This document shows positions 1 to 64,000 of a DNA stretch of 64,000 nt, piece by piece (the first letter of the stretch is position 1; every line of letters starts with the position of its first letter). The notes under the pieces are model-generated. The model was not told the origin of the DNA. It made no database searches and worked only from the letters and a program-made list of their open reading frames with translations. This DNA comes from a virus: IMG/VR virus record IMGVR_UViG_3300028392_000043, positions 41,653 to 105,652 of that record. One strand, written 5' to 3'. Both the position numbers and the translations under genes were made by a program.

Positions 1-620
1 GTGCCAACTACAGGTAGGCTTCCTAAGAATCCAACAATTGCGCCGTTTGTTAGTGCGTTACCGGCTAATCCAGTTCCAACCATTACTGATGTAAAGGTGG
101 TTGAACGGATTGTGATTGGGTTGTTGAATGCGTGCTTAAAAAGGGTGCCAAGACCTGACAGGTTGCGGTAAGCAAAATTAGCAGCGTCGTAACGAATTTC
201 TGTGAACTTAGCGTTCGCATCATGCATTAATTCGCCAGTAGGCGTGTGAATGCTTTTGACAAAGCTACTTACAATAGCGCCAATTTTGTCGATGCTGTTA
301 TGCATGACAATGGCTGCTGCTGTAATGGTATTTGTGATAAAGGAGATTGCTGTTCGAACTATCCCTGTTACCGACAAATAGCCTTGCTTAGTTGCCGTCA
401 AACTAGCGACTAGTGAGCCGCTAACGTTTGCTGGCATTGCTGACCATGCACGTTTTGCAAAGTTTAGACCAGTAATTGTGGCGCCCTTTGCTGTTGTGCT
501 TAACTTGATTGCTAGTGCCTTTAGGAAGGCAAGTTGGTTAGTCGCTTTGGACTGAACCTTGACTAGGACTGTCTTGTAGTCCAAGCCTGCGCCTGTCGGC
601 GCTGCTGATGATGCAGACAT
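1..620 (-). CDS. Hypothetical membrane-like protein, 3'-truncated by window edge
   Basis: An open frame reads leftward from an ATG at 620 to the window edge with no stop, giving 206 residues of a longer protein. An AAAGGG ribosome binding site lies about 8 bases upstream. The N-terminus (MSASSAAPTGAGLDYKTVLV) is followed by a stretch rich in Ala, Thr, Ser and Ile. Two segments, around residues 80-110 and 175-206, are hydrophobic enough to be membrane-spanning or to form an amphipathic helix. I do not recognise the family. It lies downstream of two inverted repeats that separate it from the HTH gene. Codon choice (ACA, GCA, CTA) looks unlike that of the rightward structural genes, so a different origin is possible. 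Confidence 0.6.
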   Translation of the reverse strand, partial: MSASSAAPTGAGLDYKTVLVKVQSKATNQLAFLKALAIKLSTTAKGATITGLNFAKRAWSAMPANVSGSLVASLTATKQGYLSVTGIVRTAISFITNTITAAAIVMHNSIDKIGAIVSSFVKSIHTPTGELMHDANAKFTEIRYDAANFAYRNLSGLGTLFKHAFNNPITIRSTTFTSVMVGTGLAGNALTNGAIVGFLGSLPVVG

Positions 621-642
621 GTCTACACCCTTTCTCTTTGTG

Positions 643-661
643 TATTCACTTGTAGTGAATA
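643..661. promoter_or_regulatory. 8-bp inverted repeat, possible operator
   Basis: TATTCACT (643-650) and AGTGAATA (654-661) form a perfect 8-bp inverted repeat around a 3-base centre. It lies 23 bases upstream of the leftward gene that starts at 620, between that gene and the HTH gene. The size and position suit a dimeric repressor site, and the small HTH protein encoded next door is an obvious candidate ligand. There is no U-tract, so it is not an intrinsic terminator. The operator role is inferred. Confidence 0.35.
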
Positions 662-693
662 GGGTAGGTACTTCTGTTTCCCTAACTCCCCTG

Positions 694-723
694 GTTACTC
701 AGTCGGGGAAGTGACTGAGTAAC
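694..723. repeat. 11-bp inverted repeat (hairpin or operator)
   Basis: GTTACTCAGTC (694-704) and GACTGAGTAAC (713-723) are perfectly complementary around an 8-base loop. The repeat sits 15 bases beyond the stop of the leftward HTH gene. The stem is strong, but no T-run follows on either strand, so it is either a DNA operator or an mRNA-stabilising or processing hairpin. Confidence 0.45.
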
Positions 724-738
724 GAGGCAGTCAGTAAA

Positions 739-963
739 CTAAATTACTTCAAGAACAATTAAAAGTTGTTCATAACTGATTCCTAGAACCGTGCACAGTG
801 GCGGCATCATTTCGATGCTTGGCCTTGTTTCTAGTGTGAAGTAACGGTAAAGGTTTCCTCGGTTAATACCGAGATCTTCTGCTACTTCTTGTAGTGAGTG
901 GTAGTCGAGCTCTTTCATTCGCTCGCGTAGCCACTTCATTCCGGTGGATTGTTTTTTAGGCAT
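739..963 (-). CDS. Small XRE/Cro-like helix-turn-helix DNA-binding protein
   Basis: A 74-residue protein. The segment SLQEVAEDLGINRGNLYRYF (about residues 23-42) has the classic helix-turn-helix pattern, and the rest (PPLCTVLGISYEQLLIV) resembles the fourth and fifth helices of Cro/XRE repressors, which choose DNA operators as dimers. I chose the start at 963 (MPKKQS) because it overlaps the upstream stop by 8 bases (ATGCCTAA) and has a GGAG-type site, although the frame extends six codons further. It is probably translated with the gene upstream. Two inverted repeats directly downstream (643-661 and 694-723) are plausible targets. The lack of a dimerisation extension suits a Cro-type protein. 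Confidence 0.7.
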   Translation of the reverse strand: MPKKQSTGMKWLRERMKELDYHSLQEVAEDLGINRGNLYRYFTLETRPSIEMMPPLCTVLGISYEQLLIVLEVI

Positions 964-1348
964 TAGCCATCTCCATTTCATCTGCGCATTCGATACATCC
1001 GCAGTTTTTAGTTAGTTTGTCGTATTCGGTAAACAGTTGACTAAATGCTGATGCAGCGTGGTTATTGTTACGCTCAATAACGCGTAATGCGTTACTTGTT
1101 GCTTCGGTTGTTGCATCAACTATTTGGCCGTTTATAGATTCCATAATGTTTTTTACTTCTGCATCAGCAACAGTTACTGGTAAGTAATTGTATAAATGCA
1201 TTGTAATTACTTGGGCTATTGAGTCGAGTAACTCATGCCCTAGTAGTTCGCGTGTTCTGTCACTAAACACTTCTATGGTGTTTTTCTTTATTGTTTCGTT
1301 GTTTGCAAATTCACGTTTAAGCAAACTGCGTTGTATTTGGATACACAT
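956..1348 (-). CDS. Hypothetical protein with C-terminal Cys cluster
   Basis: A 130-residue protein with a mostly helical, polar body and a C-terminal NCGCIECADE motif (CxC-x2-C) that could bind metal. I do not recognise the family. The ATG at 1348 is preceded by CTGGAGAAAAAC, a strong ribosome binding site. An intrinsic terminator ends only about 17 bases before the start, with a promoter 175 bases upstream, so expression should depend on readthrough. Its last codons overlap the HTH gene start. Confidence 0.65.
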   Translation of the reverse strand: MCIQIQRSLLKREFANNETIKKNTIEVFSDRTRELLGHELLDSIAQVITMHLYNYLPVTVADAEVKNIMESINGQIVDATTEATSNALRVIERNNNHAASAFSQLFTEYDKLTKNCGCIECADEMEMANA

Positions 1349-1365
1349 GTTTTTCTCCAGACATG

Positions 1366-1397
1366 AAAAAAGCCCCGACGCTGTTTGCGTCAGAGCT
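1366..1397 (-). terminator. Intrinsic terminator/attenuator just before the gene at 956-1348
   Basis: On the minus strand an 11-bp stem with two G-U pairs (1387-1397 with 1371-1381, loop 1382-1386) is followed by six T residues (1371-1366). It lies between the promoter at 1523-1552 and the ribosome binding site at 1354-1360. There is no space for a further promoter between terminator and start codon, so it works either as an attenuator or as a readthrough-limited terminator. Confidence 0.75.
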
Positions 1398-1522
1398 AGT
1401 TACTTTTTTATTGTCTTAAGGTTTGTCCGGTCACATCCTATTGTGACTTAGGTTATCCTCCGAGACTTTTATCAGATTGAGTCACCCAGCAAAGCCATGG
1501 TTGTTCGCAACCTGATACATCT

Positions 1523-1552
1523 ATTATACCACACATTTGCAACGTATTGCAA
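1523..1552 (-). promoter_or_regulatory. Sigma70-like promoter, leftward (copy 1)
   Basis: On the minus strand, TTGCAA (1552-1547) and a perfect TATAAT (1528-1523) are separated by 18 bases, with an extended TGG before the -10. The stretch TGTGGTATAATAGA is nearly identical to the promoter at 5214-5243, which argues for a shared phage promoter class. Transcription would begin near 1516 and run through structured leader RNA (GGTTG-CGAA-CAACC hairpin) into the terminator at 1366-1397. An 8-codon ORF (MALLGDSI) lies in the leader but has a poor ribosome binding site. Confidence 0.8.
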
Positions 1553-1554
1553 CT

Positions 1555-1743
1555 TTATTTAAGAGTTTTTTCTAACTCTTTTAAAACATCTTTTTCATAC
1601 CTAGATAAAGTTAATTTATCGCGATAATAGCCAGATGTTTCTGTGCGTGTAGATAGCCAGGCGCGAGCACCAGCAATGATAGCTGCTGATGAACCTAATG
1701 AAAGCAATGCGCCCATATCCCTAATGGTATCGATATGACTCAC
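1555..1743 (-). CDS. Small single-pass membrane protein
   Basis: A 62-residue protein. Residues 10-30 (MGALLSLGSSAAIIAGARAW) are a likely membrane helix, followed by a charged, helical C-terminal tail (RYEKDVLKELEKTLK). Function unknown. It follows the gene at 1750-2010, also a small membrane protein with a coiled-coil tail, with a 6-base gap. Two adjacent small membrane genes with helical tails can resemble holin/spanin pairs, but the cassette is far from the endolysin and that reading is weak. Confidence 0.55.
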   Translation of the reverse strand: MSHIDTIRDMGALLSLGSSAAIIAGARAWLSTRTETSGYYRDKLTLSRYEKDVLKELEKTLK

Positions 1744-1749
1744 TTGTTG

Positions 1750-2010
1750 TCAAATCTCTTCATGATAGCCGCTGGCCTTACGGGCATCAGCCTCAATACC
1801 ATCAAGATCACTAATATGGTTACGCTCGCACTGCTTATTTTCGTACTTGTACTTATACATAGCGCGTTCTTCTTGCAACCACTGGATTTCATTGTCTTGA
1901 TTATTAACAATGCGTGTCAGTTTTTTGTTTTCTTCAAAACGGTAAAGACAACCAATAATGGCGCCGCTAAGAATAAAACCAACTAACTCACAAAAATAAC
2001 TTACATTCAT
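1750..2010 (-). CDS. Small membrane protein with coiled-coil tail
   Basis: An 86-residue protein: an N-terminal membrane helix (FCELVGFILSGAIIGCLY, residues 6-23), then about 60 residues of charged helix with heptad-like spacing (LTRIVNNQDNEIQWLQEE). This layout is shared by i-spanins and by many unrelated phage membrane proteins. The start overlaps the upstream stop by four bases (ATGA), showing translational coupling. No family recognised. Confidence 0.6.
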   Translation of the reverse strand: MNVSYFCELVGFILSGAIIGCLYRFEENKKLTRIVNNQDNEIQWLQEERAMYKYKYENKQCERNHISDLDGIEADARKASGYHEEI

Positions 2011-2186
2011 GACTTACCTTTCTCGTGCTTTTCTAGGTACGCTTTACATAATTCAGCAAAACGTACATTTACCGGTTTACTTTCATCTTCTAAATAAGCC
2101 AAAAGTTCTTGGTTATCCATCAGAAGTTTGATTAAGTCAGTTTGAGACTTTTTAAGCGAATTAACTGCTTTGAGTTTATTGAGCAT
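2007..2186 (-). CDS. Hypothetical 59-residue helical protein
   Basis: A short frame beginning MLNKLKAVNSLKKSQ and ending EKHEKGKS. Its start overlaps the upstream gene's end by 11 bases and its stop overlaps the next start (ATGA), so it fits the tightly coupled operon on both sides. The sequence is Lys/Leu/Glu-rich and predicted helical. Unknown function. Confidence 0.7.
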   Translation of the reverse strand: MLNKLKAVNSLKKSQTDLIKLLMDNQELLAYLEDESKPVNVRFAELCKAYLEKHEKGKS

Positions 2187-2937
2187 TTGCGTTTAGCACC
2201 TTATAGTTGATTTTTTTATTATGGGGAGTATTAGTAAATGCCGCAAACGGAACGTGTACTCCATCGCTAGCATGACAAAATAACGCGTCGTCTATCTTTT
2301 CTTCTGGCGTGTATGGGTTATCTGTTTCAATTATGTGATAACGATGTAATTCGCAAAAACATAAGTTTGTACGTATATGATCTATTGCATTTTTTTTTGT
2401 AACAAATACGCCCCAAAATTTTGCTTTAAAAAAACCAGCATTTTTTGGTATATCAAAAGCCAAATAAAGTTTTGGCGATACAACAGCATCAACGTCTAAA
2501 ATGTCATTTAAAGTATTGACCGTAGGGCATGGATAATCTAAATCACATTCTTCGCAAACACCATCATCATTCGCATGCAACAAATCAAGTTTATCTACAT
2601 GTAAATAAATATCCTCAATAATTTTTTGTAATTGAGAATTACATCGTACTTTTTTCTCAGCACGCTCTTGATGCTTTAACCTATTTTTTTCTTTAATTTT
2701 TTCTTTATCATCTTTGCGCTTATCTTTTAAAAAGATATGGCGAAGCATTGCTTCTTCGCCACTATCGGCCATAGCCTCAACATAAGCGTTAGATGCATAA
2801 GTACCTAGCGTGCTTTCAACTAGTGCGCGAGTTTCTTCGTTTACTAATTTTTGTGTCTCAGTTTTTTTAACTAACTGTTTTGCAATTTCTTTATACTCTT
2901 CGCTAGATAGCAAAGTTATTTTTCTTGGCTCAGTCAT
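2176..2937 (-). CDS. Hypothetical protein with basic coiled coil and Cys-rich centre
   Basis: A 253-residue protein. Residues 70-100 are an extremely charged helix (KDKRKDDKEKIKEKNRLKHQ). Residues about 125-140 carry a GVCEECDLDYPCP cluster, and CFCELHRYH follows near residue 195, so a zinc site built from CxxC, C, CxC and H is possible. The C-terminal half is mixed alpha/beta. I do not recognise the fold. It is coupled to the upstream gene by a 4-base overlap (2934-2937). It belongs to the leftward accessory operon and has no obvious partner. Confidence 0.65.
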   Translation of the reverse strand: MTEPRKITLLSSEEYKEIAKQLVKKTETQKLVNEETRALVESTLGTYASNAYVEAMADSGEEAMLRHIFLKDKRKDDKEKIKEKNRLKHQERAEKKVRCNSQLQKIIEDIYLHVDKLDLLHANDDGVCEECDLDYPCPTVNTLNDILDVDAVVSPKLYLAFDIPKNAGFFKAKFWGVFVTKKNAIDHIRTNLCFCELHRYHIIETDNPYTPEEKIDDALFCHASDGVHVPFAAFTNTPHNKKINYKVLNANAQ

Positions 2938-3206
2938 AACACTGCCCCTTTCATATGCTGCTCTTTCATAATGTAAAGCTTCGTGTCCAACTCGGCTAAT
3001 TTTTGTTCAAGCAAAGCCCTTAATTTACGCGCTTCATTAAACGTAAGTGCAATTGAACTGATTTGTACATTATTGTGCTCAACCCATTTTTTAATATCAA
3101 TGGTAATAAAACCATCAATAAAACCGTCTGGATCGTACATTGCTTGCTGGTTAACAGCTTTAATGCTAGTAATACCAGCATCTTGTAAAATCTCTAACTT
3201 TTTCAT
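2934..3206 (-). CDS. Hypothetical protein
   Basis: A 90-residue acidic/amphipathic protein (MKKLEILQDAGITSIKAVNQ...). The C-terminal half, ARKLRALLEQKLAELDTKLY, is a likely coiled coil. Its start lies in a TAATG overlap with the stop of the gene at 3206-3757. Not recognised; the gene order gives only membership of the small-gene operon. Confidence 0.65.
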   Translation of the reverse strand: MKKLEILQDAGITSIKAVNQQAMYDPDGFIDGFITIDIKKWVEHNNVQISSIALTFNEARKLRALLEQKLAELDTKLYIMKEQHMKGAVL

Positions 3207-3757
3207 TAGATACCTTTCACTATAGGTGATTTAATTTTGTGCGAGCAGGCATTGCATTCATAACCCCAAGGATGCATTTTTATTGATTCGTCATATGTTA
3301 GACCAGTCAATTCAGTACCCGTACCCATGCCAATAACAAAACATGCTTGGCATACTGCAACATTGTCAATGTAATACACTTGGTATTCATTAGGCATGTC
3401 CTTAAAAGCAGGCGAACTAGTGATTACGCCAACTAGTGATGAGAAAGCGTCTAACACTATTCTTGCTAGTAAATCGTGTGAATCTACCGGCTCTACTTCT
3501 GGAAGTGTGTGATCAGGACATTTGCAGCAATCTACGCAAAGGTAGTCGCCATCTTTGATGGTGTGCTGGCATGCCCACTCATCAACTCGTACAACGTTGC
3601 AGTCTTTACATAATGGTGGTGTAACCATTGCTTTCTCCTTTTTTGCATCTTGGGATTGTTCTTTTAATTCAGTCTTGATTAGGTGGAACACGATTACTAA
3701 AACAATTGGTAGCAGGATAATTACTGCTGCGCGAAATAGGTAGGTTGCGATAACCAT
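3206..3757 (-). CDS. Membrane-anchored zinc-ribbon protein (paralogue A)
   Basis: A 183-residue protein. An N-terminal membrane helix (RAAVIILLPIVLVIVFHLI, residues 9-27) is followed by CKDCNVV, CVDCCKCPDH, CQAC and a final CNAC, so several CxxC knuckles face one side of the membrane. Its end (HPWGYECNACSHKI) matches the end of the protein at 4754-5128 (YPDGFTCCSCENVY), so the two are probably distant paralogues. Metal binding is inferred from the cysteine spacing; function is unknown. An AGG ribosome binding site precedes the ATG, and the upstream gene ends one base before the start. Confidence 0.65.
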   Translation of the reverse strand: MVIATYLFRAAVIILLPIVLVIVFHLIKTELKEQSQDAKKEKAMVTPPLCKDCNVVRVDEWACQHTIKDGDYLCVDCCKCPDHTLPEVEPVDSHDLLARIVLDAFSSLVGVITSSPAFKDMPNEYQVYYIDNVAVCQACFVIGMGTGTELTGLTYDESIKMHPWGYECNACSHKIKSPIVKGI

Positions 3758-3758
3758 G

Positions 3759-3998
3759 TTAGTTACCTACTTTGCATAGTTCACAAAAGTCGCTGTTGTG
3801 GCGCTGTCCACGCATGTGGGCAACAGTTTCTTCCTCGCGCAGTTTTTGTTGCTGGGCAGAAATCTGACCCATACCAGTTAGGATAGCCATAATGGTACCT
3901 GCTGCAGTGTTTGCTACTTTTTTGGTAGTTGCTTTAGCATCTATTTTTGGTTGGTTAACTTTTGAATTACTTGTCTTGCCGGTTTTTGCTTCAGACAT
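3759..3998 (-). CDS. Hypothetical protein with C-terminal CxxC
   Basis: A 79-residue protein with a Lys/Thr-rich N-terminal half, a short hydrophobic stretch (AAGTIMAILTGMG) and a C-terminal tail ending H..DFCELCKVGN, which could hold a metal with the preceding histidines. GGAG lies 6 bases before the ATG. Not recognised. Confidence 0.6.
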   Translation of the reverse strand: MSEAKTGKTSNSKVNQPKIDAKATTKKVANTAAGTIMAILTGMGQISAQQQKLREEETVAHMRGQRHNSDFCELCKVGN

Positions 3999-4075
3999 GA
4001 TGTCTCCTTTTATGACCTGTCACTTCAGTACCGGTAGGTCAGTTCCGGTAGACGCCTCGCGGCGTTTCGACTTAT

Positions 4076-4297
4076 CTAACTTGGGCCGGCAAATATGTGG
4101 CTCATTCGTTCTTGATGAAACATTTGTTCTGCTGTTATTGTCACGTCTGTAATTTCTTCAACAACGTGAATAAAATCTCCAGGCAAACCTTCAGCAAGAA
4201 TGTGCTGCCGAGCGTCAAGCAATTCTTGTAATGTATTTTCGTCGCAAACAATAACTACTCTTTTGCCTTGCAAAGGTGTAAATTTGTATTCTTCCAT
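4076..4297 (-). CDS. Hypothetical protein
   Basis: A 73-residue protein starting MEEYKFTPLQGKRVVIVCDE, with an alternating strand-helix-strand pattern and no conserved motif that I can name. A GAGG site precedes the ATG. Downstream (4050-4063) ACGCC and GGCGT form a short GC-rich hairpin without a T-run. Unknown function. Confidence 0.6.
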   Translation of the reverse strand: MEEYKFTPLQGKRVVIVCDENTLQELLDARQHILAEGLPGDFIHVVEEITDVTITAEQMFHQERMSHIFAGPS

Positions 4298-4300
4298 TTT

Positions 4301-4459
4301 TTATACCTCGGTTTCCCAGACGTTGCTAACAATCTCATCGTCTTTCAATTCGTCACGACCCCAATCCCTAGTTAGTTCTAAGGCCGCGTTTGCATCTTTG
4401 GCTTTAACTTCAACTTCCCAGACCGTAGTTTGAGTAAGCCTTACAATGTGTTTAGGCAT
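4301..4459 (-). CDS. Small hypothetical protein (52 aa)
   Basis: A 52-residue frame, MPKHIVRLTQTTVWEVEVKA to the stop, ending four bases before the next gene. Its ATG overlaps the upstream stop by 8 bases (ATGCCTAA), the coupling style used throughout this operon. The strand-helix-strand pattern (VWEVEVKAKDANAALEL) resembles the small beta-alpha-beta accessory proteins common in phages. Unknown function. Confidence 0.65.
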   Translation of the reverse strand: MPKHIVRLTQTTVWEVEVKAKDANAALELTRDWGRDELKDDEIVSNVWETEV

Positions 4460-4757
4460 ATTTTACCGCAATTCGTAAAGCTCGATTGCGCTTATCCATT
4501 GCAACCAACTTTTTGGATAAATAAGCCATAAACAATAATGTTTCATGCGCAGTCCAATCATTTGGACCAAACTGTTCATGCATTCTGTTCATGGCTCGAC
4601 CTGATTCAAAAAAAGCCACATCAAGGATTTGGCATGTATTTGCATCTGACAAACGACTTTCCAGATCCAAAAGTATAAGGTCTGCTGATTCTTCCCAGTC
4701 GTCTGTCAGTTGAACTGGCCAAACAAAACTGTCAGCGATTTCTTCGTCTTTTGTCAT
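4452..4757 (-). CDS. Hypothetical protein
   Basis: A 101-residue, mostly helical acidic protein (MTKDEEIADSFVWPVQLTDD...). Nothing recognised. It overlaps the stop of the zinc-ribbon gene upstream by four bases and the next gene by eight, so it is an integral member of the operon transcribed from the promoter at 5214-5243. Confidence 0.65.
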   Translation of the reverse strand: MTKDEEIADSFVWPVQLTDDWEESADLILLDLESRLSDANTCQILDVAFFESGRAMNRMHEQFGPNDWTAHETLLFMAYLSKKLVAMDKRNRALRIAVKYA

Positions 4758-5128
4758 GAGTTGCTCCTAGCAGGTGGGGTGTAAACGTTTTCACAGCTAC
4801 AGCACGTGAACCCGTCTGGATAGGCTTGCATTGTGGATTCTGTACTTAATGGAATGATTTGCTTATCTTTGCGTACACCGCAGGTTAAGCAAAATGGATA
4901 ACCGCGAACTTGAAAAGCACGGTATGTCCATTGATTTGTTGATGTAATGTGCGAGTAGTCTTTGCACATCTCGCATTGACTATTGATAAGAAACCCTAAT
5001 TCGTACTGGTTTCCACAATCTACACATTCTTCGTGCTTTTTTGTTGTGCCTAAGTATTTGTTGCCTAGCTTTACGTATAAGGCGCAAAGCAAAACAATCA
5101 TAATAATTGGCGTTATTACGTTTGCCAT
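4754..5128 (-). CDS. Membrane-anchored zinc-ribbon protein (paralogue B)
   Basis: A 124-residue protein starting MANVITPIIMIVLLCALYV, with one membrane helix followed by CVDCGNQ, CEMC, CLTCGV and CCSC: four knuckles, enough for two zinc ribbons. The frame stays open to 5350, but that extension would translate a promoter and a terminator. The ATG at 5128 has AGGAGAAAAAC directly upstream, so I take it as the start. It is related to the protein at 3206-3757 by layout and by its C-terminal motif. It is the first gene after the terminator at 5147-5177. Function unknown. Confidence 0.7.
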   Translation of the reverse strand: MANVITPIIMIVLLCALYVKLGNKYLGTTKKHEECVDCGNQYELGFLINSQCEMCKDYSHITSTNQWTYRAFQVRGYPFCLTCGVRKDKQIIPLSTESTMQAYPDGFTCCSCENVYTPPARSNS

Positions 5129-5146
5129 GTTTTTCTCCTGTAATGC

Positions 5147-5177
5147 AAAAACCCCCAAAACACGGTATTTTGGGGGT
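5147..5177 (-). terminator. Intrinsic terminator/attenuator before the gene at 4754-5128
   Basis: A perfect 10-bp stem (5168-5177 with 5151-5160) around a 7-base loop is followed on the minus strand by a T-run. It lies between the promoter at 5214-5243 and the ribosome binding site at about 5134-5139. The whole leader would be about 60 bases: a first hairpin (5179-5208, TATTCA/TGAATA plus GGCA/TGCC) and then this terminator. The architecture repeats that at 1366-1552. Confidence 0.8.
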
Positions 5178-5213
5178 ATATTCAGGCAGCACAAATGCCG
5201 CTTGAATACTTCT

Positions 5214-5243
5214 ATTATACCACACTTTGTGACCTTTACGCAA
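5214..5243 (-). promoter_or_regulatory. Sigma70-like promoter, leftward (copy 2)
   Basis: On the minus strand, TTGCGT (5243-5238) and TATAAT (5219-5214) are 18 bases apart, with GTGTGG before the -10 and AGAAGTAT after it. It matches the promoter at 1523-1552 over most of the -10 region and in spacing. It should drive the block of genes 5128 to about 1555. Confidence 0.8.
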
Positions 5244-5281
5244 CACATAATGTTTAAAAAATAACGATAGGCTAATAAACA

Positions 5282-5342
5282 CAGAAAGGCTGGTCTCTTT
5301 CTGCAGTAGGAAGGGCAGTTTTGCCGTGTTTCTGCCCTTCCT
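5282..5342. repeat. Two tandem hairpins 3' of the DUF932 gene
   Basis: CAGAAAG/CTTTCTG (5282-5288 and 5297-5303), and a perfect 11-bp stem AGGAAGGGCAG/CTGCCCTTCCT (5308-5318 and 5332-5342), follow the stop of the leftward gene at 5354. Neither has a convincing T-run on the minus strand. They may end or protect the upstream transcript before the new promoter at 5214-5243. Confidence 0.5.
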
Positions 5343-5353
5343 ACGCTCAAATG

Positions 5354-6310
5354 TTACAGTTTAGCCAAGATACGATGCGCTTCACGCTTAGGCGATTCTA
5401 AACGAGCCAAAGTACGGCTAATCCTTGTTTCTGTTGTTTGTGCGCGATTGGTATGATCACACATCTCAATAGCAGCCTGTAAAATACCCCATTTAGTGCC
5501 AGAAATACCCGCACAAGTAGGACCTTCATACAACTTGCGTAACTGCGCACGTCGCTCAGTCACATTTTCACGAACTCTTTGTTTCATGTCGGTTGAGTAC
5601 GGCAACCACTGATCCATAAAGTCTTCAAGCATGTAATCTGTAGCATTTTGGCTAGCAAATTCTTGAGCCATACGTTCCCAATGCTTAAAAGCGTCCAAGC
5701 TAGCCTGAATGTGGTCACGCGCCTCTTCAGTCTTGGTAGCCCAGTTACTTGTATGACGAATAGTAAACGATGTTTTGTTACTGTCCATCTGACGTTCAGC
5801 AATTGCTTGGGTATTAGCGCAAACAACCCTAACTGCAGTAGGACCAAGCTTCAAACCACCTTGACCGTCATGCCTTGAGATAAATACAAGATACGGATAA
5901 GTTTCAGACGGGTCATTCTTTACATGAATAGGCTCATCTAAATACATAGTGGCAATAATCTGCCTACCGCCATCTAAACTAATAAGTGTCTCATACTTTA
6001 GATTGCTAGTTCCATCGATTCTCCCACCCAAGACATAATCGATAAGATTACCAAACTCAGAATTTCCAATAACAGCGTACGAATTCTTTTCAATAGAGAG
6101 ATTAGCGCCTGTATCATTACGGATAATCCGTTGCCAACCGGGGATAACATTGCTTTCTTCATCAAATATCTCCTTTGTTTCGACTTCCCAGGTTAATCCT
6201 GCTTGCTTGCGTGCTTCTTCAAATGAGCCTGGCCAATCGCCAATAACATTACCTAGGTTATGCCAAGCTGGTTTGCGGACAAACATTCCGCTATCAAATA
6301 AATGTGCCAT
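5354..6310 (-). CDS. DUF932 family protein
   Basis: A 318-residue protein matching the DUF932 (phage/plasmid-like TIGR03299) pattern: MAHLFDSGMFVRKPAWHNLG at the start, then WQRIIRNDTG, SYAVIGNSEFGNLIDYVLGG, SLDGGRQIIATMYLDEP, ISRHDGQGGLKLGPTAVRVV and CANTQAIAE. Members occur widely on phages and plasmids; their biochemical role is not established. The length is normal for the family. GGAG is placed correctly before the ATG. The C-terminal 100 residues are helical and charged. It precedes two hairpins and the next promoter, so it probably closes a transcription unit. Confidence 0.85.
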   Translation of the reverse strand: MAHLFDSGMFVRKPAWHNLGNVIGDWPGSFEEARKQAGLTWEVETKEIFDEESNVIPGWQRIIRNDTGANLSIEKNSYAVIGNSEFGNLIDYVLGGRIDGTSNLKYETLISLDGGRQIIATMYLDEPIHVKNDPSETYPYLVFISRHDGQGGLKLGPTAVRVVCANTQAIAERQMDSNKTSFTIRHTSNWATKTEEARDHIQASLDAFKHWERMAQEFASQNATDYMLEDFMDQWLPYSTDMKQRVRENVTERRAQLRKLYEGPTCAGISGTKWGILQAAIEMCDHTNRAQTTETRISRTLARLESPKREAHRILAKL

Positions 6311-6318
6311 GTTATCTC

Positions 6319-6558
6319 CTAAAGACTAATCATGTATGTGTAATCAAGACCTGCTTTAATAATTAGGTCGTTTGCATATCTTTCAGCATCAGACCATGCG
6401 GTCTCAGTGTCAAAAGTTTTAATTTTGGTGATTTTGATTTCATCAGGCTCACCAGTTGTTGTTTCTATGGAATACTTACCAGTCACTCCTTCTTTTGGCT
6501 CATGGTAAACATTAATAACTAAATCGCCTATAGATCTAGTTGCTATCCTTGCTCTCAT
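6319..6558 (-). CDS. Hypothetical protein
   Basis: A 79-residue protein (MRARIATRSIGDLVINVYHE...), predicted mostly beta with a C-terminal helix. Its start lies inside the end of the HNH gene (23-base overlap), with GGAG upstream of the ATG at 6558. Not recognised. Confidence 0.55.
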   Translation of the reverse strand: MRARIATRSIGDLVINVYHEPKEGVTGKYSIETTTGEPDEIKITKIKTFDTETAWSDAERYANDLIIKAGLDYTYMISL

Positions 6559-6877
6559 TTTCTACTCCTTCATATTCACCTTCAGGAGTTAAAGTAACCC
6601 ACATACGGTGAATAAGATTTAGTGGGGTTTCGTGTGGTGTTTCCCAAGAATGGACCATAAACCCATTTTCGTAAGATTTCTTGGGATTTAGATGAACACT
6701 TTTTGTGCCCAAGTTATGGCATTCATGATGAAGTGCCACAATGTTATCTAATGTGTCTTTACCGCCTTGTGACCGGAGTTTGCGGTGATGAGCTGCCCAA
6801 CTTTCAGGCAAGTCACCACCGCAAAACTCACACATACCTTTACAACGTTTATAAAGAGTACGACGGTCAATAGTCAT
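6536..6877 (-). CDS. HNH endonuclease-like protein
   Basis: A 113-residue protein with the elements of an HNH nuclease: CEFCGGDLP (CxxC), AAHHRKLRSQGGKDTLDNIV (the H of the first strand and the N of HNH) and LHHECHN (final H). HNH proteins cut DNA with one metal ion in a beta-beta-alpha fold. The C-terminal 45 residues are extra. The start overlaps the upstream stop (TAATG). It could be a homing or an anti-competitor nuclease; the position gives no clear target. The domain call is firm, the role is not. Confidence 0.8.
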   Translation of the reverse strand: MTIDRRTLYKRCKGMCEFCGGDLPESWAAHHRKLRSQGGKDTLDNIVALHHECHNLGTKSVHLNPKKSYENGFMVHSWETPHETPLNLIHRMWVTLTPEGEYEGVENESKDSN

Positions 6878-7221
6878 TAAGTACGTAGCCCACTTGCTCT
6901 ATTCTCGGAATCAATTGAATACGACATAATTTTAGCCGCTTCAACGTTTGATTTAAGAATAGATAGATGCATAACTAATGATTTTGTATTGGCTTCCGCT
7001 AACTTTGCGTATAACCGCTGGTCAGCGCTTTCAAGAAAAGCTTTGTTTTCTTTTTCAAAAACAGTGCCAGAAGCAGTTAAACCTGCTTTTGCCAAAGCCC
7101 CTTTATATTCTTGCTCAGCCAATACCTCTTCCTGCAAAGATTCTTTGTACTCTTTGAGTATGCGGTCTTGATCTTCAGTAACTTTTTCCAAGTCACTAAC
7201 AATACTGGCTTGCCGTATCAT
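6877..7221 (-). CDS. Coiled-coil hypothetical protein
   Basis: A 114-residue protein that is almost entirely helical. Residues 8-50 (SDLEKVTEDQDRILKEYKES...) have heptad spacing, and a second helix runs from about residue 60 to 100. There are no cysteines or catalytic motifs. The ATG overlaps the upstream TGA (ATGA). Unknown function. Confidence 0.6.
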   Translation of the reverse strand: MIRQASIVSDLEKVTEDQDRILKEYKESLQEEVLAEQEYKGALAKAGLTASGTVFEKENKAFLESADQRLYAKLAEANTKSLVMHLSILKSNVEAAKIMSYSIDSENRASGLRT

Positions 7222-7487
7222 TTTTTCTTACCTAACTCCTTTGCAAGTTTGGCAATAATGGCAATCAAATCATCTACGATTTCTTCGTAAATTGCTTTTT
7301 TAGGTTCTTGTGTGTGAATTTTGTCCCACTCAGAATAATGATTGTATTGATAATCATGCTTTTTATTGTATTTTTTAACCCAGCGTTTCATATCTTTATC
7401 TTGTTCAGATAACCAATTGTCATAATATGATGAATCAAGTTTTTCTTCATCATTGTTTGGCTCTGGATTTGAAGTGTCATCTTCCAT
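7218..7487 (-). CDS. Hypothetical charged protein
   Basis: An 89-residue protein, very rich in Asp, Glu, Lys and Tyr (EEKLDSSYYDNWLSEQDKDM) with a helical C-terminus (IVDDLIAIIAKLAKELGKKK) that is amphipathic and could touch membrane. AAAGGAAAAACACC precedes the ATG at 7487. No homology recognised. Confidence 0.55.
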   Translation of the reverse strand: MEDDTSNPEPNNDEEKLDSSYYDNWLSEQDKDMKRWVKKYNKKHDYQYNHYSEWDKIHTQEPKKAIYEEIVDDLIAIIAKLAKELGKKK

Positions 7488-7499
7488 GGTGTTTTTCCT

Positions 7500-7646
7500 T
7501 TACTTTACTCGGTCTATTCTGACATCAGAGCATACATTGGAAAGCTCTTTATAAGCAAGTACCTCAGCATGTTCTTTGTTTTCTGCGGTAATAGTAACGG
7601 TGACTTCTGCCACCACTTCATATACCTCATTATTTTCTTGCGACAT
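7500..7646 (-). CDS. Small hypothetical protein (48 aa), first gene of the leftward operon
   Basis: The frame begins MSQENNEVYEVVAEVTVTIT and ends RIDRVK. GGAGAGGAA sits just before the ATG at 7646. The first half alternates as a beta strand (VYEVVAEVTVTITA), the second is a helix, matching the beta-alpha-beta mini-proteins elsewhere in this operon (compare 4301-4459). It lies next to the divergent promoter region and should be the first gene transcribed leftward. Confidence 0.65.
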   Translation of the reverse strand: MSQENNEVYEVVAEVTVTITAENKEHAEVLAYKELSNVCSDVRIDRVK

Positions 7647-7661
7647 TTCCTCTCCTATTTC

Positions 7662-7689
7662 TTGACAGGCTTCCTATAAGTAGTATGCT
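7662..7689 (+). promoter_or_regulatory. Rightward promoter with overlapping palindrome
   Basis: A perfect TTGACA (7662-7667) and TATGCT (7684-7689) lie 16 bases apart, placing the transcript start just before the GAAAGGG ribosome binding site of the gene at 7719. The -10 overlaps an inverted repeat TATGC-TATT-GCATA (7684-7697), a candidate operator. The leftward operon starts at 7646, so this 70-base region must also hold a divergent leftward promoter, which I cannot place with confidence. Confidence 0.6.
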
Positions 7690-7718
7690 ATTGCATAACA
7701 CCGACAGAAAGGGTAAGC

Positions 7719-7943
7719 ATGGCGCTCAGCCTTGACGCACCAGAAGTAAAGAAAGACAAAATCTGTTCTTTACAAAAACTCCGCAACAAACTAGATGCAG
7801 AGGATCAAGCCGTACTAGACAGTTGGCTTGAAAACAAAGTAACTCCATATCGTATCTACATGGCACTCAAAAGAGAAGGCCATGCCATCGGTAGGCAAGT
7901 AGTCTACGAACACACGAACGGATGTTGTATCTGTGGCTCTTAA
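7719..7943 (+). CDS. Small helical protein with C-terminal CCxC
   Basis: A 74-residue protein. The middle (DSWLENKVTPYRIYMALKRE) reads like a helix-turn-helix with a recognition helix near residues 48-62, and the end is YEHTNGCCICGS, a possible metal site. GAAAGGGTAAGC precedes the ATG, and TTGACA lies 52 bases upstream. The next gene starts inside its last codons (11-base overlap, GTG start). A small DNA-binding role is possible but unproven. Confidence 0.6.
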   Translation: MALSLDAPEVKKDKICSLQKLRNKLDAEDQAVLDSWLENKVTPYRIYMALKREGHAIGRQVVYEHTNGCCICGS

Positions 7944-9120
7944 AGACTTTACAGAAATGGGCCCTAGCAGCCCTGATCCTCGTGGTAAACACCCAAACAT
8001 TCCTAAAGGTTGGGAACCACGTCTAGAGTACGATGATGCTCAAGGTGGCTATCTTGTTACTAGGCCTCGTGAGGTTAAACAAGATGACCCTAGTTCTTTA
8101 GAAATTTTTGACCAATTCAATGTAAATCCAGAAAAGTGGAAAATTACTAATTTGCGCAGGTCTACTTGGCAAACTTATAGTGGAGAATGGCTTGAATCCT
8201 TTAAGGCTACATTTGTGCCTGTAACTATGGTCAGTGAAGCTTTAAGGCTAGATGCAGACCAGTTAATTGAAGAAGTTAAACGCCATAAACCAACCAAGCG
8301 TACAGCCCCTACAGGCGACTTTACAGCCGTTTTTGCTGTAGGTGACACTCAGATAGGTAAAGTCGATGGTGGTGGCTCAGAAACCATCCTAAACAACATG
8401 CTGACCCGTTTTGACGCATCTAAAGAACGCCTAGCTGATATGCGTAGATTAGGTTACGGAATCGGTGAAATAGTCGCACCTTGGCTGGGTGACTGTATTG
8501 AAGGTAACCAAAGCCAAAATGGTAACGCTGCAGCAGCCGGACGCATAGATTTAACTATCACAGAGCAATACCGTGTATTACGGCGCACAATGATGTATCA
8601 AATCAGAATTCTTGCCCCTCTGGTGGAAAAATTGGTAATTCCCGTAATTCCCGGCAACCACGATGAAGCAGAACGACGAGGCGGTATAGTCAGGTCCTAC
8701 ACAGACTCATGGGCCATTGAAGCAGGTGTAGCGGTAGCAGACGCTTGCGCAGCTAACCCAGACGTTTACGGCAACGTGTCATTCATCTTTCCAAAACCAG
8801 ACGAATTAACAGTCACAATGGAAACAAGTGGCACAATCCTAGCAATGGCACACGGACACCAATTTGGTAGAGATCCAATCAAATGGTGGCAAGAGCAATC
8901 ACACGGTCGCCAGCCAGTAGGTGAAGCACACATACTCTTAGGCGCACACTTACACCACCACAAAATGCAAGACAGTGGTAAAGATAGAGTCTTTATTCAG
9001 GTTCCTGCGCTTGATGGTGGGTCTAATTGGTTCCGCCATCGCCGCGGGGAAGATGCTAAAGCAGGTCTGCTAACCTTTGTAACATCAAACGGCGCATGGC
9101 ATGAAATGAGCATCCTGTAA
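7933..9120 (+). CDS. Mre11/SbcD-like metallophosphoesterase
   Basis: A 395-residue protein with the calcineurin-like phosphoesterase motifs in order: FAVGDTQIGKVDG (about residue 137), WLGDCIEGNQ (about 183), PGNHDEAERR (about 239), MAHGHQFGRD (about 303) and LLGAHLHHHK (about 337). These residues bind two metal ions; in phage relatives the enzyme is a nuclease or phosphatase involved in DNA processing. About 130 residues precede the catalytic domain and are unassigned. GTG at 7933 is used as the start because it overlaps the upstream gene by 11 bases and no ATG lies close by. The next gene overlaps its stop by one base. Confidence 0.85.
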   Translation: MALKDFTEMGPSSPDPRGKHPNIPKGWEPRLEYDDAQGGYLVTRPREVKQDDPSSLEIFDQFNVNPEKWKITNLRRSTWQTYSGEWLESFKATFVPVTMVSEALRLDADQLIEEVKRHKPTKRTAPTGDFTAVFAVGDTQIGKVDGGGSETILNNMLTRFDASKERLADMRRLGYGIGEIVAPWLGDCIEGNQSQNGNAAAAGRIDLTITEQYRVLRRTMMYQIRILAPLVEKLVIPVIPGNHDEAERRGGIVRSYTDSWAIEAGVAVADACAANPDVYGNVSFIFPKPDELTVTMETSGTILAMAHGHQFGRDPIKWWQEQSHGRQPVGEAHILLGAHLHHHKMQDSGKDRVFIQVPALDGGSNWFRHRRGEDAKAGLLTFVTSNGAWHEMSIL

Positions 9121-9377
9121 TGGACAAAACAATTATTGAAGAAGCATGGGCATTAGTAAATGGTGACCGACAAAACGACTACGGCACTGCGTTAAAAAAC
9201 ATGAGTAGAACAGCCAAAATCTGGTCAGGCATCCTAGACATCGATGTAACACCAGAACAAGTAGCCCTATGCATGGCTGGCGTAAAACTAGCCAGATCGC
9301 AACAAACCTACAAAAGAGACAATGTAGTAGATGCGGTTGGATATCTTCTCGTTTACGACAATGTGAGCCTAAAATGA
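9120..9377 (+). CDS. DUF6378-like protein
   Basis: An 85-residue protein with the pattern of small phage DUF6378 proteins: ALVNGDRQNDYGTALKNMSR, then IWSGILDI, DVTPEQVALCMAGVKLARSQ and DNVVDAVGYLLVYDN. The fold is likely all-helical; the biochemical role is unknown. The start overlaps the upstream stop (TAATG), and the stop overlaps the next start (ATGA), so all four genes of this rightward cluster are coupled. Confidence 0.75.
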   Translation: MDKTIIEEAWALVNGDRQNDYGTALKNMSRTAKIWSGILDIDVTPEQVALCMAGVKLARSQQTYKRDNVVDAVGYLLVYDNVSLK

Positions 9378-9577
9378 AACGCCAGATCGTCGTCAAGCTA
9401 TTTGGCGATGAGATTGTAAATATTCTCATTGACGAAAGCGATGACGATGCTATTGAAGAGGCTGAAGACTCTTCAGAGAATCTGGGGTCTATTACTTCTG
9501 CAGATTTATCTAAAGGCGAAGGCTCTATTGGTTTTAATACGCCGTGGAGTGTTGAGTATTGGGATGAAGATGAGTAA
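9374..9577 (+). CDS. Acidic hypothetical protein
   Basis: A 67-residue protein (MKRQIVVKLFGDEIVNILID...) with a long Asp/Glu-rich middle (DESDDDAIEEAEDSSE). The ATG overlaps the previous stop (ATGA), and I prefer it to an out-of-operon start upstream in the same frame. Its last 44 bases overlap, tail to tail, the end of the leftward gene at 9534-9749. DNA-mimic behaviour is a possibility for such an acidic protein, but nothing proves it. Confidence 0.6.
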   Translation: MKRQIVVKLFGDEIVNILIDESDDDAIEEAEDSSENLGSITSADLSKGEGSIGFNTPWSVEYWDEDE

Positions 9578-9749
9578 GTTTGTGATTTGCCCAGTCTTCT
9601 TTTTGTAACTCGTAATTATCAGTTATGGTGTTAGATTTCCATCCACATCGACAGCCTGATGATTTTATTACTGTCAGTACTTCATTAATGTTTTGTATTT
9701 GTATTGCTTGTTCGTAGCGGCATTTTTTTGCGCCTTGCTTTTTGCTCAT
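9534..9749 (-). CDS. Small zinc-ribbon-like protein
   Basis: A 71-residue protein. KKCRYEQ near the start, SGCRCGWKSN in the middle and WANHKLTHLH near the end could supply Cys and His ligands for one zinc ion, a layout common in small actinophage proteins. It begins with a TAATG overlap after the fibre gene and ends convergent with the acidic gene on the other strand. The role is unknown. Confidence 0.6.
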   Translation of the reverse strand: MSKKQGAKKCRYEQAIQIQNINEVLTVIKSSGCRCGWKSNTITDNYELQKEDWANHKLTHLHPNTQHSTAY

Positions 9750-10435
9750 TATGCTGCTTCGTAAGTTCCACTAAAAATAATTACGTCAGCAGCAGTTTTT
9801 GTGTAAGTAGTGCTATTTAAACCTATTCTTGCTAAATATGTACCACTAGCCAAAATAAGTTGAGGCTGAAATGTTGTTGTGCTCACTGGTGCAATGGCTA
9901 AAACAGTTACAGAAGAAACGCCGGTTAAGTTACCTCTTCCAGTGCCAATCCAGTTACTATCTAAAGAAGTGACTGGCAAACTTAGCGTAAGATTACCGCT
10001 ACCTACTGTTGCTGTTGTAAAAGTCCAACTACCTTTAAAAAATACTGTTTTTCCAATTTGAATCCATCGGGCTAGTGGAACAGTTGCGCCTGTAGACCAT
10101 CCTGTGCCAGTTACGGCTGGGTTGTAGTCATTCCAGGCTGCGTGATCTGCAGCTATTGTTGTACCAGAAATGCCACCTATAGTTGAGGCGCTATCTAGCG
10201 TTGCGGTTGCTGCGGTTGCTGTTAAGTTCGCAACGTTAATGGTTGCAGTACCATCGTTATAATCTGCTAAGTTACTTATTTCTAGCGGTGAAGCAACCCA
10301 TTTATTGTCTAAATAAACCAATGCATCGTTTAAGTTTGGGTTTCCAACACTAACATTTGAAATGTCGTTTAGTTCATGAACATGACCACTACCTGATGAA
10401 GAGGATGTGACTTTTCCTTTATTTACTAAATCCAT
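9749..10435 (-). CDS. Tail fibre/receptor-binding-like protein (leftward cassette)
   Basis: A 228-residue Thr/Ser/Gly/Ala-rich beta protein. The C-terminal half (RWIQIGKTVFFKGSWTFTTA, then LSLPVTSLDSNWIGTGRG) follows the jelly-roll-like pattern seen at the ends of phage fibres, where repeated strands end in an exposed binding face. Its start is coupled (TAATG) to the upstream fibre gene. By position it is the last member of a four-gene fibre cassette (13471 to 9749). Receptor binding is inferred. Confidence 0.6.
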   Translation of the reverse strand: MDLVNKGKVTSSSSGSGHVHELNDISNVSVGNPNLNDALVYLDNKWVASPLEISNLADYNDGTATINVANLTATAATATLDSASTIGGISGTTIAADHAAWNDYNPAVTGTGWSTGATVPLARWIQIGKTVFFKGSWTFTTATVGSGNLTLSLPVTSLDSNWIGTGRGNLTGVSSVTVLAIAPVSTTTFQPQLILASGTYLARIGLNSTTYTKTAADVIIFSGTYEAA

Positions 10436-11955
10436 TAGATTACTGTAAACCTTAACTGGCCGTTTACTGTTGAACTACCACCTAAGTCACGATCAAACAT
10501 CATGTAGTAGCTTGCGCTGCTAAGATTACCTGGGTCTATTCCACCAATGGTAATACCTTTGTATGTGCCTGCTTTTAGTAATGCAATCCATTCAGTTGGT
10601 AGTGTTACCCAAATTGCTTCGTTTTTGCTAAAAGCATTTGTTAAGTATTGCCACCAACCGGATTTGTCTGCTGGTGTTGCAGCTGTGTAACTAGCGGACG
10701 TGCTTATGGTGTTAGATGATGAGTGGGTAGTGTATTTATGTAACGTTATGTTAATAAAACCAAATGATGGGCCTATTGTGGTGCTTCGTTTAAAGTAAAC
10801 TTCTGCTTGTGACCACGTACCTTCTGTAGGTATTCCAGAAAGAGCATTTGCGCCGTAATAGAAATAACTATAGTAAACGCCTGGCTGCGCACCGTATGAT
10901 GTTCCATCACCATGATAATAATTTCCAGTTGAAGTCCAAGACGTAGAGTTGTAATAACTTTGAAATTGCGTATAAACCTGTTTAGGGCTTACCGGGAATA
11001 TACCATTAACAAAAGTATCGGTAGTAAATGTTGTTGGTAAACCGTTAGGTGAAGCAACGCCGCCTACATTTGCTTGTAAAACAATAGTGTAGGTGGAGTT
11101 AATTGTTAAACCAGTAATTGTTGCACCTGATGCAACCCCACTTGCGTAAACATTTCCGCTATTAAAATCTACAATGTTGTAACTTGTTGCGCCTGCATAT
11201 GTGCCAGTCCAAGTTATTGTTGCGCCAACATCAGATTTATCGGCAATAACTGGCGCAAATGTTGGTGCGGGTAATTGATCTAAGTTAACTGTAATTGTTT
11301 GGGCTACCGAACCGGTTTCTACAGTTGATGTTGTAGTGTTATAAACATTGCCAAAAACACTTAAAGTAAAGTCGCTTGATGCTGCAGGCGTAGGAGCAGT
11401 ATACGTAAATGTTCCAGATGTTGTGGTTCCGCTGGAAATAATTTTTGCTGCGTCAACATCATATAAAGTCCAGCTTGTGGCATTAGGTACATTAAAAGAA
11501 AAGTTTATGGTGTTGTATGACGGTGTTCCAAGCGTATATGTAAATGAATCAACATAAATTGTTGTTGGATATACTTGTACCCAACGTGATTGTGGTGTTT
11601 TAAAGATCACTTCACCTTGGGTGCTTGCTGATGCAGAAAATGCTGTACCTGTTGGTGTTGCTGTAAAAGCGGTTGTACTGGTAACTGTAGCTACTGTGTA
11701 GTTGGTGTTAAGTGAACTTGGTGATGCGCCCACAACGCTAATTATGTCGCCTAAAGCAAAAGAATGACCACTGGTAACAAATGATGCTGAACTTGGTGAA
11801 CTTGTTACTGTTATGGCTGTGGTTTTTGCTTTGTTAAAGTTTCTCCACGCTTTTTGCGCTGGAACAAAATTAGTATCATCAATGCAAGTAGATAATACTT
11901 TTACGTTACTAAAAGCATGTGCTGCATTATTAGTGGATGTTTTAGGTGTTGCCAT
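10435..11955 (-). CDS. Minor tail/fibre protein with FCCH-like and FN3-like domains
   Basis: A 506-residue protein starting MATPKTS; the start at 11955 is in a TAATG overlap with the upstream stop. Residues about 45-125 (TSGHSFALGDIISVVGASPS) form a beta module also found in four other virion proteins here. Residues about 150-320 read as two Ig/FN3-like repeats (VGATITWTGTYAGATSYNIV, then GLTINSTYTIVLQANV). The last 160 residues (GTYKGITIGGIDPG...) resemble the surface domain of actinophage minor tail proteins. The protein is very Thr/Ser-rich and has no catalytic motif. Likely a virion surface fibre for host attachment. Confidence 0.65.
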   Translation of the reverse strand: MATPKTSTNNAAHAFSNVKVLSTCIDDTNFVPAQKAWRNFNKAKTTAITVTSSPSSASFVTSGHSFALGDIISVVGASPSSLNTNYTVATVTSTTAFTATPTGTAFSASASTQGEVIFKTPQSRWVQVYPTTIYVDSFTYTLGTPSYNTINFSFNVPNATSWTLYDVDAAKIISSGTTTSGTFTYTAPTPAASSDFTLSVFGNVYNTTTSTVETGSVAQTITVNLDQLPAPTFAPVIADKSDVGATITWTGTYAGATSYNIVDFNSGNVYASGVASGATITGLTINSTYTIVLQANVGGVASPNGLPTTFTTDTFVNGIFPVSPKQVYTQFQSYYNSTSWTSTGNYYHGDGTSYGAQPGVYYSYFYYGANALSGIPTEGTWSQAEVYFKRSTTIGPSFGFINITLHKYTTHSSSNTISTSASYTAATPADKSGWWQYLTNAFSKNEAIWVTLPTEWIALLKAGTYKGITIGGIDPGNLSSASYYMMFDRDLGGSSTVNGQLRFTVI

Positions 11956-12872
11956 TAGTATTGAACCCACAATGAAGCGTAAGGATATGTGCCAGATGTT
12001 GGTGGAGTTGAGTTAGAAATATTTACGGTTGATAAAACAGATGATGTTCCTGTAGTACCATCCCACAAATAAACATACATTGTGTTTGTGTTTTGCTGTA
12101 AATAAATAGTTCCATTAGTAATTAAACCTGATGTGTTTACTGACGTATATAGTTGCGCAGTTACTGCAGTAGCGTCGGCGTAAGACTGCACACCGGTTGA
12201 TCCATAGATTCCAGTAAGGCCAAATGTCCATGATGTGTAAGTACCTGAACCCACAGTGTTTGCAACGTTTACTGTTATGGCTGTGGTAGATGATGCTGTA
12301 ATAATTCCTTCGACATAATTTGAAGTATCAACAATTACGCGTACTCGCTGACCAACAACATAAGCATGAGTGGTTGTACTAAAACTCCAAGTTTTAGAAC
12401 CTGTGCCAATTGCGTTTGATGTGGTAGATGTTACACCTGAGTAGCCTGCACCTGCTGGCCCTGTAGAACCACCGCCAAAGTTACCGTTACCTGGCGATGC
12501 TGGCCATGCGCCTGAAGCTTTAACATAAATGTTTTTATTTGTGTAATCTAAATACACATCGCCATTATTGCTAGTAGTTGGTGCTGGTGGGCTAGAAGTT
12601 GGTGCACCGCTACCTACGTAAACAGATGTGCCTGTGTCACCTTTAACGCCTTGTGGAATACTAAAGTTCCAGATGGCTGCATTAGTTGTACTGCCAGTCG
12701 CAGCCGTAACGGTAGCGCTTGATCCTGCACTACCGGTGGTTACGGTACCAATAGTGACTGTTGCTGCCACACCATCTGCGCCTGTAGCACCTGTAGGGCC
12801 TACACCACGCAATACGCCTGTTCTAACTTGTACTGTGCCGCCTGATGCTAAGCGTACTGTGTTGCTACTCAT
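11955..12872 (-). CDS. Tail fibre protein with collagen-like segment
   Basis: A 305-residue protein with a short collagen-like stretch (GPTGATGADG, residues 25-34), then TIGTVTTGSAGSSATV and IWNFSIPQGVKGDTG, the usual trimerising collagen-type part of phage fibres. DVYLDYTNKNIYVKASGAW (about 105-123) is a typical carbohydrate-facing strand repeat. Residues 155-215 (TTHAYVVGQRVRVI) are the shared FCCH/Gly-Gln beta module. The start overlaps the upstream stop by four bases. The protein at 62131-62574 on the other strand has the same collagen-plus-TIG segment. Confidence 0.7.
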   Translation of the reverse strand: MSSNTVRLASGGTVQVRTGVLRGVGPTGATGADGVAATVTIGTVTTGSAGSSATVTAATGSTTNAAIWNFSIPQGVKGDTGTSVYVGSGAPTSSPPAPTTSNNGDVYLDYTNKNIYVKASGAWPASPGNGNFGGGSTGPAGAGYSGVTSTTSNAIGTGSKTWSFSTTTHAYVVGQRVRVIVDTSNYVEGIITASSTTAITVNVANTVGSGTYTSWTFGLTGIYGSTGVQSYADATAVTAQLYTSVNTSGLITNGTIYLQQNTNTMYVYLWDGTTGTSSVLSTVNISNSTPPTSGTYPYASLWVQY

Positions 12873-13471
12873 AATGACTCCATAATAGTTGTTCTGGTGT
12901 TGACGATAAAAAGACCTGAAACTAATTTTACTTGTGGGTTTGCAATTGGGCTAGATACGCCATCTACAGTGGCATAAACATCAATTTGATAAGTTCCAGG
13001 GTTTAAAGTTTTAGTTATTGATTTAGGTGCGCTAAGTTGCAAAACACCAGCGGTACCAGCAATTGTAATAGATGCTTGTGTTGCTGGAGTATTTGATGAT
13101 TTGAATGAAATTATTGTGTTATTTGCGCTATCTTTAATGTCTGCTCGGCAACTTTCAAACGTAGCCGTTACTGTTCCGTTAACTGCAGAAGCATTGGTGT
13201 ATTGAAAAGATGTACCAGCAACGATACTGGTGATTGCAAAAATTCCGTTATTTGCTGTTACACCGCCAGAAATAGTGACATAATCACCGACCAAAAAAGC
13301 ATGTCCAGTGCATGTTGCTGTTACTGTTCCGCTTGATACTGAAAGAGTTGCTGATTTTGCAAAAGAAGCTCGCACTGGCATAGCCGAACCCGTACTGTCT
13401 GCCCATAGTAATTGACACGCAAAGTCTTCACCTGCGTCCAAATCTATTTCAACATAATCGCGGTTGGCCAT
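12869..13471 (-). CDS. BppU-N-like tail protein with inserted FCCH-like module
   Basis: A 200-residue protein. Its ends (YVEIDLDAGEDFACQLLWAD at the start; AGVLQLSAPKSITKTLNPGT and NPQVKLVSGLFIVNTRTT at the end) match the layout of the small baseplate/fibre-attachment domain also present at 61787-62134. Between them, residues 40-107 (GHAFLVGDYVTISGG) are an inserted beta module seen in other virion proteins of this phage. The function is likely anchoring the fibres encoded downstream. The start is coupled by TAATG to the terminase-like gene. Confidence 0.6.
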   Translation of the reverse strand: MANRDYVEIDLDAGEDFACQLLWADSTGSAMPVRASFAKSATLSVSSGTVTATCTGHAFLVGDYVTISGGVTANNGIFAITSIVAGTSFQYTNASAVNGTVTATFESCRADIKDSANNTIISFKSSNTPATQASITIAGTAGVLQLSAPKSITKTLNPGTYQIDVYATVDGVSSPIANPQVKLVSGLFIVNTRTTIMESL

Positions 13472-13971
13472 TAGTATTCTCCTTGATCAATCATTGTTGG
13501 TAATTCTGCTACACGCCGAAGTGCAGCAACATACTCTTCAGATGTACCTGCAACAACAATAGTGTTATTAGTTATTGTACTAGTAGGCATGTTATCTAAG
13601 CCTAAGACTTTGGCTCTTGCTTGAATAATTTTTAACGCTGTTTCTACGGCTTGCCTATCTCCAGAGATGGCATCTTGCCATACTGCGCTCTGTAATTCGT
13701 CTAAACGGTCTACTTCCATAGCCAAAAGTGAGCGTTTGTGGCCCGCATCTACTAAATCTGCGGCTTCTTTTAAGGTATCTGCAATTAGCGTATTTGCTTT
13801 GCGTTCAGATATACCTAAATATTCAGCAATTGACCATAGTGAGCGTCCTGATCTGCGCATCTCTAAAGCTTTGCGAGCCATTTCGTTGCGTTCATCTTGA
13901 ATTATTGCCATGGTATTAACTTTTTTGGCTTTAGCAACGGCTTTAGTTGGTGATGCTTTTTTTACAGTCAT
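13471..13971 (-). CDS. terS: Terminase small subunit-like HTH protein
   Basis: A 166-residue protein. Residues 30-65 (ARKALEMRRSGRSLWSIAEY, then LGISERKANTLIADTL) form a helix-turn-helix. The following helical part (RLDELQSAVWQDAISGDRQA, then IIQARAKVLGLD) is the signature of actinophage small terminases and related DNA-binding packaging proteins, which recognise the packaging site and recruit TerL. TerL is encoded 10 kb away on the other strand, so the pair is split. The AGGAG site and ATGA overlap with whiB support the start. Another HTH regulator of the same family remains possible. Confidence 0.6.
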   Translation of the reverse strand: MTVKKASPTKAVAKAKKVNTMAIIQDERNEMARKALEMRRSGRSLWSIAEYLGISERKANTLIADTLKEAADLVDAGHKRSLLAMEVDRLDELQSAVWQDAISGDRQAVETALKIIQARAKVLGLDNMPTSTITNNTIVVAGTSEEYVAALRRVAELPTMIDQGEY

Positions 13972-14399
13972 TTCTTTCTTCTCCTAGGCGCTACAAATGT
14001 TTTATCATCATAATCATCCATGGCTTTCTTTACATCATTTTTATTTTTAGCCAAAGCCGCTCTGCGTTCAAATGCCGTAAAGCCGCCCCAAACACCATAA
14101 GGTTCATTTGTTTTTAAAGCAGTAATTAAACAATCACGTTGCACTTCACATAATTTGCAAATAGATTTAGCATAATTTATTTGCTGTGATGACATTGGTA
14201 AATCGGAGTGACCGTAAAAAATTTCTGATGGCATACCAAAACAGTATGCGTCATCCTGCCAATACTTTTTGGCCGTATAGCGCCAGGCAGGTGGAATCGA
14301 TGACGTCTTGTGGTTTTTTGCATTTTTGGCAACATTCGTAGTATCTGGGATGCTTTGAGGCAAGCCATCTTTCAACGGCTTGTTTGTCCGCGTTTCCAT
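13968..14399 (-). CDS. whiB: WhiB-family transcriptional regulator
   Basis: A 143-residue protein. Cys53, Cys81, Cys84 and Cys90 (AYC, ICKLCEVQRDC) have the spacing that holds the 4Fe-4S cluster of WhiB proteins, and PYGVWGGFTAFERRA (100-114) is the family's GVWGG turn. WhiB proteins are confined to Actinobacteria and their phages and bind the primary sigma factor; phage versions can block host WhiB functions such as septation. The basic tail (RRRKK) would contact DNA. The first 49 residues precede the domain and are read from the same DNA as the end of the RuvC-like gene (149-base overlap). No ATG lies between 14399 and Cys53, so the long overlap seems real. Confidence 0.88.
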   Translation of the reverse strand: METRTNKPLKDGLPQSIPDTTNVAKNAKNHKTSSIPPAWRYTAKKYWQDDAYCFGMPSEIFYGHSDLPMSSQQINYAKSICKLCEVQRDCLITALKTNEPYGVWGGFTAFERRAALAKNKNDVKKAMDDYDDKTFVAPRRRKK

Positions 14400-14721
14400 A
14401 CCCTAATACCGCCTTTTTCCATGATGATGGTCCAATAAATGTTACTTCTGAGTCTACCTGTTGTGACGCCAAAGCCAAAGCCCCGGCTACCATACCAAGA
14501 GATATGCCTGTTCTAACATTACGACTAACGCCCTGAATAGGCTGTTCAATAACTACCAGTTCAGGGCGCGTCGCCGTAATTTTGGTTTTTAACCATTCAG
14601 ACATGGTTACTAAGTTTTTGATGTCATCTTTACTGGTCAAAATAAGTTCATCAAAAACCATGTGATTAGGGTGTGCAAACGCAATACGTCTGACGCCATA
14701 ATCAACACCTGCTGAATTCAT
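14251..14721 (-). CDS. RuvC-like Holliday junction resolvase
   Basis: A 156-residue RNase H-fold nuclease. Asp7 (GVDYGVRRIAFA), Glu59 (LVVIEQPIQG) and Asp139/Asp142 (DVIDSTCLALYG) match the acidic residues that bind Mg in RuvC. GISLGMVAGALALASQ and PSSWKKAVLGYGNADKQAV are also family motifs. It would cut four-way junctions formed during replication and recombination before packaging. A small ECCQKCKK cluster precedes the last catalytic Asp and may bind zinc, which is not usual for RuvC. Its final 149 bases also encode the N-terminus of WhiB in another frame. The ribosome binding site is weak; translation may depend on the gene upstream. Confidence 0.8.
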   Translation of the reverse strand: MNSAGVDYGVRRIAFAHPNHMVFDELILTSKDDIKNLVTMSEWLKTKITATRPELVVIEQPIQGVSRNVRTGISLGMVAGALALASQQVDSEVTFIGPSSWKKAVLGYGNADKQAVERWLASKHPRYYECCQKCKKPQDVIDSTCLALYGQKVLAG

Positions 14722-14730
14722 ATACCATTT

Positions 14731-14808
14731 CTACCAGTTTTGCTTGTTAATGTACAGAACGACACCAAGCAAGCCACCGATTAGCAGTAAAAATACCACT
14801 TCTCTCAT
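14731..14808 (-). CDS. 25-residue single-pass membrane peptide
   Basis: A tiny frame: MREVVFLLLIGGLLGVVLYI followed by NKQNW and a stop. Nearly the whole peptide is one membrane helix. Its ATG overlaps the preceding stop (ATGA), and it ends 10 bases before the resolvase start, so it fits the coupled operon exactly. Too short to assign; membrane location is inferred from hydrophobicity. Confidence 0.6.
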   Translation of the reverse strand: MREVVFLLLIGGLLGVVLYINKQNW

Positions 14809-14993
14809 CCTCTTTTTTCTCCTTCAATTGGTGGACCCCATGAATCCCATGGGTTTTGTCGCCAAGCAATGCGACAAATTTTGTTATCAAAAACATTGAT
14901 AAGAAGCTGACCACCTAAATTTATAGGCACATAGTATTGGTCGTCTAAATTAACTACAAAAGTAGACATTGCATCGTCAATTGGATCAGTCAT
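14805..14993 (-). CDS. Small hypothetical protein
   Basis: A 62-residue protein starting MTDPIDDAMSTFVVNLDDQY. The start at 14993 overlaps the upstream stop by eight bases (ATGACTGA); the frame extends seven codons further. Beta-rich and aromatic (CRIAWRQNPWDSWG near the end). Unknown function. Confidence 0.6.
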   Translation of the reverse strand: MTDPIDDAMSTFVVNLDDQYYVPINLGGQLLINVFDNKICRIAWRQNPWDSWGPPIEGEKRG

Positions 14994-15186
14994 CTTTATC
15001 CTTAATTTCTTCAATTTGTGTCAAGGCGTCACGGTATCCCATTACCAAAATATTGGCAAGTTTAAGACCGTTTAATGTACCTTCAAAAAAAGTACCTGTG
15101 TATGGTCCAGATTCATCAATATAACTGCTAATTTCTTGAGCAATTTTTTGCCTGAATTCTTCTTCAGTCATCGTCAGATTCGTCAT
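14986..15186 (-). CDS. Small helical hypothetical protein
   Basis: A 66-residue acidic helical protein (MTNLTMTEEEFRQKIAQEIS...). The start lies within the end of the upstream gene (23-base overlap). Not recognised. It is a member of the replication operon between the Cas4-like nuclease and the resolvase. Confidence 0.55.
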   Translation of the reverse strand: MTNLTMTEEEFRQKIAQEISSYIDESGPYTGTFFEGTLNGLKLANILVMGYRDALTQIEEIKDKDD

Positions 15187-15373
15187 TAATAGCCTCCTCT
15201 ATGGCTTCTGCACGGCATTCCCAGCAATTATTTGGGTATGCTCTACCTTTAGGATGATGGCGCCAACAACTGGCATTCATTTCATCATCATCAACAGTAA
15301 TTTCTAACATGTGTGGTACCTCATTATCAACAACCAAACTTAACTTGTTTGGTCTATTAGCATAGGTTGTCAT
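15164..15373 (-). CDS. Small Cys/His protein
   Basis: A 69-residue protein starting MTTYANRPNKLSLVVDNEVP. SCWRHHPKGRAYPNNCWECR supplies three Cys and two His that could coordinate zinc. The ATG at 15373 overlaps the upstream TGA (ATGA); a longer frame begins ten codons earlier but lacks this coupling. Role unknown. Confidence 0.6.
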   Translation of the reverse strand: MTTYANRPNKLSLVVDNEVPHMLEITVDDDEMNASCWRHHPKGRAYPNNCWECRAEAIEEAINDESDDD

Positions 15374-16140
15374 TTGTTTTCCTTCCATTGAGCAGTTGGG
15401 CAAGATTCTCTAAAATCGCAATAATTGTAAGAAGAACCTGTTTTAGCAATACATGTTTCTAGCATTTCTGGTAACTCTTGCATTGCGATATGACCATGTA
15501 AAGATTCCATGAGCATTTCTAAGTTGTCATCTACTTCTTGCATTCGAGCTACGCGAAATTCTTTCCAAATTGCATGGTCACGATTTTCATACACGATTGA
15601 AAAATGACTAAGATCAAGTGCTTTCATGTAAGCATGTGTTTGCATAAGGTGTGGGAACAGTGGTGCGTTACGTTTTAGAATGTCGCGCCATTTATTACTA
15701 TTGACTGTTTTTAATTCCCAACCAGAACCATCACTAATGATTCCGTCCATTGCACCTTTTACAAGCCATGGTGAGTATTCAACTTGAACCTCAATGTCTG
15801 CTAGCCAGCCTTGCGAAAGCCCAGCTAACTGCCATCGATAATGGCCCCAAGTTCCCGCATTCATAACATCAAAACTGCCGTCAGATGGTGTTAATTTATT
15901 TTCACCCAAATAAGACAATAAATGCTTTCGTTGGCAAGAATCACCAATTAGCGATGGGCGTATACGACCAGCACCACTTGTACGTGAGTTATCAAAAGAG
16001 TCATTATGCATGACTTCCTGTAGTCGGTCAAAGGCTTCTATAGTGATAACAGATCCGCCTTCTCGCCATTTACTCATACCAAACGTAACTGGCATATCAT
16101 TGTTTCCCATTACGCTTTTTAACAGATTAACCATACTCAT
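15370..16140 (-). CDS. Cas4/RecB-like PD-(D/E)XK nuclease
   Basis: A 256-residue protein starting MSMVNLLKSVMGNNDMPVTF; this start overlaps the polymerase stop (ATGA). VKGAMDGIISDGSGWELKTV carries the D-x(n)-E-x-K active site, with Q-x-H-x-Y (MQTHAYMKA) following as in RecB nucleases. One Cys near the start (GDSCQRKH) and three at the end (LETC, YNYCDFRESC) can hold the 4Fe-4S cluster of Cas4/AddB-type enzymes. It probably resects or trims DNA ends during recombination-dependent replication. Lying beside the polymerase and RuvC-like genes supports this. There is no CRISPR array nearby, so a Cas role is unlikely. Confidence 0.8.
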   Translation of the reverse strand: MSMVNLLKSVMGNNDMPVTFGMSKWREGGSVITIEAFDRLQEVMHNDSFDNSRTSGAGRIRPSLIGDSCQRKHLLSYLGENKLTPSDGSFDVMNAGTWGHYRWQLAGLSQGWLADIEVQVEYSPWLVKGAMDGIISDGSGWELKTVNSNKWRDILKRNAPLFPHLMQTHAYMKALDLSHFSIVYENRDHAIWKEFRVARMQEVDDNLEMLMESLHGHIAMQELPEMLETCIAKTGSSYNYCDFRESCPTAQWKENK

Positions 16141-18779
16141 GATTGCTCTCTTTCTAAGCCGATTAAAGCACCGGCATCGTGTAGTGCTGCGACGATACCG
16201 CCGCATGCGGATGGTGTGTGTCCAAGTCCAAGCGATTTAGCGCCTGTAACTCTTCTTCCACTTACTTTTCGTGCAAAGTCATCAAGTGAAGTGTATGGTG
16301 CGTGTCTGACAATTTCATCAGCCGCTTTATCCCCTAAACCTTTAATTGAGGTTAACCCTTTACGAATTGCGTTCTTACTTATGTCAGCCGAATAACTTTC
16401 TTTTGACCTATTTACATGTGCTGTGCGTATTTGAACGCCCGCCTCTCTTGCAGCTTTTAGATAAAACGGTTCTTGTTTTGCGCCTGTGTAGGAATGTAGC
16501 ATTCCAGCCCAAAACGCTGCTGGGTGATGTACTGCATAGTAACCTGTTATGTATGCAAGCACACCGTATGCTGTGGCGTGGGCTTTGTTAAACCCATAAC
16601 CAGCGTATGCTTCTAATGCTTCTTCTAACCATTTAAGGTCATGAATTGTCATTCCTTTTGCTAACGCTAGTTCGCGCACTCGCTTTAATAGTTCAGTTAG
16701 TTCATCGCGAGCGTTACCAACATCTGCGTTAGATGCCTTGATTACTTTGCGCATACGCTCAATTTCTTCTGAATCTAAACCAATGTTGCGCATAACACCA
16801 ATCACTTGCTCTTGGTATAACAAAACCCCATAAGTTTCTTTTGTTTCATCAGAAATAATTGCGTGCCGTTCTGGTACTGGTGATACGCGTTGGCGCCGAA
16901 GAATAAAATCCTCGGTGGCACCAGATTCCATTGTGGCTGGACGAAATAATGCCATAGCAGCAATAACGTCTGCTATTTTTGTTGGCTTTAATCGACGTAC
17001 ACCATTGCGACTTGAACCACCTTCTAACTGAAATAGCCCAACCGTATTACCTTTAGACATGGCGCTGTAAACGGCTTTATCGTTTAAAGGTATGTCTTCT
17101 GGCTCTACACCTGAATATTCACGCATAATACGTAATGCTGTTAATGTTTTAAGGCCAAGCAAATCAAGTTTGACTAGCCCTAAACGTTCAACATCATCTT
17201 TATCAAAAGCAGTAACCATAGTTTTGCTCGATGCTACATACTGCAGTGGTACTACTGATGCGGCTTCAGCGCTAGGTGCTACAAGCAAACCTGCTGCGTG
17301 TACGCCATAGCCAAGGAATGCTTTTTTGTTTGCTAATCCTTTTAGGCTATTCCACTGATATGTAGTTAAAGGCAAGTCGGGGTCTTCGCCTAGTTTTCTG
17401 GCACGCATTTTCCAACGAACCATTAAGCTACCTTTCTGATCATTCTCATCATCATCTAAGCCCATTTGTAGCCAAGTGCTGATGTTAACGACGTGAAAGT
17501 TTTCACGCAACCAATTAACTACTTCATCGCGACGGTCATGCTCAACATCAATATCAATGTCTGGTGGTTTTGTGCGGTCTTTGGATAAAAATCGGTCAAA
17601 ACGCAAACCCCAAATAATTGGATCAAATGAAGTAATACCTAATAACCAACAAAGCAAAGATCCAGAAGCCGAACCACGAACATTATAATTAATTTTATGC
17701 TCGTCCATGTATTTACAAACTGAAGCCGTAAACATAAGATAGCCTGAAAAACCAGCGCTAGTAATAACATCTAATTCTTCATAAATACGTTCAAGATATG
17801 CTTTCTTTTTATTTGGCTTTATCTTTCCTGCATCAATTTTTTCATCAAGCACTTTAAGGCTTATTTCGGCTAATTCTTTTTCTGGATTACCCGATACGGT
17901 TGTGTCTGGTACTTTGAGTTTGAATGTATCTAGTTCAGGAATAACTACATTTGCTTTTGACAACAAATCTTCAAGGCCTTGCATACCAGCACTAAAAATT
18001 GCTGGCGCATGGTGCTCTTTCATCCATTGTGTATCAACCATGTGGTAACCGTCACCTGGGAACAAAGCATCTTCTGGTTCTTCCGACCAAGATACCAACT
18101 CTTTCATAGTGTCATGTAGTTCACGGTCGCTTTCTTCAACATAATGCGAATCCTGTGTAATAATTACTGGTAGTCCATGCTTTTGAGCAATGCGCCATTG
18201 TAAGTTAGAGTGCAAGTCGCTGTCTTGTCCTTCAAGATAAATAGCATGGTTTTGTATTTCTACATAAAGCCCAGAACCAAACCATCCAGCCATGCTGAGT
18301 AATAAATTATTTGTAATTTGGTCAACGTTAGCGTTTGGAGTTTTTAGTGTTTCCGATAACACACCAAACCAGCACCCTGTCATTGCCGCAATACCATCTA
18401 ATCTGCCATCCTCAGCGGCTTGCGCTAAATCAGCAAAATCTAATATTGGTTTGTATTTAAATTGCTGATGTGATTGCGTGACTAGTCCGGATAAATTACG
18501 GTAACCTTTTTCGGTAGTTGCTAACATACCTAAATGCATTGTGCTTGGTCGTTTGTGTTCACGGTTAAATGCAATGTATGCTTCAACGCCAGGTAATGGC
18601 TTTATGTCTGCTTTTTTACATGCCGTATAAAGTTGGGCTGAGCCGGCCATTGTTCCGTGATCTGTTAAACCAAGTGCTGGATACTCTAACATTTTTGCTT
18701 TATTAACAATTGCATCAACGGTAGGTAAAGCATCTTTAGCTGAATAGCGACTGTGGGTGTGGGCACTCCAGTATTTCAT
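16137..18779 (-). CDS. dnaE: DnaE-type DNA polymerase III alpha subunit (compact)
   Basis: An 880-residue C-family polymerase. The N-terminal PHP domain has its metal ligands (HTHSRYS at 7-13, LTDHGTM at 38-44, GVEAYI, QDSHY), so proofreading activity is plausible. GSASGSLLCWLLGITSFDPI and PPDIDIDVEHDRRDEVV (near residue 400) give the catalytic Asp pair; GLFQLEGGSS and LYQEQVIGVMRNIGLDSEEI are fingers motifs; SIKGLGDKAADEIV is a helix-hairpin-helix. Bacterial DnaE is about 1160 residues; this one ends soon after the HhH, so the OB and tau-binding parts appear to be missing. I start at MKYWSAHTHS because GGAAAAAC lies upstream; the frame is open eight codons earlier, inside a terminator. Confidence 0.9.
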   Translation of the reverse strand: MKYWSAHTHSRYSAKDALPTVDAIVNKAKMLEYPALGLTDHGTMAGSAQLYTACKKADIKPLPGVEAYIAFNREHKRPSTMHLGMLATTEKGYRNLSGLVTQSHQQFKYKPILDFADLAQAAEDGRLDGIAAMTGCWFGVLSETLKTPNANVDQITNNLLLSMAGWFGSGLYVEIQNHAIYLEGQDSDLHSNLQWRIAQKHGLPVIITQDSHYVEESDRELHDTMKELVSWSEEPEDALFPGDGYHMVDTQWMKEHHAPAIFSAGMQGLEDLLSKANVVIPELDTFKLKVPDTTVSGNPEKELAEISLKVLDEKIDAGKIKPNKKKAYLERIYEELDVITSAGFSGYLMFTASVCKYMDEHKINYNVRGSASGSLLCWLLGITSFDPIIWGLRFDRFLSKDRTKPPDIDIDVEHDRRDEVVNWLRENFHVVNISTWLQMGLDDDENDQKGSLMVRWKMRARKLGEDPDLPLTTYQWNSLKGLANKKAFLGYGVHAAGLLVAPSAEAASVVPLQYVASSKTMVTAFDKDDVERLGLVKLDLLGLKTLTALRIMREYSGVEPEDIPLNDKAVYSAMSKGNTVGLFQLEGGSSRNGVRRLKPTKIADVIAAMALFRPATMESGATEDFILRRQRVSPVPERHAIISDETKETYGVLLYQEQVIGVMRNIGLDSEEIERMRKVIKASNADVGNARDELTELLKRVRELALAKGMTIHDLKWLEEALEAYAGYGFNKAHATAYGVLAYITGYYAVHHPAAFWAGMLHSYTGAKQEPFYLKAAREAGVQIRTAHVNRSKESYSADISKNAIRKGLTSIKGLGDKAADEIVRHAPYTSLDDFARKVSGRRVTGAKSLGLGHTPSACGGIVAALHDAGALIGLEREQS

Positions 18780-18801
18780 ATGTTTTTCCTTTTTTAAACG
18801 C

Positions 18802-18833
18802 AAAAGGAGCTGCCCAAATGGACAGCCCCTTTT
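18802..18833 (-). terminator. Hairpin between the SSB-like gene and dnaE
   Basis: A 14-bp stem with a few G-U pairs (18820-18833 with 18802-18815, loop AAAT) lies 10 bases after the upstream stop and 10 bases before the dnaE ribosome binding site. The T-run is interrupted (TTTTGCGTTT), so it should be leaky. It may lower polymerase expression relative to the ssDNA-binding protein. Confidence 0.6.
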
Positions 18834-18842
18834 ACTTAGTGT

Positions 18843-19745
18843 TTAGACGTTATGTGCAATTGCAAGTGCAATTAGTGCAGAACGTGTTGAACGTGGTGGA
18901 ATAGACACCTTAGCGCTAGTCAAAAGTGTCTTTAAGCGAATGTCTGAAATAGCAGCATACTTGTCTTCTTCTGTAGGCTCTGCTTCAACCACTGCTTCTT
19001 CGTAAGCATCAACAACATCATGCTCTTCTTCAGTAGTTACCACTTCTACATGTGTGTCGGAAAGACTACGCACATAGTCTTCAACTTCACTACGAATAGA
19101 AGCAAACACTTCAACCAAATCATATGGCTCTGGTAGTTCAGCCGGCGCCTCGTTCTTGATTGGCTTAACGGTTAGTGTTGTGTTAAGGCCTTCACCACGA
19201 ACGGTTAACGCCCATGGGTACTGTGTGCATGAGAAGTTTTCGTCCATCTCACGATAATTGTTAAACGCACGGAATAGGTCTTTTGCTCGCGCTGAACTCA
19301 TCTTTAGGATGATGTGCCGACCTTCTTCCGTAAGAACGTTAACTGCAACTTTGTCTTGTCCTTTAACACGACCGTCTGCTGGCGGGAATCGCAACGATGG
19401 AACGACTAGTTCCAACAATGGATCAGTACCACGTGGTGCATACTGGCGACGCTTTTCACCAGTGTCAGGGTCTTCCACAATGATTTGGTCATTGACTGGA
19501 AATTCTTTACAACCGCCAGGTAACTGGAAGCCACCTCGAAGTCCTTCAAATGCCGCAACTTCACGGTAGATGTGCCAACCGTGGTCAACGCTCATGGTTT
19601 CTTTATCTGTCAAGAAACGAACGATTGTGGTACCGCGCTCTAGACGGTAGATAGGACGGAAAGTGCTATTGTCCTTTTGTGGCTGTGAGTATCCATCGAT
19701 ACCGGCCAGTAACAGGTCTTCGTCGATATTGTAATCAATCGGCAT
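18843..19745 (-). CDS. Phage ssDNA-binding-like protein
   Basis: A 300-residue protein. Residues 25-200 read as an OB-type domain (TTIVRFLTDKETMSVDHGWH; a Cys near ADGRVKGQDKVAVNVL is not needed), with QYPWALTVRGEGLNTTLTVK similar to the core of T4 gp32-like proteins found with phage DnaB/DnaE replisomes. Residues about 225-265 are strongly acidic (VTTEEEHDVVDAYEEAVVEA), as in SSB tails that recruit partners. The last 35 residues (IRLKTLLTSAKVSIPPRSTR) resemble a SAP-type DNA-binding hairpin. An AGGAG site precedes the ATG. It is followed by a leaky terminator, consistent with high expression. The family assignment is from pattern only. Confidence 0.6.
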   Translation of the reverse strand: MPIDYNIDEDLLLAGIDGYSQPQKDNSTFRPIYRLERGTTIVRFLTDKETMSVDHGWHIYREVAAFEGLRGGFQLPGGCKEFPVNDQIIVEDPDTGEKRRQYAPRGTDPLLELVVPSLRFPPADGRVKGQDKVAVNVLTEEGRHIILKMSSARAKDLFRAFNNYREMDENFSCTQYPWALTVRGEGLNTTLTVKPIKNEAPAELPEPYDLVEVFASIRSEVEDYVRSLSDTHVEVVTTEEEHDVVDAYEEAVVEAEPTEEDKYAAISDIRLKTLLTSAKVSIPPRSTRSALIALAIAHNV

Positions 19746-19747
19746 AA

Positions 19748-20038
19748 CTAACTGATCTCCTTTGTTTTCTTTGCTTGTAACGCGGCTTCTCGCTTGGCGT
19801 CAATGATGGTTGCCAAATTTTCGGCAGTTTGGAAAGCAGTGCCAAGCGCAATTGCTTGCGCTCGTTCACTAGCTTCGTCGGATGTTTCTTCAGGCAATAC
19901 AGCAATATTTGCTTCTGCAGTTGCCCATTGTGTTTGCCCATTTACCAAAAAGGTATGGGTAACTTTTACTGTGATTTTGTCGCCATCGCTTATCGGGATG
20001 GGTGTGTAGACGTCATCATCGTCATACTCGTTACTCAT
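19748..20038 (-). CDS. Hypothetical protein beside the SSB-like gene
   Basis: A 96-residue protein starting MSNEYDDDDVYTPIPISDGD, with a beta-rich first half (DKITVKVTHTFLVNGQTQW) and a helical second half. The start at 20038 overlaps the upstream stop by eight bases. A role with the adjacent ssDNA-binding protein is possible by position only. Confidence 0.6.
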   Translation of the reverse strand: MSNEYDDDDVYTPIPISDGDKITVKVTHTFLVNGQTQWATAEANIAVLPEETSDEASERAQAIALGTAFQTAENLATIIDAKREAALQAKKTKEIS

Positions 20039-20444
20039 CGGTGCTTTCCTCCGTGTCAATGATTTCGCTGATTGATAGCCATGGCTTACGTGGCTTAATT
20101 GCGATTATCTTATTTGCTAAGTCAGCTTCTAAACCGCCATTAGTTACTATACGGTTAAATGCTGTTTTGTCCAAAACTGGCTTAGTTACTTTTGAATACA
20201 ATTCTGGTGCTTCTGCTTTTAGCACCGCTAGGTCAACATCAAAAGTTTCACTACGCATTACTTTGGCTTTGAAGTGACGGTTATCAACCTCAAAATCTAT
20301 TTTTTCAAACAAGTCTGCTAGTTGAACTTGAATAAATTCAATCTCATGTTCAATTTCTACTTTCCTTGCTTTTAACTGTAAAAGCCTATAAAGGTCTTTT
20401 GTAAGATCTTCATCTGCTTTTTCTATTGTGTCTTGTTCAGACAT
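20031..20444 (-). CDS. Hypothetical protein with N-terminal coiled coil
   Basis: A 137-residue protein. Residues 5-50 (LYRLLQLKARKVEIEHEIEF...) are a coiled coil; the rest is alpha/beta (VDNRHFKAKVMRSETFDVDL). The overall pattern recalls small phage proteins that accompany SSB and recombination genes, but I cannot name the family. GAGGA precedes the ATG. Confidence 0.6.
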   Translation of the reverse strand: MSEQDTIEKADEDLTKDLYRLLQLKARKVEIEHEIEFIQVQLADLFEKIDFEVDNRHFKAKVMRSETFDVDLAVLKAEAPELYSKVTKPVLDKTAFNRIVTNGGLEADLANKIIAIKPRKPWLSISEIIDTEESTDE

Positions 20445-20466
20445 TTTTTCCTCTTTTCAGTGTATT

Positions 20467-20724
20467 TTAATTTTTATCAACATAAGGCAAAATTTTAACT
20501 GCCTCGTCACGACGGTGTAGCCATTCTAATTCATGACATGGTGCCATTTCATAATTATATGGATCAAGAATCCCGCCGTTGCATTTTGGACAATAAGTCA
20601 TAGCGCTGTGGTCTTGGATTTGCATTACGTGACGATGAGTCACTCCCAATACCCAAAAGTATCTTAATGCGGTATTTACGGGGCTTAGCTGCAAATGCAG
20701 CCATTCTTTAATGTTGTTAAACAT
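20467..20724 (-). CDS. Small zinc-finger-like protein
   Basis: An 85-residue protein with YCPKCNGGILDPYNYEMAPC (CxxC-x14-C) and later HELEWLHRR, giving enough Cys and His ligands for one zinc ion. AAGGAGAG precedes the ATG. It lies between the primase and the coiled-coil gene. Role unknown. Confidence 0.6.
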   Translation of the reverse strand: MFNNIKEWLHLQLSPVNTALRYFWVLGVTHRHVMQIQDHSAMTYCPKCNGGILDPYNYEMAPCHELEWLHRRDEAVKILPYVDKN

Positions 20725-20732
20725 TTCTCTCC

Positions 20733-21557
20733 TTAACTGTGTTTTTTGTATGTACTGTTTTGTAATAGGTTACGAATGCTTGTGATTCGTTCACCTACTT
20801 TTACTTCGCCAGGATCATTGCCACCCACTGTAGTCCAATGGTGTGACAAAACTGGTGAAATGTCATTTAACTGGTATTTTGCTCTTTGTGACGCACCCCA
20901 ACCAGCATTATCATCATCAAAAGCAGTAATAACTACCTTTGGTGATAAATCTGCAATCATTTGCACTTGTGGTGCATGTAACCCCGAACCAAAGCAACCT
21001 AAAACTGTCCAATGCTCTGGTATACCTGACTGATCTAAGGCCATAACGTCAGCAGCACCTTCAACCAAAACAATTACTCGTGATGGTTTGTATTCACCAT
21101 AAAAAGTTGCTGATGTTCTTACACCGTATGGGTATTTGTATTTGGCTTTTTCATCTTCATGCCTTGTAACTACACCAATAAGTTGATTGTTTTGATTTCT
21201 TATTGGATAAGTTGGTGAACCATCAACATAACTAGTTCCACATCGATGTTTAGTTGCTGTTTCAACACCAAACCTTTTTACCCAGTAGGGGCTAGGGCTA
21301 TGTGCATCAAATATGTCAAGCCAGGCTTCTGAGTAAATGCGTGCTGGTACATCACCAGCAAGTACGCGAATAATGTCTTCAACAGTTGGTACATAACCTT
21401 CTGTTGTTCCATTAGCTTTACATGCGTGACAATACCAAACACCTTTACCTACGTTAACTGATGCTGAAGCGTTACCGTCATCGTGTACAGGGCAACAAAA
21501 CGACCGCTCTAATCCTCTTCCTGTCGTTAAAGCCTCGTCTAACGTTATTCTTTTCAT
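20733..21557 (-). CDS. dnaG: DnaG-type DNA primase
   Basis: A 274-residue primase. A CHC2-type zinc finger is formed by Cys22, His25, Cys43 and Cys46 (CCPVHDDG, WYCHACKANG). The TOPRIM domain follows, with VIVLVEGAADVMAL (Glu) and ITAFDDDNAGWGA (the D-x-D pair), which binds catalytic Mg. It should lay RNA primers for the polymerase encoded downstream. It is shorter than bacterial DnaG (about 600 residues) and lacks a helicase-binding C-terminal domain. It follows the helicase gene by six bases. Confidence 0.88.
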   Translation of the reverse strand: MKRITLDEALTTGRGLERSFCCPVHDDGNASASVNVGKGVWYCHACKANGTTEGYVPTVEDIIRVLAGDVPARIYSEAWLDIFDAHSPSPYWVKRFGVETATKHRCGTSYVDGSPTYPIRNQNNQLIGVVTRHEDEKAKYKYPYGVRTSATFYGEYKPSRVIVLVEGAADVMALDQSGIPEHWTVLGCFGSGLHAPQVQMIADLSPKVVITAFDDDNAGWGASQRAKYQLNDISPVLSHHWTTVGGNDPGEVKVGERITSIRNLLQNSTYKKHS

Positions 21558-21563
21558 GTTTTC

Positions 21564-22862
21564 CTAACTTATTTGTATTTCGTCAGCTTCATCGTCAGCC
21601 ATTCGCATTTCTGTTGCTTTTTCAGCACTAATGTCATTAAAGCGCCCAAACGTTGGGTCAAACTCTGTAAACCATCGAGCGCCCGACTCACCATGGCGAT
21701 ACTTAGTTAATGAATTAAGCAATACTCGTTTAGATATTCGCTTGAGTGTTATTAGTGCGTCTGCGTCTTGTCCAAGCGCATCAGATTGTGCTAAATGTTC
21801 AGCGCCTGGTGTTTTGTCTGAATTACCACCTGCACGGTTAATTTGCGCTGCAGCAATAATTGGAATGTTACGGTTAAGCGCTACTTCTTTTAGTTGGTTA
21901 GAAATAGCAGCCATGGCACGCCAATCTTCAATCGCTCTAGAGCCTGTGGTTGTATGCATCAAACCAACATAATCAACAATTACTAATGTGTTTTCATTAG
22001 CAACCGCTGAAATAACTGAGGCATCGCATCTACCTTTAGATGGATCATAAATACTGATTGTTCCTTTATCTTCACTTGACCATTTTTCCAAAAGGTCACG
22101 GCGAGTATCTATGTCTATGTCTTGCCATGGATGTTTATAGTTTTGGAATGCTACGCGGTGAATACGGTCCTGTACTGATTTGGCAGGCATTTCTAAACTA
22201 AAGTATGCGACATCCCAACCACCTTCGGCAGCAGCTACGGCATGTTGAATCATTTTCCATGATTTACCAATACCTAGACGCGCTGCAACAAACCACAAAT
22301 CTCCAGCCGCTATGCCACCTGTAAGGGTGTTTAACATACCAAATGGTACTGGACATATCTGCAGGTCTTCATTGCTTTCTAGGAGCGTTAAATCGGTTGC
22401 GTCAATACCCATGCCAATTGCTGGTTGTATTTGGTTTAGCCCGGTTTTTAGAATGTCAATTGCTTCATCGTTTGCATCTTCTGCAAGTGATGCTGATGCT
22501 TTGGACATTGCTGAGCGTAGTACGCGGTTGGTGTGTGCATCTGATAGTTGGCTTGCAGCCCACACAGGGTTTATGTCTGATGTGTATGGGAATCGCGCAT
22601 AGCGTTCTAGCAGTAAATGAATAGGTGGTGCACAGTTAGCATCTTGTTGGTATTTCATACAAAACTCGTGAATAGGTTTATGGCCTGATATTTGTTCTGT
22701 CTTAATACCAAACATTCCAGGCACATAAACGCCTGTATCTAAAAGCGCTGAAATAAATAATGCTTCCGGAGCATGATCTGCTGTAGAACCGTAATTTATC
22801 TCTTTTTGTCTATTGCTAACTAACTGAACATAACTATCTTTTTCTTTTTTCTGTAATCCCAT
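21564..22862 (-). CDS. dnaB: DnaB-type replicative helicase
   Basis: A 432-residue RecA-fold helicase. Walker A is ARLGIGKSW (Lys200, Ser201); Walker B is LVIVDYVGLM; QSDALGQDADALITLKR and SLTKYRHGESGARWFTEFDP carry the H4/arginine-finger region that acts across subunits of the ring. It moves on the lagging strand and works with the primase. The N-terminal part is shorter than in DnaB. AGGAGAAAAC directly precedes the ATG, and an intrinsic terminator and a 14-codon leader peptide lie just upstream, so its expression, and that of all replication genes downstream, is probably attenuated. Confidence 0.9.
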   Translation of the reverse strand: MGLQKKEKDSYVQLVSNRQKEINYGSTADHAPEALFISALLDTGVYVPGMFGIKTEQISGHKPIHEFCMKYQQDANCAPPIHLLLERYARFPYTSDINPVWAASQLSDAHTNRVLRSAMSKASASLAEDANDEAIDILKTGLNQIQPAIGMGIDATDLTLLESNEDLQICPVPFGMLNTLTGGIAAGDLWFVAARLGIGKSWKMIQHAVAAAEGGWDVAYFSLEMPAKSVQDRIHRVAFQNYKHPWQDIDIDTRRDLLEKWSSEDKGTISIYDPSKGRCDASVISAVANENTLVIVDYVGLMHTTTGSRAIEDWRAMAAISNQLKEVALNRNIPIIAAAQINRAGGNSDKTPGAEHLAQSDALGQDADALITLKRISKRVLLNSLTKYRHGESGARWFTEFDPTFGRFNDISAEKATEMRMADDEADEIQIS

Positions 22863-22879
22863 GTTTTCTCCTATGTGTT

Positions 22880-22940
22880 AAAAAGCAAAAGAGCCTTAAG
22901 TCTGTGCCTAGGATTACCTAGACTAAGGCTTAAAGCTCTT
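22880..22940 (-). terminator. Leader terminator/attenuator of the replication operon
   Basis: On the minus strand a 12-bp outer stem (22929-22940 with 22889-22900), an inner CTAGG-TAAT-CCTAG hairpin (22908-22921) and a T-rich tract (TTTTGCTTTTT, 22890-22880) make a strong intrinsic terminator. The 5' arm contains the last codons and stop of the 14-codon leader ORF. The terminator ends about 10 bases before the dnaB ribosome binding site. Confidence 0.8.
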
Positions 22941-22974
22941 CTTGGGAAGTTAATCTGTTAAATCTTTTGGGCAT
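22930..22974 (-). CDS. 14-residue leader peptide upstream of dnaB
   Basis: The frame MPKRFNRLTSQEEL-stop begins at 22974 behind a very strong ribosome binding site (GGGGAAGGGG, 4 bases from the ATG) and directly follows the extended -10 promoter at 23000-23008. Its last four codons lie in the 5' arm of the terminator at 22880-22940. A ribosome at its end would mask that arm and allow transcription into dnaB. There is no run of one amino acid, so the signal would be general translation rather than one charged tRNA. Confidence 0.55.
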   Translation of the reverse strand: MPKRFNRLTSQEEL

Positions 22975-22999
22975 ACTGCCCCTTCCCCGTGTATAAGCA

Positions 23000-23008
23000 A
23001 TTATAGCA
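23000..23008 (-). promoter_or_regulatory. Leftward extended -10 promoter for the replication operon
   Basis: TGCTATAAT on the minus strand: a perfect TATAAT (23005-23000) with the TGn extension. No good -35 is visible, which is normal for extended -10 promoters. The transcript would begin near 22993 and enter the leader ORF within about 20 bases. Confidence 0.7.
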
Positions 23009-23102
23009 GATAAATCTGTACAGGGATACCATTTAAGAACTGTTAACAGGTAATGCTTTATAACGATTTTGTTATAAACAGTAAAAGCAAGAAAAGTAAG
23101 CG

Positions 23103-23129
23103 TTGTGATTAGGAAGTATATGCTACAAT
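23103..23129 (+). promoter_or_regulatory. Rightward extended -10 promoter for the late/structural operon
   Basis: ATGCTACAAT (TACAAT at 23124-23129 with TGC extension), with TTGTGA (23103-23108) 15 bases upstream as a weak -35. The start would be near 23136. It lies about 100 bases from the leftward promoter, so the region is a divergent promoter pair. Between the two lies an imperfect dyad (TTATAACGATTTTGTTATAA, 23051-23070), a possible regulator site. Confidence 0.55.
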
Positions 23130-23201
23130 AAAGGCTGAGTACGTAGTGTTCAGAAAGCGGATTAAATAACATTCACAATAACACTCCTTAAAGGTGTTGA
23201 A

Positions 23202-23300
23202 GTGAAAGAAGCAAAAGCAGAAAATCCGAGAACTTACCAGAGCATAGCTGTTAAAGCGAAGCGCCACTACGGTACGGAAGCCTATACATATAGTGATTAA
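23202..23300 (+). CDS. Possible 32-residue basic peptide in the rightward leader
   Basis: A GTG-started frame (VKEAKAENPRTYQSIAVKAK, then RHYGTEAYTYSD) with AAAGG upstream. Its codon and residue composition look protein-like. It ends 24 bases before a terminator hairpin, so it could be a leader peptide like the one on the other side, or a real small protein, or part of a noncoding leader RNA. The frame is closed by a stop shortly upstream. Confidence 0.4.
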   Translation: MKEAKAENPRTYQSIAVKAKRHYGTEAYTYSD

Positions 23301-23324
23301 CACTGTAAAAACTAGGTGAGAATT

Positions 23325-23355
23325 AACCCTTGCAAACGCAGGGGTTTTTTCTTTT
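23325..23355 (+). terminator. Intrinsic terminator before the endolysin gene
   Basis: A 9-bp stem AACCCTTGC/GCAGGGGTT (23325-23333, 23338-23346) with a 4-base loop, followed by TTTTTTCTTTT. It stands between the rightward promoter (23103-23129) and the endolysin ribosome binding site (AAGGAGAA, 23382-23389). A weak promoter (TTGATA at 23354) might restart transcription after it. Confidence 0.8.
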
Positions 23356-23392
23356 GATACACTTATCACATAACTACTATCAAGGAGAAGCT

Positions 23393-23809
23393 ATGGCTTT
23401 ATCACGAATTACCGGTTTTCAAGCATATGCACATATGCATCAATGGATGCTGCAACACAAAAAAGGTTTTCTAGGCCATTGCCATAAAACATGTCAAGAC
23501 GCTTGGGGATTACCAGTTAAATATGCTTCAGCTATTGATGCTTGGAATCATGTGCCAAAGAAACATCAACACACTGATCTGTCTAAGATTCCAGTGGGTT
23601 CGCCAATCTTTATGGATGGTGGCCAATATGGTCACGTATGCCTCCAGTCAGACAAAAAAGGCATTGTTATATCTACAGATGCTCCAACAGCTGATTACAT
23701 TGGTGAAGTGCCATTGGAATGGTTTACCAAGCATTGGGGTAAAAAAGTTCTTGGCTGGGCATCTCAATACAATGACGTTGATTTGCAATTAGACAAAATG
23801 CCTGTTTAA
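23393..23809 (+). CDS. Endolysin-like cysteine peptidase/amidase
   Basis: A 138-residue protein. GHCHKTCQDAWGL (Cys30 or Cys34) and QYGHVCL (His81) are placed like the Cys-His pair of NlpC/P60 and CHAP cell-wall enzymes. VGSPIFMDGG and STDAPTADYIGEVPLEWFTK, plus the ending KVLGWASQYND, match small actinophage lysins that cut peptide bonds of peptidoglycan. No separate wall-binding domain is present. The ATG at 23393 has AAGGAGAA; the frame extends upstream through the terminator but that part is not credible. Small membrane proteins downstream (24246 and 25949) are holin candidates. Confidence 0.7.
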   Translation: MALSRITGFQAYAHMHQWMLQHKKGFLGHCHKTCQDAWGLPVKYASAIDAWNHVPKKHQHTDLSKIPVGSPIFMDGGQYGHVCLQSDKKGIVISTDAPTADYIGEVPLEWFTKHWGKKVLGWASQYNDVDLQLDKMPV

Positions 23810-23817
23810 ACTAGGCA

Positions 23818-23899
23818 GGGGCAGGAAGGTTTCGACTAGACATTAAGACCACACGTTGGTAGTGTCTAGGACCAGAGTTCAATTCTCTGCTGCTCCACA
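23818..23899 (+). ncRNA. tmRNA-like RNA consisting of the tRNA-like domain only
   Basis: GGGGCAG (23818-23824) pairs with CTGCTCC (23890-23896) as a 7-bp acceptor with a G3:U70 wobble, the alanine identity element of tmRNA and tRNA-Ala. GAAGGTTTCGAC (23825-23836) is the conserved 5' tmRNA signature that replaces the D-arm. CTAGACA/TGTCTAG (23836-23842, 23863-23869) forms a P2-like stem. GGAC leads into a T-arm, CAGAG-TTCAATT-CTCTG (23873-23889). Discriminator A97 and CA follow; CCA is not encoded in full. The 20-base loop replaces the usual roughly 300 bases of pseudoknots and tag ORF. The only short frame there (DIKTTRW-stop) does not resemble a degradation tag. It lies between the endolysin and HNH genes. 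Confidence 0.75.
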
Positions 23900-23919
23900 C
23901 AAAAGAAAGTGAGAAAAAA

Positions 23920-24249
23920 ATGGAATATGAAGACCCTGTATTAACTAGATTCTATTCATTTACTAAAAAAGATTTAGAAACTGGTTGTTTAATTTGGCAA
24001 GGTGGAATAAAAGGCAAAGGCTATGGTGCTTTTAAGTTTGAAAAAGTATCTCACCGTGCACATAGATTCATTTATGAATATGTAAAAAACAATAATGAGC
24101 GTTTACCACGAGAAACAATTATTAGACACACATGTGACACCCCATTATGCGTTGACTTAAATCATTTATTACCAGGAACACATAAAGAAAACTATCAAGA
24201 CTCTGTTGACCGTGGTAGAAGAATATTTAAGAAAAAAGATATTGCATGA
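23920..24249 (+). CDS. HNH homing-type endonuclease
   Basis: A 109-residue protein with the HNH_3 pattern: GCLIWQGGIKGKGYGAFKF, SHRAHRFIYE (first His), IRHTCDTPLCVDLNHLLPGT (central His, Asn/His) and ENYQDSVDRGRR. Such enzymes make site-specific breaks and often sit next to RNA or packaging genes. Here it lies 20 bases after the tmRNA-like RNA and just before terL. GAAAGTGAG lies upstream of the ATG. It could be a free-standing homing nuclease, or an HNH partner of the terminase as in some cos phages. Confidence 0.85.
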   Translation: MEYEDPVLTRFYSFTKKDLETGCLIWQGGIKGKGYGAFKFEKVSHRAHRFIYEYVKNNNERLPRETIIRHTCDTPLCVDLNHLLPGTHKENYQDSVDRGRRIFKKKDIA

Positions 24250-24383
24250 GTACATCAGATATCATTACCGGAATGTTATTGGCCTTTTTAGGTGGGTCAA
24301 TGTTTTTGTTAACGCTCATGATGATGTTTATGATATGGGATGATTATCAAGATAACAAGAAAAGACGTAACAGCAAAAAATGA
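24246..24383 (+). CDS. 45-residue membrane protein, holin candidate
   Basis: The frame begins MSTSDIITGMLLAFLGGSMF, continues through a Met/Leu-rich membrane segment and ends with a charged tail (WDDYQDNKKRRNSKK). Both ends overlap neighbours by four bases (ATGA), so it is clearly part of the operon. One hydrophobic helix with a basic tail near an endolysin suits a class III-like holin, but two further candidates follow terL. Confidence 0.6.
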   Translation: MSTSDIITGMLLAFLGGSMFLLTLMMMFMIWDDYQDNKKRRNSKK

Positions 24384-25885
24384 CCGAAGCACCTATCTTT
24401 AGCCTTGTCAGGCCACCAACTAATAAAGAAGAACTATGGTGGACTGTCAAGACTCTATGGGGTGTTGAATTACCTAGAGTACAGGTATGTCCAGATCACA
24501 CGGCTCCTTTTGATGCATTTGCGGAGGCTTATTTTGGTAACGAGTTTAACTGGGTTCTTTGGTATGGTTCGCGTGGTACTGGCAAAAGCTATATGCTTGC
24601 TCTTTTGGCCCTTACTAAAGCTGCTCTTCTTGAAATAAATGTGACACTATTGGGTGGGTCTATGGCTCAGTCACAAAACATTCACGAGCATGTTGAGTTT
24701 TTGACACAACACAAGCATGCACCTGTTCATGCAATTGAATCTATGATTAAAACACAGATTACTTTTACTGGCGGTAATTGGATTAGACCACTACCTGCAT
24801 CACAAAAGACTGTTCGTGGACCTCACCCTCAAATGACATTACTTGATGAGATTGATGAAATGGAACGCAAGATTTATGATGCTGCTATGGGTCAGGCTAT
24901 GACTAAACCCAATGCTAGAGGTGTTGAAGTTGCTGAAATGGTTGTTGCTTCGTCTACATGGCAAAATCCTGTTGGTACTTTTCAGTCTGTTATGGATGAG
25001 GCTTTGGCTAAAGGTATGCCTGTTCGTACATGGTGTTATCGTGAGCAGTTAAAGCCTCATGGGTGGATGGATCCTGATTTTATTGAGCGTAAGCGTATGT
25101 CTGTTCCGGCTGAGATGTTTCGTGTTGAGTATGAGCTTGGTGAGCCTGCTGGTGGTTCACGTGCGTTTGATTTAGAGAAACTTAATAAGGCTTTTGTTGA
25201 TTTAGAGATTGTTGATGAGCGTCATTCGGCTAATGATGATGAGTGGGTATTCGAACGACCTGTACCTACTGCTACTTATTCTGCTGGTGCCGATTGGGCT
25301 AAAGAGCAGGATAAGACTGTTATTGCTGTGTTTAGGCTTGATGAAAGTATTAGACGGCTTGTTTATTATCGTAGGTTTAATCGTACTGATTGGCCAACAA
25401 TGATTGGCGTGTTTAATCGAGTAACTACCGAGTATCAAGCTATGGCGGCGCATGATGCTACAGGTATTGGCAATGTTGTTCATGACATGGTTGATGAGCG
25501 AGTTATTAAATTTACTATGTCTTCTAATAAACGTACAGAGATGTTGACTAATTACATTACGGCTGTTGAGCAAGGTCGCTATAAGTTGCCTCGTAATACT
25601 CCTGCGTACCTACAGCATAAGTCAACTACGGTTGAGGAAGTCTTTGGTGGTGGCGGTTGGAACTCTCATCTGTCTGATGATGTGTGTGCTTTTGCTTTGG
25701 CTCATCATGCTGCAGAGCGTATGGCTCCGCCGGCAGCTGGTGAGGGCGTTAAGAAGACAGAGTATGCTCCTGAAAAGTTTAAAGACATTACTCCTGTGTA
25801 TGAGGATGATGGTCGTTATGTTACGCAAGTGGGTGCTGTTACTGTTAAAGATGATAGCGGTGTTGGAGTTTTTAATCTTTTCTAA
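24380..25885 (+). CDS. terL: Terminase large subunit
   Basis: A 501-residue packaging motor. Walker A is YGSRGTGKSY (Lys69) and Walker B MTLLDEIDEM (about 153-162), so the ATPase half is complete. The nuclease half has AGADWAKEQDKTVIAVFR (Asp near 304), AHDATGIGNVV and SHLSDDVCAFALAHH (last Asp), the RNase H-like triad that cuts the concatemer. It docks on the portal encoded 3.5 kb downstream and pumps DNA into the prohead. Its small-subunit partner is probably at 13471-13971 on the other strand. The start overlaps the small membrane gene by four bases. Confidence 0.93.
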   Translation: MTEAPIFSLVRPPTNKEELWWTVKTLWGVELPRVQVCPDHTAPFDAFAEAYFGNEFNWVLWYGSRGTGKSYMLALLALTKAALLEINVTLLGGSMAQSQNIHEHVEFLTQHKHAPVHAIESMIKTQITFTGGNWIRPLPASQKTVRGPHPQMTLLDEIDEMERKIYDAAMGQAMTKPNARGVEVAEMVVASSTWQNPVGTFQSVMDEALAKGMPVRTWCYREQLKPHGWMDPDFIERKRMSVPAEMFRVEYELGEPAGGSRAFDLEKLNKAFVDLEIVDERHSANDDEWVFERPVPTATYSAGADWAKEQDKTVIAVFRLDESIRRLVYYRRFNRTDWPTMIGVFNRVTTEYQAMAAHDATGIGNVVHDMVDERVIKFTMSSNKRTEMLTNYITAVEQGRYKLPRNTPAYLQHKSTTVEEVFGGGGWNSHLSDDVCAFALAHHAAERMAPPAAGEGVKKTEYAPEKFKDITPVYEDDGRYVTQVGAVTVKDDSGVGVFNLF

Positions 25886-25948
25886 TTGCAAACGTGTTGT
25901 TATGGGTTTAGTCTTGTAGTATCTGCTGTCTTTCTTTGCGAGGTTCTT

Positions 25949-26233
25949 ATGAACAAATTTCTTAAATGGCTTGGTACTAGCCCTACTGCTGCTGTATTAA
26001 AAATTGCCCTTGGTGGTTTGTTAGTTATTGTGTTTGATTCTATTGATTCATATAACTTGCCTGCAGGTGTTGCTTTGGCAATTACTGCGCTTATCCCAGT
26101 TATTGTTGATGCGCTTAATCCTCAAGACCCTCGTTTTGGTAGAGGTAAATCTCCTAGTCTTAAAGACTTTTTGGCTGTTATTGATGGTATTGTTGGCGAA
26201 CGTCAATCTGCTGTTGAACCAAAGAAGCCATAA
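25949..26233 (+). CDS. Two-helix holin-like membrane protein
   Basis: A 94-residue protein starting MNKFLKWLGTSPTAAVLKIA. Two hydrophobic helices (VLKIALGGLLVIVFDSI and AGVALAITALIPVIVDAL) are joined by a short turn and followed by a polar tail, the topology of class II holins and of the r1t-type holins of actinophages. GAGG precedes the ATG. It is followed six bases later by another single-helix membrane protein, an arrangement often seen for holin pairs. Function inferred. Confidence 0.65.
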   Translation: MNKFLKWLGTSPTAAVLKIALGGLLVIVFDSIDSYNLPAGVALAITALIPVIVDALNPQDPRFGRGKSPSLKDFLAVIDGIVGERQSAVEPKKP

Positions 26234-26238
26234 GTGTT

Positions 26239-26478
26239 ATGGATCAGTCGCTTATACACGTAGGCCAAATCTGCGGGGCTTTATTAGCTATTCTTTCTTT
26301 GGGTGGTGTGTTAGTGAAGTGGGGCATTGTTAAACCAATTAAGGCTTACATTGACCAAATGACTTACCCTATTCAACCTCATGCTAATGGTGGTGATTCT
26401 TTACCAGATGTCATTAAGACAATGAAAAGAATAGAAAACAAACTAGACCAGCATCTTGATGTGGATCACGGTCGTTAA
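26239..26478 (+). CDS. Small holin-like membrane protein
   Basis: A 79-residue protein. LIHVGQICGALLAILSLGGV (residues 5-24) is a membrane helix, followed by a cytoplasmic tail with PLPDVIKTM-type helix and DQHLDVDHGR at the end. Actinophages often carry such a protein beside a two-helix holin. Its role (second holin or anti-holin) is inferred only. Confidence 0.6.
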   Translation: MDQSLIHVGQICGALLAILSLGGVLVKWGIVKPIKAYIDQMTYPIQPHANGGDSLPDVIKTMKRIENKLDQHLDVDHGR

Positions 26479-26519
26479 AAAAACGCGTAGTGTAGGCTAA
26501 ACCTGTACTTGGAGGAATT

Positions 26520-28748
26520 ATGAGTAAAAAACCTGCTGGTCGTCCTTATCCTAATCTTGTGGATAACATGGCTGTTAGTAAGGCGCTTTTTAATAAAGGA
26601 AAAATTGCAAGTGCAGTTAAAAATAGATATGCTCGTCCTCTTGCTGATAATGAGTTTTATCATGGTACTAACTTAAAATCTGCTACAAAGATTAAAACTC
26701 AAGGTTTTAAAACAGTTGACCCTAGAAAAAAAAATTATGAGCCTAGTAGTCACTTAAGATCCGCTGGGAGAAGTTCCACTGGATTTGGTCGCCCAATACC
26801 TGAAGGAAACATGGGTCCTGGCGCTTATATGACAAAAAACAAATCTCACGCTAAAAAATATGCAAAAGGTAAGTCTGGATTGCCAGCTGTTGTTCGATTG
26901 CAAGTACCTGAAAACACTAAATTTGTAGAAGTAGATCTTCATGATAAAAATCTAATTGCTTATGTTAACCATGGCAGAAAATCAAATGCTACACATAGTA
27001 TTAATGGCCGAATTGCTAATTATGTTAAAAGAAATCATAATACTCATGGTATTTATGATGGTGATTATTATTATGGTCAAACTAAGCACGTAAAAATGGT
27101 TTCTGGCTTAAAACCTGTAAATATTGCTACCGATACTACTGCAGTCGGCGGTGCTGGCTATTACGGCAACAAAAAACTAAACAGTAAGCCTGTTAGTAAG
27201 TCTTGGGAAGAAGTATCTAAAGTATTTCCTCAACGGGCTATCCTCACGCAAGGTACGCGTAAGACACGAGTTATGGTGCATTATGAATATTCACCTACAC
27301 ATTGGGGAATTATTCATCCTACTGAAGGGCAGCGTGTAGCACACAAAGATAGTATTAGGTTTATTCCAAATAAAAAGCCTAAGAGTCCTGGTCCTGATTT
27401 GTTTGGCGAACCTTTGAAAAAGTCGATGGAGTATAGTGTAGTTATGAATCAGTCCCGTTTTGGAAATGCTAGCAACGTAGCAAAATCACTAGATGATTAT
27501 TGGAAAAAAGAGCAGGCCGAGAAAGAGGCTGCTCATCGTTTGCAAATTAAAGAAACACATGCAATTAGCCGCAATGCTTTTAAACAAGGCGTTAAAGGCG
27601 GTTTGATTATTGGTGTACCTACTGCTGCGGGCGCTACTTATGGCACTATGAAAGCTAAAAAGAAACTTTCTGAAGTACGTAAAGCATCTCTGGGCGCTGG
27701 AAAAATCTTTGAAGGTGCTGCTAACGCTGCGCATCACGCAACTCCTGTTGGTCATGGTTCTGGTGATTTTAGTGCTGAGATGCGTCGCAGTATTCGTGAG
27801 CATGCTGAGCGCACGAGGGCAGCAGCTAATAAGCGTGGTAAGGAACTTGTTTTACGTCCTAAGCCAGGTGAACTTGTTGATACTCGCCCACCTGCGCCTA
27901 AGCCTGCTAAAAAAGGTAGAGAACTTGTTCGTTTGAAACAGGACGTTCCTACTGCTAGTGTCTCTGCGCCTCGCCCAATTAAAATTACTCGCCCGATTAA
28001 AATTACTCGTGGACCTGCTGCTGGCGCAGGAACAAGAGCGCCTTCTGTAGCACCTGCTGTAGCACCTGCTGCGGCGGCACCTAAAGGTGCTCCTGGCTTA
28101 GCGCATTTTGATGAAGGTGTTAAAACTAAGAGTTATGTTCCACATGCTTTGGCTGCTTCTGCTGCGGGTATTACTGGTGGCGTGGCTATTACTGATCCTG
28201 AGAAGCGTAAGAATTGGATTAATGGCGCTAAAAGCCAAATTCATGAGTTGACTAAGGCTGATGAGTACGATGCTGCAGGTAATTTAAAGCAGCCTGCAAA
28301 AATTTCTGGCAACACTGCTATGGGTCTTGCTGGCGCGGGTACGGTTGCTTTGGGTGCGCGTACTCTTGGGCGTGCAGGTAATCTTCCTTATACTGCAGCA
28401 CGTAATGCTAATTTTGCTAACAATAATTTGATGCAACAACGTACTTTGCATGCTGATAAAGTAGCTAATACTCAGGCTGCCCAAGCTAAAGCTGCTAAGG
28501 CGCGTATGCCTTGGACTAAGGCTATGGCTAATAAAAATGTTGACCGAGCTGTGTATCATGAATCTCGTCAAGACCAGCGTCTTATTGCTCAAGAAGCTAA
28601 GACCGCTGAAGCGCATGCTTTGGCACATGCTGTTAAGCCTCGTATGAAGATGATGCGTAATGGTGGCATGGGTATGGTTGCTGGCGGTTCTTTGTTGGCT
28701 GCTGGTGCTTTGGTTAATGCTGGTAAAAAGCGTGAGGTTCCACAGTAA
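26520..28748 (+). CDS. Large putative virion/ejection protein with ADP-ribosyltransferase-like domain
   Basis: A 742-residue protein. Residues 44-190 show the order of H-Y type ADP-ribosyltransferases: FYHGTNLKSATKIKTQGF (His48), GPGAYMTKNKSHAKKYAKG (Tyr103) and YYYGQTKHVKMV in the place of the third residue, where Gln rather than Glu stands. Such enzymes move ADP-ribose from NAD to proteins or DNA; T4 injects one (Alt) with its genome. After residue 350 come several Gly/Ala-rich segments that could cross membranes, e.g. GGLIIGVPTAAGATYG and GGMGMVAGGSLLAAGALVNA, separated by basic stretches. Between lies an 18-base tandem repeat (RPIKIT twice). GGAGG precedes the ATG. It stands between the holins and portal, so a virion role is likely but unproven. 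Confidence 0.55.
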   Translation: MSKKPAGRPYPNLVDNMAVSKALFNKGKIASAVKNRYARPLADNEFYHGTNLKSATKIKTQGFKTVDPRKKNYEPSSHLRSAGRSSTGFGRPIPEGNMGPGAYMTKNKSHAKKYAKGKSGLPAVVRLQVPENTKFVEVDLHDKNLIAYVNHGRKSNATHSINGRIANYVKRNHNTHGIYDGDYYYGQTKHVKMVSGLKPVNIATDTTAVGGAGYYGNKKLNSKPVSKSWEEVSKVFPQRAILTQGTRKTRVMVHYEYSPTHWGIIHPTEGQRVAHKDSIRFIPNKKPKSPGPDLFGEPLKKSMEYSVVMNQSRFGNASNVAKSLDDYWKKEQAEKEAAHRLQIKETHAISRNAFKQGVKGGLIIGVPTAAGATYGTMKAKKKLSEVRKASLGAGKIFEGAANAAHHATPVGHGSGDFSAEMRRSIREHAERTRAAANKRGKELVLRPKPGELVDTRPPAPKPAKKGRELVRLKQDVPTASVSAPRPIKITRPIKITRGPAAGAGTRAPSVAPAVAPAAAAPKGAPGLAHFDEGVKTKSYVPHALAASAAGITGGVAITDPEKRKNWINGAKSQIHELTKADEYDAAGNLKQPAKISGNTAMGLAGAGTVALGARTLGRAGNLPYTAARNANFANNNLMQQRTLHADKVANTQAAQAKAAKARMPWTKAMANKNVDRAVYHESRQDQRLIAQEAKTAEAHALAHAVKPRMKMMRNGGMGMVAGGSLLAAGALVNAGKKREVPQ
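27972..28007 (+). repeat. 18-bp tandem repeat in coding sequence
   Basis: Two copies of CGCCC(A/G)ATTAAAATTACT (27972-27989 and 27990-28007) encode RPIKIT twice in a proline-rich linker of the large protein. The copies differ at one silent base. It is a likely slippage-prone spacer. Confidence 0.8.
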
Positions 28749-29401
28749 TGACTATTTCTCAGTCTCGTTATGGCAGTAATGCTGAAGTTGGTCGTGCGCC
28801 TAATCGTAAGCCTGTTAAGGATCAGCATCATTGGGGTGCTGCGGCTGGTTTAGGTGTGGCTGGCACTGGTCTTGGTGCTACTCGCGCTTCTAGTGTTTTG
28901 AGCAATAATGCTGGCGCTTCTAAAGGTAAGGCTAATCAATCTTTTGCCGGTGCTCGTATTAGTCGCGGTGATGCTAATCTTCAGCGTCAACTTCAGGCCA
29001 ATGAGCAGGCTAAATTAACTAAATTGCGTGGCCGTACTAAAGGTCAGGCTATGTGGATTACTGATGGTCAGGGTAAGCGCATTAACATTCCTGCTGGTGC
29101 TTCTAATGGTGATATTAAAAACATCATGACGGGTGTTTCTCGTGATAGCGCTAGATATTCGCAAAGGGCTGGTATGCACGATAAAGCTGCGCAGGCTTCG
29201 CGCGACGAGGCTCGTAAGCATACAGAAAATTATGTTCGTATGAATCGTTATAGTAAGTTAGCGAGTCGTGGTGGCAAGGTGGCTATTGGTGCTGGTTTGT
29301 TGGGCGCGGCGGGCGCACTTGCTAATACTGAGCATGCTCGTGGTACAGTTGGCTACAAGCGACCTACACGCGCACAATTAAGGGGACGTAATGTCAGATG
29401 A
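28748..29401 (+). CDS. Basic ejection-like protein
   Basis: A 217-residue, very basic Ala/Gly-rich protein. Its N-terminus (MTISQSRYGSNAEVGRAP) resembles an internal segment of the preceding protein (NQSRFGNASNVAKS), suggesting a shared processing or targeting motif. Two small-residue hydrophobic segments (GAAAGLGVAGTGLGA near 30 and VAIGAGLLGAAGALA near 180) may insert in membranes. The start overlaps the upstream stop (TAATG); the end overlaps the portal start. Likely an internal head protein by position. Confidence 0.55.
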   Translation: MTISQSRYGSNAEVGRAPNRKPVKDQHHWGAAAGLGVAGTGLGATRASSVLSNNAGASKGKANQSFAGARISRGDANLQRQLQANEQAKLTKLRGRTKGQAMWITDGQGKRINIPAGASNGDIKNIMTGVSRDSARYSQRAGMHDKAAQASRDEARKHTENYVRMNRYSKLASRGGKVAIGAGLLGAAGALANTEHARGTVGYKRPTRAQLRGRNVR

Positions 29402-30959
29402 TGTACGTTTGGCGGCTAGACAGACTGATGGGTTAAATGCGACACCTGCTGATATTCAGGCAATAGAGGAATTAAAAAATGCTTCTCCTTTTATGGAGCT
29501 TGGTACTACAGGTTTAAAGCGTGCCGGTGGTTACATTGATGAGCAGTTTCTTCCGCAGTTGCGTGGGCGTAAGGCTGTTCAAGTCTTTAAGGAAATGGCT
29601 GAGAATGACCCTTTAGTGGGTTCTTTGTGGTTCACTATTGATCGTCTTATTCGTAATGTTGAGTGGCGTGTTGAGCCTGCTAGTAAGTCTAAAGAAGATA
29701 CAGATAATGCCAAACTTGTAGAAACTTGTATGGATGACATGTCTCATACTTGGGATGACTTTATTTCTGAAGTTTTGTCTTGTGTCATTTATGGCTGGTC
29801 TTGGCATGAGATTGTTTATAAGCGTCGTATTGGTCCTTGGGAAAAAGATTCTTCTAAGCGTTCTAAGTACACTGATGGTCTTATTGGTTGGCGTAAGATG
29901 CCTATTCGTGCGCAGGAAACTTTGTTGCGTTGGGCGTTTGATGATACGGGCGATGTGTCTGCAATGATTCAGTTGGCTCCGCCTCGTTATGAAACTAAAG
30001 TTTTACCTATTGAGCGTTCTTTGTTGTTTCGTTATCGTCATCAAAAAGGTAATCCTGAGGGTATGTCGATGCTTCGTCAGGCTTATCGTCCTTGGTACAT
30101 GAAGAAGCGCCTTGAAGAGTATGAGGCTGTTGGTATTGAGCGTGACCTTGCTGGTTTACCTGTTGTTAAGGTTCCGGCAGAGTTTTTGCGTGCTAAGCCA
30201 GGTTCACAGCAAGCCCAAACTGTTGAAGCGTTTAAGCGCATGGTTAAGAGTGTGCGTCGCGATGAGCAAGAAGGCATTGTCTTTCCTATGGCTTACGATC
30301 AAGATACTAAGCAACCTTTGTATTCTTTTGAACTCATGGGTGGCGGTGGTGCTCGTGCTTTTAATACTGATGCGATTATTCAGCGTTATGAGCAGCGTAT
30401 TCTTATGTCTGTGCTTGCTGACTTTATTATGGTCGGCCATGAGGGTAGCGGTTCTTACAGTTTGCATACCGATAAGACAGGTATCTTCCGTACATCTTTG
30501 AACTCTATTGCGGGTTCTATTGCGGATACGCTCAATCGGTATGCAATCCCTCGTTTGTTTTCTGTTAATGGTATGAAGCCTTCAGAGTTGCCTAAGATTG
30601 TTCCTGGTGATGTTGATAGTCCAGATATTTCACAGTTGGCTCAGTTTATGTCTGCTATGTCTAGTACTGGTGTTACTTGGTTCCCAGATCCAACTATGGA
30701 AAACTTTATTCGCGATGCTGCGCGTTTGCCTAAACTTAATGATGAAGATGAAGAGCGTCGTCGTCAGATGCAGATGCGTACGGAAGCTACTCAGTATGCT
30801 CAGGCTAATATTGCGTATGTTCAGGCTAAGCAACAGTTGGCTCAAACTCTTATGGGTCAGATGCAGCAACCTGGTCAGCCGGGTCAACCTGCGCAACAAG
30901 ATAGTCAACAAAATGCTGCGCAACAAGATAGTCAACAAAATCCTCAACAGGGGCAGTAA
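29391..30959 (+). CDS. Portal protein (DUF935-like)
   Basis: A 522-residue protein. LPQLRGRKAVQVFKEMAEND, LIRNVEWRVEPAS, GWSWHEIVYKRR, FRYRHQKGNPEGMSMLRQAY and RPWYMKKRLEEYEAVGIERD follow the Mu gp29/DUF935 portal pattern, including the wing and stem regions. The portal ring is the vertex through which TerL packages DNA. The C-terminal 50 residues are a Gln/Pro-rich tail with a 24-base duplicated unit. AAGGGGACGTA precedes the ATG, which overlaps the previous gene. The family is recognised from motif order and from lying between terL and the protease. Confidence 0.85.
   Translation: MSDDVRLAARQTDGLNATPADIQAIEELKNASPFMELGTTGLKRAGGYIDEQFLPQLRGRKAVQVFKEMAENDPLVGSLWFTIDRLIRNVEWRVEPASKSKEDTDNAKLVETCMDDMSHTWDDFISEVLSCVIYGWSWHEIVYKRRIGPWEKDSSKRSKYTDGLIGWRKMPIRAQETLLRWAFDDTGDVSAMIQLAPPRYETKVLPIERSLLFRYRHQKGNPEGMSMLRQAYRPWYMKKRLEEYEAVGIERDLAGLPVVKVPAEFLRAKPGSQQAQTVEAFKRMVKSVRRDEQEGIVFPMAYDQDTKQPLYSFELMGGGGARAFNTDAIIQRYEQRILMSVLADFIMVGHEGSGSYSLHTDKTGIFRTSLNSIAGSIADTLNRYAIPRLFSVNGMKPSELPKIVPGDVDSPDISQLAQFMSAMSSTGVTWFPDPTMENFIRDAARLPKLNDEDEERRRQMQMRTEATQYAQANIAYVQAKQQLAQTLMGQMQQPGQPGQPAQQDSQQNAAQQDSQQNPQQGQ
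30891..30941 (+). repeat. 24-bp direct repeat at the portal C-terminus
   Basis: Two identical 24-base copies (30891-30914 and 30918-30941), separated by GCT, encode AQQDSQQN twice. They lie in a disordered Gln-rich tail, so copy number could vary without harm. Confidence 0.85.
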
Positions 30960-31216
30960 TGAATTTAACACTTGAACGTAGGGCGCAAATAACTGTTGCT
31001 GGTGCTTGTGCTCACATTGCTCAGGAAAACAATGCTGATGCTGCCAAATTGGTTAATATGTTTGTTACTGATGTTATGGAAGAAAATGGCATTAAGTTTG
31101 ATGAGGCTTTGGAGATGCTTGCGCGTGCGGGTATTGCTATTTCTATGATGGCTGCTGAGCCTGATGTTGAGGAAACTTTTCGCCGTATTACTTTGACGTT
31201 GAGTGAGTTGCAGTGA
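30959..31216 (+). CDS. Small helical head-cluster protein
   Basis: An 85-residue, all-helical acidic protein (MNLTLERRAQITVAGACAHI...). It starts in a TAATG overlap with the portal stop and ends overlapping the next start. It could be a chaperone or accessory factor of the portal, by position only. Confidence 0.6.
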   Translation: MNLTLERRAQITVAGACAHIAQENNADAAKLVNMFVTDVMEENGIKFDEALEMLARAGIAISMMAAEPDVEETFRRITLTLSELQ

Positions 31217-32394
31217 ATAAGAAAAACAAAAATAGGCTTCATGGTGTTGAAGCTGCTGCAGTTGGTGGCAGTGTTGCTGGTGTTGGCGCAAACATTAATT
31301 ATCGTTCTGAAAAGGCTTTGCGTGCTTCTGGCAAAAAGGGTTTGTGGGATGCTACTAAAGCGCGTGAATTGGGTGTGGAGCATGCCAAGTTTGTTGGCTC
31401 TAAGTTAGGCGCTCGAGGTTTGCAGGTTACGGGTATTCCTTTGGCACTTGTTGGTGCTAAGCATGCTGTTACTGGCGAGCCTACTCGCCGTTTAGATATT
31501 CATCATGATGTTGTTAAACCTGTGGCGCATAATGCTGTTATGGCTGATCAGTTAAAGCGTGGTGAAAAGAATTTAAGTAAAGCTGATGTTCCCGATTATG
31601 AGGATAAGATTCTTAGTTCTAAGCGTCGCGCTAAAAACTTTTCTCGCGTTGCTGGCACTTTAGGTTTGGCTGCTCTTGGTACACGTGCGCCTGAGATTGC
31701 TAATTATGCCGCTAAGAAGGCACCTAAACTTGCTACTAATAAACATGTTGCAGGTATTATTGCTCATGAGCCTAAAGCAACTAAAGCTTCTAATACTTTA
31801 GGTATTGGTGCTATTGGCGTTGGCGCACTTGGTTCTTTTAATAATGCTAAGTTACAAAATCTTGAGTTTAAGCAAGGTAAGCAACGTAAGGCTGGTATTG
31901 CTAAACGTGATGATAAGTTTTTAGCACAGCATCGTAATCGTATTAGTCCTGAGGCTGAAGAGGGATATAAATATCTACGCAATGGTGTCAAGCATCGTAC
32001 TTTTGATGCCGCCGCTGCAGGCGCCTTAGGTACTGGCGTTATTGCCTATTCTGCTAGAGATTTGCGTCATAAAAATAAGGCTGGCGCTGCTTTGGGTACG
32101 TTGGCTGGTGCTATTACACTTAAAGAAGCGCATGATAATTATAAGGCTGCTAGGTCTTGGAATGCTAAGGCTAATAAGATTAAGGCTAAAGCTTATGAGC
32201 GTGAGGCTGCTGGTGAGTGGGGCAAGAATCGTCAAGTTACTGTTGCTAAGTCTTTGTGGGATGTTGATAAAGCATCTTTAGGTATGGTGCCTAATGTTCC
32301 TAAAGGTTTGATGCGTCGTCCGGCTATTAGGCAAGGGCATTTGATGAGAACGCGTAGTGGTAAGGTTGTTTCTGTTAATGGGTCGATTGGTTAA
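31213..32394 (+). CDS. Ejection-like protein with repeated Gly/Ala segments
   Basis: A 393-residue basic protein made of alternating Lys/Arg-rich and small-residue hydrophobic stretches (AAAVGGSVAGVGANI, SRVAGTLGLAALGTRA, LGIGAIGVGALGSFNNA, AAAAGALGTGVIAYSA, AALGTLAGAITLKEA). Two tail motifs, NLSKADVPDYEDK and VTVAKSLWDVDKASLG, match a short pattern that recurs in neighbouring proteins. No enzyme motif is seen. The start overlaps the preceding stop by four bases (GTGA; GTG start). Likely an internal head protein injected with DNA; inference from layout. Confidence 0.5.
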   Translation: MNKKNKNRLHGVEAAAVGGSVAGVGANINYRSEKALRASGKKGLWDATKARELGVEHAKFVGSKLGARGLQVTGIPLALVGAKHAVTGEPTRRLDIHHDVVKPVAHNAVMADQLKRGEKNLSKADVPDYEDKILSSKRRAKNFSRVAGTLGLAALGTRAPEIANYAAKKAPKLATNKHVAGIIAHEPKATKASNTLGIGAIGVGALGSFNNAKLQNLEFKQGKQRKAGIAKRDDKFLAQHRNRISPEAEEGYKYLRNGVKHRTFDAAAAGALGTGVIAYSARDLRHKNKAGAALGTLAGAITLKEAHDNYKAARSWNAKANKIKAKAYEREAAGEWGKNRQVTVAKSLWDVDKASLGMVPNVPKGLMRRPAIRQGHLMRTRSGKVVSVNGSIG

Positions 32395-32405
32395 GGGGTT
32401 TTGTT

Positions 32406-35400
32406 GTGTCATTGCTTGATGCGGTTCGTAAGGCTGTAGAGGAAGACCCTGAAGGTGGTTCTATTCTCATTGATGAGATTGTTTATTCTTTTTTGGCTGA
32501 TGAGGCTGAGCAGATTCGTCCTGAAGTTCAGGAAATGTTATCTGAGTTTATGGCTGACCGTGTTGCTGTCGCTAAACGTGCGTTAGGTCGTGCTTATGTT
32601 GAAACTATGGCTAATGGTGAATACCCTGACCCTGAAGTTCAGAAGAATGCTGAGTGGATTGCTGGCATCGAGCGTTTTGTTGCTTCAGATATTTCTAAGG
32701 CTGATGATCGTCCTTTTGATGAGCGGTTGCATCCTCGTGGTAGCGGTGGTCGTTTTAGCACTAAAGCGCCTCATGCGGCTGAGGTAGCGGCTGGTGCTTA
32801 TGTTGGTTATGCTGGCGCACAGCATCCTAAAAAGCATAGTGCTACTACTAAAACTCATGTAATGCCCGATGGTAGTGGTAAAAATGTTTATTCTGAGGGT
32901 ATTGATGTAGATACTAAGAAACTTGTTGACCAGCATCAGTATCAATGGGATGCAGCTAATCAGCAGGCTAGTGATATTTTAAATAGTTTTGGTGGCGATG
33001 CTAAAAATGTTAATCTACATATCACTGTTCAGAATAAACATAATGACAAAATGCGCGACATTATTGTCCCAGGTAGTGATGCTAAAGGTGGTTTGCCTGA
33101 AGATGCTGCTTGGTCATTAAATGATGATTACAAGTCTATGAGTGTTGAATCAGCAAAGTTAGATAGTCCTGATAAGCAAATTATGATTGATAGGCGCGTG
33201 GATGCCTACAATGTTATGGGTAATGCTGGTGGTCCTGCTATGGCAGAGTTAGGCGCTGTCGACCCTGCACGCTATTCTCAGTTACGCACTTCTATGGGCC
33301 GTAATTACATGCGCGATAACAAAAAGTCTAAAATGACTACGTTTTTTGACCGATTGCATGCTGGTGGTGGAGTTCTTCGAGAAGTCCCAGGTATGGAAAA
33401 GTATGGTCGTTTTGCACAGTTTGTTGGCGTTAATGGCCCAGAGGCTGAAGAAGCGCTTGGTCCTTATGCTAAACAAGCTGCGTATCGTTACCGCGGCACT
33501 GAGAAAGAGCCAGATTTAGAAATAGTTACACAGTTCAATAGCACTACTATGAATGCTGTTAATGCTGTGGCTGTTAATCCTAATAATAAGTTGGCTATGG
33601 ATCATCTTGAAAATGAAATTTCTGGTCAGGGTGAGAAGGATGTAGTTGCTACTTCTGCTGTTTATGAAATGAATCACTTAAAGCGCACTCGTGGTGGTGA
33701 ATACACTCCGGATGAATTAGCGCTTAATGTTCGTGCTGATGTGGCTACACGTCATTTGTTAAACACTTTACCAACTGACCCTTTTGTAGCTGATTTGTCA
33801 CGCGCTGCAGGTAATGTTTTGCCTTCGCAAGGAATTATTATTGATGCTGATGGCGATGTTGTTTCGCAGTCTGTTGGTTTTGCGGATGACCACTATTTGC
33901 CGTTTGATCTTAAGAATCTTAAGTCTTTGCGTGGCGGTCAGTATGTTCGTACGCGCCAGCAAGGCGGTTTGACTGCTGAGGATGTTTACGCGTCTATTCG
34001 TACGGGTGCGCGTATGGCTACGGTTGTTTCATCTTCTGGTGTGTTTTCTTTAGAGTTTGACCCTAACTTCCGTGGTGCTCGCGCCAATTCTGATAAGGCT
34101 CGTCAGATGGTTGATCGTTATGTCAGCATTCTTGATGCAGTTCAAAATTCTAATCTTTACACTCAAGACATTGACCAGAAAGAAAAAGAGCGCTTAAAGG
34201 GTTTGGCTAACTCAATGGGTGCTACTGATGCAGAACGTAAGGATTTGTTTAATCATTATGTTGATCAAGCACGTAACGCTGGTGAGAATCTTAATGAACA
34301 AGATTTACAGTTAATTCAAGAAGATGCTGTTAAACAGGTTGATAATGAAGGCTTTAAGTACAAGAATGAGCGTTACAATCGCCGTGTTAATGAAGTGTTT
34401 GATGAAATGGCTGAGCAAAAGCGTGCGCAACGCGTTTCGCGTCTAAATCTTAATTCAAAGGGTTATGATGCTGCGTTGCAGACTTTGCAGCAACAGTTCC
34501 CGTATTTTATTCGTTCTGTTAAGTATCAGCCTTTGACTGCTGATAAGAATGGCCAGCGCGGCTTTTTACAGTCTCTTGGTCAGTCTGGTGCTGCAGGTGC
34601 TCGTCAAAAGTTGTCTGCTAAAGACCAGGGTTATGTTAATGCTGGTGCTGGTGACCTTCGACCTAATGTTGGTTACCCAAAGCCTGCTGAAGAAAAGATT
34701 GGTGCTGGCGCTACTAGCGAAACTAAACCAACTACTGGTGGTACTGAATCTAGTACTGCAGAGGCACCTAAGCCTAAGTCTGTTCCTAAGGCTAAATTCT
34801 TGGGTGATTTGGAAGTATTTACTGCTAGTGCCAATAAAGAAGCGGCGTCTGAAGTTGAAGAATTAGCATCTATTTTCCGTAGTCATGACCCAGGAATTCA
34901 AGGTGTTCCAGGTACTACTGAGTGGTCTGTAGCAAAAGGCGCTTTTGAAACTACTGGCGATAAACGTTTGGCTGCTAAGTATTTATTAGCTGCTTCAAAC
35001 AATGGCGAGCATGATGCTTTGGCTAAGGCTTACAAGTCAGACCCTGCTATTGTTGGTGCTGTTTTGTCAGATGAAAAAGCAGTTAAAGAAGCTCTTTCTG
35101 CTCTGTATGGTTCTGCTTGGCAAGGCGAGGCAGAAATTAGTTTTGGAATGTCACTTAAAGATTTGCAGGGAAATGTTCATTATGTGGCCGATAAAATTAA
35201 CGAGGCTTTGGAATTAAAAACACCCTATGCCCCTGCATCTCATGGCCCTGCTGGTTTATTTTACACAGGCAATAAGCCTCAAGAAATGGCTGAGTTGGCT
35301 GCAGTTAACGATAAAGCAGGTCTCAAGAGCATGATTAATGCTAGCCCTGCTGTTGCCGAAATTGCTTCAGATCTTGATGGTTTAGATAATGCACAAATGA

Positions 35401-35882
35401 GTGAACTTGTTGGCGAGCGTGTTGCTGTGCTTAAGAAAGCCAAGGATGCTCGTATTAGTGAATTGTTTAGCGCTGAGGCTGCTATTAATCCAGATGATGC
35501 GCCCGCTAAGGCTTTATCAAAAGCAGATATTACTCCAGATGAGTGGAAAGCCGCTATGGGCTCTAGTGCTAGTTCACATTTTGGTACGTTCCAACAATTC
35601 TTACCTGAAACCATTGATCAGCGTGCTCAGGCTACCCAGACTGCTTGGGGTGCTATTTACACGTCTAATTTGATGGATAAGTTGGAGGAGTTGAAAGCAT
35701 CTTCCGCTAAGGCAGGTGGTGTTGAGGCCCCAAAAGCGGAACCCCCAGTGGGGGAATTAGCGAAAAGCCAGCCGGTGTCCTCGTCCCGACGGGTGCAAGT
35801 CGCGAAGAACCATTGGCTAGCCCAAGAGGTAGCGGTGAGGCGCGAGGCGGGCCTACCTCTGGTGCCGACCCGCAAAAGGTAG
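32406..35882 (+). CDS. Very large head-cluster protein (1158 aa), zero-frame product
   Basis: A 1158-residue protein from a GTG start with AAGGGG upstream. Residues 92-120 (ASDISKADDRPFDERLHPRG, then SGGRF) hold the HPRxxxGxF motif found in several phage head-associated proteins and twice more in the gene at 36689. The long centre is mixed alpha/beta with no catalytic motif that I recognise. Residues 770-800 form a Pro/Thr linker. The last 48 codons (35739-35882) overlap the AAA+ frame in a GC-rich stretch; a -1 frameshift signal at 35729-35754 would replace them by the ATPase. The zero-frame tail, RRVQVAKNHW, resembles VTVAKSLWD at 31213-32394, so both frames look selected. Confidence 0.75.
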   Translation: MSLLDAVRKAVEEDPEGGSILIDEIVYSFLADEAEQIRPEVQEMLSEFMADRVAVAKRALGRAYVETMANGEYPDPEVQKNAEWIAGIERFVASDISKADDRPFDERLHPRGSGGRFSTKAPHAAEVAAGAYVGYAGAQHPKKHSATTKTHVMPDGSGKNVYSEGIDVDTKKLVDQHQYQWDAANQQASDILNSFGGDAKNVNLHITVQNKHNDKMRDIIVPGSDAKGGLPEDAAWSLNDDYKSMSVESAKLDSPDKQIMIDRRVDAYNVMGNAGGPAMAELGAVDPARYSQLRTSMGRNYMRDNKKSKMTTFFDRLHAGGGVLREVPGMEKYGRFAQFVGVNGPEAEEALGPYAKQAAYRYRGTEKEPDLEIVTQFNSTTMNAVNAVAVNPNNKLAMDHLENEISGQGEKDVVATSAVYEMNHLKRTRGGEYTPDELALNVRADVATRHLLNTLPTDPFVADLSRAAGNVLPSQGIIIDADGDVVSQSVGFADDHYLPFDLKNLKSLRGGQYVRTRQQGGLTAEDVYASIRTGARMATVVSSSGVFSLEFDPNFRGARANSDKARQMVDRYVSILDAVQNSNLYTQDIDQKEKERLKGLANSMGATDAERKDLFNHYVDQARNAGENLNEQDLQLIQEDAVKQVDNEGFKYKNERYNRRVNEVFDEMAEQKRAQRVSRLNLNSKGYDAALQTLQQQFPYFIRSVKYQPLTADKNGQRGFLQSLGQSGAAGARQKLSAKDQGYVNAGAGDLRPNVGYPKPAEEKIGAGATSETKPTTGGTESSTAEAPKPKSVPKAKFLGDLEVFTASANKEAASEVEELASIFRSHDPGIQGVPGTTEWSVAKGAFETTGDKRLAAKYLLAASNNGEHDALAKAYKSDPAIVGAVLSDEKAVKEALSALYGSAWQGEAEISFGMSLKDLQGNVHYVADKINEALELKTPYAPASHGPAGLFYTGNKPQEMAELAAVNDKAGLKSMINASPAVAEIASDLDGLDNAQMSELVGERVAVLKKAKDARISELFSAEAAINPDDAPAKALSKADITPDEWKAAMGSSASSHFGTFQQFLPETIDQRAQATQTAWGAIYTSNLMDKLEELKASSAKAGGVEAPKAEPPVGELAKSQPVSSSRRVQVAKNHWLAQEVAVRREAGLPLVPTRKR
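35729..35754 (+). promoter_or_regulatory. Programmed -1 frameshift site with stimulatory hairpin
   Basis: The heptamer C-CCA-AAA (35729-35735) is in the zero frame of the 1158-codon gene and fits the X-XXY-YYZ rule. Six bases later CCCCC-AGT-GGGGG (35742-35754) forms a 5-bp G-C hairpin, the usual spacing for a stimulator. Slipping back one base moves ribosomes to AGC at 35735, exactly the open frame of the AAA+ ATPase. That frame has a stop (TGA, 35723-35725) just upstream of the slip site, so entry must occur here or at an internal start. Confidence 0.75.
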
Positions 35883-36676
35883 AAGAAATTAGTGCTGACC
35901 TTCATTCAATGATTGGTATGAATAGTGTCGCTAACGAAGTTGATAGTCTTGTTGCTACTGGTTTAATTAACCAAAAGCGTGAAGATGCTGGTTTGCCTGT
36001 TTCTCGTAATGCTAAGCATTTGGTGTTTGTTGGCGAGCCTGGTACTGGTAAAACTACGGTTGCTAAGAAATTGGCTAAGTTGTATAACGCTGCTGGTCTT
36101 TTGCCTAGTAGTAAGGTTGTTGAAACTGACCGTAGTAAGTTGGTTGGGCAGTATGGCAATAACATTTCTGATCGTGTGCGTCAAGAGTTTGAGAAGGCTC
36201 GTGGTGGTGTTTTGTTTGTTGATGAGGCTTACACTCTTGCGGATGACCAGTTTGGTAAAGAAGCTGCTACTCAGTTGATGAAAATGATGGAAGAGCATAA
36301 AGACGATACCGTGGTTATTGTTGCTGGTTATCCGGGTGAAATGGATAAGTTTATGAGTCTTAATCCTGGCATGAAGTCGCGTTTCTCTAAAACAGTTAAT
36401 TTCCCTAATTATTCACATAAAGAACAAGTTCAAATTCTTGAGCAACGTATGGCTAAACATAAAGATGTTGTTGATAGTCCTAAGACCGCTAAGGCGCTAA
36501 ATAATGCTGTTCGTGTTGCTACTGCTGAGGGTGGCAATGGTCGCGCTATGGAACGTCTACATGCTAAGTTGGAAGAAAGCCGTAATGTGCGTTTGAGTCG
36601 CATGCCTGATGTATCTGAGGAAGATTTGTCAGTATTTACTATTGATGATGTAAACTCGGCTATTGCTTCTAATTGA
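35813..36676 (+). CDS. CbbX/EccA/SpoVK-like AAA+ ATPase, probably made by -1 frameshift
   Basis: From the TTG at 35813 it is 287 residues; through the frameshift the frame begins at 35735 and yields a 1423-residue fusion. Walker A is FVGEPGTGKTTVAKKLA (Lys80), Walker B GGVLFVDEAYTLAD (Asp137/Glu138), then VIVAGYPGEMDKFMSLNPGM and KSRFSKTVNFPNY (Arg190), all as in CbbX, SpoVK and EccA. GNGRAMERLHAKLEESRNVR is the small C-terminal domain. These ATPases form hexamers that remodel partner proteins. No proper ribosome binding site precedes the TTG or the later ATGs at about 35910, which favours frameshift entry. The linker is Pro/Gly/Ser-rich. Its place among head genes is unusual. Confidence 0.82.
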   Translation: MASPRGSGEARGGPTSGADPQKVEEISADLHSMIGMNSVANEVDSLVATGLINQKREDAGLPVSRNAKHLVFVGEPGTGKTTVAKKLAKLYNAAGLLPSSKVVETDRSKLVGQYGNNISDRVRQEFEKARGGVLFVDEAYTLADDQFGKEAATQLMKMMEEHKDDTVVIVAGYPGEMDKFMSLNPGMKSRFSKTVNFPNYSHKEQVQILEQRMAKHKDVVDSPKTAKALNNAVRVATAEGGNGRAMERLHAKLEESRNVRLSRMPDVSEEDLSVFTIDDVNSAIASN

Positions 36677-36688
36677 AAGTAGGGGATT

Positions 36689-39184
36689 GTGAATCGTTGG
36701 TGGGCCAGCCCAGAGACTTCTACAGTTGTTCTAAAATCTGTTGATGATTCTGATGTTATCAATGGCGTTGGTGTGGCTATTCTTGGCTATCACGGGCTCG
36801 CTATGGGCGTTTTACAGCCTTTAGTTACTCAGACACTAGTTGATACTTATACGGTGCGTAAGGCTTTGTCTGGGATTGATTTAGAGCCTATTGCTAAAGC
36901 GTTATCTGAGGCTACTAAACCAGTTATGGGTGAGGCTTCTGAACGTTATGGAAAGTTGCTTGCTGATGCTATTCATGAGAAAGCTACTGATTCTACTGAG
37001 CGTCTTTTACATACTTGGACTAATAATGGTATGCCGTGGCCTAATGCGATTGAAAGGGCTGCTGAAGTTCATGGCGTTCCTATTGAGCGTTTGGGTCGTT
37101 ATGCCACTGTTATGAAAGGCGCTACGGTTAATCCTCATATTCGTGCTGATTATGCTGATCGTGAGCTTATGACTTACGCATCCGTTATAGGTAGCCGCGA
37201 GGCTTCTATTTCTCCTGAATTAATTTCTAAACAATCTAGTGAGTTTGAAGAGTTACATCCCCGGTCTGTTAATGGTCAATTTACTGATAAAGCTGAAGTT
37301 TTAGATTTACGCGCCAAATTAAATAAATTTAAAAAACTTAAGAATGCACGCGAAGTTGGGTCACAGATTAAGCGCGGTACTTTTGAATTTGCTAAACCAC
37401 AAACGTCTAATCAAAAGCATGTAAAAGTTCAACCTCAAGTTAAAACTATGGCTACTGAAACTACTGGCACTAATTTTCGTACTAACTTTAAAAAAACTCC
37501 TTTTAAAAAACCTAATTTTAAAATAGAGCCAAAACCTGAACATCCAACAGTTGCTACTTTGTTTGTTGAAGGCGATTTATACATCCCTGTTAATCAAGAT
37601 TTGCTTAAAGATTTTCAAAAGCAAGGTAATCAGTTTGTTGCTGGTGATGTGGTTGATTTGTCACCTGATCGTTTGCAAGGCGAATTGATGGCTTTGGGTA
37701 AAAATGGTTTTAGTGATTACATTGAAACGCGTGGTTTGAGAACTGTTATTGACGAAAAAACTGTGTTTTTGCGGTGTTCTTCTACTCCTGTTTATAAAAA
37801 CCGCGCTGAAGTTTTAACTAATTCTTCTGGTTTTCCTCATGCTGATGATTTTGTGGAAAGTTTTGTTGTTCCTAAAGCGCATTTTAGGTTGGTTACTGGT
37901 AAACCAGAACCTCGTAGTTTGATGTCTTTAATTAATCAGGGTAAGTATAAACAATATGCGGCGTCTGATGATGATATGTTTGAAGACAAATTTGTTGTTG
38001 ATTCTAGTGATTTTTTGATTTATGACATTCAGTTATTGAATGATGATCCTGAATTATGGGAAGAAGATATTAGTAAAAACTTGTCTGAGGATGAATTACA
38101 GCATTTTAATGAAGAGCATCCTCGGTCTGTTAACGGTCAGTTTGCTGATAAAAATGTTTCTGATTTGAAAGCTAAGTTGGATAAGCGCAATAAGATGGCT
38201 CGTCAGCGTGAGATTGGCCAAAAGGCTAAACAGGGTAATTTTGAGTTTAAGCAGTCTAATCGTAGTAAAGTTGAGTCACGTCAGAAGGCTGAAGTTTTGC
38301 GTAATGAAAAAGCACAGGCTGCTACTAATTTTAAGCAAAGTTTTAGAAATAATTTTAAGTATGTTTATCGTCAAGAAACAGAATACCCTTTAGATTTTGC
38401 TAATCTTTATGGTGTTATTATTCCTAGCGGTCATAGGTCTAAAATGTATGATCAGTGGCCTCATTTTAGTGATACAGACACTTATGGCGTAAAAAATGGC
38501 AGTGAAGCAAAAGAAATGCCTTCTGGTAGTCTTAGTGATTCTCGAACAATTGCAAAAGTTTTTGACCAAACGTATGGAAGCATGATGCTTTTGAAAAAAG
38601 AAAACAGAGTAGCAGGTGATGTAGCGTTGTCGCCTGTAATCGGCAACATTATTACACATGCTGATTATCGTGAACCCGAAGAAACAATAAAAGCATTTAG
38701 AATTGAGCCTAATGGTATGAATAGCGGTGAACATTCTTTTAATACTTCTGCTGAAGCAAAGCATGCTGCTAGTACTTATATGGAAAAAATTGAGCCATCT
38801 AATGCTAATTTAGTTTGGCAACCTGAAGCGCGTTTTAATGAAGATGGCGGTTTTGATGCTATTTTGGCTGGTTATGAGCCTGAAGAAAAGTATCAAATTA
38901 TTATTGGTTCTTTTTCTGACATGCATGACACAAATGTATTTATGAATAAATTAAATAAACTTAAATTAGATAATGAACAATTTGAGCATTATTTGTCTAA
39001 GAATGTTGAGATAGTTCCATATACTGAAAATGATGTTGAAAATCTTAGGGATTTGCTAGCGTACGGCGATAGTGATGAATTAATTGATGAATTTAACGGT
39101 GCATCTAGGGATAAGGTCACAAATCCGCCTATTGAGTTGTATCAAATTAAGTTTAAAGGCAAGCGTGGAGAAAGCATTGTGTAA
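36689..39184 (+). CDS. Large head-cluster protein with duplicated HPRSVNGQF module
   Basis: An 831-residue protein from a GTG start with AGGGG upstream. Residues 1-170 are helical (VTQTLVDTYTVRKALSGIDL...). Two related modules follow at about 178-275 and 465-560, each with ISK, an acidic stretch, EHPRSVNGQF(T/A)DK, a Leu/Lys helix, EIGxKxKxGxFEF and TNFxxxF. The regions between and after (ATLFVEGDLYIPVNQ; YPLDFANLYGVIIPSG) are two different alpha/beta domains that I cannot assign. Probably a virion-internal or capsid-associated protein, based on its place between the ATPase and the protease. Confidence 0.6.
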   Translation: MNRWWASPETSTVVLKSVDDSDVINGVGVAILGYHGLAMGVLQPLVTQTLVDTYTVRKALSGIDLEPIAKALSEATKPVMGEASERYGKLLADAIHEKATDSTERLLHTWTNNGMPWPNAIERAAEVHGVPIERLGRYATVMKGATVNPHIRADYADRELMTYASVIGSREASISPELISKQSSEFEELHPRSVNGQFTDKAEVLDLRAKLNKFKKLKNAREVGSQIKRGTFEFAKPQTSNQKHVKVQPQVKTMATETTGTNFRTNFKKTPFKKPNFKIEPKPEHPTVATLFVEGDLYIPVNQDLLKDFQKQGNQFVAGDVVDLSPDRLQGELMALGKNGFSDYIETRGLRTVIDEKTVFLRCSSTPVYKNRAEVLTNSSGFPHADDFVESFVVPKAHFRLVTGKPEPRSLMSLINQGKYKQYAASDDDMFEDKFVVDSSDFLIYDIQLLNDDPELWEEDISKNLSEDELQHFNEEHPRSVNGQFADKNVSDLKAKLDKRNKMARQREIGQKAKQGNFEFKQSNRSKVESRQKAEVLRNEKAQAATNFKQSFRNNFKYVYRQETEYPLDFANLYGVIIPSGHRSKMYDQWPHFSDTDTYGVKNGSEAKEMPSGSLSDSRTIAKVFDQTYGSMMLLKKENRVAGDVALSPVIGNIITHADYREPEETIKAFRIEPNGMNSGEHSFNTSAEAKHAASTYMEKIEPSNANLVWQPEARFNEDGGFDAILAGYEPEEKYQIIIGSFSDMHDTNVFMNKLNKLKLDNEQFEHYLSKNVEIVPYTENDVENLRDLLAYGDSDELIDEFNGASRDKVTNPPIELYQIKFKGKRGESIV

Positions 39185-39219
39185 GATAAGATTGACCGTA
39201 ATAAGAATTTGGAGAATCA

Positions 39220-39933
39220 ATGGATTCGTTAGAGATTGTTAAGTCGCTTCATAAGGTTGACCCAGGCTTTGTTGACTTGTGTAAAACACTATTTGGCGAT
39301 GCTATTTACCCTGAGGTTATTTGGGAATATTTGTATACCCCTGAGGGTATTTCTAAGATGGGTCCTGATCCGTCAGAGTTGAATACTTCTTCTAGCAATA
39401 AGCGTGGTCGTTTGGTTCCACAAGAGCGTAATCCTCAGGTTCCTCGAGTTAAGGTACTGGCTAAGCATTCTCATAAAGGCGAACAAGTCGATAATACTGA
39501 TGCTATGAGTAAGTCTGATGATGATTTTGACATTACTTGGTCTGGTGAGTTTGCTAAAGCTGATGAGGATAAGCGTCAGGTTTTTGGCTGGGCTTCTATT
39601 GTTGAGGTTGATGGCACTCCGGTTGTTGATCGTCAGGGTGATTGGATTACTCCTGAAGAGATTGAAAAGGCTGCTTATCAGTATGTTTTGAATTCTCGTA
39701 AAGCTGGGCATCAGCATAAGCGTGATGGTGATCAGCCTTTTCATGCAGGTGACATGATTGAGTCTTTTGTTATGACTCCTGAAAAGGTTGAAAAGATGGG
39801 TCTTCCTGACGATACGCCTATTGGCTGGTGGGTTGGTTACAAGATTCATGATGAGGATGCTTGGCAGAAGGTTAAGAAAGGCGAAGTTACTGGCTTTTCT
39901 ATTCATGGTCGCGGTAAGCGCAAAGAAGTCTAG
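39220..39933 (+). CDS. XkdF-type (S78_2) prohead serine protease
   Basis: A 237-residue protein. RQVFGWASIVEVDGTPVVDR, QGDWITPEEIEKAAYQYVLN, AGHQHKRDGDQPFHAGDMIE and SFVMTPEKVEKMGLPDD match the S78_2/XkdF protease family, with the catalytic His in HQHK and the WWVGYKIHDEDAWQKVKKGE, TGFSIHGRGKR ending containing the conserved Ser. It should cleave scaffold and internal head proteins during maturation. The N-terminal 100 residues are extra. The sequence DAMSKSDDDFDITWSGEFAK just before the domain may be its own processing site. GGAG precedes the ATG. Confidence 0.82.
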   Translation: MDSLEIVKSLHKVDPGFVDLCKTLFGDAIYPEVIWEYLYTPEGISKMGPDPSELNTSSSNKRGRLVPQERNPQVPRVKVLAKHSHKGEQVDNTDAMSKSDDDFDITWSGEFAKADEDKRQVFGWASIVEVDGTPVVDRQGDWITPEEIEKAAYQYVLNSRKAGHQHKRDGDQPFHAGDMIESFVMTPEKVEKMGLPDDTPIGWWVGYKIHDEDAWQKVKKGEVTGFSIHGRGKRKEV

Positions 39934-39935
39934 TT

Positions 39936-40235
39936 ATGTCAATTAGCAAAGCACTTGTTGAAGGTAATATTTCTAAGGGCTCTAATGTTCGAGAGTTTCC
40001 TTATCTTCCTGAAAACATTAGGGAATGGCAAAATAGCGCTGCTCCTATTCGCCGTAATCCTGTTTCACCTTTGTCTATGATTGCGGCTAGTAATGTGATG
40101 GCTTTGGGTAATAATTTGGGTAACCAGTCTGGTATGTCTAAGCGCCAGTTGCGTCGTCTTGCTCGCGGTTTGAATCTTTATGAAGGTGGTCGCGCTAATG
40201 TGTATTCGCCTATTGGTCAGGGGACGATGGTTTAA
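39936..40235 (+). CDS. Small basic head-cluster protein
   Basis: A 99-residue basic protein. It starts MSISKALVEGNISKGSNVRE, with two ISK(A/G) motifs of the type that recurs around the protease gene. The C-terminal part (SKRQLRRLARGLNLYEGGRA) is Arg-rich. Its stop overlaps the next ATG (TAATG). Possibly a small internal protein cleaved by the protease; not recognised. Confidence 0.55.
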   Translation: MSISKALVEGNISKGSNVREFPYLPENIREWQNSAAPIRRNPVSPLSMIAASNVMALGNNLGNQSGMSKRQLRRLARGLNLYEGGRANVYSPIGQGTMV

Positions 40236-42031
40236 TGGCTACTGATCAACCTAAGGGTCATGCTCAAGAGTTGGGTGTAGGTCTTGTAGGAGCTACTGCT
40301 GCTGAAGCTGCTGCGGTTTCTGAGTCTGCTAAAAAGTATCGCAATTTGAAGGCTAAAGGTTTTCATGTTGCGCCTGAGGAAATGGGCGCTATCGCGCGTA
40401 GAATTGGTCCTAAGAATGCAGCTATTGCGGGTCTTGGTTTACAAGGCACAAATATGGTTGTGGGTGCGAGTGCTGCGCATCATTTGTTGAAGAAACCTAA
40501 AGGAAGTGCTATGAAATCTGGTCAGACTGCTATTCATAAGGCAGAGGGTGCTGTAAGCCGTAATGGTCATGGTAAAAAAATGGACAGTAAGTTGCCTGCT
40601 GCTATGGCTACATCTGGCGGGGTTTATGGCGCTGCTATGGGTGGTTATTTTGGGCATGCTTTTGGTGATCGCGGTTTAGAAAATGCTTATGAAGCATACG
40701 GACTTCGCGAAGCACGCGCAGAAAAACCTAAACGCGATGGCGTAAAAGGTTTAACTAAAACTAGTCGTGAGTATAAAAAAATGATGCGTGCAAATGGTTT
40801 AATGGCTCAGCCAAAGTCTTTAGCGCAACATGGTAAAGATGCTAAACATTTTGCTGGTAAAAATAAATGGGCTATTGCTGGGGCAACAGGTCTTGGTACC
40901 GTGTCTGCTTTAGGCTCTTATGCTGAGGGTAAAAAAGCGGTTAATAAAGCTGACCGTGGTAAGGCTTTGGACGCTACTGGTGCGGTTGCCGCTGGTGTTG
41001 GCGGTGCAGGTTTGTATCAAGCTGGAAAAATGAATACTAAGGCTAAGCGTGCTACTGCGTCTGCTGAAAAATATGGCGAAAGATTTCTTGATTACAAAAA
41101 TCAAGAATCAAAAAAATTAAGGGATGCAGCAAAACAATACAATAAATCGGTGGCTAATGGTGTAATTAAACCTAGCATACACCACACTGCTGCTGGCTCT
41201 GTTGGATTTGTTCATGACCCAGAAACTTTAAGACACATGGGTTGGGCACAATCTCACGCCGAGCAAGCAAGCCGTGAGTATGACAAGTCTAAAAAAATGG
41301 AGGGTATTGCTCAGAAACTTAAGTCAGGGCGTAACAAGTACGCTCTTGGTGGCGCTGCTTTAATTGGAGCTGCTGGAGCTGAACGCGTTTACAACAACAA
41401 AAAAGTTAATAAAGCTGTTGGCGCTAATTCTTTAGTTATGATTCAAAATCGTAAAAATAAAAAGAAGTTAGAAGCTGCGGGAACTCCAGTTGAAAAATCC
41501 AAAGCTGCTGAAAGAAGAGAACATAAAACTAATGCTGCTATAGCAGGTGTAGGTGGATCTGCTCTTTTATATAACGCTGCTAATAAAACTTCTGCTAGCA
41601 AAACTGCATCGTCTTTGGGCTCAGATTATTATGCAAAAAAAATTGCTCGTGGGCGTAATTTAGGTGTTGCAGCTGGCAGTGGTTTTTTGGCAATTGCTGC
41701 TAATGAGGCTAATAAAGCACATAAATTAAAAACTCCAGTTAAAAAAGCTTATCGTCGTTTTGATCCTGAGGCTGACCGTCAACGTCGTCTAGGTCTTTAT
41801 TCGGGCGCCGCTGCGGGTTCTGGTATTGTGTTGGGCCGTGAAGCTGCACGTAATTATAAAGTTAGTGGTTTGGATTCTGCTAGTCGTGCAGAACATGGTT
41901 TGGGTGTCAAACTTAAGCCTGGTCTGACTAAGCGCGGGTTAGGCCTTACTGCTGCCACATTGGCTGCTGGTGCTATTAGTGCTGGTTCGTACAAGCGTGG
42001 GGTTAGTGCTCGTAATCAGCCTTGGACATAA
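40235..42031 (+). CDS. Ejection-like protein with many Gly/Ala hydrophobic segments
   Basis: A 598-residue, highly basic protein. At least seven small-residue hydrophobic segments (e.g. GVGLVGATAAEAAAV, AIAGATGLGTVSALGSYA, YALGGAALIGAAGAERVY, AAIAGVGGSALLYNAA, GVAAGSGFLAIAANEA, GLTAATLAAGAISAGSY) alternate with Lys/Arg-rich helices. The layout recalls channel-forming ejection proteins but no homologue is recognised. It is coupled to the previous gene and lies between the protease and the scaffold-like gene. Confidence 0.5.
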   Translation: MATDQPKGHAQELGVGLVGATAAEAAAVSESAKKYRNLKAKGFHVAPEEMGAIARRIGPKNAAIAGLGLQGTNMVVGASAAHHLLKKPKGSAMKSGQTAIHKAEGAVSRNGHGKKMDSKLPAAMATSGGVYGAAMGGYFGHAFGDRGLENAYEAYGLREARAEKPKRDGVKGLTKTSREYKKMMRANGLMAQPKSLAQHGKDAKHFAGKNKWAIAGATGLGTVSALGSYAEGKKAVNKADRGKALDATGAVAAGVGGAGLYQAGKMNTKAKRATASAEKYGERFLDYKNQESKKLRDAAKQYNKSVANGVIKPSIHHTAAGSVGFVHDPETLRHMGWAQSHAEQASREYDKSKKMEGIAQKLKSGRNKYALGGAALIGAAGAERVYNNKKVNKAVGANSLVMIQNRKNKKKLEAAGTPVEKSKAAERREHKTNAAIAGVGGSALLYNAANKTSASKTASSLGSDYYAKKIARGRNLGVAAGSGFLAIAANEANKAHKLKTPVKKAYRRFDPEADRQRRLGLYSGAAAGSGIVLGREAARNYKVSGLDSASRAEHGLGVKLKPGLTKRGLGLTAATLAAGAISAGSYKRGVSARNQPWT

Positions 42032-42084
42032 AAATGCTTAAGTCTAATGCGAGCAGTCAAAAACTGTAAGAAGATTGGAATACT

Positions 42085-43086
42085 ATGAATCAAAATGTGA
42101 AGCGTCTTTTTGACATTGAGATAGATGAAGTCTCTGTCGTTGACCGCCCTGCTAATCAGCATGGTCTTATTGCGTTTGCTAAAAACGATGACAGCGTTGA
42201 TGAAACTCCTGCTTTGTTTGATGAAACTGGCGAAGAAGTACCTGCCGAAATTCTTGAGCATGGTGATGTTGTTTTTGATGCTGAAGGCAACGAGTATGTT
42301 TACGTCGAGGATGAAGTTGACTCTGATGACGATGTTGAAAAAGGTATGTTCACCGGATTTGCAGAAAAATTTGCTGCATCTAAGGCTGGACAAAAGGTAC
42401 TTCCACACCTTGTAAACGGTGCGGAAAAAGCTGGCACTAGTTACCGTGGTGCTATGACTTCTGAAGCTGGTCAGTCTCTTGCTCGTGGCACGAAAAGGAC
42501 GACTGGTTGGATGAAAGAAAATCCGGGCAAAAGTCTTGCCTTAGCTGCTACCGGCGGTGGCGCTGCTGGATACGCCTTATCAAAGGCAGAAATGAGTGAT
42601 CATATGAGTCTAGGTGACTCGGTTCTTGAAGAACTAAGTAAGGCGGTCACCGAGCGTGATCGCGAAGAAATCATTGCTAAAGCAATGGATGAAGTTGAAA
42701 TCGCAAAGGCTCAAGCTGCTGAAGCATACGAATATGCTGCTGCAATCGAAGATGCCCGTATCGAAGATGCTTTCATCTCTAAAGCAGCGGAATACAATCT
42801 TCCTGTTGCACCAGAAGTATTCGGCCCTATTTTGAAGTCAATTGCTGAGGCTTTGACTGATGAAGAGCTAGAACTTGTTGATGAACTTTTCTCCGCTATC
42901 GGTGATGCGTTGTACAACGAAATCGGCTATGTTGGAGATACAGACAATGTTTCTGTTCTTGACACAGTTAATGGTCTTGCTAGTGAATTTGTTGGTAAGG
43001 CTGATGTGTCTTACGAGCAGGCGTTTACTGCAATGTTTGAATCAAACCCAAGCGCATATGACGCTTACTTAGCAGAAGGACGATAA
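42085..43086 (+). CDS. Scaffold-like/XkdF-associated head protein
   Basis: A 333-residue acidic protein. Its N-terminus (VKRLFDIEIDEVSVVDRPAN) matches the VSLVDRPAN segment found in prohead protease/scaffold polyproteins. Then DDDVEKGMFTG, YALSKAEMSD, ELSKAVTERD and FISKAAEYN occur at intervals, and the rest is Ala/Glu-rich helix typical of scaffolds. It lies just before the decoration and capsid genes, the normal scaffold position. A Gly-rich hydrophobic segment (SLALAATGGGAAGYAL) interrupts it, which is not usual. The scaffold function is inferred. Confidence 0.6.
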   Translation: MNQNVKRLFDIEIDEVSVVDRPANQHGLIAFAKNDDSVDETPALFDETGEEVPAEILEHGDVVFDAEGNEYVYVEDEVDSDDDVEKGMFTGFAEKFAASKAGQKVLPHLVNGAEKAGTSYRGAMTSEAGQSLARGTKRTTGWMKENPGKSLALAATGGGAAGYALSKAEMSDHMSLGDSVLEELSKAVTERDREEIIAKAMDEVEIAKAQAAEAYEYAAAIEDARIEDAFISKAAEYNLPVAPEVFGPILKSIAEALTDEELELVDELFSAIGDALYNEIGYVGDTDNVSVLDTVNGLASEFVGKADVSYEQAFTAMFESNPSAYDAYLAEGR

Positions 43087-43089
43087 GTC

Positions 43090-43740
43090 ATGGCTTACGA
43101 AGAGTCCCTTAAATCCATTTCCCTCGCGGCTGATGCTTCGATTGCTGGTTACACCGGTGTATCTAACGTTGGTCTTGGTGGATTCCCATCTAGCAAGTCT
43201 TTGACTGCTACTATTTCTTACGCATCGTCAGTGAACACTTTCACCACTCCGACACCTCATGGTTTTTCTTTTGGTGACACGATTGTTGTTACTGGTGCTA
43301 CTGCTGCAGCAAATAATGGCACTTTCACTATTACAGGTATTGCTTCGGCAACTACTTTTACTGTTGCTAACGCTGCCCCTGGTGTTACGCAGTCTGGTGC
43401 AGGTATCACTGTAACTCGTAACATCAGCACTGCTGGCTTCCAGTACCGCTTTGTTAAGATTACTGGTTCTAAGACTGCTGGTCTTTGTACTGCTTCATCT
43501 GATTACAGCATTGGTGTTCTTCAGAACAAGCCACAGGTTACTGGCGCTGCTGCTCAGGTTGGCTTCATCGGTGTCTCGTTTGTTGTTTCAGGCGATGCTT
43601 CAATCACTGCAGGTACAAAAGTAACTGCAGATTCACTCGGTCGTGCAACAACATACTCTAGTGGTGTGGTTGGCGGTGTAGCTCTTGCTGCTTCTTCAAC
43701 TGTTGGCGAACTTATCCCCGTGCTTCTGGCCGCACGATAG
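43090..43740 (+). CDS. Head decoration protein (DUF2190-like) with inserted beta module
   Basis: A 216-residue protein. MAYEESLKSISLAADASIAG at the start and FQYRFVKITGSKTAGLCTAS, YSIGVLQNKPQVTGAAAQVG, ASITAGTKVTADSLGRATTY and VGGVALAASSTVGELIPVLL at the end follow the DUF2190/decoration fold, which trimerises on the capsid. Residues 34-112 (TPHGFSFGDTIVVTGA, NNGTFTITGIASATTF) are inserted and match an FCCH-like module found in four other virion proteins here. The gene directly precedes the capsid gene, the usual place for a decoration protein. Codon use turns to the C-ending type of highly expressed genes. Confidence 0.75.
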   Translation: MAYEESLKSISLAADASIAGYTGVSNVGLGGFPSSKSLTATISYASSVNTFTTPTPHGFSFGDTIVVTGATAAANNGTFTITGIASATTFTVANAAPGVTQSGAGITVTRNISTAGFQYRFVKITGSKTAGLCTASSDYSIGVLQNKPQVTGAAAQVGFIGVSFVVSGDASITAGTKVTADSLGRATTYSSGVVGGVALAASSTVGELIPVLLAAR

Positions 43741-43757
43741 AAATAGGAGACTAACTC

Positions 43758-44765
43758 ATGCCAAGTCCATCCCAGTCCGATCTGCATGTAAATGTGCCGT
43801 TGACCAATGTGTCGATTGCCTACATGCAGTCTGCAGATGCATACATTGCTGACAAGGTATTTCCTAAAGTACCGGTCAAAAAGCAATCAGACCTTTATTG
43901 GAAGTACAGCAAGAGCGATTGGCGTCGTACTGACGTTGCTCGCCGTGCGCCTTCTACAGAGTCTCCAGGCGTTGGTTGGAACACAACCACCGACCAGTAC
44001 TTTGCTCACGTCTACGCCGTGCACAAGGACATTGACGATCAGTTACGCGCCAATGCTGATAGCAACTTCGTACTAGACCGTGACAGCACCGAATTCATCA
44101 CAAACCAACTTTTGTTGAAGCGTGACGTTGACTGGGCTGCTAAGTACTTCACCACTGGTATTTGGGACAATGACCTTACTGTTGGTGCTTCTGCTAACGC
44201 TAATGGTTTCACTGCTCCTGCCGCTAAGTGGTCAGATGCTGGCTCAGACCCAATTGGCGACGTTGCTCGTGCGGTTATTTCTTTCCGCAAGAACACCGGT
44301 TTTGCTCCAAACATCATGGTTCTTGGTGCCGATGTTATGACTGCCCTAAAGCAGCATCCAGATATCATTGACCGTATCAAGTACACTCAGCGCGGTATCG
44401 TGACTGAAGACTTGATTGCTACAATGTTTGGCGTTAACGAACTGTACACATCGTACGCTTCACAGTCAACTGGTCCACAGATTCCAGATGCTAAGACTCA
44501 GGATGCTGCTGCTTCATACAGCTTCATCAATGATTCTAAGTCTGCTCTGTTGTGCTACGCGCCTTCAGCACCTAGCTTGATGACTCCATCAGCTGGTTAC
44601 ACCTTCACTTGGAATGGCTACCTTGGTGGTAATTCTGAAGGTATCAAGATCAAGCGTTTCCGTATGGAACACATTGCATCAGATCGTATCGAAGCAGAAA
44701 TGACTTACGATATGAAGACTGTTGCTACTGACCTTGGTGCATTCTTCACAAGCGTGGTTGCATAA
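43758..44765 (+). CDS. Major capsid protein
   Basis: A 335-residue protein. IAYMQSADAYIADKVFPKVP, VKKQSDLYWKYSKSDW, TDQYFAHVYAVHKDIDDQLR, WAAKYFTTGIWDNDLTVG, PNIMVLGADVMTALKQHPDI and RIKYTQRGIVTEDLIATMFG match HK97-fold capsid proteins of the Mu-/actinophage type. TAGGAGAC precedes the ATG. Codons end in C and G far more than in neighbours, as expected for the most abundant product. The N-terminus has no long delta domain, in keeping with a separate scaffold gene (42085). Assignment is firm by motif pattern and position. Confidence 0.88.
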   Translation: MPSPSQSDLHVNVPLTNVSIAYMQSADAYIADKVFPKVPVKKQSDLYWKYSKSDWRRTDVARRAPSTESPGVGWNTTTDQYFAHVYAVHKDIDDQLRANADSNFVLDRDSTEFITNQLLLKRDVDWAAKYFTTGIWDNDLTVGASANANGFTAPAAKWSDAGSDPIGDVARAVISFRKNTGFAPNIMVLGADVMTALKQHPDIIDRIKYTQRGIVTEDLIATMFGVNELYTSYASQSTGPQIPDAKTQDAAASYSFINDSKSALLCYAPSAPSLMTPSAGYTFTWNGYLGGNSEGIKIKRFRMEHIASDRIEAEMTYDMKTVATDLGAFFTSVVA

Positions 44766-44767
44766 TC

Positions 44768-45397
44768 ATGTACCGTCCTGCAACTGTTCTTCGCTTAGCT
44801 AAGGCTCTTACCATTAATGGTGTGGCTCGTGCTAAGGGATATGTTCTTACTGATGCTGAAGTGCTTAGTATGAAGACGTTGCAGTCTATTATTGCGAAGC
44901 GGTGGGTGGTTCCTGTTCCTGGGCCATCCGCCGCTCGCCTTAGTACTGCTCGCCAGCAATCTGCAGATGGTACTTTTAGTAATGGTATTTTAAACTCTAC
45001 TGTTATGACTGATACTTCGTCTAATAATTCTGTAAAGTACACTCCACATCCTACATATTTGAATCCTCAAGTTCTTCGCGATTATGCTAAGGATAATATT
45101 CCTTATGCTTTGACTGGTACTGTTACTGGTCAGGCTGCTGGCGCTGTGGTTTTGAATTGGTATGCTCCTGTTAATGCTCCTGCATTGCTAACAGATTATG
45201 TTGTTCAGTATCGTACGTCTGCTGTTGGTTCTACTGCTGCAGGATCGTTTACTACTTTTTCTGATGGTACTTCTACTGCAGTTACTGCAACTGTTACTGG
45301 TTTGACTTCTGGTGTTAGTTACGATTTTCAGGTTGCTGCAGTTATTAATAGTGTTACTGGCACTTATTCAAATATTTTTACTACTACACCTAAGTAG
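44768..45397 (+). CDS. Head-surface protein with C-terminal FN3 domain
   Basis: A 209-residue protein. The first 60 residues (LRLAKALTINGVARAKGYVL, SMKTLQSIIAKRWVVP) form a small capsid- or connector-binding domain; residues about 110-209 are an FN3 domain (ALLTDYVVQYRTSAVGSTAA, VTGLTSGVSYDFQVAAVIN). FN3 domains on phage heads and tails may bind host polysaccharide weakly. It starts three bases after the capsid stop and is surely virion-associated. Confidence 0.65.
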   Translation: MYRPATVLRLAKALTINGVARAKGYVLTDAEVLSMKTLQSIIAKRWVVPVPGPSAARLSTARQQSADGTFSNGILNSTVMTDTSSNNSVKYTPHPTYLNPQVLRDYAKDNIPYALTGTVTGQAAGAVVLNWYAPVNAPALLTDYVVQYRTSAVGSTAAGSFTTFSDGTSTAVTATVTGLTSGVSYDFQVAAVINSVTGTYSNIFTTTPK

Positions 45398-45402
45398 GAA
45401 TT

Positions 45403-45702
45403 ATGACTGTGGCTAAAGCTGCTAATGGCAAAGTGCAGACGTCGATTAAGAAAGCCACTTCTACTACTTCTCGTGCTAGTTCTATATCTCAGCAGGATGT
45501 TTCAGTGGCTAATAAAGAGGTTCAGCGGGTTGCTACTCGTAATGCAATCGTAGCTGATACTACTAAGGCTATTGTGTATAAGGCTGTCAAGACTATGGTT
45601 GTTGGCGCTAATACTTATGCTCCGGGTGATGTTGTGCCTGAGGCTAATAGTTGGTTGCGTCTTGAGTCGTGGATTGCGGCTCGTTGGATTCAGGAGTCAT
45701 AA
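45403..45702 (+). CDS. Small head-cluster protein
   Basis: A 99-residue protein. A Ser/Thr/Lys-rich first half precedes IVYKAVKTMVVGANTYAPGD and WLRLESWIAARWIQES, similar to the beta-hairpin and Trp motif in the first domain of the preceding protein (GYVLTDAEVLS, IIAKRWVV). It may be a related capsid-binding domain without the FN3 part. Its stop overlaps the next small frame. Confidence 0.55.
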   Translation: MTVAKAANGKVQTSIKKATSTTSRASSISQQDVSVANKEVQRVATRNAIVADTTKAIVYKAVKTMVVGANTYAPGDVVPEANSWLRLESWIAARWIQES

Positions 45703-45758
45703 TGTGTGCTGGGTCTAAAGTTGAAGATAAAATTTCTAGAGTAAAGCGTGGTTATTAA
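45702..45758 (+). CDS. Possible 18-codon micro-ORF
   Basis: The frame MCAGSKVEDKISRVKRGY-stop starts in a TAATG overlap with the preceding gene and ends one base before the next ATG. It fills the gap exactly in coupled style, as would a translated linker ORF. Its short length leaves a chance match possible. Confidence 0.35.
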   Translation: MCAGSKVEDKISRVKRGY

Positions 45759-45759
45759 A

Positions 45760-46353
45760 ATGGAAAAATCGTTTATGGTTGCTAAGGCTTACCGTGATTT
45801 GGAAGAGTTTGCTAAGTCTTTTGATTTGGCTCCTACGCACGTAGGTAGTATTTCTGCTGGTCAACGTTATTGCGATAATGGTTCTTGTGCTACTTGCATT
45901 AAGCAGAAGAGTCGTGACGATAATGATAAGCAGACTGCTTTGCATATTCGTAAAGATGATGATGTTGAAAAAGGTTTGCCATCTGTGGCTCGCCAAGCTA
46001 TTCGTGAAGGCAAGGGCGCTAATGCATTCAGGCAAAATGGTCCCATGCAGTTCAGAATGGGTGCTAATAATGCTGGCAAGCGTGCATCAGCAGGGCTTAG
46101 CGCTGGCGGAGAGCGTAGTCACCTTAATACGATTATTGATTCTGGAAGAAACACAAAAGACCATTACCGTCTTTTGTCTGGCGAAAAAAACGTAGCAAAT
46201 CGTGGCAAAATTGGCTTACAGCGCTCTACTATTAATCCTGGCACCACGGTTAGGGAAAGCCAAGCGTCTCTTTCTGAAAAGCGAGAAGCTCTTTTAAGAT
46301 CTCGACGTCCAGTTCAAATCCGTGGCGGCGAAGCAAACAAGCCCGCCTGGTAA
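45760..46353 (+). CDS. Putative internal head protein with targeting-like N-terminus
   Basis: A 197-residue basic protein beginning MEKSFMVAKAYRDLEEFAKS, which aligns with the starts of the proteins at 46374 and 47564 although the remainder differs. Residues 36-48 (RYCDNGSCATCIKQK) hold CxxxxCxxC. Then DDDVEKGLPSVARQA follows, a possible protease site, and an Arg/Gly/Asn-rich tail. The in-frame GTG at 45748 is an alternative start; I prefer the ATG because of the shared N-terminus. A cleavable capsid-targeting signal is suggested, by analogy with T4 internal proteins. Confidence 0.55.
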   Translation: MEKSFMVAKAYRDLEEFAKSFDLAPTHVGSISAGQRYCDNGSCATCIKQKSRDDNDKQTALHIRKDDDVEKGLPSVARQAIREGKGANAFRQNGPMQFRMGANNAGKRASAGLSAGGERSHLNTIIDSGRNTKDHYRLLSGEKNVANRGKIGLQRSTINPGTTVRESQASLSEKREALLRSRRPVQIRGGEANKPAW

Positions 46354-46373
46354 AACTAAGTTAGGAATTTATT

Positions 46374-47030
46374 ATGAGTAATGAGCAAGATTATTTAGTA
46401 CGCAAGGCTCAGCGCGGTTTTAATGATATTGCTGATGCTGTGCTTGACGATGTTTACGAAGATGACTTAGTTGTTGACGAATATGGTAACGTTTATGCTC
46501 TGGTTGAATTAGAGGGCGTAGAAAAGGATGCTAATACTGCAACTGCTATGGGTGCAATACCTATTGCAAGTACTGTTGCTGGTCCTGGTTACAATGCTTC
46601 TCAGGCGCGTAAGGGACGTAAGGCCGCTGTTGCTGGTCGTACTTATGGCTCGCAAGCAGTGTACGGAGGTCTTGCAGGTACGGCTGGCGCAGCGGGTGTT
46701 CTTGCCCATGCTTCGCGCAAGGCAGGTGGTCTTGAACATATTGGACCTAGTTTAAGTCCTAAAGCAAAGCTGGCTGTTGGTGGCGCTGCCTTAGCTGGTA
46801 CTGGTTTTGGCGCCCGTCGTGCTCATATAAATGCTAAAAAGCGTGGAGACATTGTTGAAAAAAGTATGAGTTCTGAAGGTGTTCGTAGTGCTTACTATGG
46901 CGCTAAAGATGCTATGCGTGAAGCTAAGTATAAGGCTGGCGATTCTATGCGTGAGGCTAAATACAAGGCTGGGGATTCTTTACGCGAAACTCGTCTTAAA
47001 ACTGGCGATAAACTTCGTAGGTCAAAATAA
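46374..47030 (+). CDS. Putative internal head protein with targeting-like N-terminus and 11-residue repeats
   Basis: A 218-residue protein. The start MSNEQDYLVRKAQRGFNDIA shares the DYL-x2-KAQR signature with the protein at 47564. An acidic stretch ends in LEGVEKDANT, then Gly/Ala segments follow (VYGGLAGTAGAAGVLAHA, LAVGGAALAGTGFGA), RGDIVEKSMSSEG, and finally three copies of an 11-residue unit (REAKYKAGDSM) that would make an amphipathic helix. Membrane or DNA contact is possible. Probably packaged inside the capsid; inference. Confidence 0.55.
   Translation: MSNEQDYLVRKAQRGFNDIADAVLDDVYEDDLVVDEYGNVYALVELEGVEKDANTATAMGAIPIASTVAGPGYNASQARKGRKAAVAGRTYGSQAVYGGLAGTAGAAGVLAHASRKAGGLEHIGPSLSPKAKLAVGGAALAGTGFGARRAHINAKKRGDIVEKSMSSEGVRSAYYGAKDAMREAKYKAGDSMREAKYKAGDSLRETRLKTGDKLRRSK
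46908..47006 (+). repeat. Three 33-bp tandem repeats encoding 11-residue units
   Basis: Copies at 46908-46940, 46941-46973 and 46974-47006, followed by a partial fourth, encode D(S/A)MREAKYKAG-type units. Copies differ mainly at third bases, so the protein repeat is maintained. Eleven-residue periodicity suits an amphipathic helix lying on a membrane, or a right-handed coiled coil. Confidence 0.8.
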
Positions 47031-47060
47031 TTTTTTAGCAATTTAGGTTAGGATTGTCCT

Positions 47061-47561
47061 ATGTCATGGACGTATAGCGGTAATCCGGGTTCTTCAGATA
47101 AGGACAGTGTTCGCTTTTATGTGGGTGATACTGATTCTTCTTTTCCGTTGTTAACGGATGAGGAAGTACAGTTTCTTTTAGATCAGTGGGAGTTAGATTA
47201 CAATGCGCCTCTTTATGTGGCTGCTGTGGCTGCCGAGGTCATTTCTGGTCGTTTTGCTCGTGAGGTAAGTGTTTCTGCTGATGGTGTTTCTGTTCAGTTA
47301 AGCGAGTTGCAGGAGCGTTATAACAATCTTGCTTCGTCTTTGCGTGACCAGTACAAGGCGTTGTATGGTTGGTTTGACCCTGCTACTGCTAATAATATTC
47401 TTAGCATTGATTGGGATCCTGAGATTAAGCCTCTTGTGTTTGGTATTGGCTTTAATGATAATTATTTGGCTGGTCGCCAAAATTATGGAGATTTCCATCC
47501 TGGTCGTTCGACTGACTGGTGGAAGTCTGATGTTCAAAACGAACCGATTGTTTGGGGTTAA
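47061..47561 (+). CDS. Head-tail connector protein (adaptor)
   Basis: A 166-residue protein. DKDSVRFYVGDTDSSFPLLT and DEEVQFLLDQWELDYNAPLY with VAAVAAEVISGRFA follow the gp6/Ad1-type adaptor fold that sits under the portal. The C-terminal half (KALYGWFDPATANNILSIDW) is longer than usual. GGTTAGGATTG precedes the ATG. Position between capsid and tail genes supports the assignment. Confidence 0.75.
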   Translation: MSWTYSGNPGSSDKDSVRFYVGDTDSSFPLLTDEEVQFLLDQWELDYNAPLYVAAVAAEVISGRFAREVSVSADGVSVQLSELQERYNNLASSLRDQYKALYGWFDPATANNILSIDWDPEIKPLVFGIGFNDNYLAGRQNYGDFHPGRSTDWWKSDVQNEPIVWG

Positions 47562-47563
47562 TT

Positions 47564-47902
47564 ATGGAAAAAGATTATTTGATTAGTAAAGCTCAGCGAG
47601 AGATTGAAAAAGGTTGGCGTGATCCTAAAGTTAGAGGTCAGGCTGTTTGGGTTGATGTACATGAAGGTAATGAAAAAAAGACGTTAGCGCCTACTAAAAC
47701 TGAAATTCACCCAAAAGGTAAAAGTCTTATTTTGCGACGTAATAAATATTTTTTGACTTCTTTGCCTGAATTAAAGAAAAAACAAAATTTAATTGGCCTT
47801 CATGATGCTAAAAACTTTAAACTTGATAGTACTGGCGCTAAATTTGTTGAAAATGAATATAAGTCTGGTAAAAGGTATACAAAAACTCGAATTGGCGGCT
47901 AG
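47564..47902 (+). CDS. Small basic protein with targeting-like N-terminus
   Basis: A 112-residue protein starting MEKDYLISKAQREIEKGWRD; this 16-residue signature recurs at 45760 and 46374. The remainder is a basic beta-rich domain (RGQAVWVDVHEGNEKK, SLILRRNKYFLTSLPELKKK). It is inserted between two connector genes, which is odd for a connector and suits a cargo gene. The frame extends four codons upstream, but the ATG at 47564 is kept because of the shared start. Confidence 0.55.
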   Translation: MEKDYLISKAQREIEKGWRDPKVRGQAVWVDVHEGNEKKTLAPTKTEIHPKGKSLILRRNKYFLTSLPELKKKQNLIGLHDAKNFKLDSTGAKFVENEYKSGKRYTKTRIGG

Positions 47903-47904
47903 TT

Positions 47905-48372
47905 ATGTACAAGATTAATACAAGTCTTGTACGCAGGTATTCTCAGCGTTATGCCGAGATGAATATGATTGCTACTGTGCGTATTGACCGCCCAGGTCAA
48001 CCATCTTTAAATACTTCGACTGGTGATGCTACAGCTACTGTTTTGTCTACTGTTTATTCCGGTAAAGCTAGAGTTACTACTGTCGCTGGGCCTGTTCAGT
48101 ATCAGTTGGGTGAAGAACCTCAATATTTTTCTAGTGGCGCTGTGTCTATTCCTTTACTTGATGAGTCTGGTCAGCCTACTACTCCTCAGGTTAATGATGT
48201 TGTTGTGGTTACTTCTCATCCTGATGTTTTGATGGTTGGTAGGGCTTTTCGTATTATGGATGTTCAGGCTGCTGGTCAGTTTGAGGCTGTTCGTCAGTTG
48301 AGTGTTACTGGCGTTCAGCGTTGGGAAGGTTGGACTCCTGATACTAATATTCCGTCGGAGTGGTATGTATGA
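47905..48372 (+). CDS. Head-tail connector/stopper (DUF6093-like)
   Basis: A 155-residue protein. VRRYSQRYAEMNMIATVRID, YSGKARVTTVAGPVQYQLGE and QVNDVVVVTSHPDVLMVGRA, FRIMDVQAAGQ match actinophage DUF6093 proteins, beta-barrel stoppers that close the head after packaging. The start is two bases after the previous stop; the end overlaps the next start (ATGA). Confidence 0.7.
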   Translation: MYKINTSLVRRYSQRYAEMNMIATVRIDRPGQPSLNTSTGDATATVLSTVYSGKARVTTVAGPVQYQLGEEPQYFSSGAVSIPLLDESGQPTTPQVNDVVVVTSHPDVLMVGRAFRIMDVQAAGQFEAVRQLSVTGVQRWEGWTPDTNIPSEWYV

Positions 48373-48647
48373 CGTTTAAGAATGTTACTGATCAGTTAAA
48401 AAAGATGCAATTGGAAGCACAAAAAATTCCACAATCTTTGCATAATAGTGCACAGGAGATTGTTAAAGCTAAGCCTATGGCTAATGTGTCTGCTGTTGTT
48501 CACAATACGTCTACTGGTACTGCTGTGACATTTAAGCCTAATGCGGGCGCTAGAGTCGATTCTAAGGCCATTTCTGAGCATGCTAATAGTATTGCTAAGG
48601 AATTGGCTAATAGGGGCTCTCAGGTCGCTAAGGGGGCTTTACGATGA
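48369..48647 (+). CDS. HK97 gp10-like tail component
   Basis: A 92-residue protein starting MTFKNVTDQLKKMQLEAQKI, in an ATGA overlap. Helical start, then NVSAVVHNTSTGTAVTFKPN and a helical end (AKELANRGSQVAKGALR), the usual layout of gp10-like connector/tail-completion proteins between stopper and tail terminator. Position is a main part of the evidence. Confidence 0.6.
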   Translation: MTFKNVTDQLKKMQLEAQKIPQSLHNSAQEIVKAKPMANVSAVVHNTSTGTAVTFKPNAGARVDSKAISEHANSIAKELANRGSQVAKGALR

Positions 48648-49102
48648 TTGACCATGGTGCTTTAACTGACTCAATTATTGCTGCTTTAACATCTACTGGC
48701 GAGTTGATTGGTGATGGTGTTGCGCCTACTGATGGTGGTTGGCTTAAAGGGCAGCCTAACCAGAGTGTTTTTGCGCCGTATACCGTGTTGGTTTCTACTG
48801 GCTCTAATGTGATGATTAACGATCTTGACGGTAATTTGGATTGGACTGTTAACTTTAATTTGCGCCATTTTGGTGGTTCGCGCAAGCAGGTTGATTGGAT
48901 TGCCAATAAAACTCGTATTGCTGTTGATGGTGGGCCTAATAATCTTTTGCATTCTACGTTTGGCAGTGTAGAGGTTTTTAAGATTACTGCTATTCAGTGG
49001 CAAAATCTTGGTTCTGTTACTCGTGTTGATACAGTTAACCCACCTTATTGGCAATGTTTTGACTCTGTAGGATTTGTTTGTTCGAGGAACAGTTTTTCGT
49101 AA
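48644..49102 (+). CDS. Tail terminator protein
   Basis: A 152-residue protein. GALTDSIIAALTSTGELIGD, PYTVLVSTGSNVMINDLDGN and TVNFNLRHFGGSRKQVDWIA match small tail terminators (gpU-like), which cap the tail tube and join it to the head. The strand FxxRhFGgsrkqvdWiAnktR is characteristic in actinophages. Overlaps the preceding gene by four bases and lies before the tail-tube gene as usual. Confidence 0.7.
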   Translation: MIDHGALTDSIIAALTSTGELIGDGVAPTDGGWLKGQPNQSVFAPYTVLVSTGSNVMINDLDGNLDWTVNFNLRHFGGSRKQVDWIANKTRIAVDGGPNNLLHSTFGSVEVFKITAIQWQNLGSVTRVDTVNPPYWQCFDSVGFVCSRNSFS

Positions 49103-49121
49103 AGTTGTAGTAGTATCGGAT

Positions 49122-49131
49122 ATACCGGTAT
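49122..49131. promoter_or_regulatory. Palindrome in the 63-bp gap before the tail-tube gene
   Basis: ATACCGGTAT is a perfect 10-bp palindrome. TTGTAG (49105-49110) lies upstream and TATTTAAT follows, so a weak promoter or operator for the abundant tail protein is possible. The strong TTAGGAGG ribosome binding site is at 49149-49156. Confidence 0.3.
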
Positions 49132-49165
49132 TTAATCGTACGATTGGCTTAGGAGGCCTACCACC

Positions 49166-50167
49166 ATGGCAAGAATTATTCCGAATAATAATACGTGGAT
49201 TGGATTTATTCCAGTCACATCATTTGGTTCGGCTATTTCGGGTTACAGCAACACTTGGAACTCGTCACAGGCACAACCAAACATCACCGCTGCTGAATTA
49301 GCTTTGGCTTACGACATTACACCTTTCGTAATTTCTGTAACCGCACAGTCAACAGGTAACACTGTTCCTACGCCTTCTTTGGACACTTTGTTCGAAGGTA
49401 ACGTTCCAGGTACAGTTAATGCTTCGTTTACTGCAGATTTTTACCGCGATGATGCTTCATACACTGACCTTAACGGTACTGGCGCTAACGCTGTTGACTT
49501 TGCTTGGACTAAACTTCCACGCGGTCAAAAAGGTTACTTTGTAATCTCGCGTTTCAATGATCCAGGCAGTATTACTCAGGGTACTAACCAGTCACCTGCA
49601 TCAGGTAACGTTGTTGAAATTTGGCCTGTAGTTGTAACTGCTCGTACTGCGGGTCCTGTTACATCTAACACTGTTCAGACTTTCACAGTCACTGGTGCTG
49701 TTCCACAGGAACCAGCTGAAGGTGCAAACGTTATTGCTAGTGCTAGTGCTGTTCCATCTGCTGTTGTTAACCTTGTGGCTACTCGCTTGACTCAGACTGC
49801 ATCTGCTTCTGTGCCATCTATTGGTCTTGACTGGGATACTCCGGCTTACACTGGTACGCTATCTGCCGGTGGTTCAGAGGCTGCTACGCCTTATGTTATC
49901 CAGGTTTCAACTTCAGCGACTGGTACGTTCACTGACATTACTCAGTTGACTGCGACTTCTATTGCGTCTTCAACTAATTCATTGCACGTAACTTCGGTTT
50001 CACAGGTTCTAAACACTACGCCAACTACTCCGGTAACTAGTGGTGGTGTTGCATTCACGACTTCACAGGGTACTTCAAAGACCTTGTACTTCCGTGTAGC
50101 AGCGCGTAACGCTAACGGTGTTGGTACTTACAGCAACGTTGTTTCTGTAGCGGCCGTTCACGGTTAA
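49166..50167 (+). CDS. Major tail (tube) protein with C-terminal FN3-like domain
   Basis: A 333-residue protein. The first 190 residues are the tube domain (NNNTWIGFIPVTSFGSAISG, FEGNVPGTVNASFTADFYRD, AWTKLPRGQKGYFVISRFND), typical of siphovirus tail proteins that stack as hexamers. Residues about 205-333 form an Ig/FN3-like appendage (PSAVVNLVATRLTQTASASV, TLYFRVAARNANGVGTYSNV). AGGAGG precedes the ATG and codon use is that of a highly expressed gene. A 14-bp hairpin follows the stop. Confidence 0.85.
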   Translation: MARIIPNNNTWIGFIPVTSFGSAISGYSNTWNSSQAQPNITAAELALAYDITPFVISVTAQSTGNTVPTPSLDTLFEGNVPGTVNASFTADFYRDDASYTDLNGTGANAVDFAWTKLPRGQKGYFVISRFNDPGSITQGTNQSPASGNVVEIWPVVVTARTAGPVTSNTVQTFTVTGAVPQEPAEGANVIASASAVPSAVVNLVATRLTQTASASVPSIGLDWDTPAYTGTLSAGGSEAATPYVIQVSTSATGTFTDITQLTATSIASSTNSLHVTSVSQVLNTTPTTPVTSGGVAFTTSQGTSKTLYFRVAARNANGVGTYSNVVSVAAVHG

Positions 50168-50176
50168 ACTAATTTT

Positions 50177-50219
50177 GTATAGGCGGGGAGTTTTCCCTCT
50201 CTTTTCTCCCCGCCTATAC
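50177..50219 (+). terminator. Strong hairpin after the tail-tube gene
   Basis: GTATAGGCGGGGAG (50177-50190) pairs perfectly with CTCCCCGCCTATAC (50206-50219) around a 15-base pyrimidine loop: 14 bp. There is no T-run, so it is more likely an mRNA 3'-end stabiliser or partial terminator that raises tail-tube yield relative to the chaperones. Confidence 0.7.
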
Positions 50220-50289
50220 TTAATACATGTCCGCATCTACACCTCGTAATAAGCGTAAGCTTAAACAGACCAAACGAAGGAAATATATC

Positions 50290-50676
50290 ATGGCACGTAA
50301 GATTGCTACTCTTGAAGATTTATTGAAGAAGCCTGCTCGCACTAAAGAAATTATTATCAATGTTCCTACGGGCAAGTCGTCTACTACTGACTTTGTTGTC
50401 ACTATTAAGGCGATTGGTTCGAAGGCTTATGATGATCTGTTGGCTGCTCATCCCCCAACTAATGAGCAGAAGAAGGAAGGCACTTCGTACAATATTGATA
50501 CGTTTGCGCCTGCTCTTATTTCTGCTTGTTCTGTAACTCCGGCATTGTCTGAGGAGCAGGCTACACAGATTTGGACTTCTAATGAGTGGTCTCGCGGTGA
50601 GTTGACTGAGTTGTTTATTGGGTGTGTTGAGGTTAATTCTAAAGGCCTTGATGTCCCTTTCAACGAAGTCGGCTGA
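50290..50676 (+). CDS. Tail assembly chaperone (G protein)
   Basis: A 128-residue protein starting MARKIATLEDLLKKPARTKE, with GAAGGA upstream; the frame begins 21 basic codons earlier, without a good ribosome binding site. IIINVPTGKSSTTDFVVTIK, FAPALISACSVTPALSEEQA and WSRGELTELFIGCVEVN match actinophage G chaperones, which keep the tape measure soluble while the tube forms. A CCCTTTC slip site (50655-50661) near its end allows the longer GT form. Confidence 0.8.
   Translation: MARKIATLEDLLKKPARTKEIIINVPTGKSSTTDFVVTIKAIGSKAYDDLLAAHPPTNEQKKEGTSYNIDTFAPALISACSVTPALSEEQATQIWTSNEWSRGELTELFIGCVEVNSKGLDVPFNEVG
50655..50661 (+). promoter_or_regulatory. -1 frameshift slip site of the tail chaperones
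   Basis: In the zero frame GTC-CCT-TTC gives the heptamer C-CCT-TTC, which fits X-XXY-YYZ. A -1 slip leads to CAA at 50661 and on through QRSRLRYDPTFYM into the frame ending at 51017. The G/GT frameshift is conserved in long-tailed phages; this heptamer is less common than the G/A-rich ones. Confidence 0.7.
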
Positions 50677-50696
50677 GGTACGACCCGACTTTCTAT

Positions 50697-51017
50697 ATGG
50701 AGGTCGCATGGTGCTCAGACCATGGGCTTCCTCACTCAACTTTGTTTAGTTGGGATGAGGATGACCGAGCTAAACTTGCAGCATATTTGTTGGAGTCTGG
50801 CGAGAAGTGTCAAATGTGTGGCACTGCGGGCTGGGAGTGGGAAGAAGATAGGTATGCTTACGAACCTATTACTCACCAGTGTTGGGGTTGTTACATGAAG
50901 GATCGTGCTACGGACGAGAATGACCGCTTGCCAGGCTCTACAATAACATTAGTACCTTCTTATGTTGCTGAGAGTGTTCGTAATCAAAAGACAAAGAGGC
51001 CTGAGCGAAAGGATTAA
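50697..51017 (+). CDS. Tail assembly chaperone T part, read by frameshift
   Basis: From the first ATG it is 106 residues, but the frame is open from 50661 and is expected to be made only as a GT fusion (243 residues in total). MEVAWCSDHGLPHSTLFSWD, EDDRAKLAAYLLESGEKCQM, CGTAGWEWEED and CWGCYMKDRA match the T region of actinophage chaperones with its CxxC knuckles. It overlaps neither neighbour and ends three bases before the tape measure. Independent translation from 50697 is possible (GACTTTCTAT, no ribosome binding site) but unlikely. Confidence 0.8.
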   Translation: MEVAWCSDHGLPHSTLFSWDEDDRAKLAAYLLESGEKCQMCGTAGWEWEEDRYAYEPITHQCWGCYMKDRATDENDRLPGSTITLVPSYVAESVRNQKTKRPERKD

Positions 51018-51019
51018 CT

Positions 51020-54000
51020 GTGTTTAATGAAGATGTAACAGTTGATTTTAATGCCAACGTAGGCCCTTACACGTCTTCTCTTGGTCAAGCTTTGGCTATG
51101 ACCAATCAATTTAGTGCGGCTAATGATATCGCGATTGCTAAATTGGGCAATCTTAATAAGATTTCTTTATCTCTTATTCAGTCTACGGCTGCTTTTACTG
51201 GTGCTAATAAGGTTGCTGTTGCGCAGGCTGCGGCTTATGAGCAAAAACTTTCTTCACTTAATGCTACTGCCAAGATTGCTGGTAAACAGTTTGAGGGTCT
51301 TGGCTCTGTAACTATGAAGTTTGCTCGCCAGTTTCCTGTGGGTATGGATAAGGCGATTGAGACTACTAAGACTTTAGCAACGTCTGGCGTTACTACAACT
51401 AAACAGATTCAAAAGTTGGGCCAGGAGTTTATTAAACTACAGGCTGCTTCTGGCGAGTGGGGCTCTGGCATGCAGCAGGACATGCTTCAGGTTACTCGTT
51501 CTTTTGGTAACTCTACTAACATGATTAAGGGTTTTAGCGATTCCCTTGTTTCTGTTACAGCAAAGTATGGCGCTTCAGCTTCGTCTGTTTTGGCTTTTTC
51601 TAAAGCTATTGCGCCTATTGCTTCTGTAGTTGGTATTAGCCAAGCTTCTGTGTTTGGTTTGTCTACGGCGATGTCTCGTCTTGGTGAAGACGGTTATCGT
51701 TCTGCTAACGCGTTTAACAAGGTTCTTTTGGATATGAACCGGTCTATTCGTACTGGTTCTCCTGAAATTCGTGAGTATGCCAAAGTTTTGAACATGTCTA
51801 CGGACTCTTTGGGTAACTTGTTTAAGAGTGATCCTACTGAAATGATTTTGCGTTTTACTGACGCTATCAATAAGCAAGGTTCGCAGGCTGTTACGACTCT
51901 TGATAATTTGGGTCTTGATGGTGTTAACACGTTTAAGTCTTTGCAGGCTTTGTCTAAGTCTGGTGACTTGCGTCAAATTGTTGGCGATGCTACTAGTTCT
52001 TACAATAATGGGTCTGCTAATGCAGGTGCTACTTCGGCATTAGGCGGGGTTAATGACCAATTGTCTAAAATGCAAGAAACTATGTCGCAAACTACTGCTG
52101 AGGCAGGTAAACCATTTCTGTCGTTTTTAAATAGCGTTTTGGGTGTATCAAACGGTATGGCTGAAGGCGTTCATGGTTTGGTTACTGCTCTTTCGGGGCT
52201 TGGACCATTGCTTCCAGTTTTGACTAGTTTGTGGACAATTCTTAAAGGTATTGCTGTCATTCAACTTGGTCGTCTTGGCTTAAGTATGTTTACAAATTCT
52301 AATTTTGGGCAACAATTTTTTGCTGGACGTACCCAAGCTATTAACGGGCAGGCTTTTGGACCTAATGCTTTGTCTACTGCTGGCGCTCGCGTTGGTCAAG
52401 CATTTGGCACGCTTTTTGGTGGTAAGGATCCAGTTACAGGTGCAAGAGGCGGACCGATTGGGATGCTTAAGGGTGGCGCTCAGTGGATTGCGCAGGCTTA
52501 TACCAACGCTAATGCCAACCTTTACAACGCTGACCCAAGTAACTCTCGTATGCGTACCGATGCCGGTATGGCTGCTTCTAATAATAAATTTATGCTTAAA
52601 AATGGTGGAACAATAATGTCTGCTGAAGAGCAGGCTATTCGTTATGGTAGAGATTCAAATAATGTAATTCGTCCTGCAACGATGGCTACTATGCCTAATG
52701 CAATTGCTAGTCAACTTGCTATGCAAATGGGTGCGTATGGTTCGCCTAATGGTGAGTATGGTGCGTCGCAACGTTTGGCTGTACAAAAAGCAATGTTTAA
52801 TGATATGCGTCAAACTTCAGGTACTTTAGGGTTTTTTAAAGATGCTGTTAAGTATGCAGGCAAAAATGTCGGTGAATTTGGTAAGTCTATGGGCACTAGA
52901 GTTAAGGATTGGGTTAAACAAGGCGCTATTACTGGTGTTTCTGAAGAAGGTACAGCTATTCGTGGTGGTCAGCGTTTTGGTGCTTTAGGCGGCGCTTTAA
53001 GCGGAATGATGGGAATGCTAGGATCTACTATCGGAATTATGGCTGTCATGGCTGCTGCGGGTTTTGTATCTAAAGCAATTAAGCAAAATAATGAGCGCCA
53101 AACTGGTACTGGTTTTAGTGATGCTTATTCTGTGTACAATGATTTTGCTACTAAAGCAGGTTTGCCAACGCAGTCTTACACTAATACAAATGCTATGTAT
53201 GATCCTATGGCTTGGGCGAGTTATTATGCAAAAAGTGCTAAGTCGCCTAGGCAAGCAACTAAAATGTCAACGTCGGAAATTTTAAATGCTTTAAAAACTG
53301 ATTACAAAGCTAGCTATACTTTTAATACTCAAAAAGAGTTATTAACTGGTACTGGTTTGGGTATTCAAGCAAGAATGATGGCTGGTCCTAATGCTAGTCC
53401 TGAAGTTATTAGCCGTTTGACGCAAGATGCGCTTGCTGGCACAAAAAATGCTACTTTGGCGCGTGCCGCTGGTAATTACGCTACTGGTAAATCAACTTAC
53501 GGTAGTTCTAATAGTGGTCTTTATACCGACGCTTTTCAATCGGCTGCCGACACAATGACTTATACTGATGCTGTGGCTCACCGTCAAAGTGCCTACGGCG
53601 GAACTATGGCACAGTTGATTCGACAAGAGGCGACTTCTAATATTAATAATACTGCCCTAAAATTTGGAACCGGTACTATCCGTATGGCTACGCTTTCCGA
53701 GGCAGTAAAAATTCTTAGGGGCACTGCTGGCATTTCAGGCTCAAAGGGCTATAGAGATGTGCAGAACATGAATGCAGCTCGTATTGTTTCGGAATTGCTT
53801 GGTGTAAAGTATGACCTTAATTCTTGGAATTTACTCAAACAACAACGTGTTAACTCAGCTGTGTCTCAGTCTACAAGTGACACTGATCCGCTAAGTGTAT
53901 TTTTTGCTAATACTTCTGACAAAAAATCACTCCCAAGTAATTCTTTTTACCAATATTACAAAACTTTGATTAAGGGTGGCGGTTACGGCTGGGAGACGCC

Positions 54001-56425
54001 ATATTATGTAAAAGGTAAGCGCCAAGTTTCTCCTGAAGAAACTTATGCTAAAAAACAAAATAGCCAACTTGGCGGGGCTCTTTTTGCAGCCGAAGATTTT
54101 GCTTGGTCAAAAAGCAAAACTGTTTTAGATATTTATAATGATCCTACAGTTTTTAATGGTATTAAAAACAAAATTGTTAAATTGGCCATTAATGCTTTTG
54201 TTGCTCAAAACGATGTTGGTTCGCAAAATTCTTTTTCACAAGCAATATCTACAATGTCTTTGACTGCTAATGCAGAAAATGGCGCAAATGCTGTCATTGA
54301 TTTGTTAAAAGAATTAGCAAATCCTAACCTTGCCGCTACCAGTTCACAAGCTGCTGCAATCATGAATGCTTACAGTATGACGGCTGCTTCGCGCTCGGTT
54401 CAACAAGCGGGTCAATCTGGTTTGGCTAATATTAATGAAAATATTAAAACTGGTGTTAAAGCGGCCAATACTGTTTTGCCTACCGGCGCAACTCAAGATG
54501 AGCAGTCGATTCTTAATCAAGAAAAATCTAATGGTCAGCAAGCAGTTTCGCAAGTGATGTCGTTTGCTAAGCAAATTGCTAATTTAAATCATTCTTTGGC
54601 TGAAAGCCAAAATGATATGAATCTAAACATTACACGTTCACAAGCCAAATTTACATTGGGTATTTTGCGCGGTACGCAAGATTTTGCTAAAAGTTATTAC
54701 AATGTTTATGAGCGTATTGGCGGTCAGCGTGTTGCTTCAACAGGCGCGTTAGTTACGAACCTTAAAGAGCAAAATACTCTTTTGAATCGTCAAATGAAGA
54801 ATGTGGCTAAGTTGAAAAAACTTGGGCTGTCTGATGATGCCATTCGCACTTTGGATTTGATGAATCCTGCTAACGCACAACAAACAGATCAGCTTGTTAA
54901 TGATATGACTCGTAATGCTGCTTTAGTATCGCAGACTAATGAAACAGTATCTAAGCGCATTGGGCTCTCAAATCAACATGAAACTAGTCCTTTTAATACG
55001 GCTTATGCTCGTGCTAAAGAAGATTTTAATTTGCAGATGCAGTACATGAATGAAGATTTTGAAAAGGCTGCTAAGCGTGCATATAACGATTTGTTTAATT
55101 TTGGCGAGAACGTTGCTATTGGCGGTAAAGGCGCTACCGATAAACTTGCCAAGGCTTTATCTGGTATGCCTGATGTTGCAGGTAAAGCCGCTAAAGCAGC
55201 CGGACAAGCAATTTTGGCTAATCTAAAAAGTTCTTTAGGTGGTTTGACTGGCAGCGAGCAATTTAGTTTAGTAAACGGTATTTTGAATGCTCCTAAAAAA
55301 GCGCCAAATGCTGTTTCTGCGCCTAATAGTGGCTCGTCAGGCAGCGGGTATCTTGCTGGTGGTAGCGGTAGTACTTCGCCTACTGGCTCCGCTAATCGTA
55401 ATGCCGCTAGTACTATTGGTAAAAATACAGGAGTTGGAACTAGAATTGGTGGCGTTCAATCACAAAGTTCTACACCCGATACTGTGTGGGGCGCTGGTGT
55501 TCCTGTTTTTGGAACTGGTAAGAATCGCACTGAGGTTTGGGCTGCTAGTAACGATTTGATTCATTACGACAAGCATTATGATGCAGCTAGTAAAAAATGG
55601 GTTTGGAATGCTACTGATACTGCCAGTGGCAAGAAACTTACTACTGCTCGCAAGCTAGAGGTTAACGCTTCTTCAAAGCGTGCGCAGTTTCTTGAGGCTG
55701 CTTTTCAACAAATCGGCAAGCCTTACAAAACTGGTGGGTGGCACTACACGGATCATGATGGGCATGATTTTGACTGTTCTGGGCTTGTTGATTACGCAGC
55801 GCATGCTGCTGGGGTTAAAGATTTAGGTTATAGCACTGCGCAAGGTATTAAAAATAAAGTTGCTAAGATTGACAGTAAAAATGCTAAGGCTGGAGATTTA
55901 GTTTTTTGGACTAAAAATGGTTCAAACGAAGCACATCACGTTGCTATTTTTATTGGTAACGGTATGGTTTTGGATGCTCAAAAATCCGGTACTAATGTGC
56001 ACGTCCAAGGTCTTAATGATTTTAAAAATGATGGTAATGAGTCTTGGGGACGTATTAAAGGTTTTGCTACTGGTGGTTACATTACTGGCCCTGGTACAGG
56101 TACTTCTGACTCTATTCCCGCCAAACTTTCTCATGGTGAGTTTGTTGTTAAGGCTGATGCGGTTAATAAGTATGGCATTGATTTGTTGCATGCTTTGAAT
56201 GACCAAAAACTAGGTTCTCCGGGTTATGTTAAGCATAGTGATGTTAGGGCGTCTAGAATGAATCATTATTCTACTCAAACCTATAATGTGAGTCATTCTC
56301 AGTATGACCAATCTACGCAGATTAATGGTCCTATTACTGTTCAATCTTCTGATCCTGCAGAGTTTGCTCGTAAGATGAATGCTCGTCAAAGGCGTCAGCG
56401 TCTCTTACAACCGGTAGGTAACTAA
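51020..56425 (+). CDS. Tape measure protein with C-terminal NlpC/P60 domain
   Basis: An 1801-residue protein from a GTG with AAAGGA upstream. Residues 80-330 match the phage tail tape-measure core (FARQFPVGMDKAIETTKTLA, GISQASVFGLSTAMSRLGED). Hydrophobic segments near 390 (LPVLTSLWTILKGIAVIQLG) and 655-690 (GMLGSTIGIMAVMAAAGFV) could form the membrane channel during DNA delivery. At about 1560-1680 lies an NlpC/P60 peptidase (AAFQQIGKPYKTGGWHY, FDCSGLVDYAAHAAG with Cys near 1583, HHVAIFIGNGMVLDAQ with His near 1639), which would open peptidoglycan. GGYITGPGTGTSDSIPAKLS is the usual tape-measure end motif. The length predicts a tail near 270 nm by the usual 0.15 nm per residue. Confidence 0.9.
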   Translation: MFNEDVTVDFNANVGPYTSSLGQALAMTNQFSAANDIAIAKLGNLNKISLSLIQSTAAFTGANKVAVAQAAAYEQKLSSLNATAKIAGKQFEGLGSVTMKFARQFPVGMDKAIETTKTLATSGVTTTKQIQKLGQEFIKLQAASGEWGSGMQQDMLQVTRSFGNSTNMIKGFSDSLVSVTAKYGASASSVLAFSKAIAPIASVVGISQASVFGLSTAMSRLGEDGYRSANAFNKVLLDMNRSIRTGSPEIREYAKVLNMSTDSLGNLFKSDPTEMILRFTDAINKQGSQAVTTLDNLGLDGVNTFKSLQALSKSGDLRQIVGDATSSYNNGSANAGATSALGGVNDQLSKMQETMSQTTAEAGKPFLSFLNSVLGVSNGMAEGVHGLVTALSGLGPLLPVLTSLWTILKGIAVIQLGRLGLSMFTNSNFGQQFFAGRTQAINGQAFGPNALSTAGARVGQAFGTLFGGKDPVTGARGGPIGMLKGGAQWIAQAYTNANANLYNADPSNSRMRTDAGMAASNNKFMLKNGGTIMSAEEQAIRYGRDSNNVIRPATMATMPNAIASQLAMQMGAYGSPNGEYGASQRLAVQKAMFNDMRQTSGTLGFFKDAVKYAGKNVGEFGKSMGTRVKDWVKQGAITGVSEEGTAIRGGQRFGALGGALSGMMGMLGSTIGIMAVMAAAGFVSKAIKQNNERQTGTGFSDAYSVYNDFATKAGLPTQSYTNTNAMYDPMAWASYYAKSAKSPRQATKMSTSEILNALKTDYKASYTFNTQKELLTGTGLGIQARMMAGPNASPEVISRLTQDALAGTKNATLARAAGNYATGKSTYGSSNSGLYTDAFQSAADTMTYTDAVAHRQSAYGGTMAQLIRQEATSNINNTALKFGTGTIRMATLSEAVKILRGTAGISGSKGYRDVQNMNAARIVSELLGVKYDLNSWNLLKQQRVNSAVSQSTSDTDPLSVFFANTSDKKSLPSNSFYQYYKTLIKGGGYGWETPYYVKGKRQVSPEETYAKKQNSQLGGALFAAEDFAWSKSKTVLDIYNDPTVFNGIKNKIVKLAINAFVAQNDVGSQNSFSQAISTMSLTANAENGANAVIDLLKELANPNLAATSSQAAAIMNAYSMTAASRSVQQAGQSGLANINENIKTGVKAANTVLPTGATQDEQSILNQEKSNGQQAVSQVMSFAKQIANLNHSLAESQNDMNLNITRSQAKFTLGILRGTQDFAKSYYNVYERIGGQRVASTGALVTNLKEQNTLLNRQMKNVAKLKKLGLSDDAIRTLDLMNPANAQQTDQLVNDMTRNAALVSQTNETVSKRIGLSNQHETSPFNTAYARAKEDFNLQMQYMNEDFEKAAKRAYNDLFNFGENVAIGGKGATDKLAKALSGMPDVAGKAAKAAGQAILANLKSSLGGLTGSEQFSLVNGILNAPKKAPNAVSAPNSGSSGSGYLAGGSGSTSPTGSANRNAASTIGKNTGVGTRIGGVQSQSSTPDTVWGAGVPVFGTGKNRTEVWAASNDLIHYDKHYDAASKKWVWNATDTASGKKLTTARKLEVNASSKRAQFLEAAFQQIGKPYKTGGWHYTDHDGHDFDCSGLVDYAAHAAGVKDLGYSTAQGIKNKVAKIDSKNAKAGDLVFWTKNGSNEAHHVAIFIGNGMVLDAQKSGTNVHVQGLNDFKNDGNESWGRIKGFATGGYITGPGTGTSDSIPAKLSHGEFVVKADAVNKYGIDLLHALNDQKLGSPGYVKHSDVRASRMNHYSTQTYNVSHSQYDQSTQINGPITVQSSDPAEFARKMNARQRRQRLLQPVGN

Positions 56426-56934
56426 TGGCTGTTAGTAAGTCGACTCCGTATTCAAATTTGCATACTGATGTGCAGGTTCGTATTTCTTTATCTACTGATT
56501 TGTATTACTCAAATTCGGTAGTTAACAATGCAAGCCGGTGGTTGCTTGTCAATGATGGAATTGTTTATAAACTTGCTAAGGGTTCTTTTGAGAACTCTGC
56601 AGTTCAGTTTAGGCGCGATGAGGTAACTAACTCGTTTCTTGAGGGTAAGTACACTATTAATGCTTTGCGTGAGAATGTTACGGAAACGTTAGCGGTTTAT
56701 GTCCATGGGTCTACACATATGGAAGTTATGGATGCCGTTAAGTCTTTAACTGATGCGTTGTCTCAGATTGGGTTTGTTATTGAGGTGAGTATAGGTAATT
56801 TGATTAAAAGCTGGAATTGTTATGCTTCGGACTATACGGTAAATATTTCGCATGAGTTGCTTCATGCTAAGATGGCTCTTGTAACGGCACAGGTGACGCG
56901 TGATCCTGTTGAAACAATAACTGAGGAAATTTAA
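56425..56934 (+). CDS. Minor tail protein
   Basis: A 169-residue protein directly after the tape measure (TAATG overlap), where distal tail or minor tail proteins are encoded. RWLLVNDGIVYKLAKGSFEN, YTINALRENVTETLAVYVHG and MEVMDAVKSLTDALSQIGFV make a beta-sandwich-like pattern known from actinophage minor tail proteins. A Dit-like role is inferred from position. Confidence 0.65.
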   Translation: MAVSKSTPYSNLHTDVQVRISLSTDLYYSNSVVNNASRWLLVNDGIVYKLAKGSFENSAVQFRRDEVTNSFLEGKYTINALRENVTETLAVYVHGSTHMEVMDAVKSLTDALSQIGFVIEVSIGNLIKSWNCYASDYTVNISHELLHAKMALVTAQVTRDPVETITEEI

Positions 56935-57344
56935 TGGGCTATATTTCAATGTATGGCGACCAGTTGCTTTTGGCTTCTTTATTGACGCCAGATTCAGCTG
57001 TTAGTATTGACTCATTTTATGTGGCTCTTTTGACTGATTTACCTGACAAAAACATTACTGATTCTGCGCTGTTGAGTGAACCTTCTGGTAGTGGGTATGG
57101 CCGTGTAAGTTACCAATCGGGTTACGCTAACTGGTCTTCTTCTGTTGGGGTTTTTTACAACGCTAATGACATTGTTTTTCCTACGCCTACTGGCGATTGG
57201 GGACGTATTGTTGGGTGGGCTTTGTGTGATAGTGCCGGTATTGGCAATGTTATTGCTGTTGGTGCTTTAACGCCAGAATCTAGCGTGTCTGCTTATTCTA
57301 ATGTTTATATTCCAGCAACGTCTTTGCGTTTAAAGTTGGTTTGA
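56934..57344 (+). CDS. Minor tail/fibre-type protein
   Basis: A 136-residue protein. FYVALLTDLPDKNITDSALL, GSGYGRVSYQSGYANWSS, NDIVFPTPTGDWGRIVGWAL and IPATSLRLKLV follow the small phage tail/fibre fold found in many siphoviruses, where an E..GYxR motif and a central W precede two strands. It overlaps the preceding stop by one base. Its structure role is inferred. Confidence 0.6.
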   Translation: MGYISMYGDQLLLASLLTPDSAVSIDSFYVALLTDLPDKNITDSALLSEPSGSGYGRVSYQSGYANWSSSVGVFYNANDIVFPTPTGDWGRIVGWALCDSAGIGNVIAVGALTPESSVSAYSNVYIPATSLRLKLV

Positions 57345-57345
57345 T

Positions 57346-58659
57346 GTGGCTTACGGCGTCGCTATTGCTTATCATGATTTTTCGGCAGCTTTACCTGACC
57401 TAAATAATTCATACTATTTTTCTTTCGGAACTTATCCAAACGCATCTCCAGGTCCTATTACTGTCGGTGATGATGTCACTATTAGGTCGGTTAGTAATAC
57501 TGATTGGTACATGTTTGGCTATGTAAATTCTAGTGTTGGCACTACTAGTACAACTATTGTTTACAACATTACTGTTACTGGTTTGTCAGAAATACTTCAT
57601 GGTGCATCTGTTGTTGATGAAACATATTGGAGTATTGATAGCACTGTTAGTATTGATGTTCCTTTGCCCTCTGACGAGTCACTTTCTATGTCAGACGCTA
57701 GCGCTTCGTTAACGGTTCGACCTAAAATTGCGTATCATAAAGGCCTTATTATGGCTAAATCTGCTGTTTTCAATACCGATCCTTATTTTGTTGTAGCCGG
57801 ATACCCTATTGCAGCTAGCGGTTTTGGTGTCAATATTTATTCCAAAGGCACTATTGACATGAATGGTGTTGAAACTAACGTTAAATATTCTGATGTTGAT
57901 TTGTATTCTGATGAACGTTGGGTGCCTATCGATTCCACTTTAGGCATTAGCACTCAAGGGGCAAATACTTATTTAACAAAATGGTGGCCGTGGAAATCTA
58001 ATGTTGCTAATAGTGTTTTGGCTTCTTCTACAAACAGCCCAACAGTAGTAAATAATGTTCAGGTTAATTACGGCTATGGCACGCAAAACACTAGGCTAAA
58101 TGAAAAAGCCGTAAGATTTTTAAATGACCAATATCTAGTTACCAATAATAAACCTTTGACTACTGTTAATAATCAGTCGAAATATTTCACTATGATGTCG
58201 GTCATTTTTTTACAGCCTCCAACTAAAAGCAATTGGTATGTTGTTATGGGTGCTGGTGGGGATAAATATACTTCTTTTGATCCTTTAATTAGTGTAAGGT
58301 ATTACAGAAACAGTACTTTGAAGTTGATGCTGGGTCATACTGTTTTGTCTGAGATACGTATTGATGCGTCTAGGTTTCAAATGTTTAAGCCTATTGTTAT
58401 TGCTGTTAGTGTTTCTGCTACAGATAAAATAGTGCGTTTTGCTGTTTTGGACACTCAATTTCATTACGAACAGGTGGCTATAGCGGCAAATCATCCGTTT
58501 GATGTTAACTTTTATCTTGGTGGGGCTCCTGTTACTGACAAGAATTACACGGCGCATATGTATTTGCTGGAGCATAATCAGTATTATTCTGAGTTGTCAC
58601 AAGAACAAATACAAGACCGTATGCTTTTGTTAGATAAAATTTATGGAGTTACTTTATGA
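57346..58659 (+). CDS. Minor tail protein with LamG-like C-terminal half
   Basis: A 437-residue protein from a GTG. The N-terminal half contains PITVGDDVTIRSVSNTDWYM and repeated beta strands. The second half (KYFTMMSVIFLQPPTKSNWY, YRNSTLKLMLGHTVLSEIRI, DVNFYLGGAPVTDKNYTAHM, YLLEHNQYYSELSQEQIQDR) has the layout of a concanavalin/LamG carbohydrate-binding domain as seen in phage tails. It lies between two tail genes and is coupled to the next (ATGA). Confidence 0.6.
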   Translation: MAYGVAIAYHDFSAALPDLNNSYYFSFGTYPNASPGPITVGDDVTIRSVSNTDWYMFGYVNSSVGTTSTTIVYNITVTGLSEILHGASVVDETYWSIDSTVSIDVPLPSDESLSMSDASASLTVRPKIAYHKGLIMAKSAVFNTDPYFVVAGYPIAASGFGVNIYSKGTIDMNGVETNVKYSDVDLYSDERWVPIDSTLGISTQGANTYLTKWWPWKSNVANSVLASSTNSPTVVNNVQVNYGYGTQNTRLNEKAVRFLNDQYLVTNNKPLTTVNNQSKYFTMMSVIFLQPPTKSNWYVVMGAGGDKYTSFDPLISVRYYRNSTLKLMLGHTVLSEIRIDASRFQMFKPIVIAVSVSATDKIVRFAVLDTQFHYEQVAIAANHPFDVNFYLGGAPVTDKNYTAHMYLLEHNQYYSELSQEQIQDRMLLLDKIYGVTL

Positions 58660-61268
58660 AACGGCCTCAAGCAAATATTACGTCTTTAACTGAGTCTGGT
58701 TATTGGCGTATCATTGTTGATCCTTTGCCTAAAACATCTGGAGATAAGTCTAAAAGGGATGTCACTGTGTTTCGTGGCGGGGCTACTACTGTTTCTAGTT
58801 TGTCTACTACAGACCCTTTTGGGCCTGCTACCGCTACTATTTCTTTCCCAGCTATTACTATTTTTGATTCGTTGGGTACTGGCGATTTGGATTGGTGTGT
58901 GCCTGAGGCAAATGTAGATATTATTTGGATGTCTCCTCAGTCAGCTGACGGCACTTCTGCTGGTACGCCTTTGTATTATTGGGAAGGTTACTTTCTCGCT
59001 TTTGAGTTTGGCGAAGATGATGCTGGCGGTACTTTGACTATTACATGTAATGGAGCGATGCGTCAGTTAGATAACTTTTTGGCTAAGCCTGAATATTTGA
59101 CGCATCCTATTTCTTATGAGCAGGCTATCGCTCGCCAGTTTTATTATAGTCTGCATCCTTCAAGTCGCCTTCGAGAAATTAGTCCTCTTTCTGAAACTCT
59201 TGATGAGTTGGATTGGTGGGATACGGTATATAACGCTTCTGATTATGCTAATCTTTCTAACTTTTATCGTCCTGTAAGTATTAAAGATAAGACTCGTTGG
59301 ACTGGTTTTTTAACTCGTTCTACTGGTAACTTTGAACCTGTTTTGACTACTTATATTCAGGGTTTGTTATCTACTATGCAAACATCTAGGGGCTGTTTTA
59401 CTATTTTGTTAGGTAAGGATCGTAGACCTTATTTTAAACATCGTGACCGTTTACATGCGCCTTCTAACGAAACGCTAGTAATTGATTTGTTGTGGCCGGG
59501 TGTACAGGTTAGTGTGTCTCAGGATTATTCGCAGCGCCTAAATGTTGTTTATGGTAATGGGCAGTCTTTGTCGGGATATTCTTACTCTAACCTTAAAGTT
59601 TCTGCCGATGGGTCTAAAACTTATTACCAACCTTTTGCGGCTAGGCGCCAGGTTTATCCTTCTTTGGAAACAAACATTAATTTTGACCCTAATAAAATGG
59701 CTAAAGAAGTTTCGTTGCAGTTCTTTAGTGGTTTAGATGCAGATGAGGCTGCTGCTGTGGCTAGAAAGCATTTGGAGATGTTTTCTGAGCCTGGTATTAC
59801 TGGGTCTTTGACTTTAAAAACTGACCCTCTTGTTAATGGTGTTTCTTATCCTCGTCAAATGATTACAGCTGGTATGTCTGTTCAGTTGGTAGGGCTTTTT
59901 GGCGACCCTAATGGTGTTGTTGTTCATATTACAGAAACGTCTTATTCTGAAGACGGAAGCGTTTCTATCACTTTTGATTCAAAGTTTCGTGATCAGTTGA
60001 CTGTGCAAGAAGTACGTAAGCGCGGGCGTGATTCTATGGTGGTTAATAGAGTTTTGGGCGTTGGCCGTTATGCTCCGAGTATTCCGGATTTGTTGTTCCC
60101 GTGGACTTACGAAAAGCCAGTTTATTCAGGGTACATTCCGCAAGCGTCAGGGTTTATGTGGAATGCTGGCGTGAATTCTAATACTATTGCTAATGACGTT
60201 TCTTTCCCGTGGGCTGGTTTTACTAAAGCGTATCCACCAGGTAAGTCAGGGCATGAGTCTTTTTATGCCAAGATTGAGGGGCCTGCTAGTACAAATAATG
60301 CTGACAGTAACTGGTCTGACCCTACGGTAGTTAATCTTGCGGTTACTGGGCAGGTTGTTGGTGCGCAGTTTGTTGCGGTCAAATCTGATGGTACACAGTA
60401 CAAAGTGCCTTTTCATGTTTCTATTTGGTATCAAAATGTTGATGTTTTGACAGGTATGCCTATTTTGCCTACGGCAACTGGGGCGGATACTTTTTCTAAA
60501 ACTATTACAGATCATGCTTTGGTGACTAGTACAGCAACTATTTCTGGCGGTATGTATACGATTACGTTTACTACTTCTAGGGCGCACAATCTAAACGTTG
60601 GCGATAATGTTTTTGTGATGGCTGACCCTGCGCCAACTATTGATGGGTTGTTGTCTCCAACTTATTACGTGGTCGATACTGTACCAAGTGCAACTAAAAT
60701 AACTGTCAAGGTAAGTTCTAGTGCTATTTCTGCTGCTGAGGCTAATACTTTGAAGTATGGTGATTCTACTTTTGCTAGGCAGTATGTAGGGCTTGCTAAA
60801 TACATTATTGGTGTAAAAGATGCTGCTACTGGGTTTTCTTACCAGCCTGGTCAGTATTACCCGTTTTTTGAAGGTGCTTGGGAAAACAATAGAGCTGATG
60901 GCACTATTATTCAGGACCCTAATGTTGTGGCTAAAACGCCTCCTATTGCTGCGTGGGGTACTCATTATCAAAAGGCTGGCTATTGGCCTGCTTCATCGCC
61001 CGGTCCGGAACGCGATGGAGTAACTGTTCCTACCGGCAGGCTGGTGGATGAAACGCCTTTTAGTTTTGACTTTAAGGGTACTTCTATTGTTAATGTCAGC
61101 CAGTATGAGGCTTTCAATCCTAAGTTGCCTGATGCTGCGCGTGTGGCAGCTTATGTGATGTTTTATTGTGATCAGGAATGGAGTGATTCTCAAGGTAAAC
61201 TTATTCCTAGAACTGAGGATGTCTATTTCTTGGGTCGCTTGTATCACCAACCACCGACGGGACAATAA
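58656..61268 (+). CDS. Tail hub/baseplate protein with C-terminal FCCH-like module
   Basis: An 870-residue protein. Residues 1-140 resemble a gp27-like hub start (GYWRIIVDPLPKTSGDKSKR, DPFGPATATISFPAITIFDS, YWEGYFLAFEFGEDDAGGTL), and the centre (GVQVSVSQDYSQRLNVVYGN, ITAGMSVQLVGLFGDPNGVV, VHITETSYSEDGSVSITFDS) continues the hub/lysin-carrier pattern of actinophage minor tail proteins. Residues about 625-700 (ITFTTSRAHNLNVGDNVFVM) are the beta module shared with the decoration protein and fibres. The start overlaps the previous stop by four bases. The hub assignment comes from order and pattern. Confidence 0.7.
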   Translation: MKRPQANITSLTESGYWRIIVDPLPKTSGDKSKRDVTVFRGGATTVSSLSTTDPFGPATATISFPAITIFDSLGTGDLDWCVPEANVDIIWMSPQSADGTSAGTPLYYWEGYFLAFEFGEDDAGGTLTITCNGAMRQLDNFLAKPEYLTHPISYEQAIARQFYYSLHPSSRLREISPLSETLDELDWWDTVYNASDYANLSNFYRPVSIKDKTRWTGFLTRSTGNFEPVLTTYIQGLLSTMQTSRGCFTILLGKDRRPYFKHRDRLHAPSNETLVIDLLWPGVQVSVSQDYSQRLNVVYGNGQSLSGYSYSNLKVSADGSKTYYQPFAARRQVYPSLETNINFDPNKMAKEVSLQFFSGLDADEAAAVARKHLEMFSEPGITGSLTLKTDPLVNGVSYPRQMITAGMSVQLVGLFGDPNGVVVHITETSYSEDGSVSITFDSKFRDQLTVQEVRKRGRDSMVVNRVLGVGRYAPSIPDLLFPWTYEKPVYSGYIPQASGFMWNAGVNSNTIANDVSFPWAGFTKAYPPGKSGHESFYAKIEGPASTNNADSNWSDPTVVNLAVTGQVVGAQFVAVKSDGTQYKVPFHVSIWYQNVDVLTGMPILPTATGADTFSKTITDHALVTSTATISGGMYTITFTTSRAHNLNVGDNVFVMADPAPTIDGLLSPTYYVVDTVPSATKITVKVSSSAISAAEANTLKYGDSTFARQYVGLAKYIIGVKDAATGFSYQPGQYYPFFEGAWENNRADGTIIQDPNVVAKTPPIAAWGTHYQKAGYWPASSPGPERDGVTVPTGRLVDETPFSFDFKGTSIVNVSQYEAFNPKLPDAARVAAYVMFYCDQEWSDSQGKLIPRTEDVYFLGRLYHQPPTGQ

Positions 61269-61645
61269 TGTTAGGTATTGCTACTAATGAAACATATAAC
61301 CGTTTTGTTGAACTTATTAAATCGCAAAACTGCTATATGTCGCTTCATTTTGACTATCCGTCTAATGTTGACCCTACTGCCACTGAGTTAACTTCTGGCG
61401 GGTACAAGCGTCAGCAAATCAGCTGGTCTACATCTACGATTTCTTTGGTTAACTCTAACCGTATTACTTTTAGTGGTTTAACGTCGTGCACGATTAAATA
61501 TGTGGGTATTTTTGATGATTTAACCGGCGGGTATCTTTTGTTTAAACTTCCGTTGACTGACCCTATTGTTATTATTAATTCTGGGGCTTATCAGGTTGCG
61601 CCTAATGATTTGTTTATCGCTTTTGGTTCATCTGGTGACGTCTAA
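61268..61645 (+). CDS. Small minor tail protein
   Basis: A 125-residue protein starting MLGIATNETYNRFVELIKSQ. TATELTSGGYKRQQISWSTS and YVGIFDDLTGGYLLFKLPLT match the same E..GGYxR family as the protein at 56934-57344, so the two are probably paralogues. It starts in a TAATG overlap after the hub gene. A short hairpin (AGTCT-TGGT-AGACT, 61646-61659) follows the stop. Confidence 0.65.
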   Translation: MLGIATNETYNRFVELIKSQNCYMSLHFDYPSNVDPTATELTSGGYKRQQISWSTSTISLVNSNRITFSGLTSCTIKYVGIFDDLTGGYLLFKLPLTDPIVIINSGAYQVAPNDLFIAFGSSGDV

Positions 61646-61683
61646 GTCTTGGTAGACTAAGACTATTGTTTTAAGGAGTTTAA

Positions 61684-61794
61684 GTGGCTGCCCATACCTA
61701 TCCGATTACTATCAATCAGGGTTCTGAGTGGGCTTTTTCGTTTACTTATTCAACTAAATTGAAACTGGAAGGTCTGGTCCTGTCTAATGGCTAA
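61684..61794 (+). pseudogene. Truncated paralogue of the following tail gene
   Basis: The frame begins VAAHTYPITINQGSEWAFSF with a TTAAGGAG ribosome binding site, runs 36 residues and stops at 61792-61794. Its start aligns with that of the next protein (MANAHPYPIKIDQGGTWTLS): the His-x-YPI-x-I-x-QG core is shared. The full domain needs about 110 residues, so this is either a remnant of a tandem duplication or a short leader domain still translated and coupled to the next gene, whose ATG lies inside its last codons. Confidence 0.55.
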
Positions 61795-62134
61795 TGCGCA
61801 TCCTTACCCAATTAAGATAGATCAAGGTGGTACCTGGACCCTATCTTTGACTTATAAAATTAACAGCACTCTGGTTAATTTGACTGGTTTTACAGCGTCA
61901 ATGATGGTGCGTACAAATTACACAGATGACAATCCTTTGCTATCTTTAACTACTGCTAATGGCGGTATTGCTTTGGGAGGCACTGCTGGCACTATCATAA
62001 TTACTGCTTCGGCCATTAAGACTGCTGCTATTCCTGCTGGACAGGCTGTTTACGATTTGGAACTATATACAGGTAGTGAGGTTCGTAAGCTTCTGCGCGG
62101 TGATGTGACGATTGTGCCTGAGGTTACTCGATGA
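61787..62134 (+). CDS. BppU-N-like fibre attachment protein
   Basis: A 115-residue beta protein: YPIKIDQGGTWTLSLTYKIN, NLTGFTASMMVRTNYTDDNP, AGQAVYDLELYTGSEVRKLL, RGDVTIVPEVTR. This is the small domain that anchors receptor-binding proteins to baseplates in several siphoviruses. A version with an inserted module is at 12869-13471 on the other strand. The next gene overlaps its stop (ATGA). Confidence 0.65.
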   Translation: MANAHPYPIKIDQGGTWTLSLTYKINSTLVNLTGFTASMMVRTNYTDDNPLLSLTTANGGIALGGTAGTIIITASAIKTAAIPAGQAVYDLELYTGSEVRKLLRGDVTIVPEVTR

Positions 62135-62574
62135 GCGAAATTATTGAAATTGGCAAGGATACGGTCAATTTGACGGTTGTTGATAATAATGTGTCCCTTA
62201 ATGTCACTACATCACAAATAACCCTTGAAACGGCTTCTGTGGGCCCTCAGGGGGCTACTGGGCCCGCTAATGTGTTAACTATTGGTTCGGTGACTACTGG
62301 TAGTACAGCAAGCGCTACTATTACTGGAACTACTCCGTCTCAAGTGCTTAATTTGGTGGTACCTAACACCAGTAGCACTAGCGGTACTTTTACGTACACA
62401 CAAGGCAGTCCGGCATCTACATGGAATATCACACACAATTTGGGTTATCGTCCAAGAGTTAGTGTTATTGATTCGGGAAATAGTTTAGTTGAGGGTGACA
62501 TCTCATATCCTACGGTTGATACAATGGTATTAACTTTTTCTGCCGCTTTTTCTGGTGTAGCGTATTTATCTTAA
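62131..62574 (+). CDS. Collagen-like tail fibre segment protein
   Basis: A 147-residue protein. GPQGATGPA (residues 38-46) is a short collagen-like run, followed by LTIGSVTTGSTASATITGTT and LNLVVPN, very close to the segment in the fibre at 11955-12872. The C-terminal STWNITHNLGYRPRVSVIDS with GVAYLS is a common phage fibre head domain. It is coupled to the gene upstream. Likely a trimeric fibre segment. Confidence 0.7.
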   Translation: MSEIIEIGKDTVNLTVVDNNVSLNVTTSQITLETASVGPQGATGPANVLTIGSVTTGSTASATITGTTPSQVLNLVVPNTSSTSGTFTYTQGSPASTWNITHNLGYRPRVSVIDSGNSLVEGDISYPTVDTMVLTFSAAFSGVAYLS

Positions 62575-62588
62575 GGAGATAATGACTA

Positions 62589-64000
62589 ATGGCACGTAAA
62601 TTTTTAACTACAGTTGATTTGAACGGCAATCAAATTACTAACTTTGCTGTTCAAAACTTAGGCACTTTACCTACTTCAGCTGCATATGGTCAATTAATCT
62701 ATTACACCTCTGATAATACTCTTCGGTACAATTCAAGCACAACTCTTGGCTCGCCCTCTTGGCAAACACTAAGCACTGGTGCCGGATCCTTTACTTTGGG
62801 CGGTACCACAATTAATTTGGGTTCAACTGTCACATCCGTTGCTAACTTAAGCATTTCAGGTAGCGGTTCGTGGACTGCGAGCACTATTGGTGTTGGTTAT
62901 GGCGGTACTGGTTTAACTTCGTACACTATTGGTGATTTGTTGTACGCATCTGGTTCTACTACGCTTGCTAAATTAACCAGTGTCGCTACAGGTAGCGTAC
63001 TTCTTTCTGGCGGTATAGGCGCTGCTCCTTCATACGGTCCAGTTCCACTTGGGACACATGTTTCAGGTCAATTACCTGTTGGTAATGGTGGTACTGGAAC
63101 TATTAATGGTTCGATTACTGGCACTGGCGCCCTTACTTTTACAGCAGGCGGGACAAACACCAACATTAACTTAGCGCCCAATGGTACGGGAACTGTAGAT
63201 GTTGGATCTAAAAAAATTACAAGTGTTCTTGATCCTACCGCTAATCAGGACGCTGCTACTAAGAGCTATGTTGATACGCAGGTTGGTACTGTTGCTAGTG
63301 GTTTGAACGCGCATGATGCTGTTGCTTACGCTACTACTGGCGCTTTGGGTACAGCAGGAAACCTTGTTATTCCTTCTGGAAGCAATACTACTACGTATGC
63401 AAATGGCACTTCTGGTGTTGGGGCAACATTAACATTTGCTACGTCATCAATTTGGTCTGGTATTACTATTGATGGTCAAACATTAGTTGTTGGCGACCGT
63501 GTTTTGATTAAGAACCAGGCTTCTAGTTTTCAAAATGGTATTTACACGGTAACTCAAGTTGGTACTGTTGGTGGAAGCACTTCGTTTATTTTTACGCGTG
63601 CCACTGACTCTGATACTACTGGCGAATTATCTGCTGGTGATTTCTGTTACGTTCTTAATGGCACAAATAATGGTCGTTTTACGTACGTTCAAACAGCAAC
63701 TGTTACAACTATAGGTACTAGTGCAGTTACTTACTCCATTTTATCTAACGGTAACTTGGCCAGTATTGTTACTGCAGCGCAGGGCGGTACTGGTGCTAAC
63801 AACACTGCAACATCCAATAACTTCCTCGTTGGTGATGGTACTAACTTTGTTACTACTACCCCTGCTAATGCAAGAGCTGCTCTTAGTGTTCCTGGTAAAT
63901 ACTCTGGTTCAGTATCTTTTAGTGCAGCTACTACTGCAACAGTTACACATGGTCTTGGAACATCTGCACTTATTGTTCAAGTATACGATAACGGTTCTCC
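62589..64000 (+). CDS. Tail fibre protein, 3'-truncated by window edge
   Basis: A frame open to the window end gives 470 residues from the ATG at 62589 (MARKFLTTVDLNGNQITNFA). I prefer it to the ATG at 62582, which runs into a stop after five codons. GGTGLTSYTIGDLLYAS, SGQLPVGNGGTG and AAQGGTGANNTATS are the repeated GGTG motifs of phage fibres; NQDAATKSYVDTQV is the standard hinge; LVVGDRVLIKNQASSFQNGI and RATDSDTTGEL form a trimeric beta domain; TATVTHGLGTSALIVQVYD recalls the C-terminal head of the preceding gene. AAGGAG lies 10 bases upstream. Host recognition is the likely role. Confidence 0.75.
   Translation, partial: MARKFLTTVDLNGNQITNFAVQNLGTLPTSAAYGQLIYYTSDNTLRYNSSTTLGSPSWQTLSTGAGSFTLGGTTINLGSTVTSVANLSISGSGSWTASTIGVGYGGTGLTSYTIGDLLYASGSTTLAKLTSVATGSVLLSGGIGAAPSYGPVPLGTHVSGQLPVGNGGTGTINGSITGTGALTFTAGGTNTNINLAPNGTGTVDVGSKKITSVLDPTANQDAATKSYVDTQVGTVASGLNAHDAVAYATTGALGTAGNLVIPSGSNTTTYANGTSGVGATLTFATSSIWSGITIDGQTLVVGDRVLIKNQASSFQNGIYTVTQVGTVGGSTSFIFTRATDSDTTGELSAGDFCYVLNGTNNGRFTYVQTATVTTIGTSAVTYSILSNGNLASIVTAAQGGTGANNTATSNNFLVGDGTNFVTTTPANARAALSVPGKYSGSVSFSAATTATVTHGLGTSALIVQVYDNGS

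Follow-up and report, generated by a model that had tools for sequence, protein, structure and literature searches.

A compact tmRNA tRNA-like domain without a tag reading frame, found at hundreds of places in viral contigs, with near-invariant alanine identity elements

Introduction

A short RNA gene in a viral contig raises the question of whether a phage can encode a tmRNA reduced to its tRNA-like domain (TLD), and of what such an RNA might do during infection. The original prediction for this locus held that no tagless minimal tmRNA had been described in phages. This was wrong: mycobacteriophage DS6A (tmID 11587) has a TLD-only tmRNA (PMC4131195, citing Mao 2009; PMC11915505), and the kind is already known from this one phage. 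In the curated 2025 tmRNA database, nine of 97,179 tmRNAs are of standard order and lack a CDS, DS6A being the one phage case named (PMC11915505), and an ARAGORN-based survey reported tmRNA in 402 phages (PMC9004378). The RNA considered here lies in the window, by which we mean the whole 64,000-nt stretch analysed, from a virus record of 105,652 bp.

The RNA and its genomic setting

An 80-nt RNA at positions 23818–23897 (+ strand) of the window folds as a complete tmRNA TLD (MFE −29.8 kcal/mol, z −3.0). The predicted anatomy, a 7-bp acceptor with G3:U70, a D-loop signature, GGAC, a T-arm and a 7-bp P2, was present at the expected place (Table 1). All seven acceptor pairs form, G3:U70 included, and the seven base pairs of P2 include one G-U. 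The 5' acceptor strand precedes the 3' strand, as in standard order and not as in permuted (two-piece) tmRNAs, and the gene has no encoded CCA, A73 being followed by CAC.

Table 1. Features of the compact RNA locus, in window coordinates
Feature	Position	Strand	Remarks
Terminator-like hairpin	23325..23346	+	Just before the ORF preceding the RNA
Upstream ORF, 138 aa, co-oriented	23393..23809	+	ATG at 23393 with ribosome-binding site; weak match to phrog_12298
Acceptor stem, 5' strand GGGGCAG	23818..23824	+	G3 of G3:U70
D-loop region GAAGGTTTCGAC	23825..23836	+	tmRNA-type, no D stem; motif GGTTTCGAC at 23828-23836 persists in most relatives retrieved without fixing the D-loop
P2 stem, 5' strand TAGACAT	23837..23843	+	7 covarying pairs
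A-rich internal loop and cap hairpin ACCA-CACGT-TGGT	23844..23861	+	In place of tmRNA tag, pseudoknots and linker
P2 stem, 3' strand GTGTCTA	23862..23868	+	
GGAC lead and T-arm	23869..23889	+	GGAC 23869-23872; T-arm 23873-23889, 5-bp stem, TTCAATT loop
Acceptor stem, 3' strand CTGCTCC, and discriminator	23890..23897	+	CTGCTCC 23890-23896 (U70); A73 at 23897
HNH endonuclease ORF, 109 aa	23920..24249	+	Downstream of the RNA; phrog_1872, E 5e-23
Terminase large subunit	24380..25885	+	phrog_2, E 4e-17

The Rfam tmRNA model (RF00023) scored the window RNA at 57.3 bits (E 2.4e-20; cut-off 47), in an alignment that spans model ends 1–374 and in which 292 of the 374 positions, all central, are deleted. 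The pseudoknots and the mRNA-like domain, which correspond to these missing positions, are absent, and neither ARAGORN nor the 32-nt gap between the D-loop motif and GGAC revealed a tag reading frame with resume codon and stop. The features that mark the TLD of tmRNA are all there (7-bp acceptor, G3:U70, A73, D-loop GGNUUCGAC without a D stem, T-arm). The RNA is thus phage-encoded, of standard order, with little beyond the TLD and no CDS, which is what defines a TLD-only phage tmRNA (PMC4131195), and the original description of a tmRNA TLD without tag or pseudoknots was borne out.

The RNA begins 8 nt past the stop of the upstream ORF and ends about 22 nt before the HNH ORF, and it is probably part of a longer transcript, in which case it would need tRNA-type processing. 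It lies near the start of a rightward packaging and structural block, in which terminase and portal genes follow, and genes for DnaB helicase and primase are found to its left on the opposite strand. BLAST of the RNA and its 300-bp surroundings against known phages returned only tRNA T-arms or chance matches, and the large neighbour at 26520–28748 had no match in phage records. The sister record IMGVR_UViG_3300027749_000047 carries the identical RNA and flanks and, 67 kb away, a second copy (L041), in which one cap pair is G:C in place of A:U, a compensatory change, and one P2 pair is G-U in place of G-C. In several loci (the window, L071, L038 and others), HNH endonuclease ORFs of at least two families lie no more than tens of bases away from the compact RNA, perhaps reflecting homing next to tRNA-like genes.

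Relatives in viral and bacterial genomes

In IMG/VR viral contigs, exact pattern scans identified 308 occurrences of the compact layout, corresponding to 200 distinct sequences; these contigs are redundant, and relatedness still inflates the counts even though distinct sequences are used. The first scan yielded at least 120 stretches, the scans with the GGTTTCGAC form 104, 42, 73 and 59 stretches according to T-loop type, and that with the GGATTCGAC form 31. Acceptor pairing was never part of the patterns, yet the acceptor was fully paired in 306 of the 308 matches, and chance origin is excluded on this ground. Most scans fixed the GGTTTCGAC D-loop, GGAC and the T-loop, so the constancy of these elements is partly by construction. 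Their only freer test, for the D-loop and GGAC, was a set of 34 sequences retrieved by the cap and T-loop alone (the T-loop being fixed there), in which most D-loops were of the GGNNTCGAC form and 23 sequences had GGAC.

In bacterial and archaeal genomes, 257 Gb in all, the same pattern matched at only 12 places, and six of these copies are well formed. The remaining six GTDB matches (two from Microvirga, three cyanobacterial and one from Rubrobacter) were set aside because their acceptors were poorly paired. Every genome with a well-formed compact copy also holds a separate RF00023 match of 367–398 nt (one of them weak), and the stems of the compact copy and the long ssrA differ in all four genomes whose ends were compared. 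Three cultivated Streptomyces phages, BRock, pSt2308 and LuckySocke (L165, L166 and L167), have a compact copy inside their tRNA arrays, and GiJojo and Alone3 have stretches matching the compact pattern. In the public records of BRock, pSt2308 and LuckySocke the compact gene is unannotated, although the surrounding tRNAs are annotated.

The RF00023 cut-off was exceeded in 43 of 45 virus records with the compact RNA; all of the above-cut-off matches were compact, and no full-length tmRNA above the cut-off was found in these 45 records. ARAGORN called no gene at the window RNA and overlooked nearly all of the relatives scanned, which would explain why surveys have missed the compact form. Two of its full-tmRNA calls (L076, 5905–6228, and L122, 2976–3318) overlap compact RNAs and have odd tags; they are probably spurious extensions, able to mislead tag lists. 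One locus (L352, 985–1024) retains the conserved cap and T-arm, but its acceptor does not pair and the D-loop motif is missing; this copy is possibly decaying.

Selection on the structure and on alanine identity

All four helices covary among relatives. The covariation score for 36 aligned sequences was 0.706, against a shuffle mean of 0.165 (none of 500 shuffles reached the observed value), and it fell to 0.160 or less when the alignment was slid by 1–3 columns; changes on both sides were seen in 18 of the 22 pairs of these sequences. These statistics refer to a same-spacing subset, since the all-length MAFFT alignment misplaced the acceptor, and figures for the full set are segment-wise counts. 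P2 was paired in 90% of cells in the first 121 distinct sequences, compared with 43% in shuffles. The cap hairpin is variable and is not essential, because a few members (61–68 nt) have a capped P2 only. A hidden mini-tag in the cap loop was considered and rejected: a GCN...stop arrangement occurred inside the loop in 12% of the relatives and in 13% with the loop shuffled.

Alanyl-tRNA synthetase recognises its RNAs mainly by G3:U70. This pair was present in 199 of the 200 distinct sequences; the one without it (L027) looks like an L006-type sequence with a deletion. A73 was present in all 200, while the neighbouring pairs 4:69, 5:68 and 6:67 each come in five to six types. With position 70 left free in the scans, U70 was found opposite G3 in 111 of 112 cases, and the set retrieved by the cap and T-loop had G3:U70 and A73 throughout (34/34), with a full acceptor in 33. 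The invariance of G3:U70 and A73 beside freely varying acceptor pairs makes selection for alanine charging very likely, and charging of the compact RNA with alanine is strongly predicted. G3:U70 would be superfluous in an RNA that merely soaked up SmpB, from which we infer charging in the cell; this near-invariant alanine identity argues for a role beyond that of an SmpB sponge.

The RNA could also be explained in two other ways. The T-arm and acceptor are common to tRNAs, and the gene might be taken for an unusual or broken canonical tRNA. However, the tRNA model RF00005 gave 11.5 bits, short of its cut-off of 29, for the T-arm only (model positions 43–63), as against the tmRNA score given above, and the RNA has neither a D stem nor a normal anticodon arm, nor does ARAGORN call a gene there. 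The comparison of covariance models proposed with the original prediction thus came down on the side of tmRNA, and the chance that this is a canonical tRNA, which these scores refute, is negligible. Phages are also known to integrate into ssrA and to carry pieces of it (PMC9004378), and the RNA might be an attachment site or a decayed piece of host ssrA carried by a phage. Against this, the two TLD ends meet in a short capped stem, every helix shows compensatory changes, hundreds of relatives lie in many unrelated neighbourhoods, and the stems differ from those of the ssrA of the same genome where compared. A decayed fragment is therefore refuted for the family and very improbable for the locus. 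The suggestion that compensatory changes should be sought in P2 of related phages was rewarded with seven covarying pairs, and the view that this is no decayed ssrA copy has stood, the relatives covarying throughout and the compact copies of cellular genomes having stems unlike those of the co-resident ssrA where compared.

Relationship to known tmRNAs and putative function

The window RNA shares with standard bacterial tmRNA (RF00023) the G3:U70 acceptor, A73, the D-loop, P2, GGAC and the T-arm, but differs from it in having no tag ORF and no pseudoknots. The tmRNAs of the mycobacteriophage Bxz1 group, the Streptomyces BE phages, Melnitz and Pseudomonas phage SM1, full-length or permuted, have the same TLD signatures and, unlike the compact RNA, carry a tag and message domain. 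The CDS-less tmRNAs of mitochondria and Mallomonadaceae plastids (about 65 bp in plastids; PMC11915505) likewise consist of a TLD without a tag frame; they are, however, organellar and in mitochondria usually permuted, whereas the window RNA is viral and of standard order. The closest counterpart is the DS6A RNA, which is also a phage-encoded TLD of standard order with no tag frame, and with which the comparison is by description only; that RNA comes from one phage, whereas the compact form recurs hundreds of times among unrelated phages. A DS6A-like molecule is reported to inhibit tmRNA strongly whether or not it can be charged (PMC4131195, citing Mao 2009); PMC11915505 gives E. coli as the organism in which this was seen. 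In the literature searched, which lay mostly outside subscription journals and preprints, we found no report of the breadth and strict alanine identity described here.

No gene for SmpB, Pth or RF-1/ArfB was found in the 45 virus records with the compact RNA; the one RF-1 domain hit came from the Tunturiibacter phage Tunturi_4, where the tmRNA is permuted and not compact. Virus records may be fragments, so these absences are suggestive only. Nor did any family recur among the nearest neighbours of the 62 neighbourhood groups. With neither full tmRNA nor SmpB in the 45 records and no recurrent neighbour, the RNA would act with host factors, and it looks like a stand-alone module relying on host proteins.

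Judging from its sequence features, we lean slightly towards the compact RNA being an alanylated tagless decoy, one that would prevent tagging by engaging SmpB and EF-Tu of the host as well as stalled ribosomes. The RNA would be cut from a longer transcript by host tRNA-processing enzymes, receive CCA and be charged with alanine by the host AlaRS. Once bound to host SmpB and EF-Tu, it would enter stalled ribosomes, competing with host tmRNA for SmpB and for the ribosomes themselves, and might take the stalled peptide and add one alanine at most, offering no resume codon or tag. During infection, the net effect would be that host trans-translation is suppressed, and with it the tagging of incomplete proteins and their proteolysis. 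Such competition seems likeliest because the DS6A-like TLD molecule strongly inhibits tmRNA, and by this analogy poisoning or diverting host trans-translation would be the likeliest function.

The decoy fits the presence of all the TLD parts and nothing of the tag domain, but charging identity is almost invariant here, though the published inhibitor needed no charging, and tagless organelle tmRNAs seem to owe their retention to rescue and not to inhibition. Tag-free rescue is the main rival. Here the charged TLD and SmpB would enter stalled ribosomes and take the peptide, with recycling by drop-off and host peptidyl-tRNA hydrolase or ArfB, and ribosomes would be freed without marking phage proteins for proteolysis. 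It has been proposed for tagless mitochondrial tmRNAs, which persist with SmpB (PMC11915505). The strict alanine identity suits an active charged role at least as well as it suits a decoy. Rescue is nevertheless rather unlikely in our judgement, given the inhibition of tmRNA by a like molecule and the lack of phage Pth or RF-1/ArfB in 49 records other than that of Tunturi_4. Furthermore, we know of no way for a TLD to complete release without a resume codon. The conserved alanine identity and tRNA fold, together with the several copies within phage tRNA arrays, would also be expected of an RNA acting away from the ribosome, for example by baiting host defence systems, RNases or toxins that modify tRNA, or by supplying another enzyme with Ala-RNA. 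The tmRNA-type D-loop and the P2 that replaces the D-arm and anticodon point instead to SmpB and not to general tRNA enzymes, and we consider such a carrier improbable.

Extended to the family, the sequence evidence gives about an even chance that a tagless tmRNA charged with alanine serves hundreds of unrelated phages as a general counter-measure to, or a replacement for, host trans-translation. If this is true, ribosome rescue would be a common battleground between phages and hosts that has been missed by gene finders demanding a tag. LuckySocke grows on S. lividans JI 1326, which makes the role of the compact RNA directly testable.

Permuted tmRNAs in phages

Pairing of the compact RNA with a phage ArfB-like release factor, an idea suggested by Tunturi_4, was dropped, since the tmRNA of that phage is permuted and RF-1 domains are absent from all the records with the compact RNA. 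Permuted tmRNAs were also observed in Pseudomonas phage SM1 (L168, 1474–1773) and at L171, L173 and L174; the T-arm match is unannotated. In Tunturi_4 itself (L172, PP885687; 1118–1465 and 1470–1879), a gene for a 115-aa RF-1 domain protein (ArfB-like) lies directly upstream of the permuted tmRNA, placing two ribosome-rescue factors side by side.
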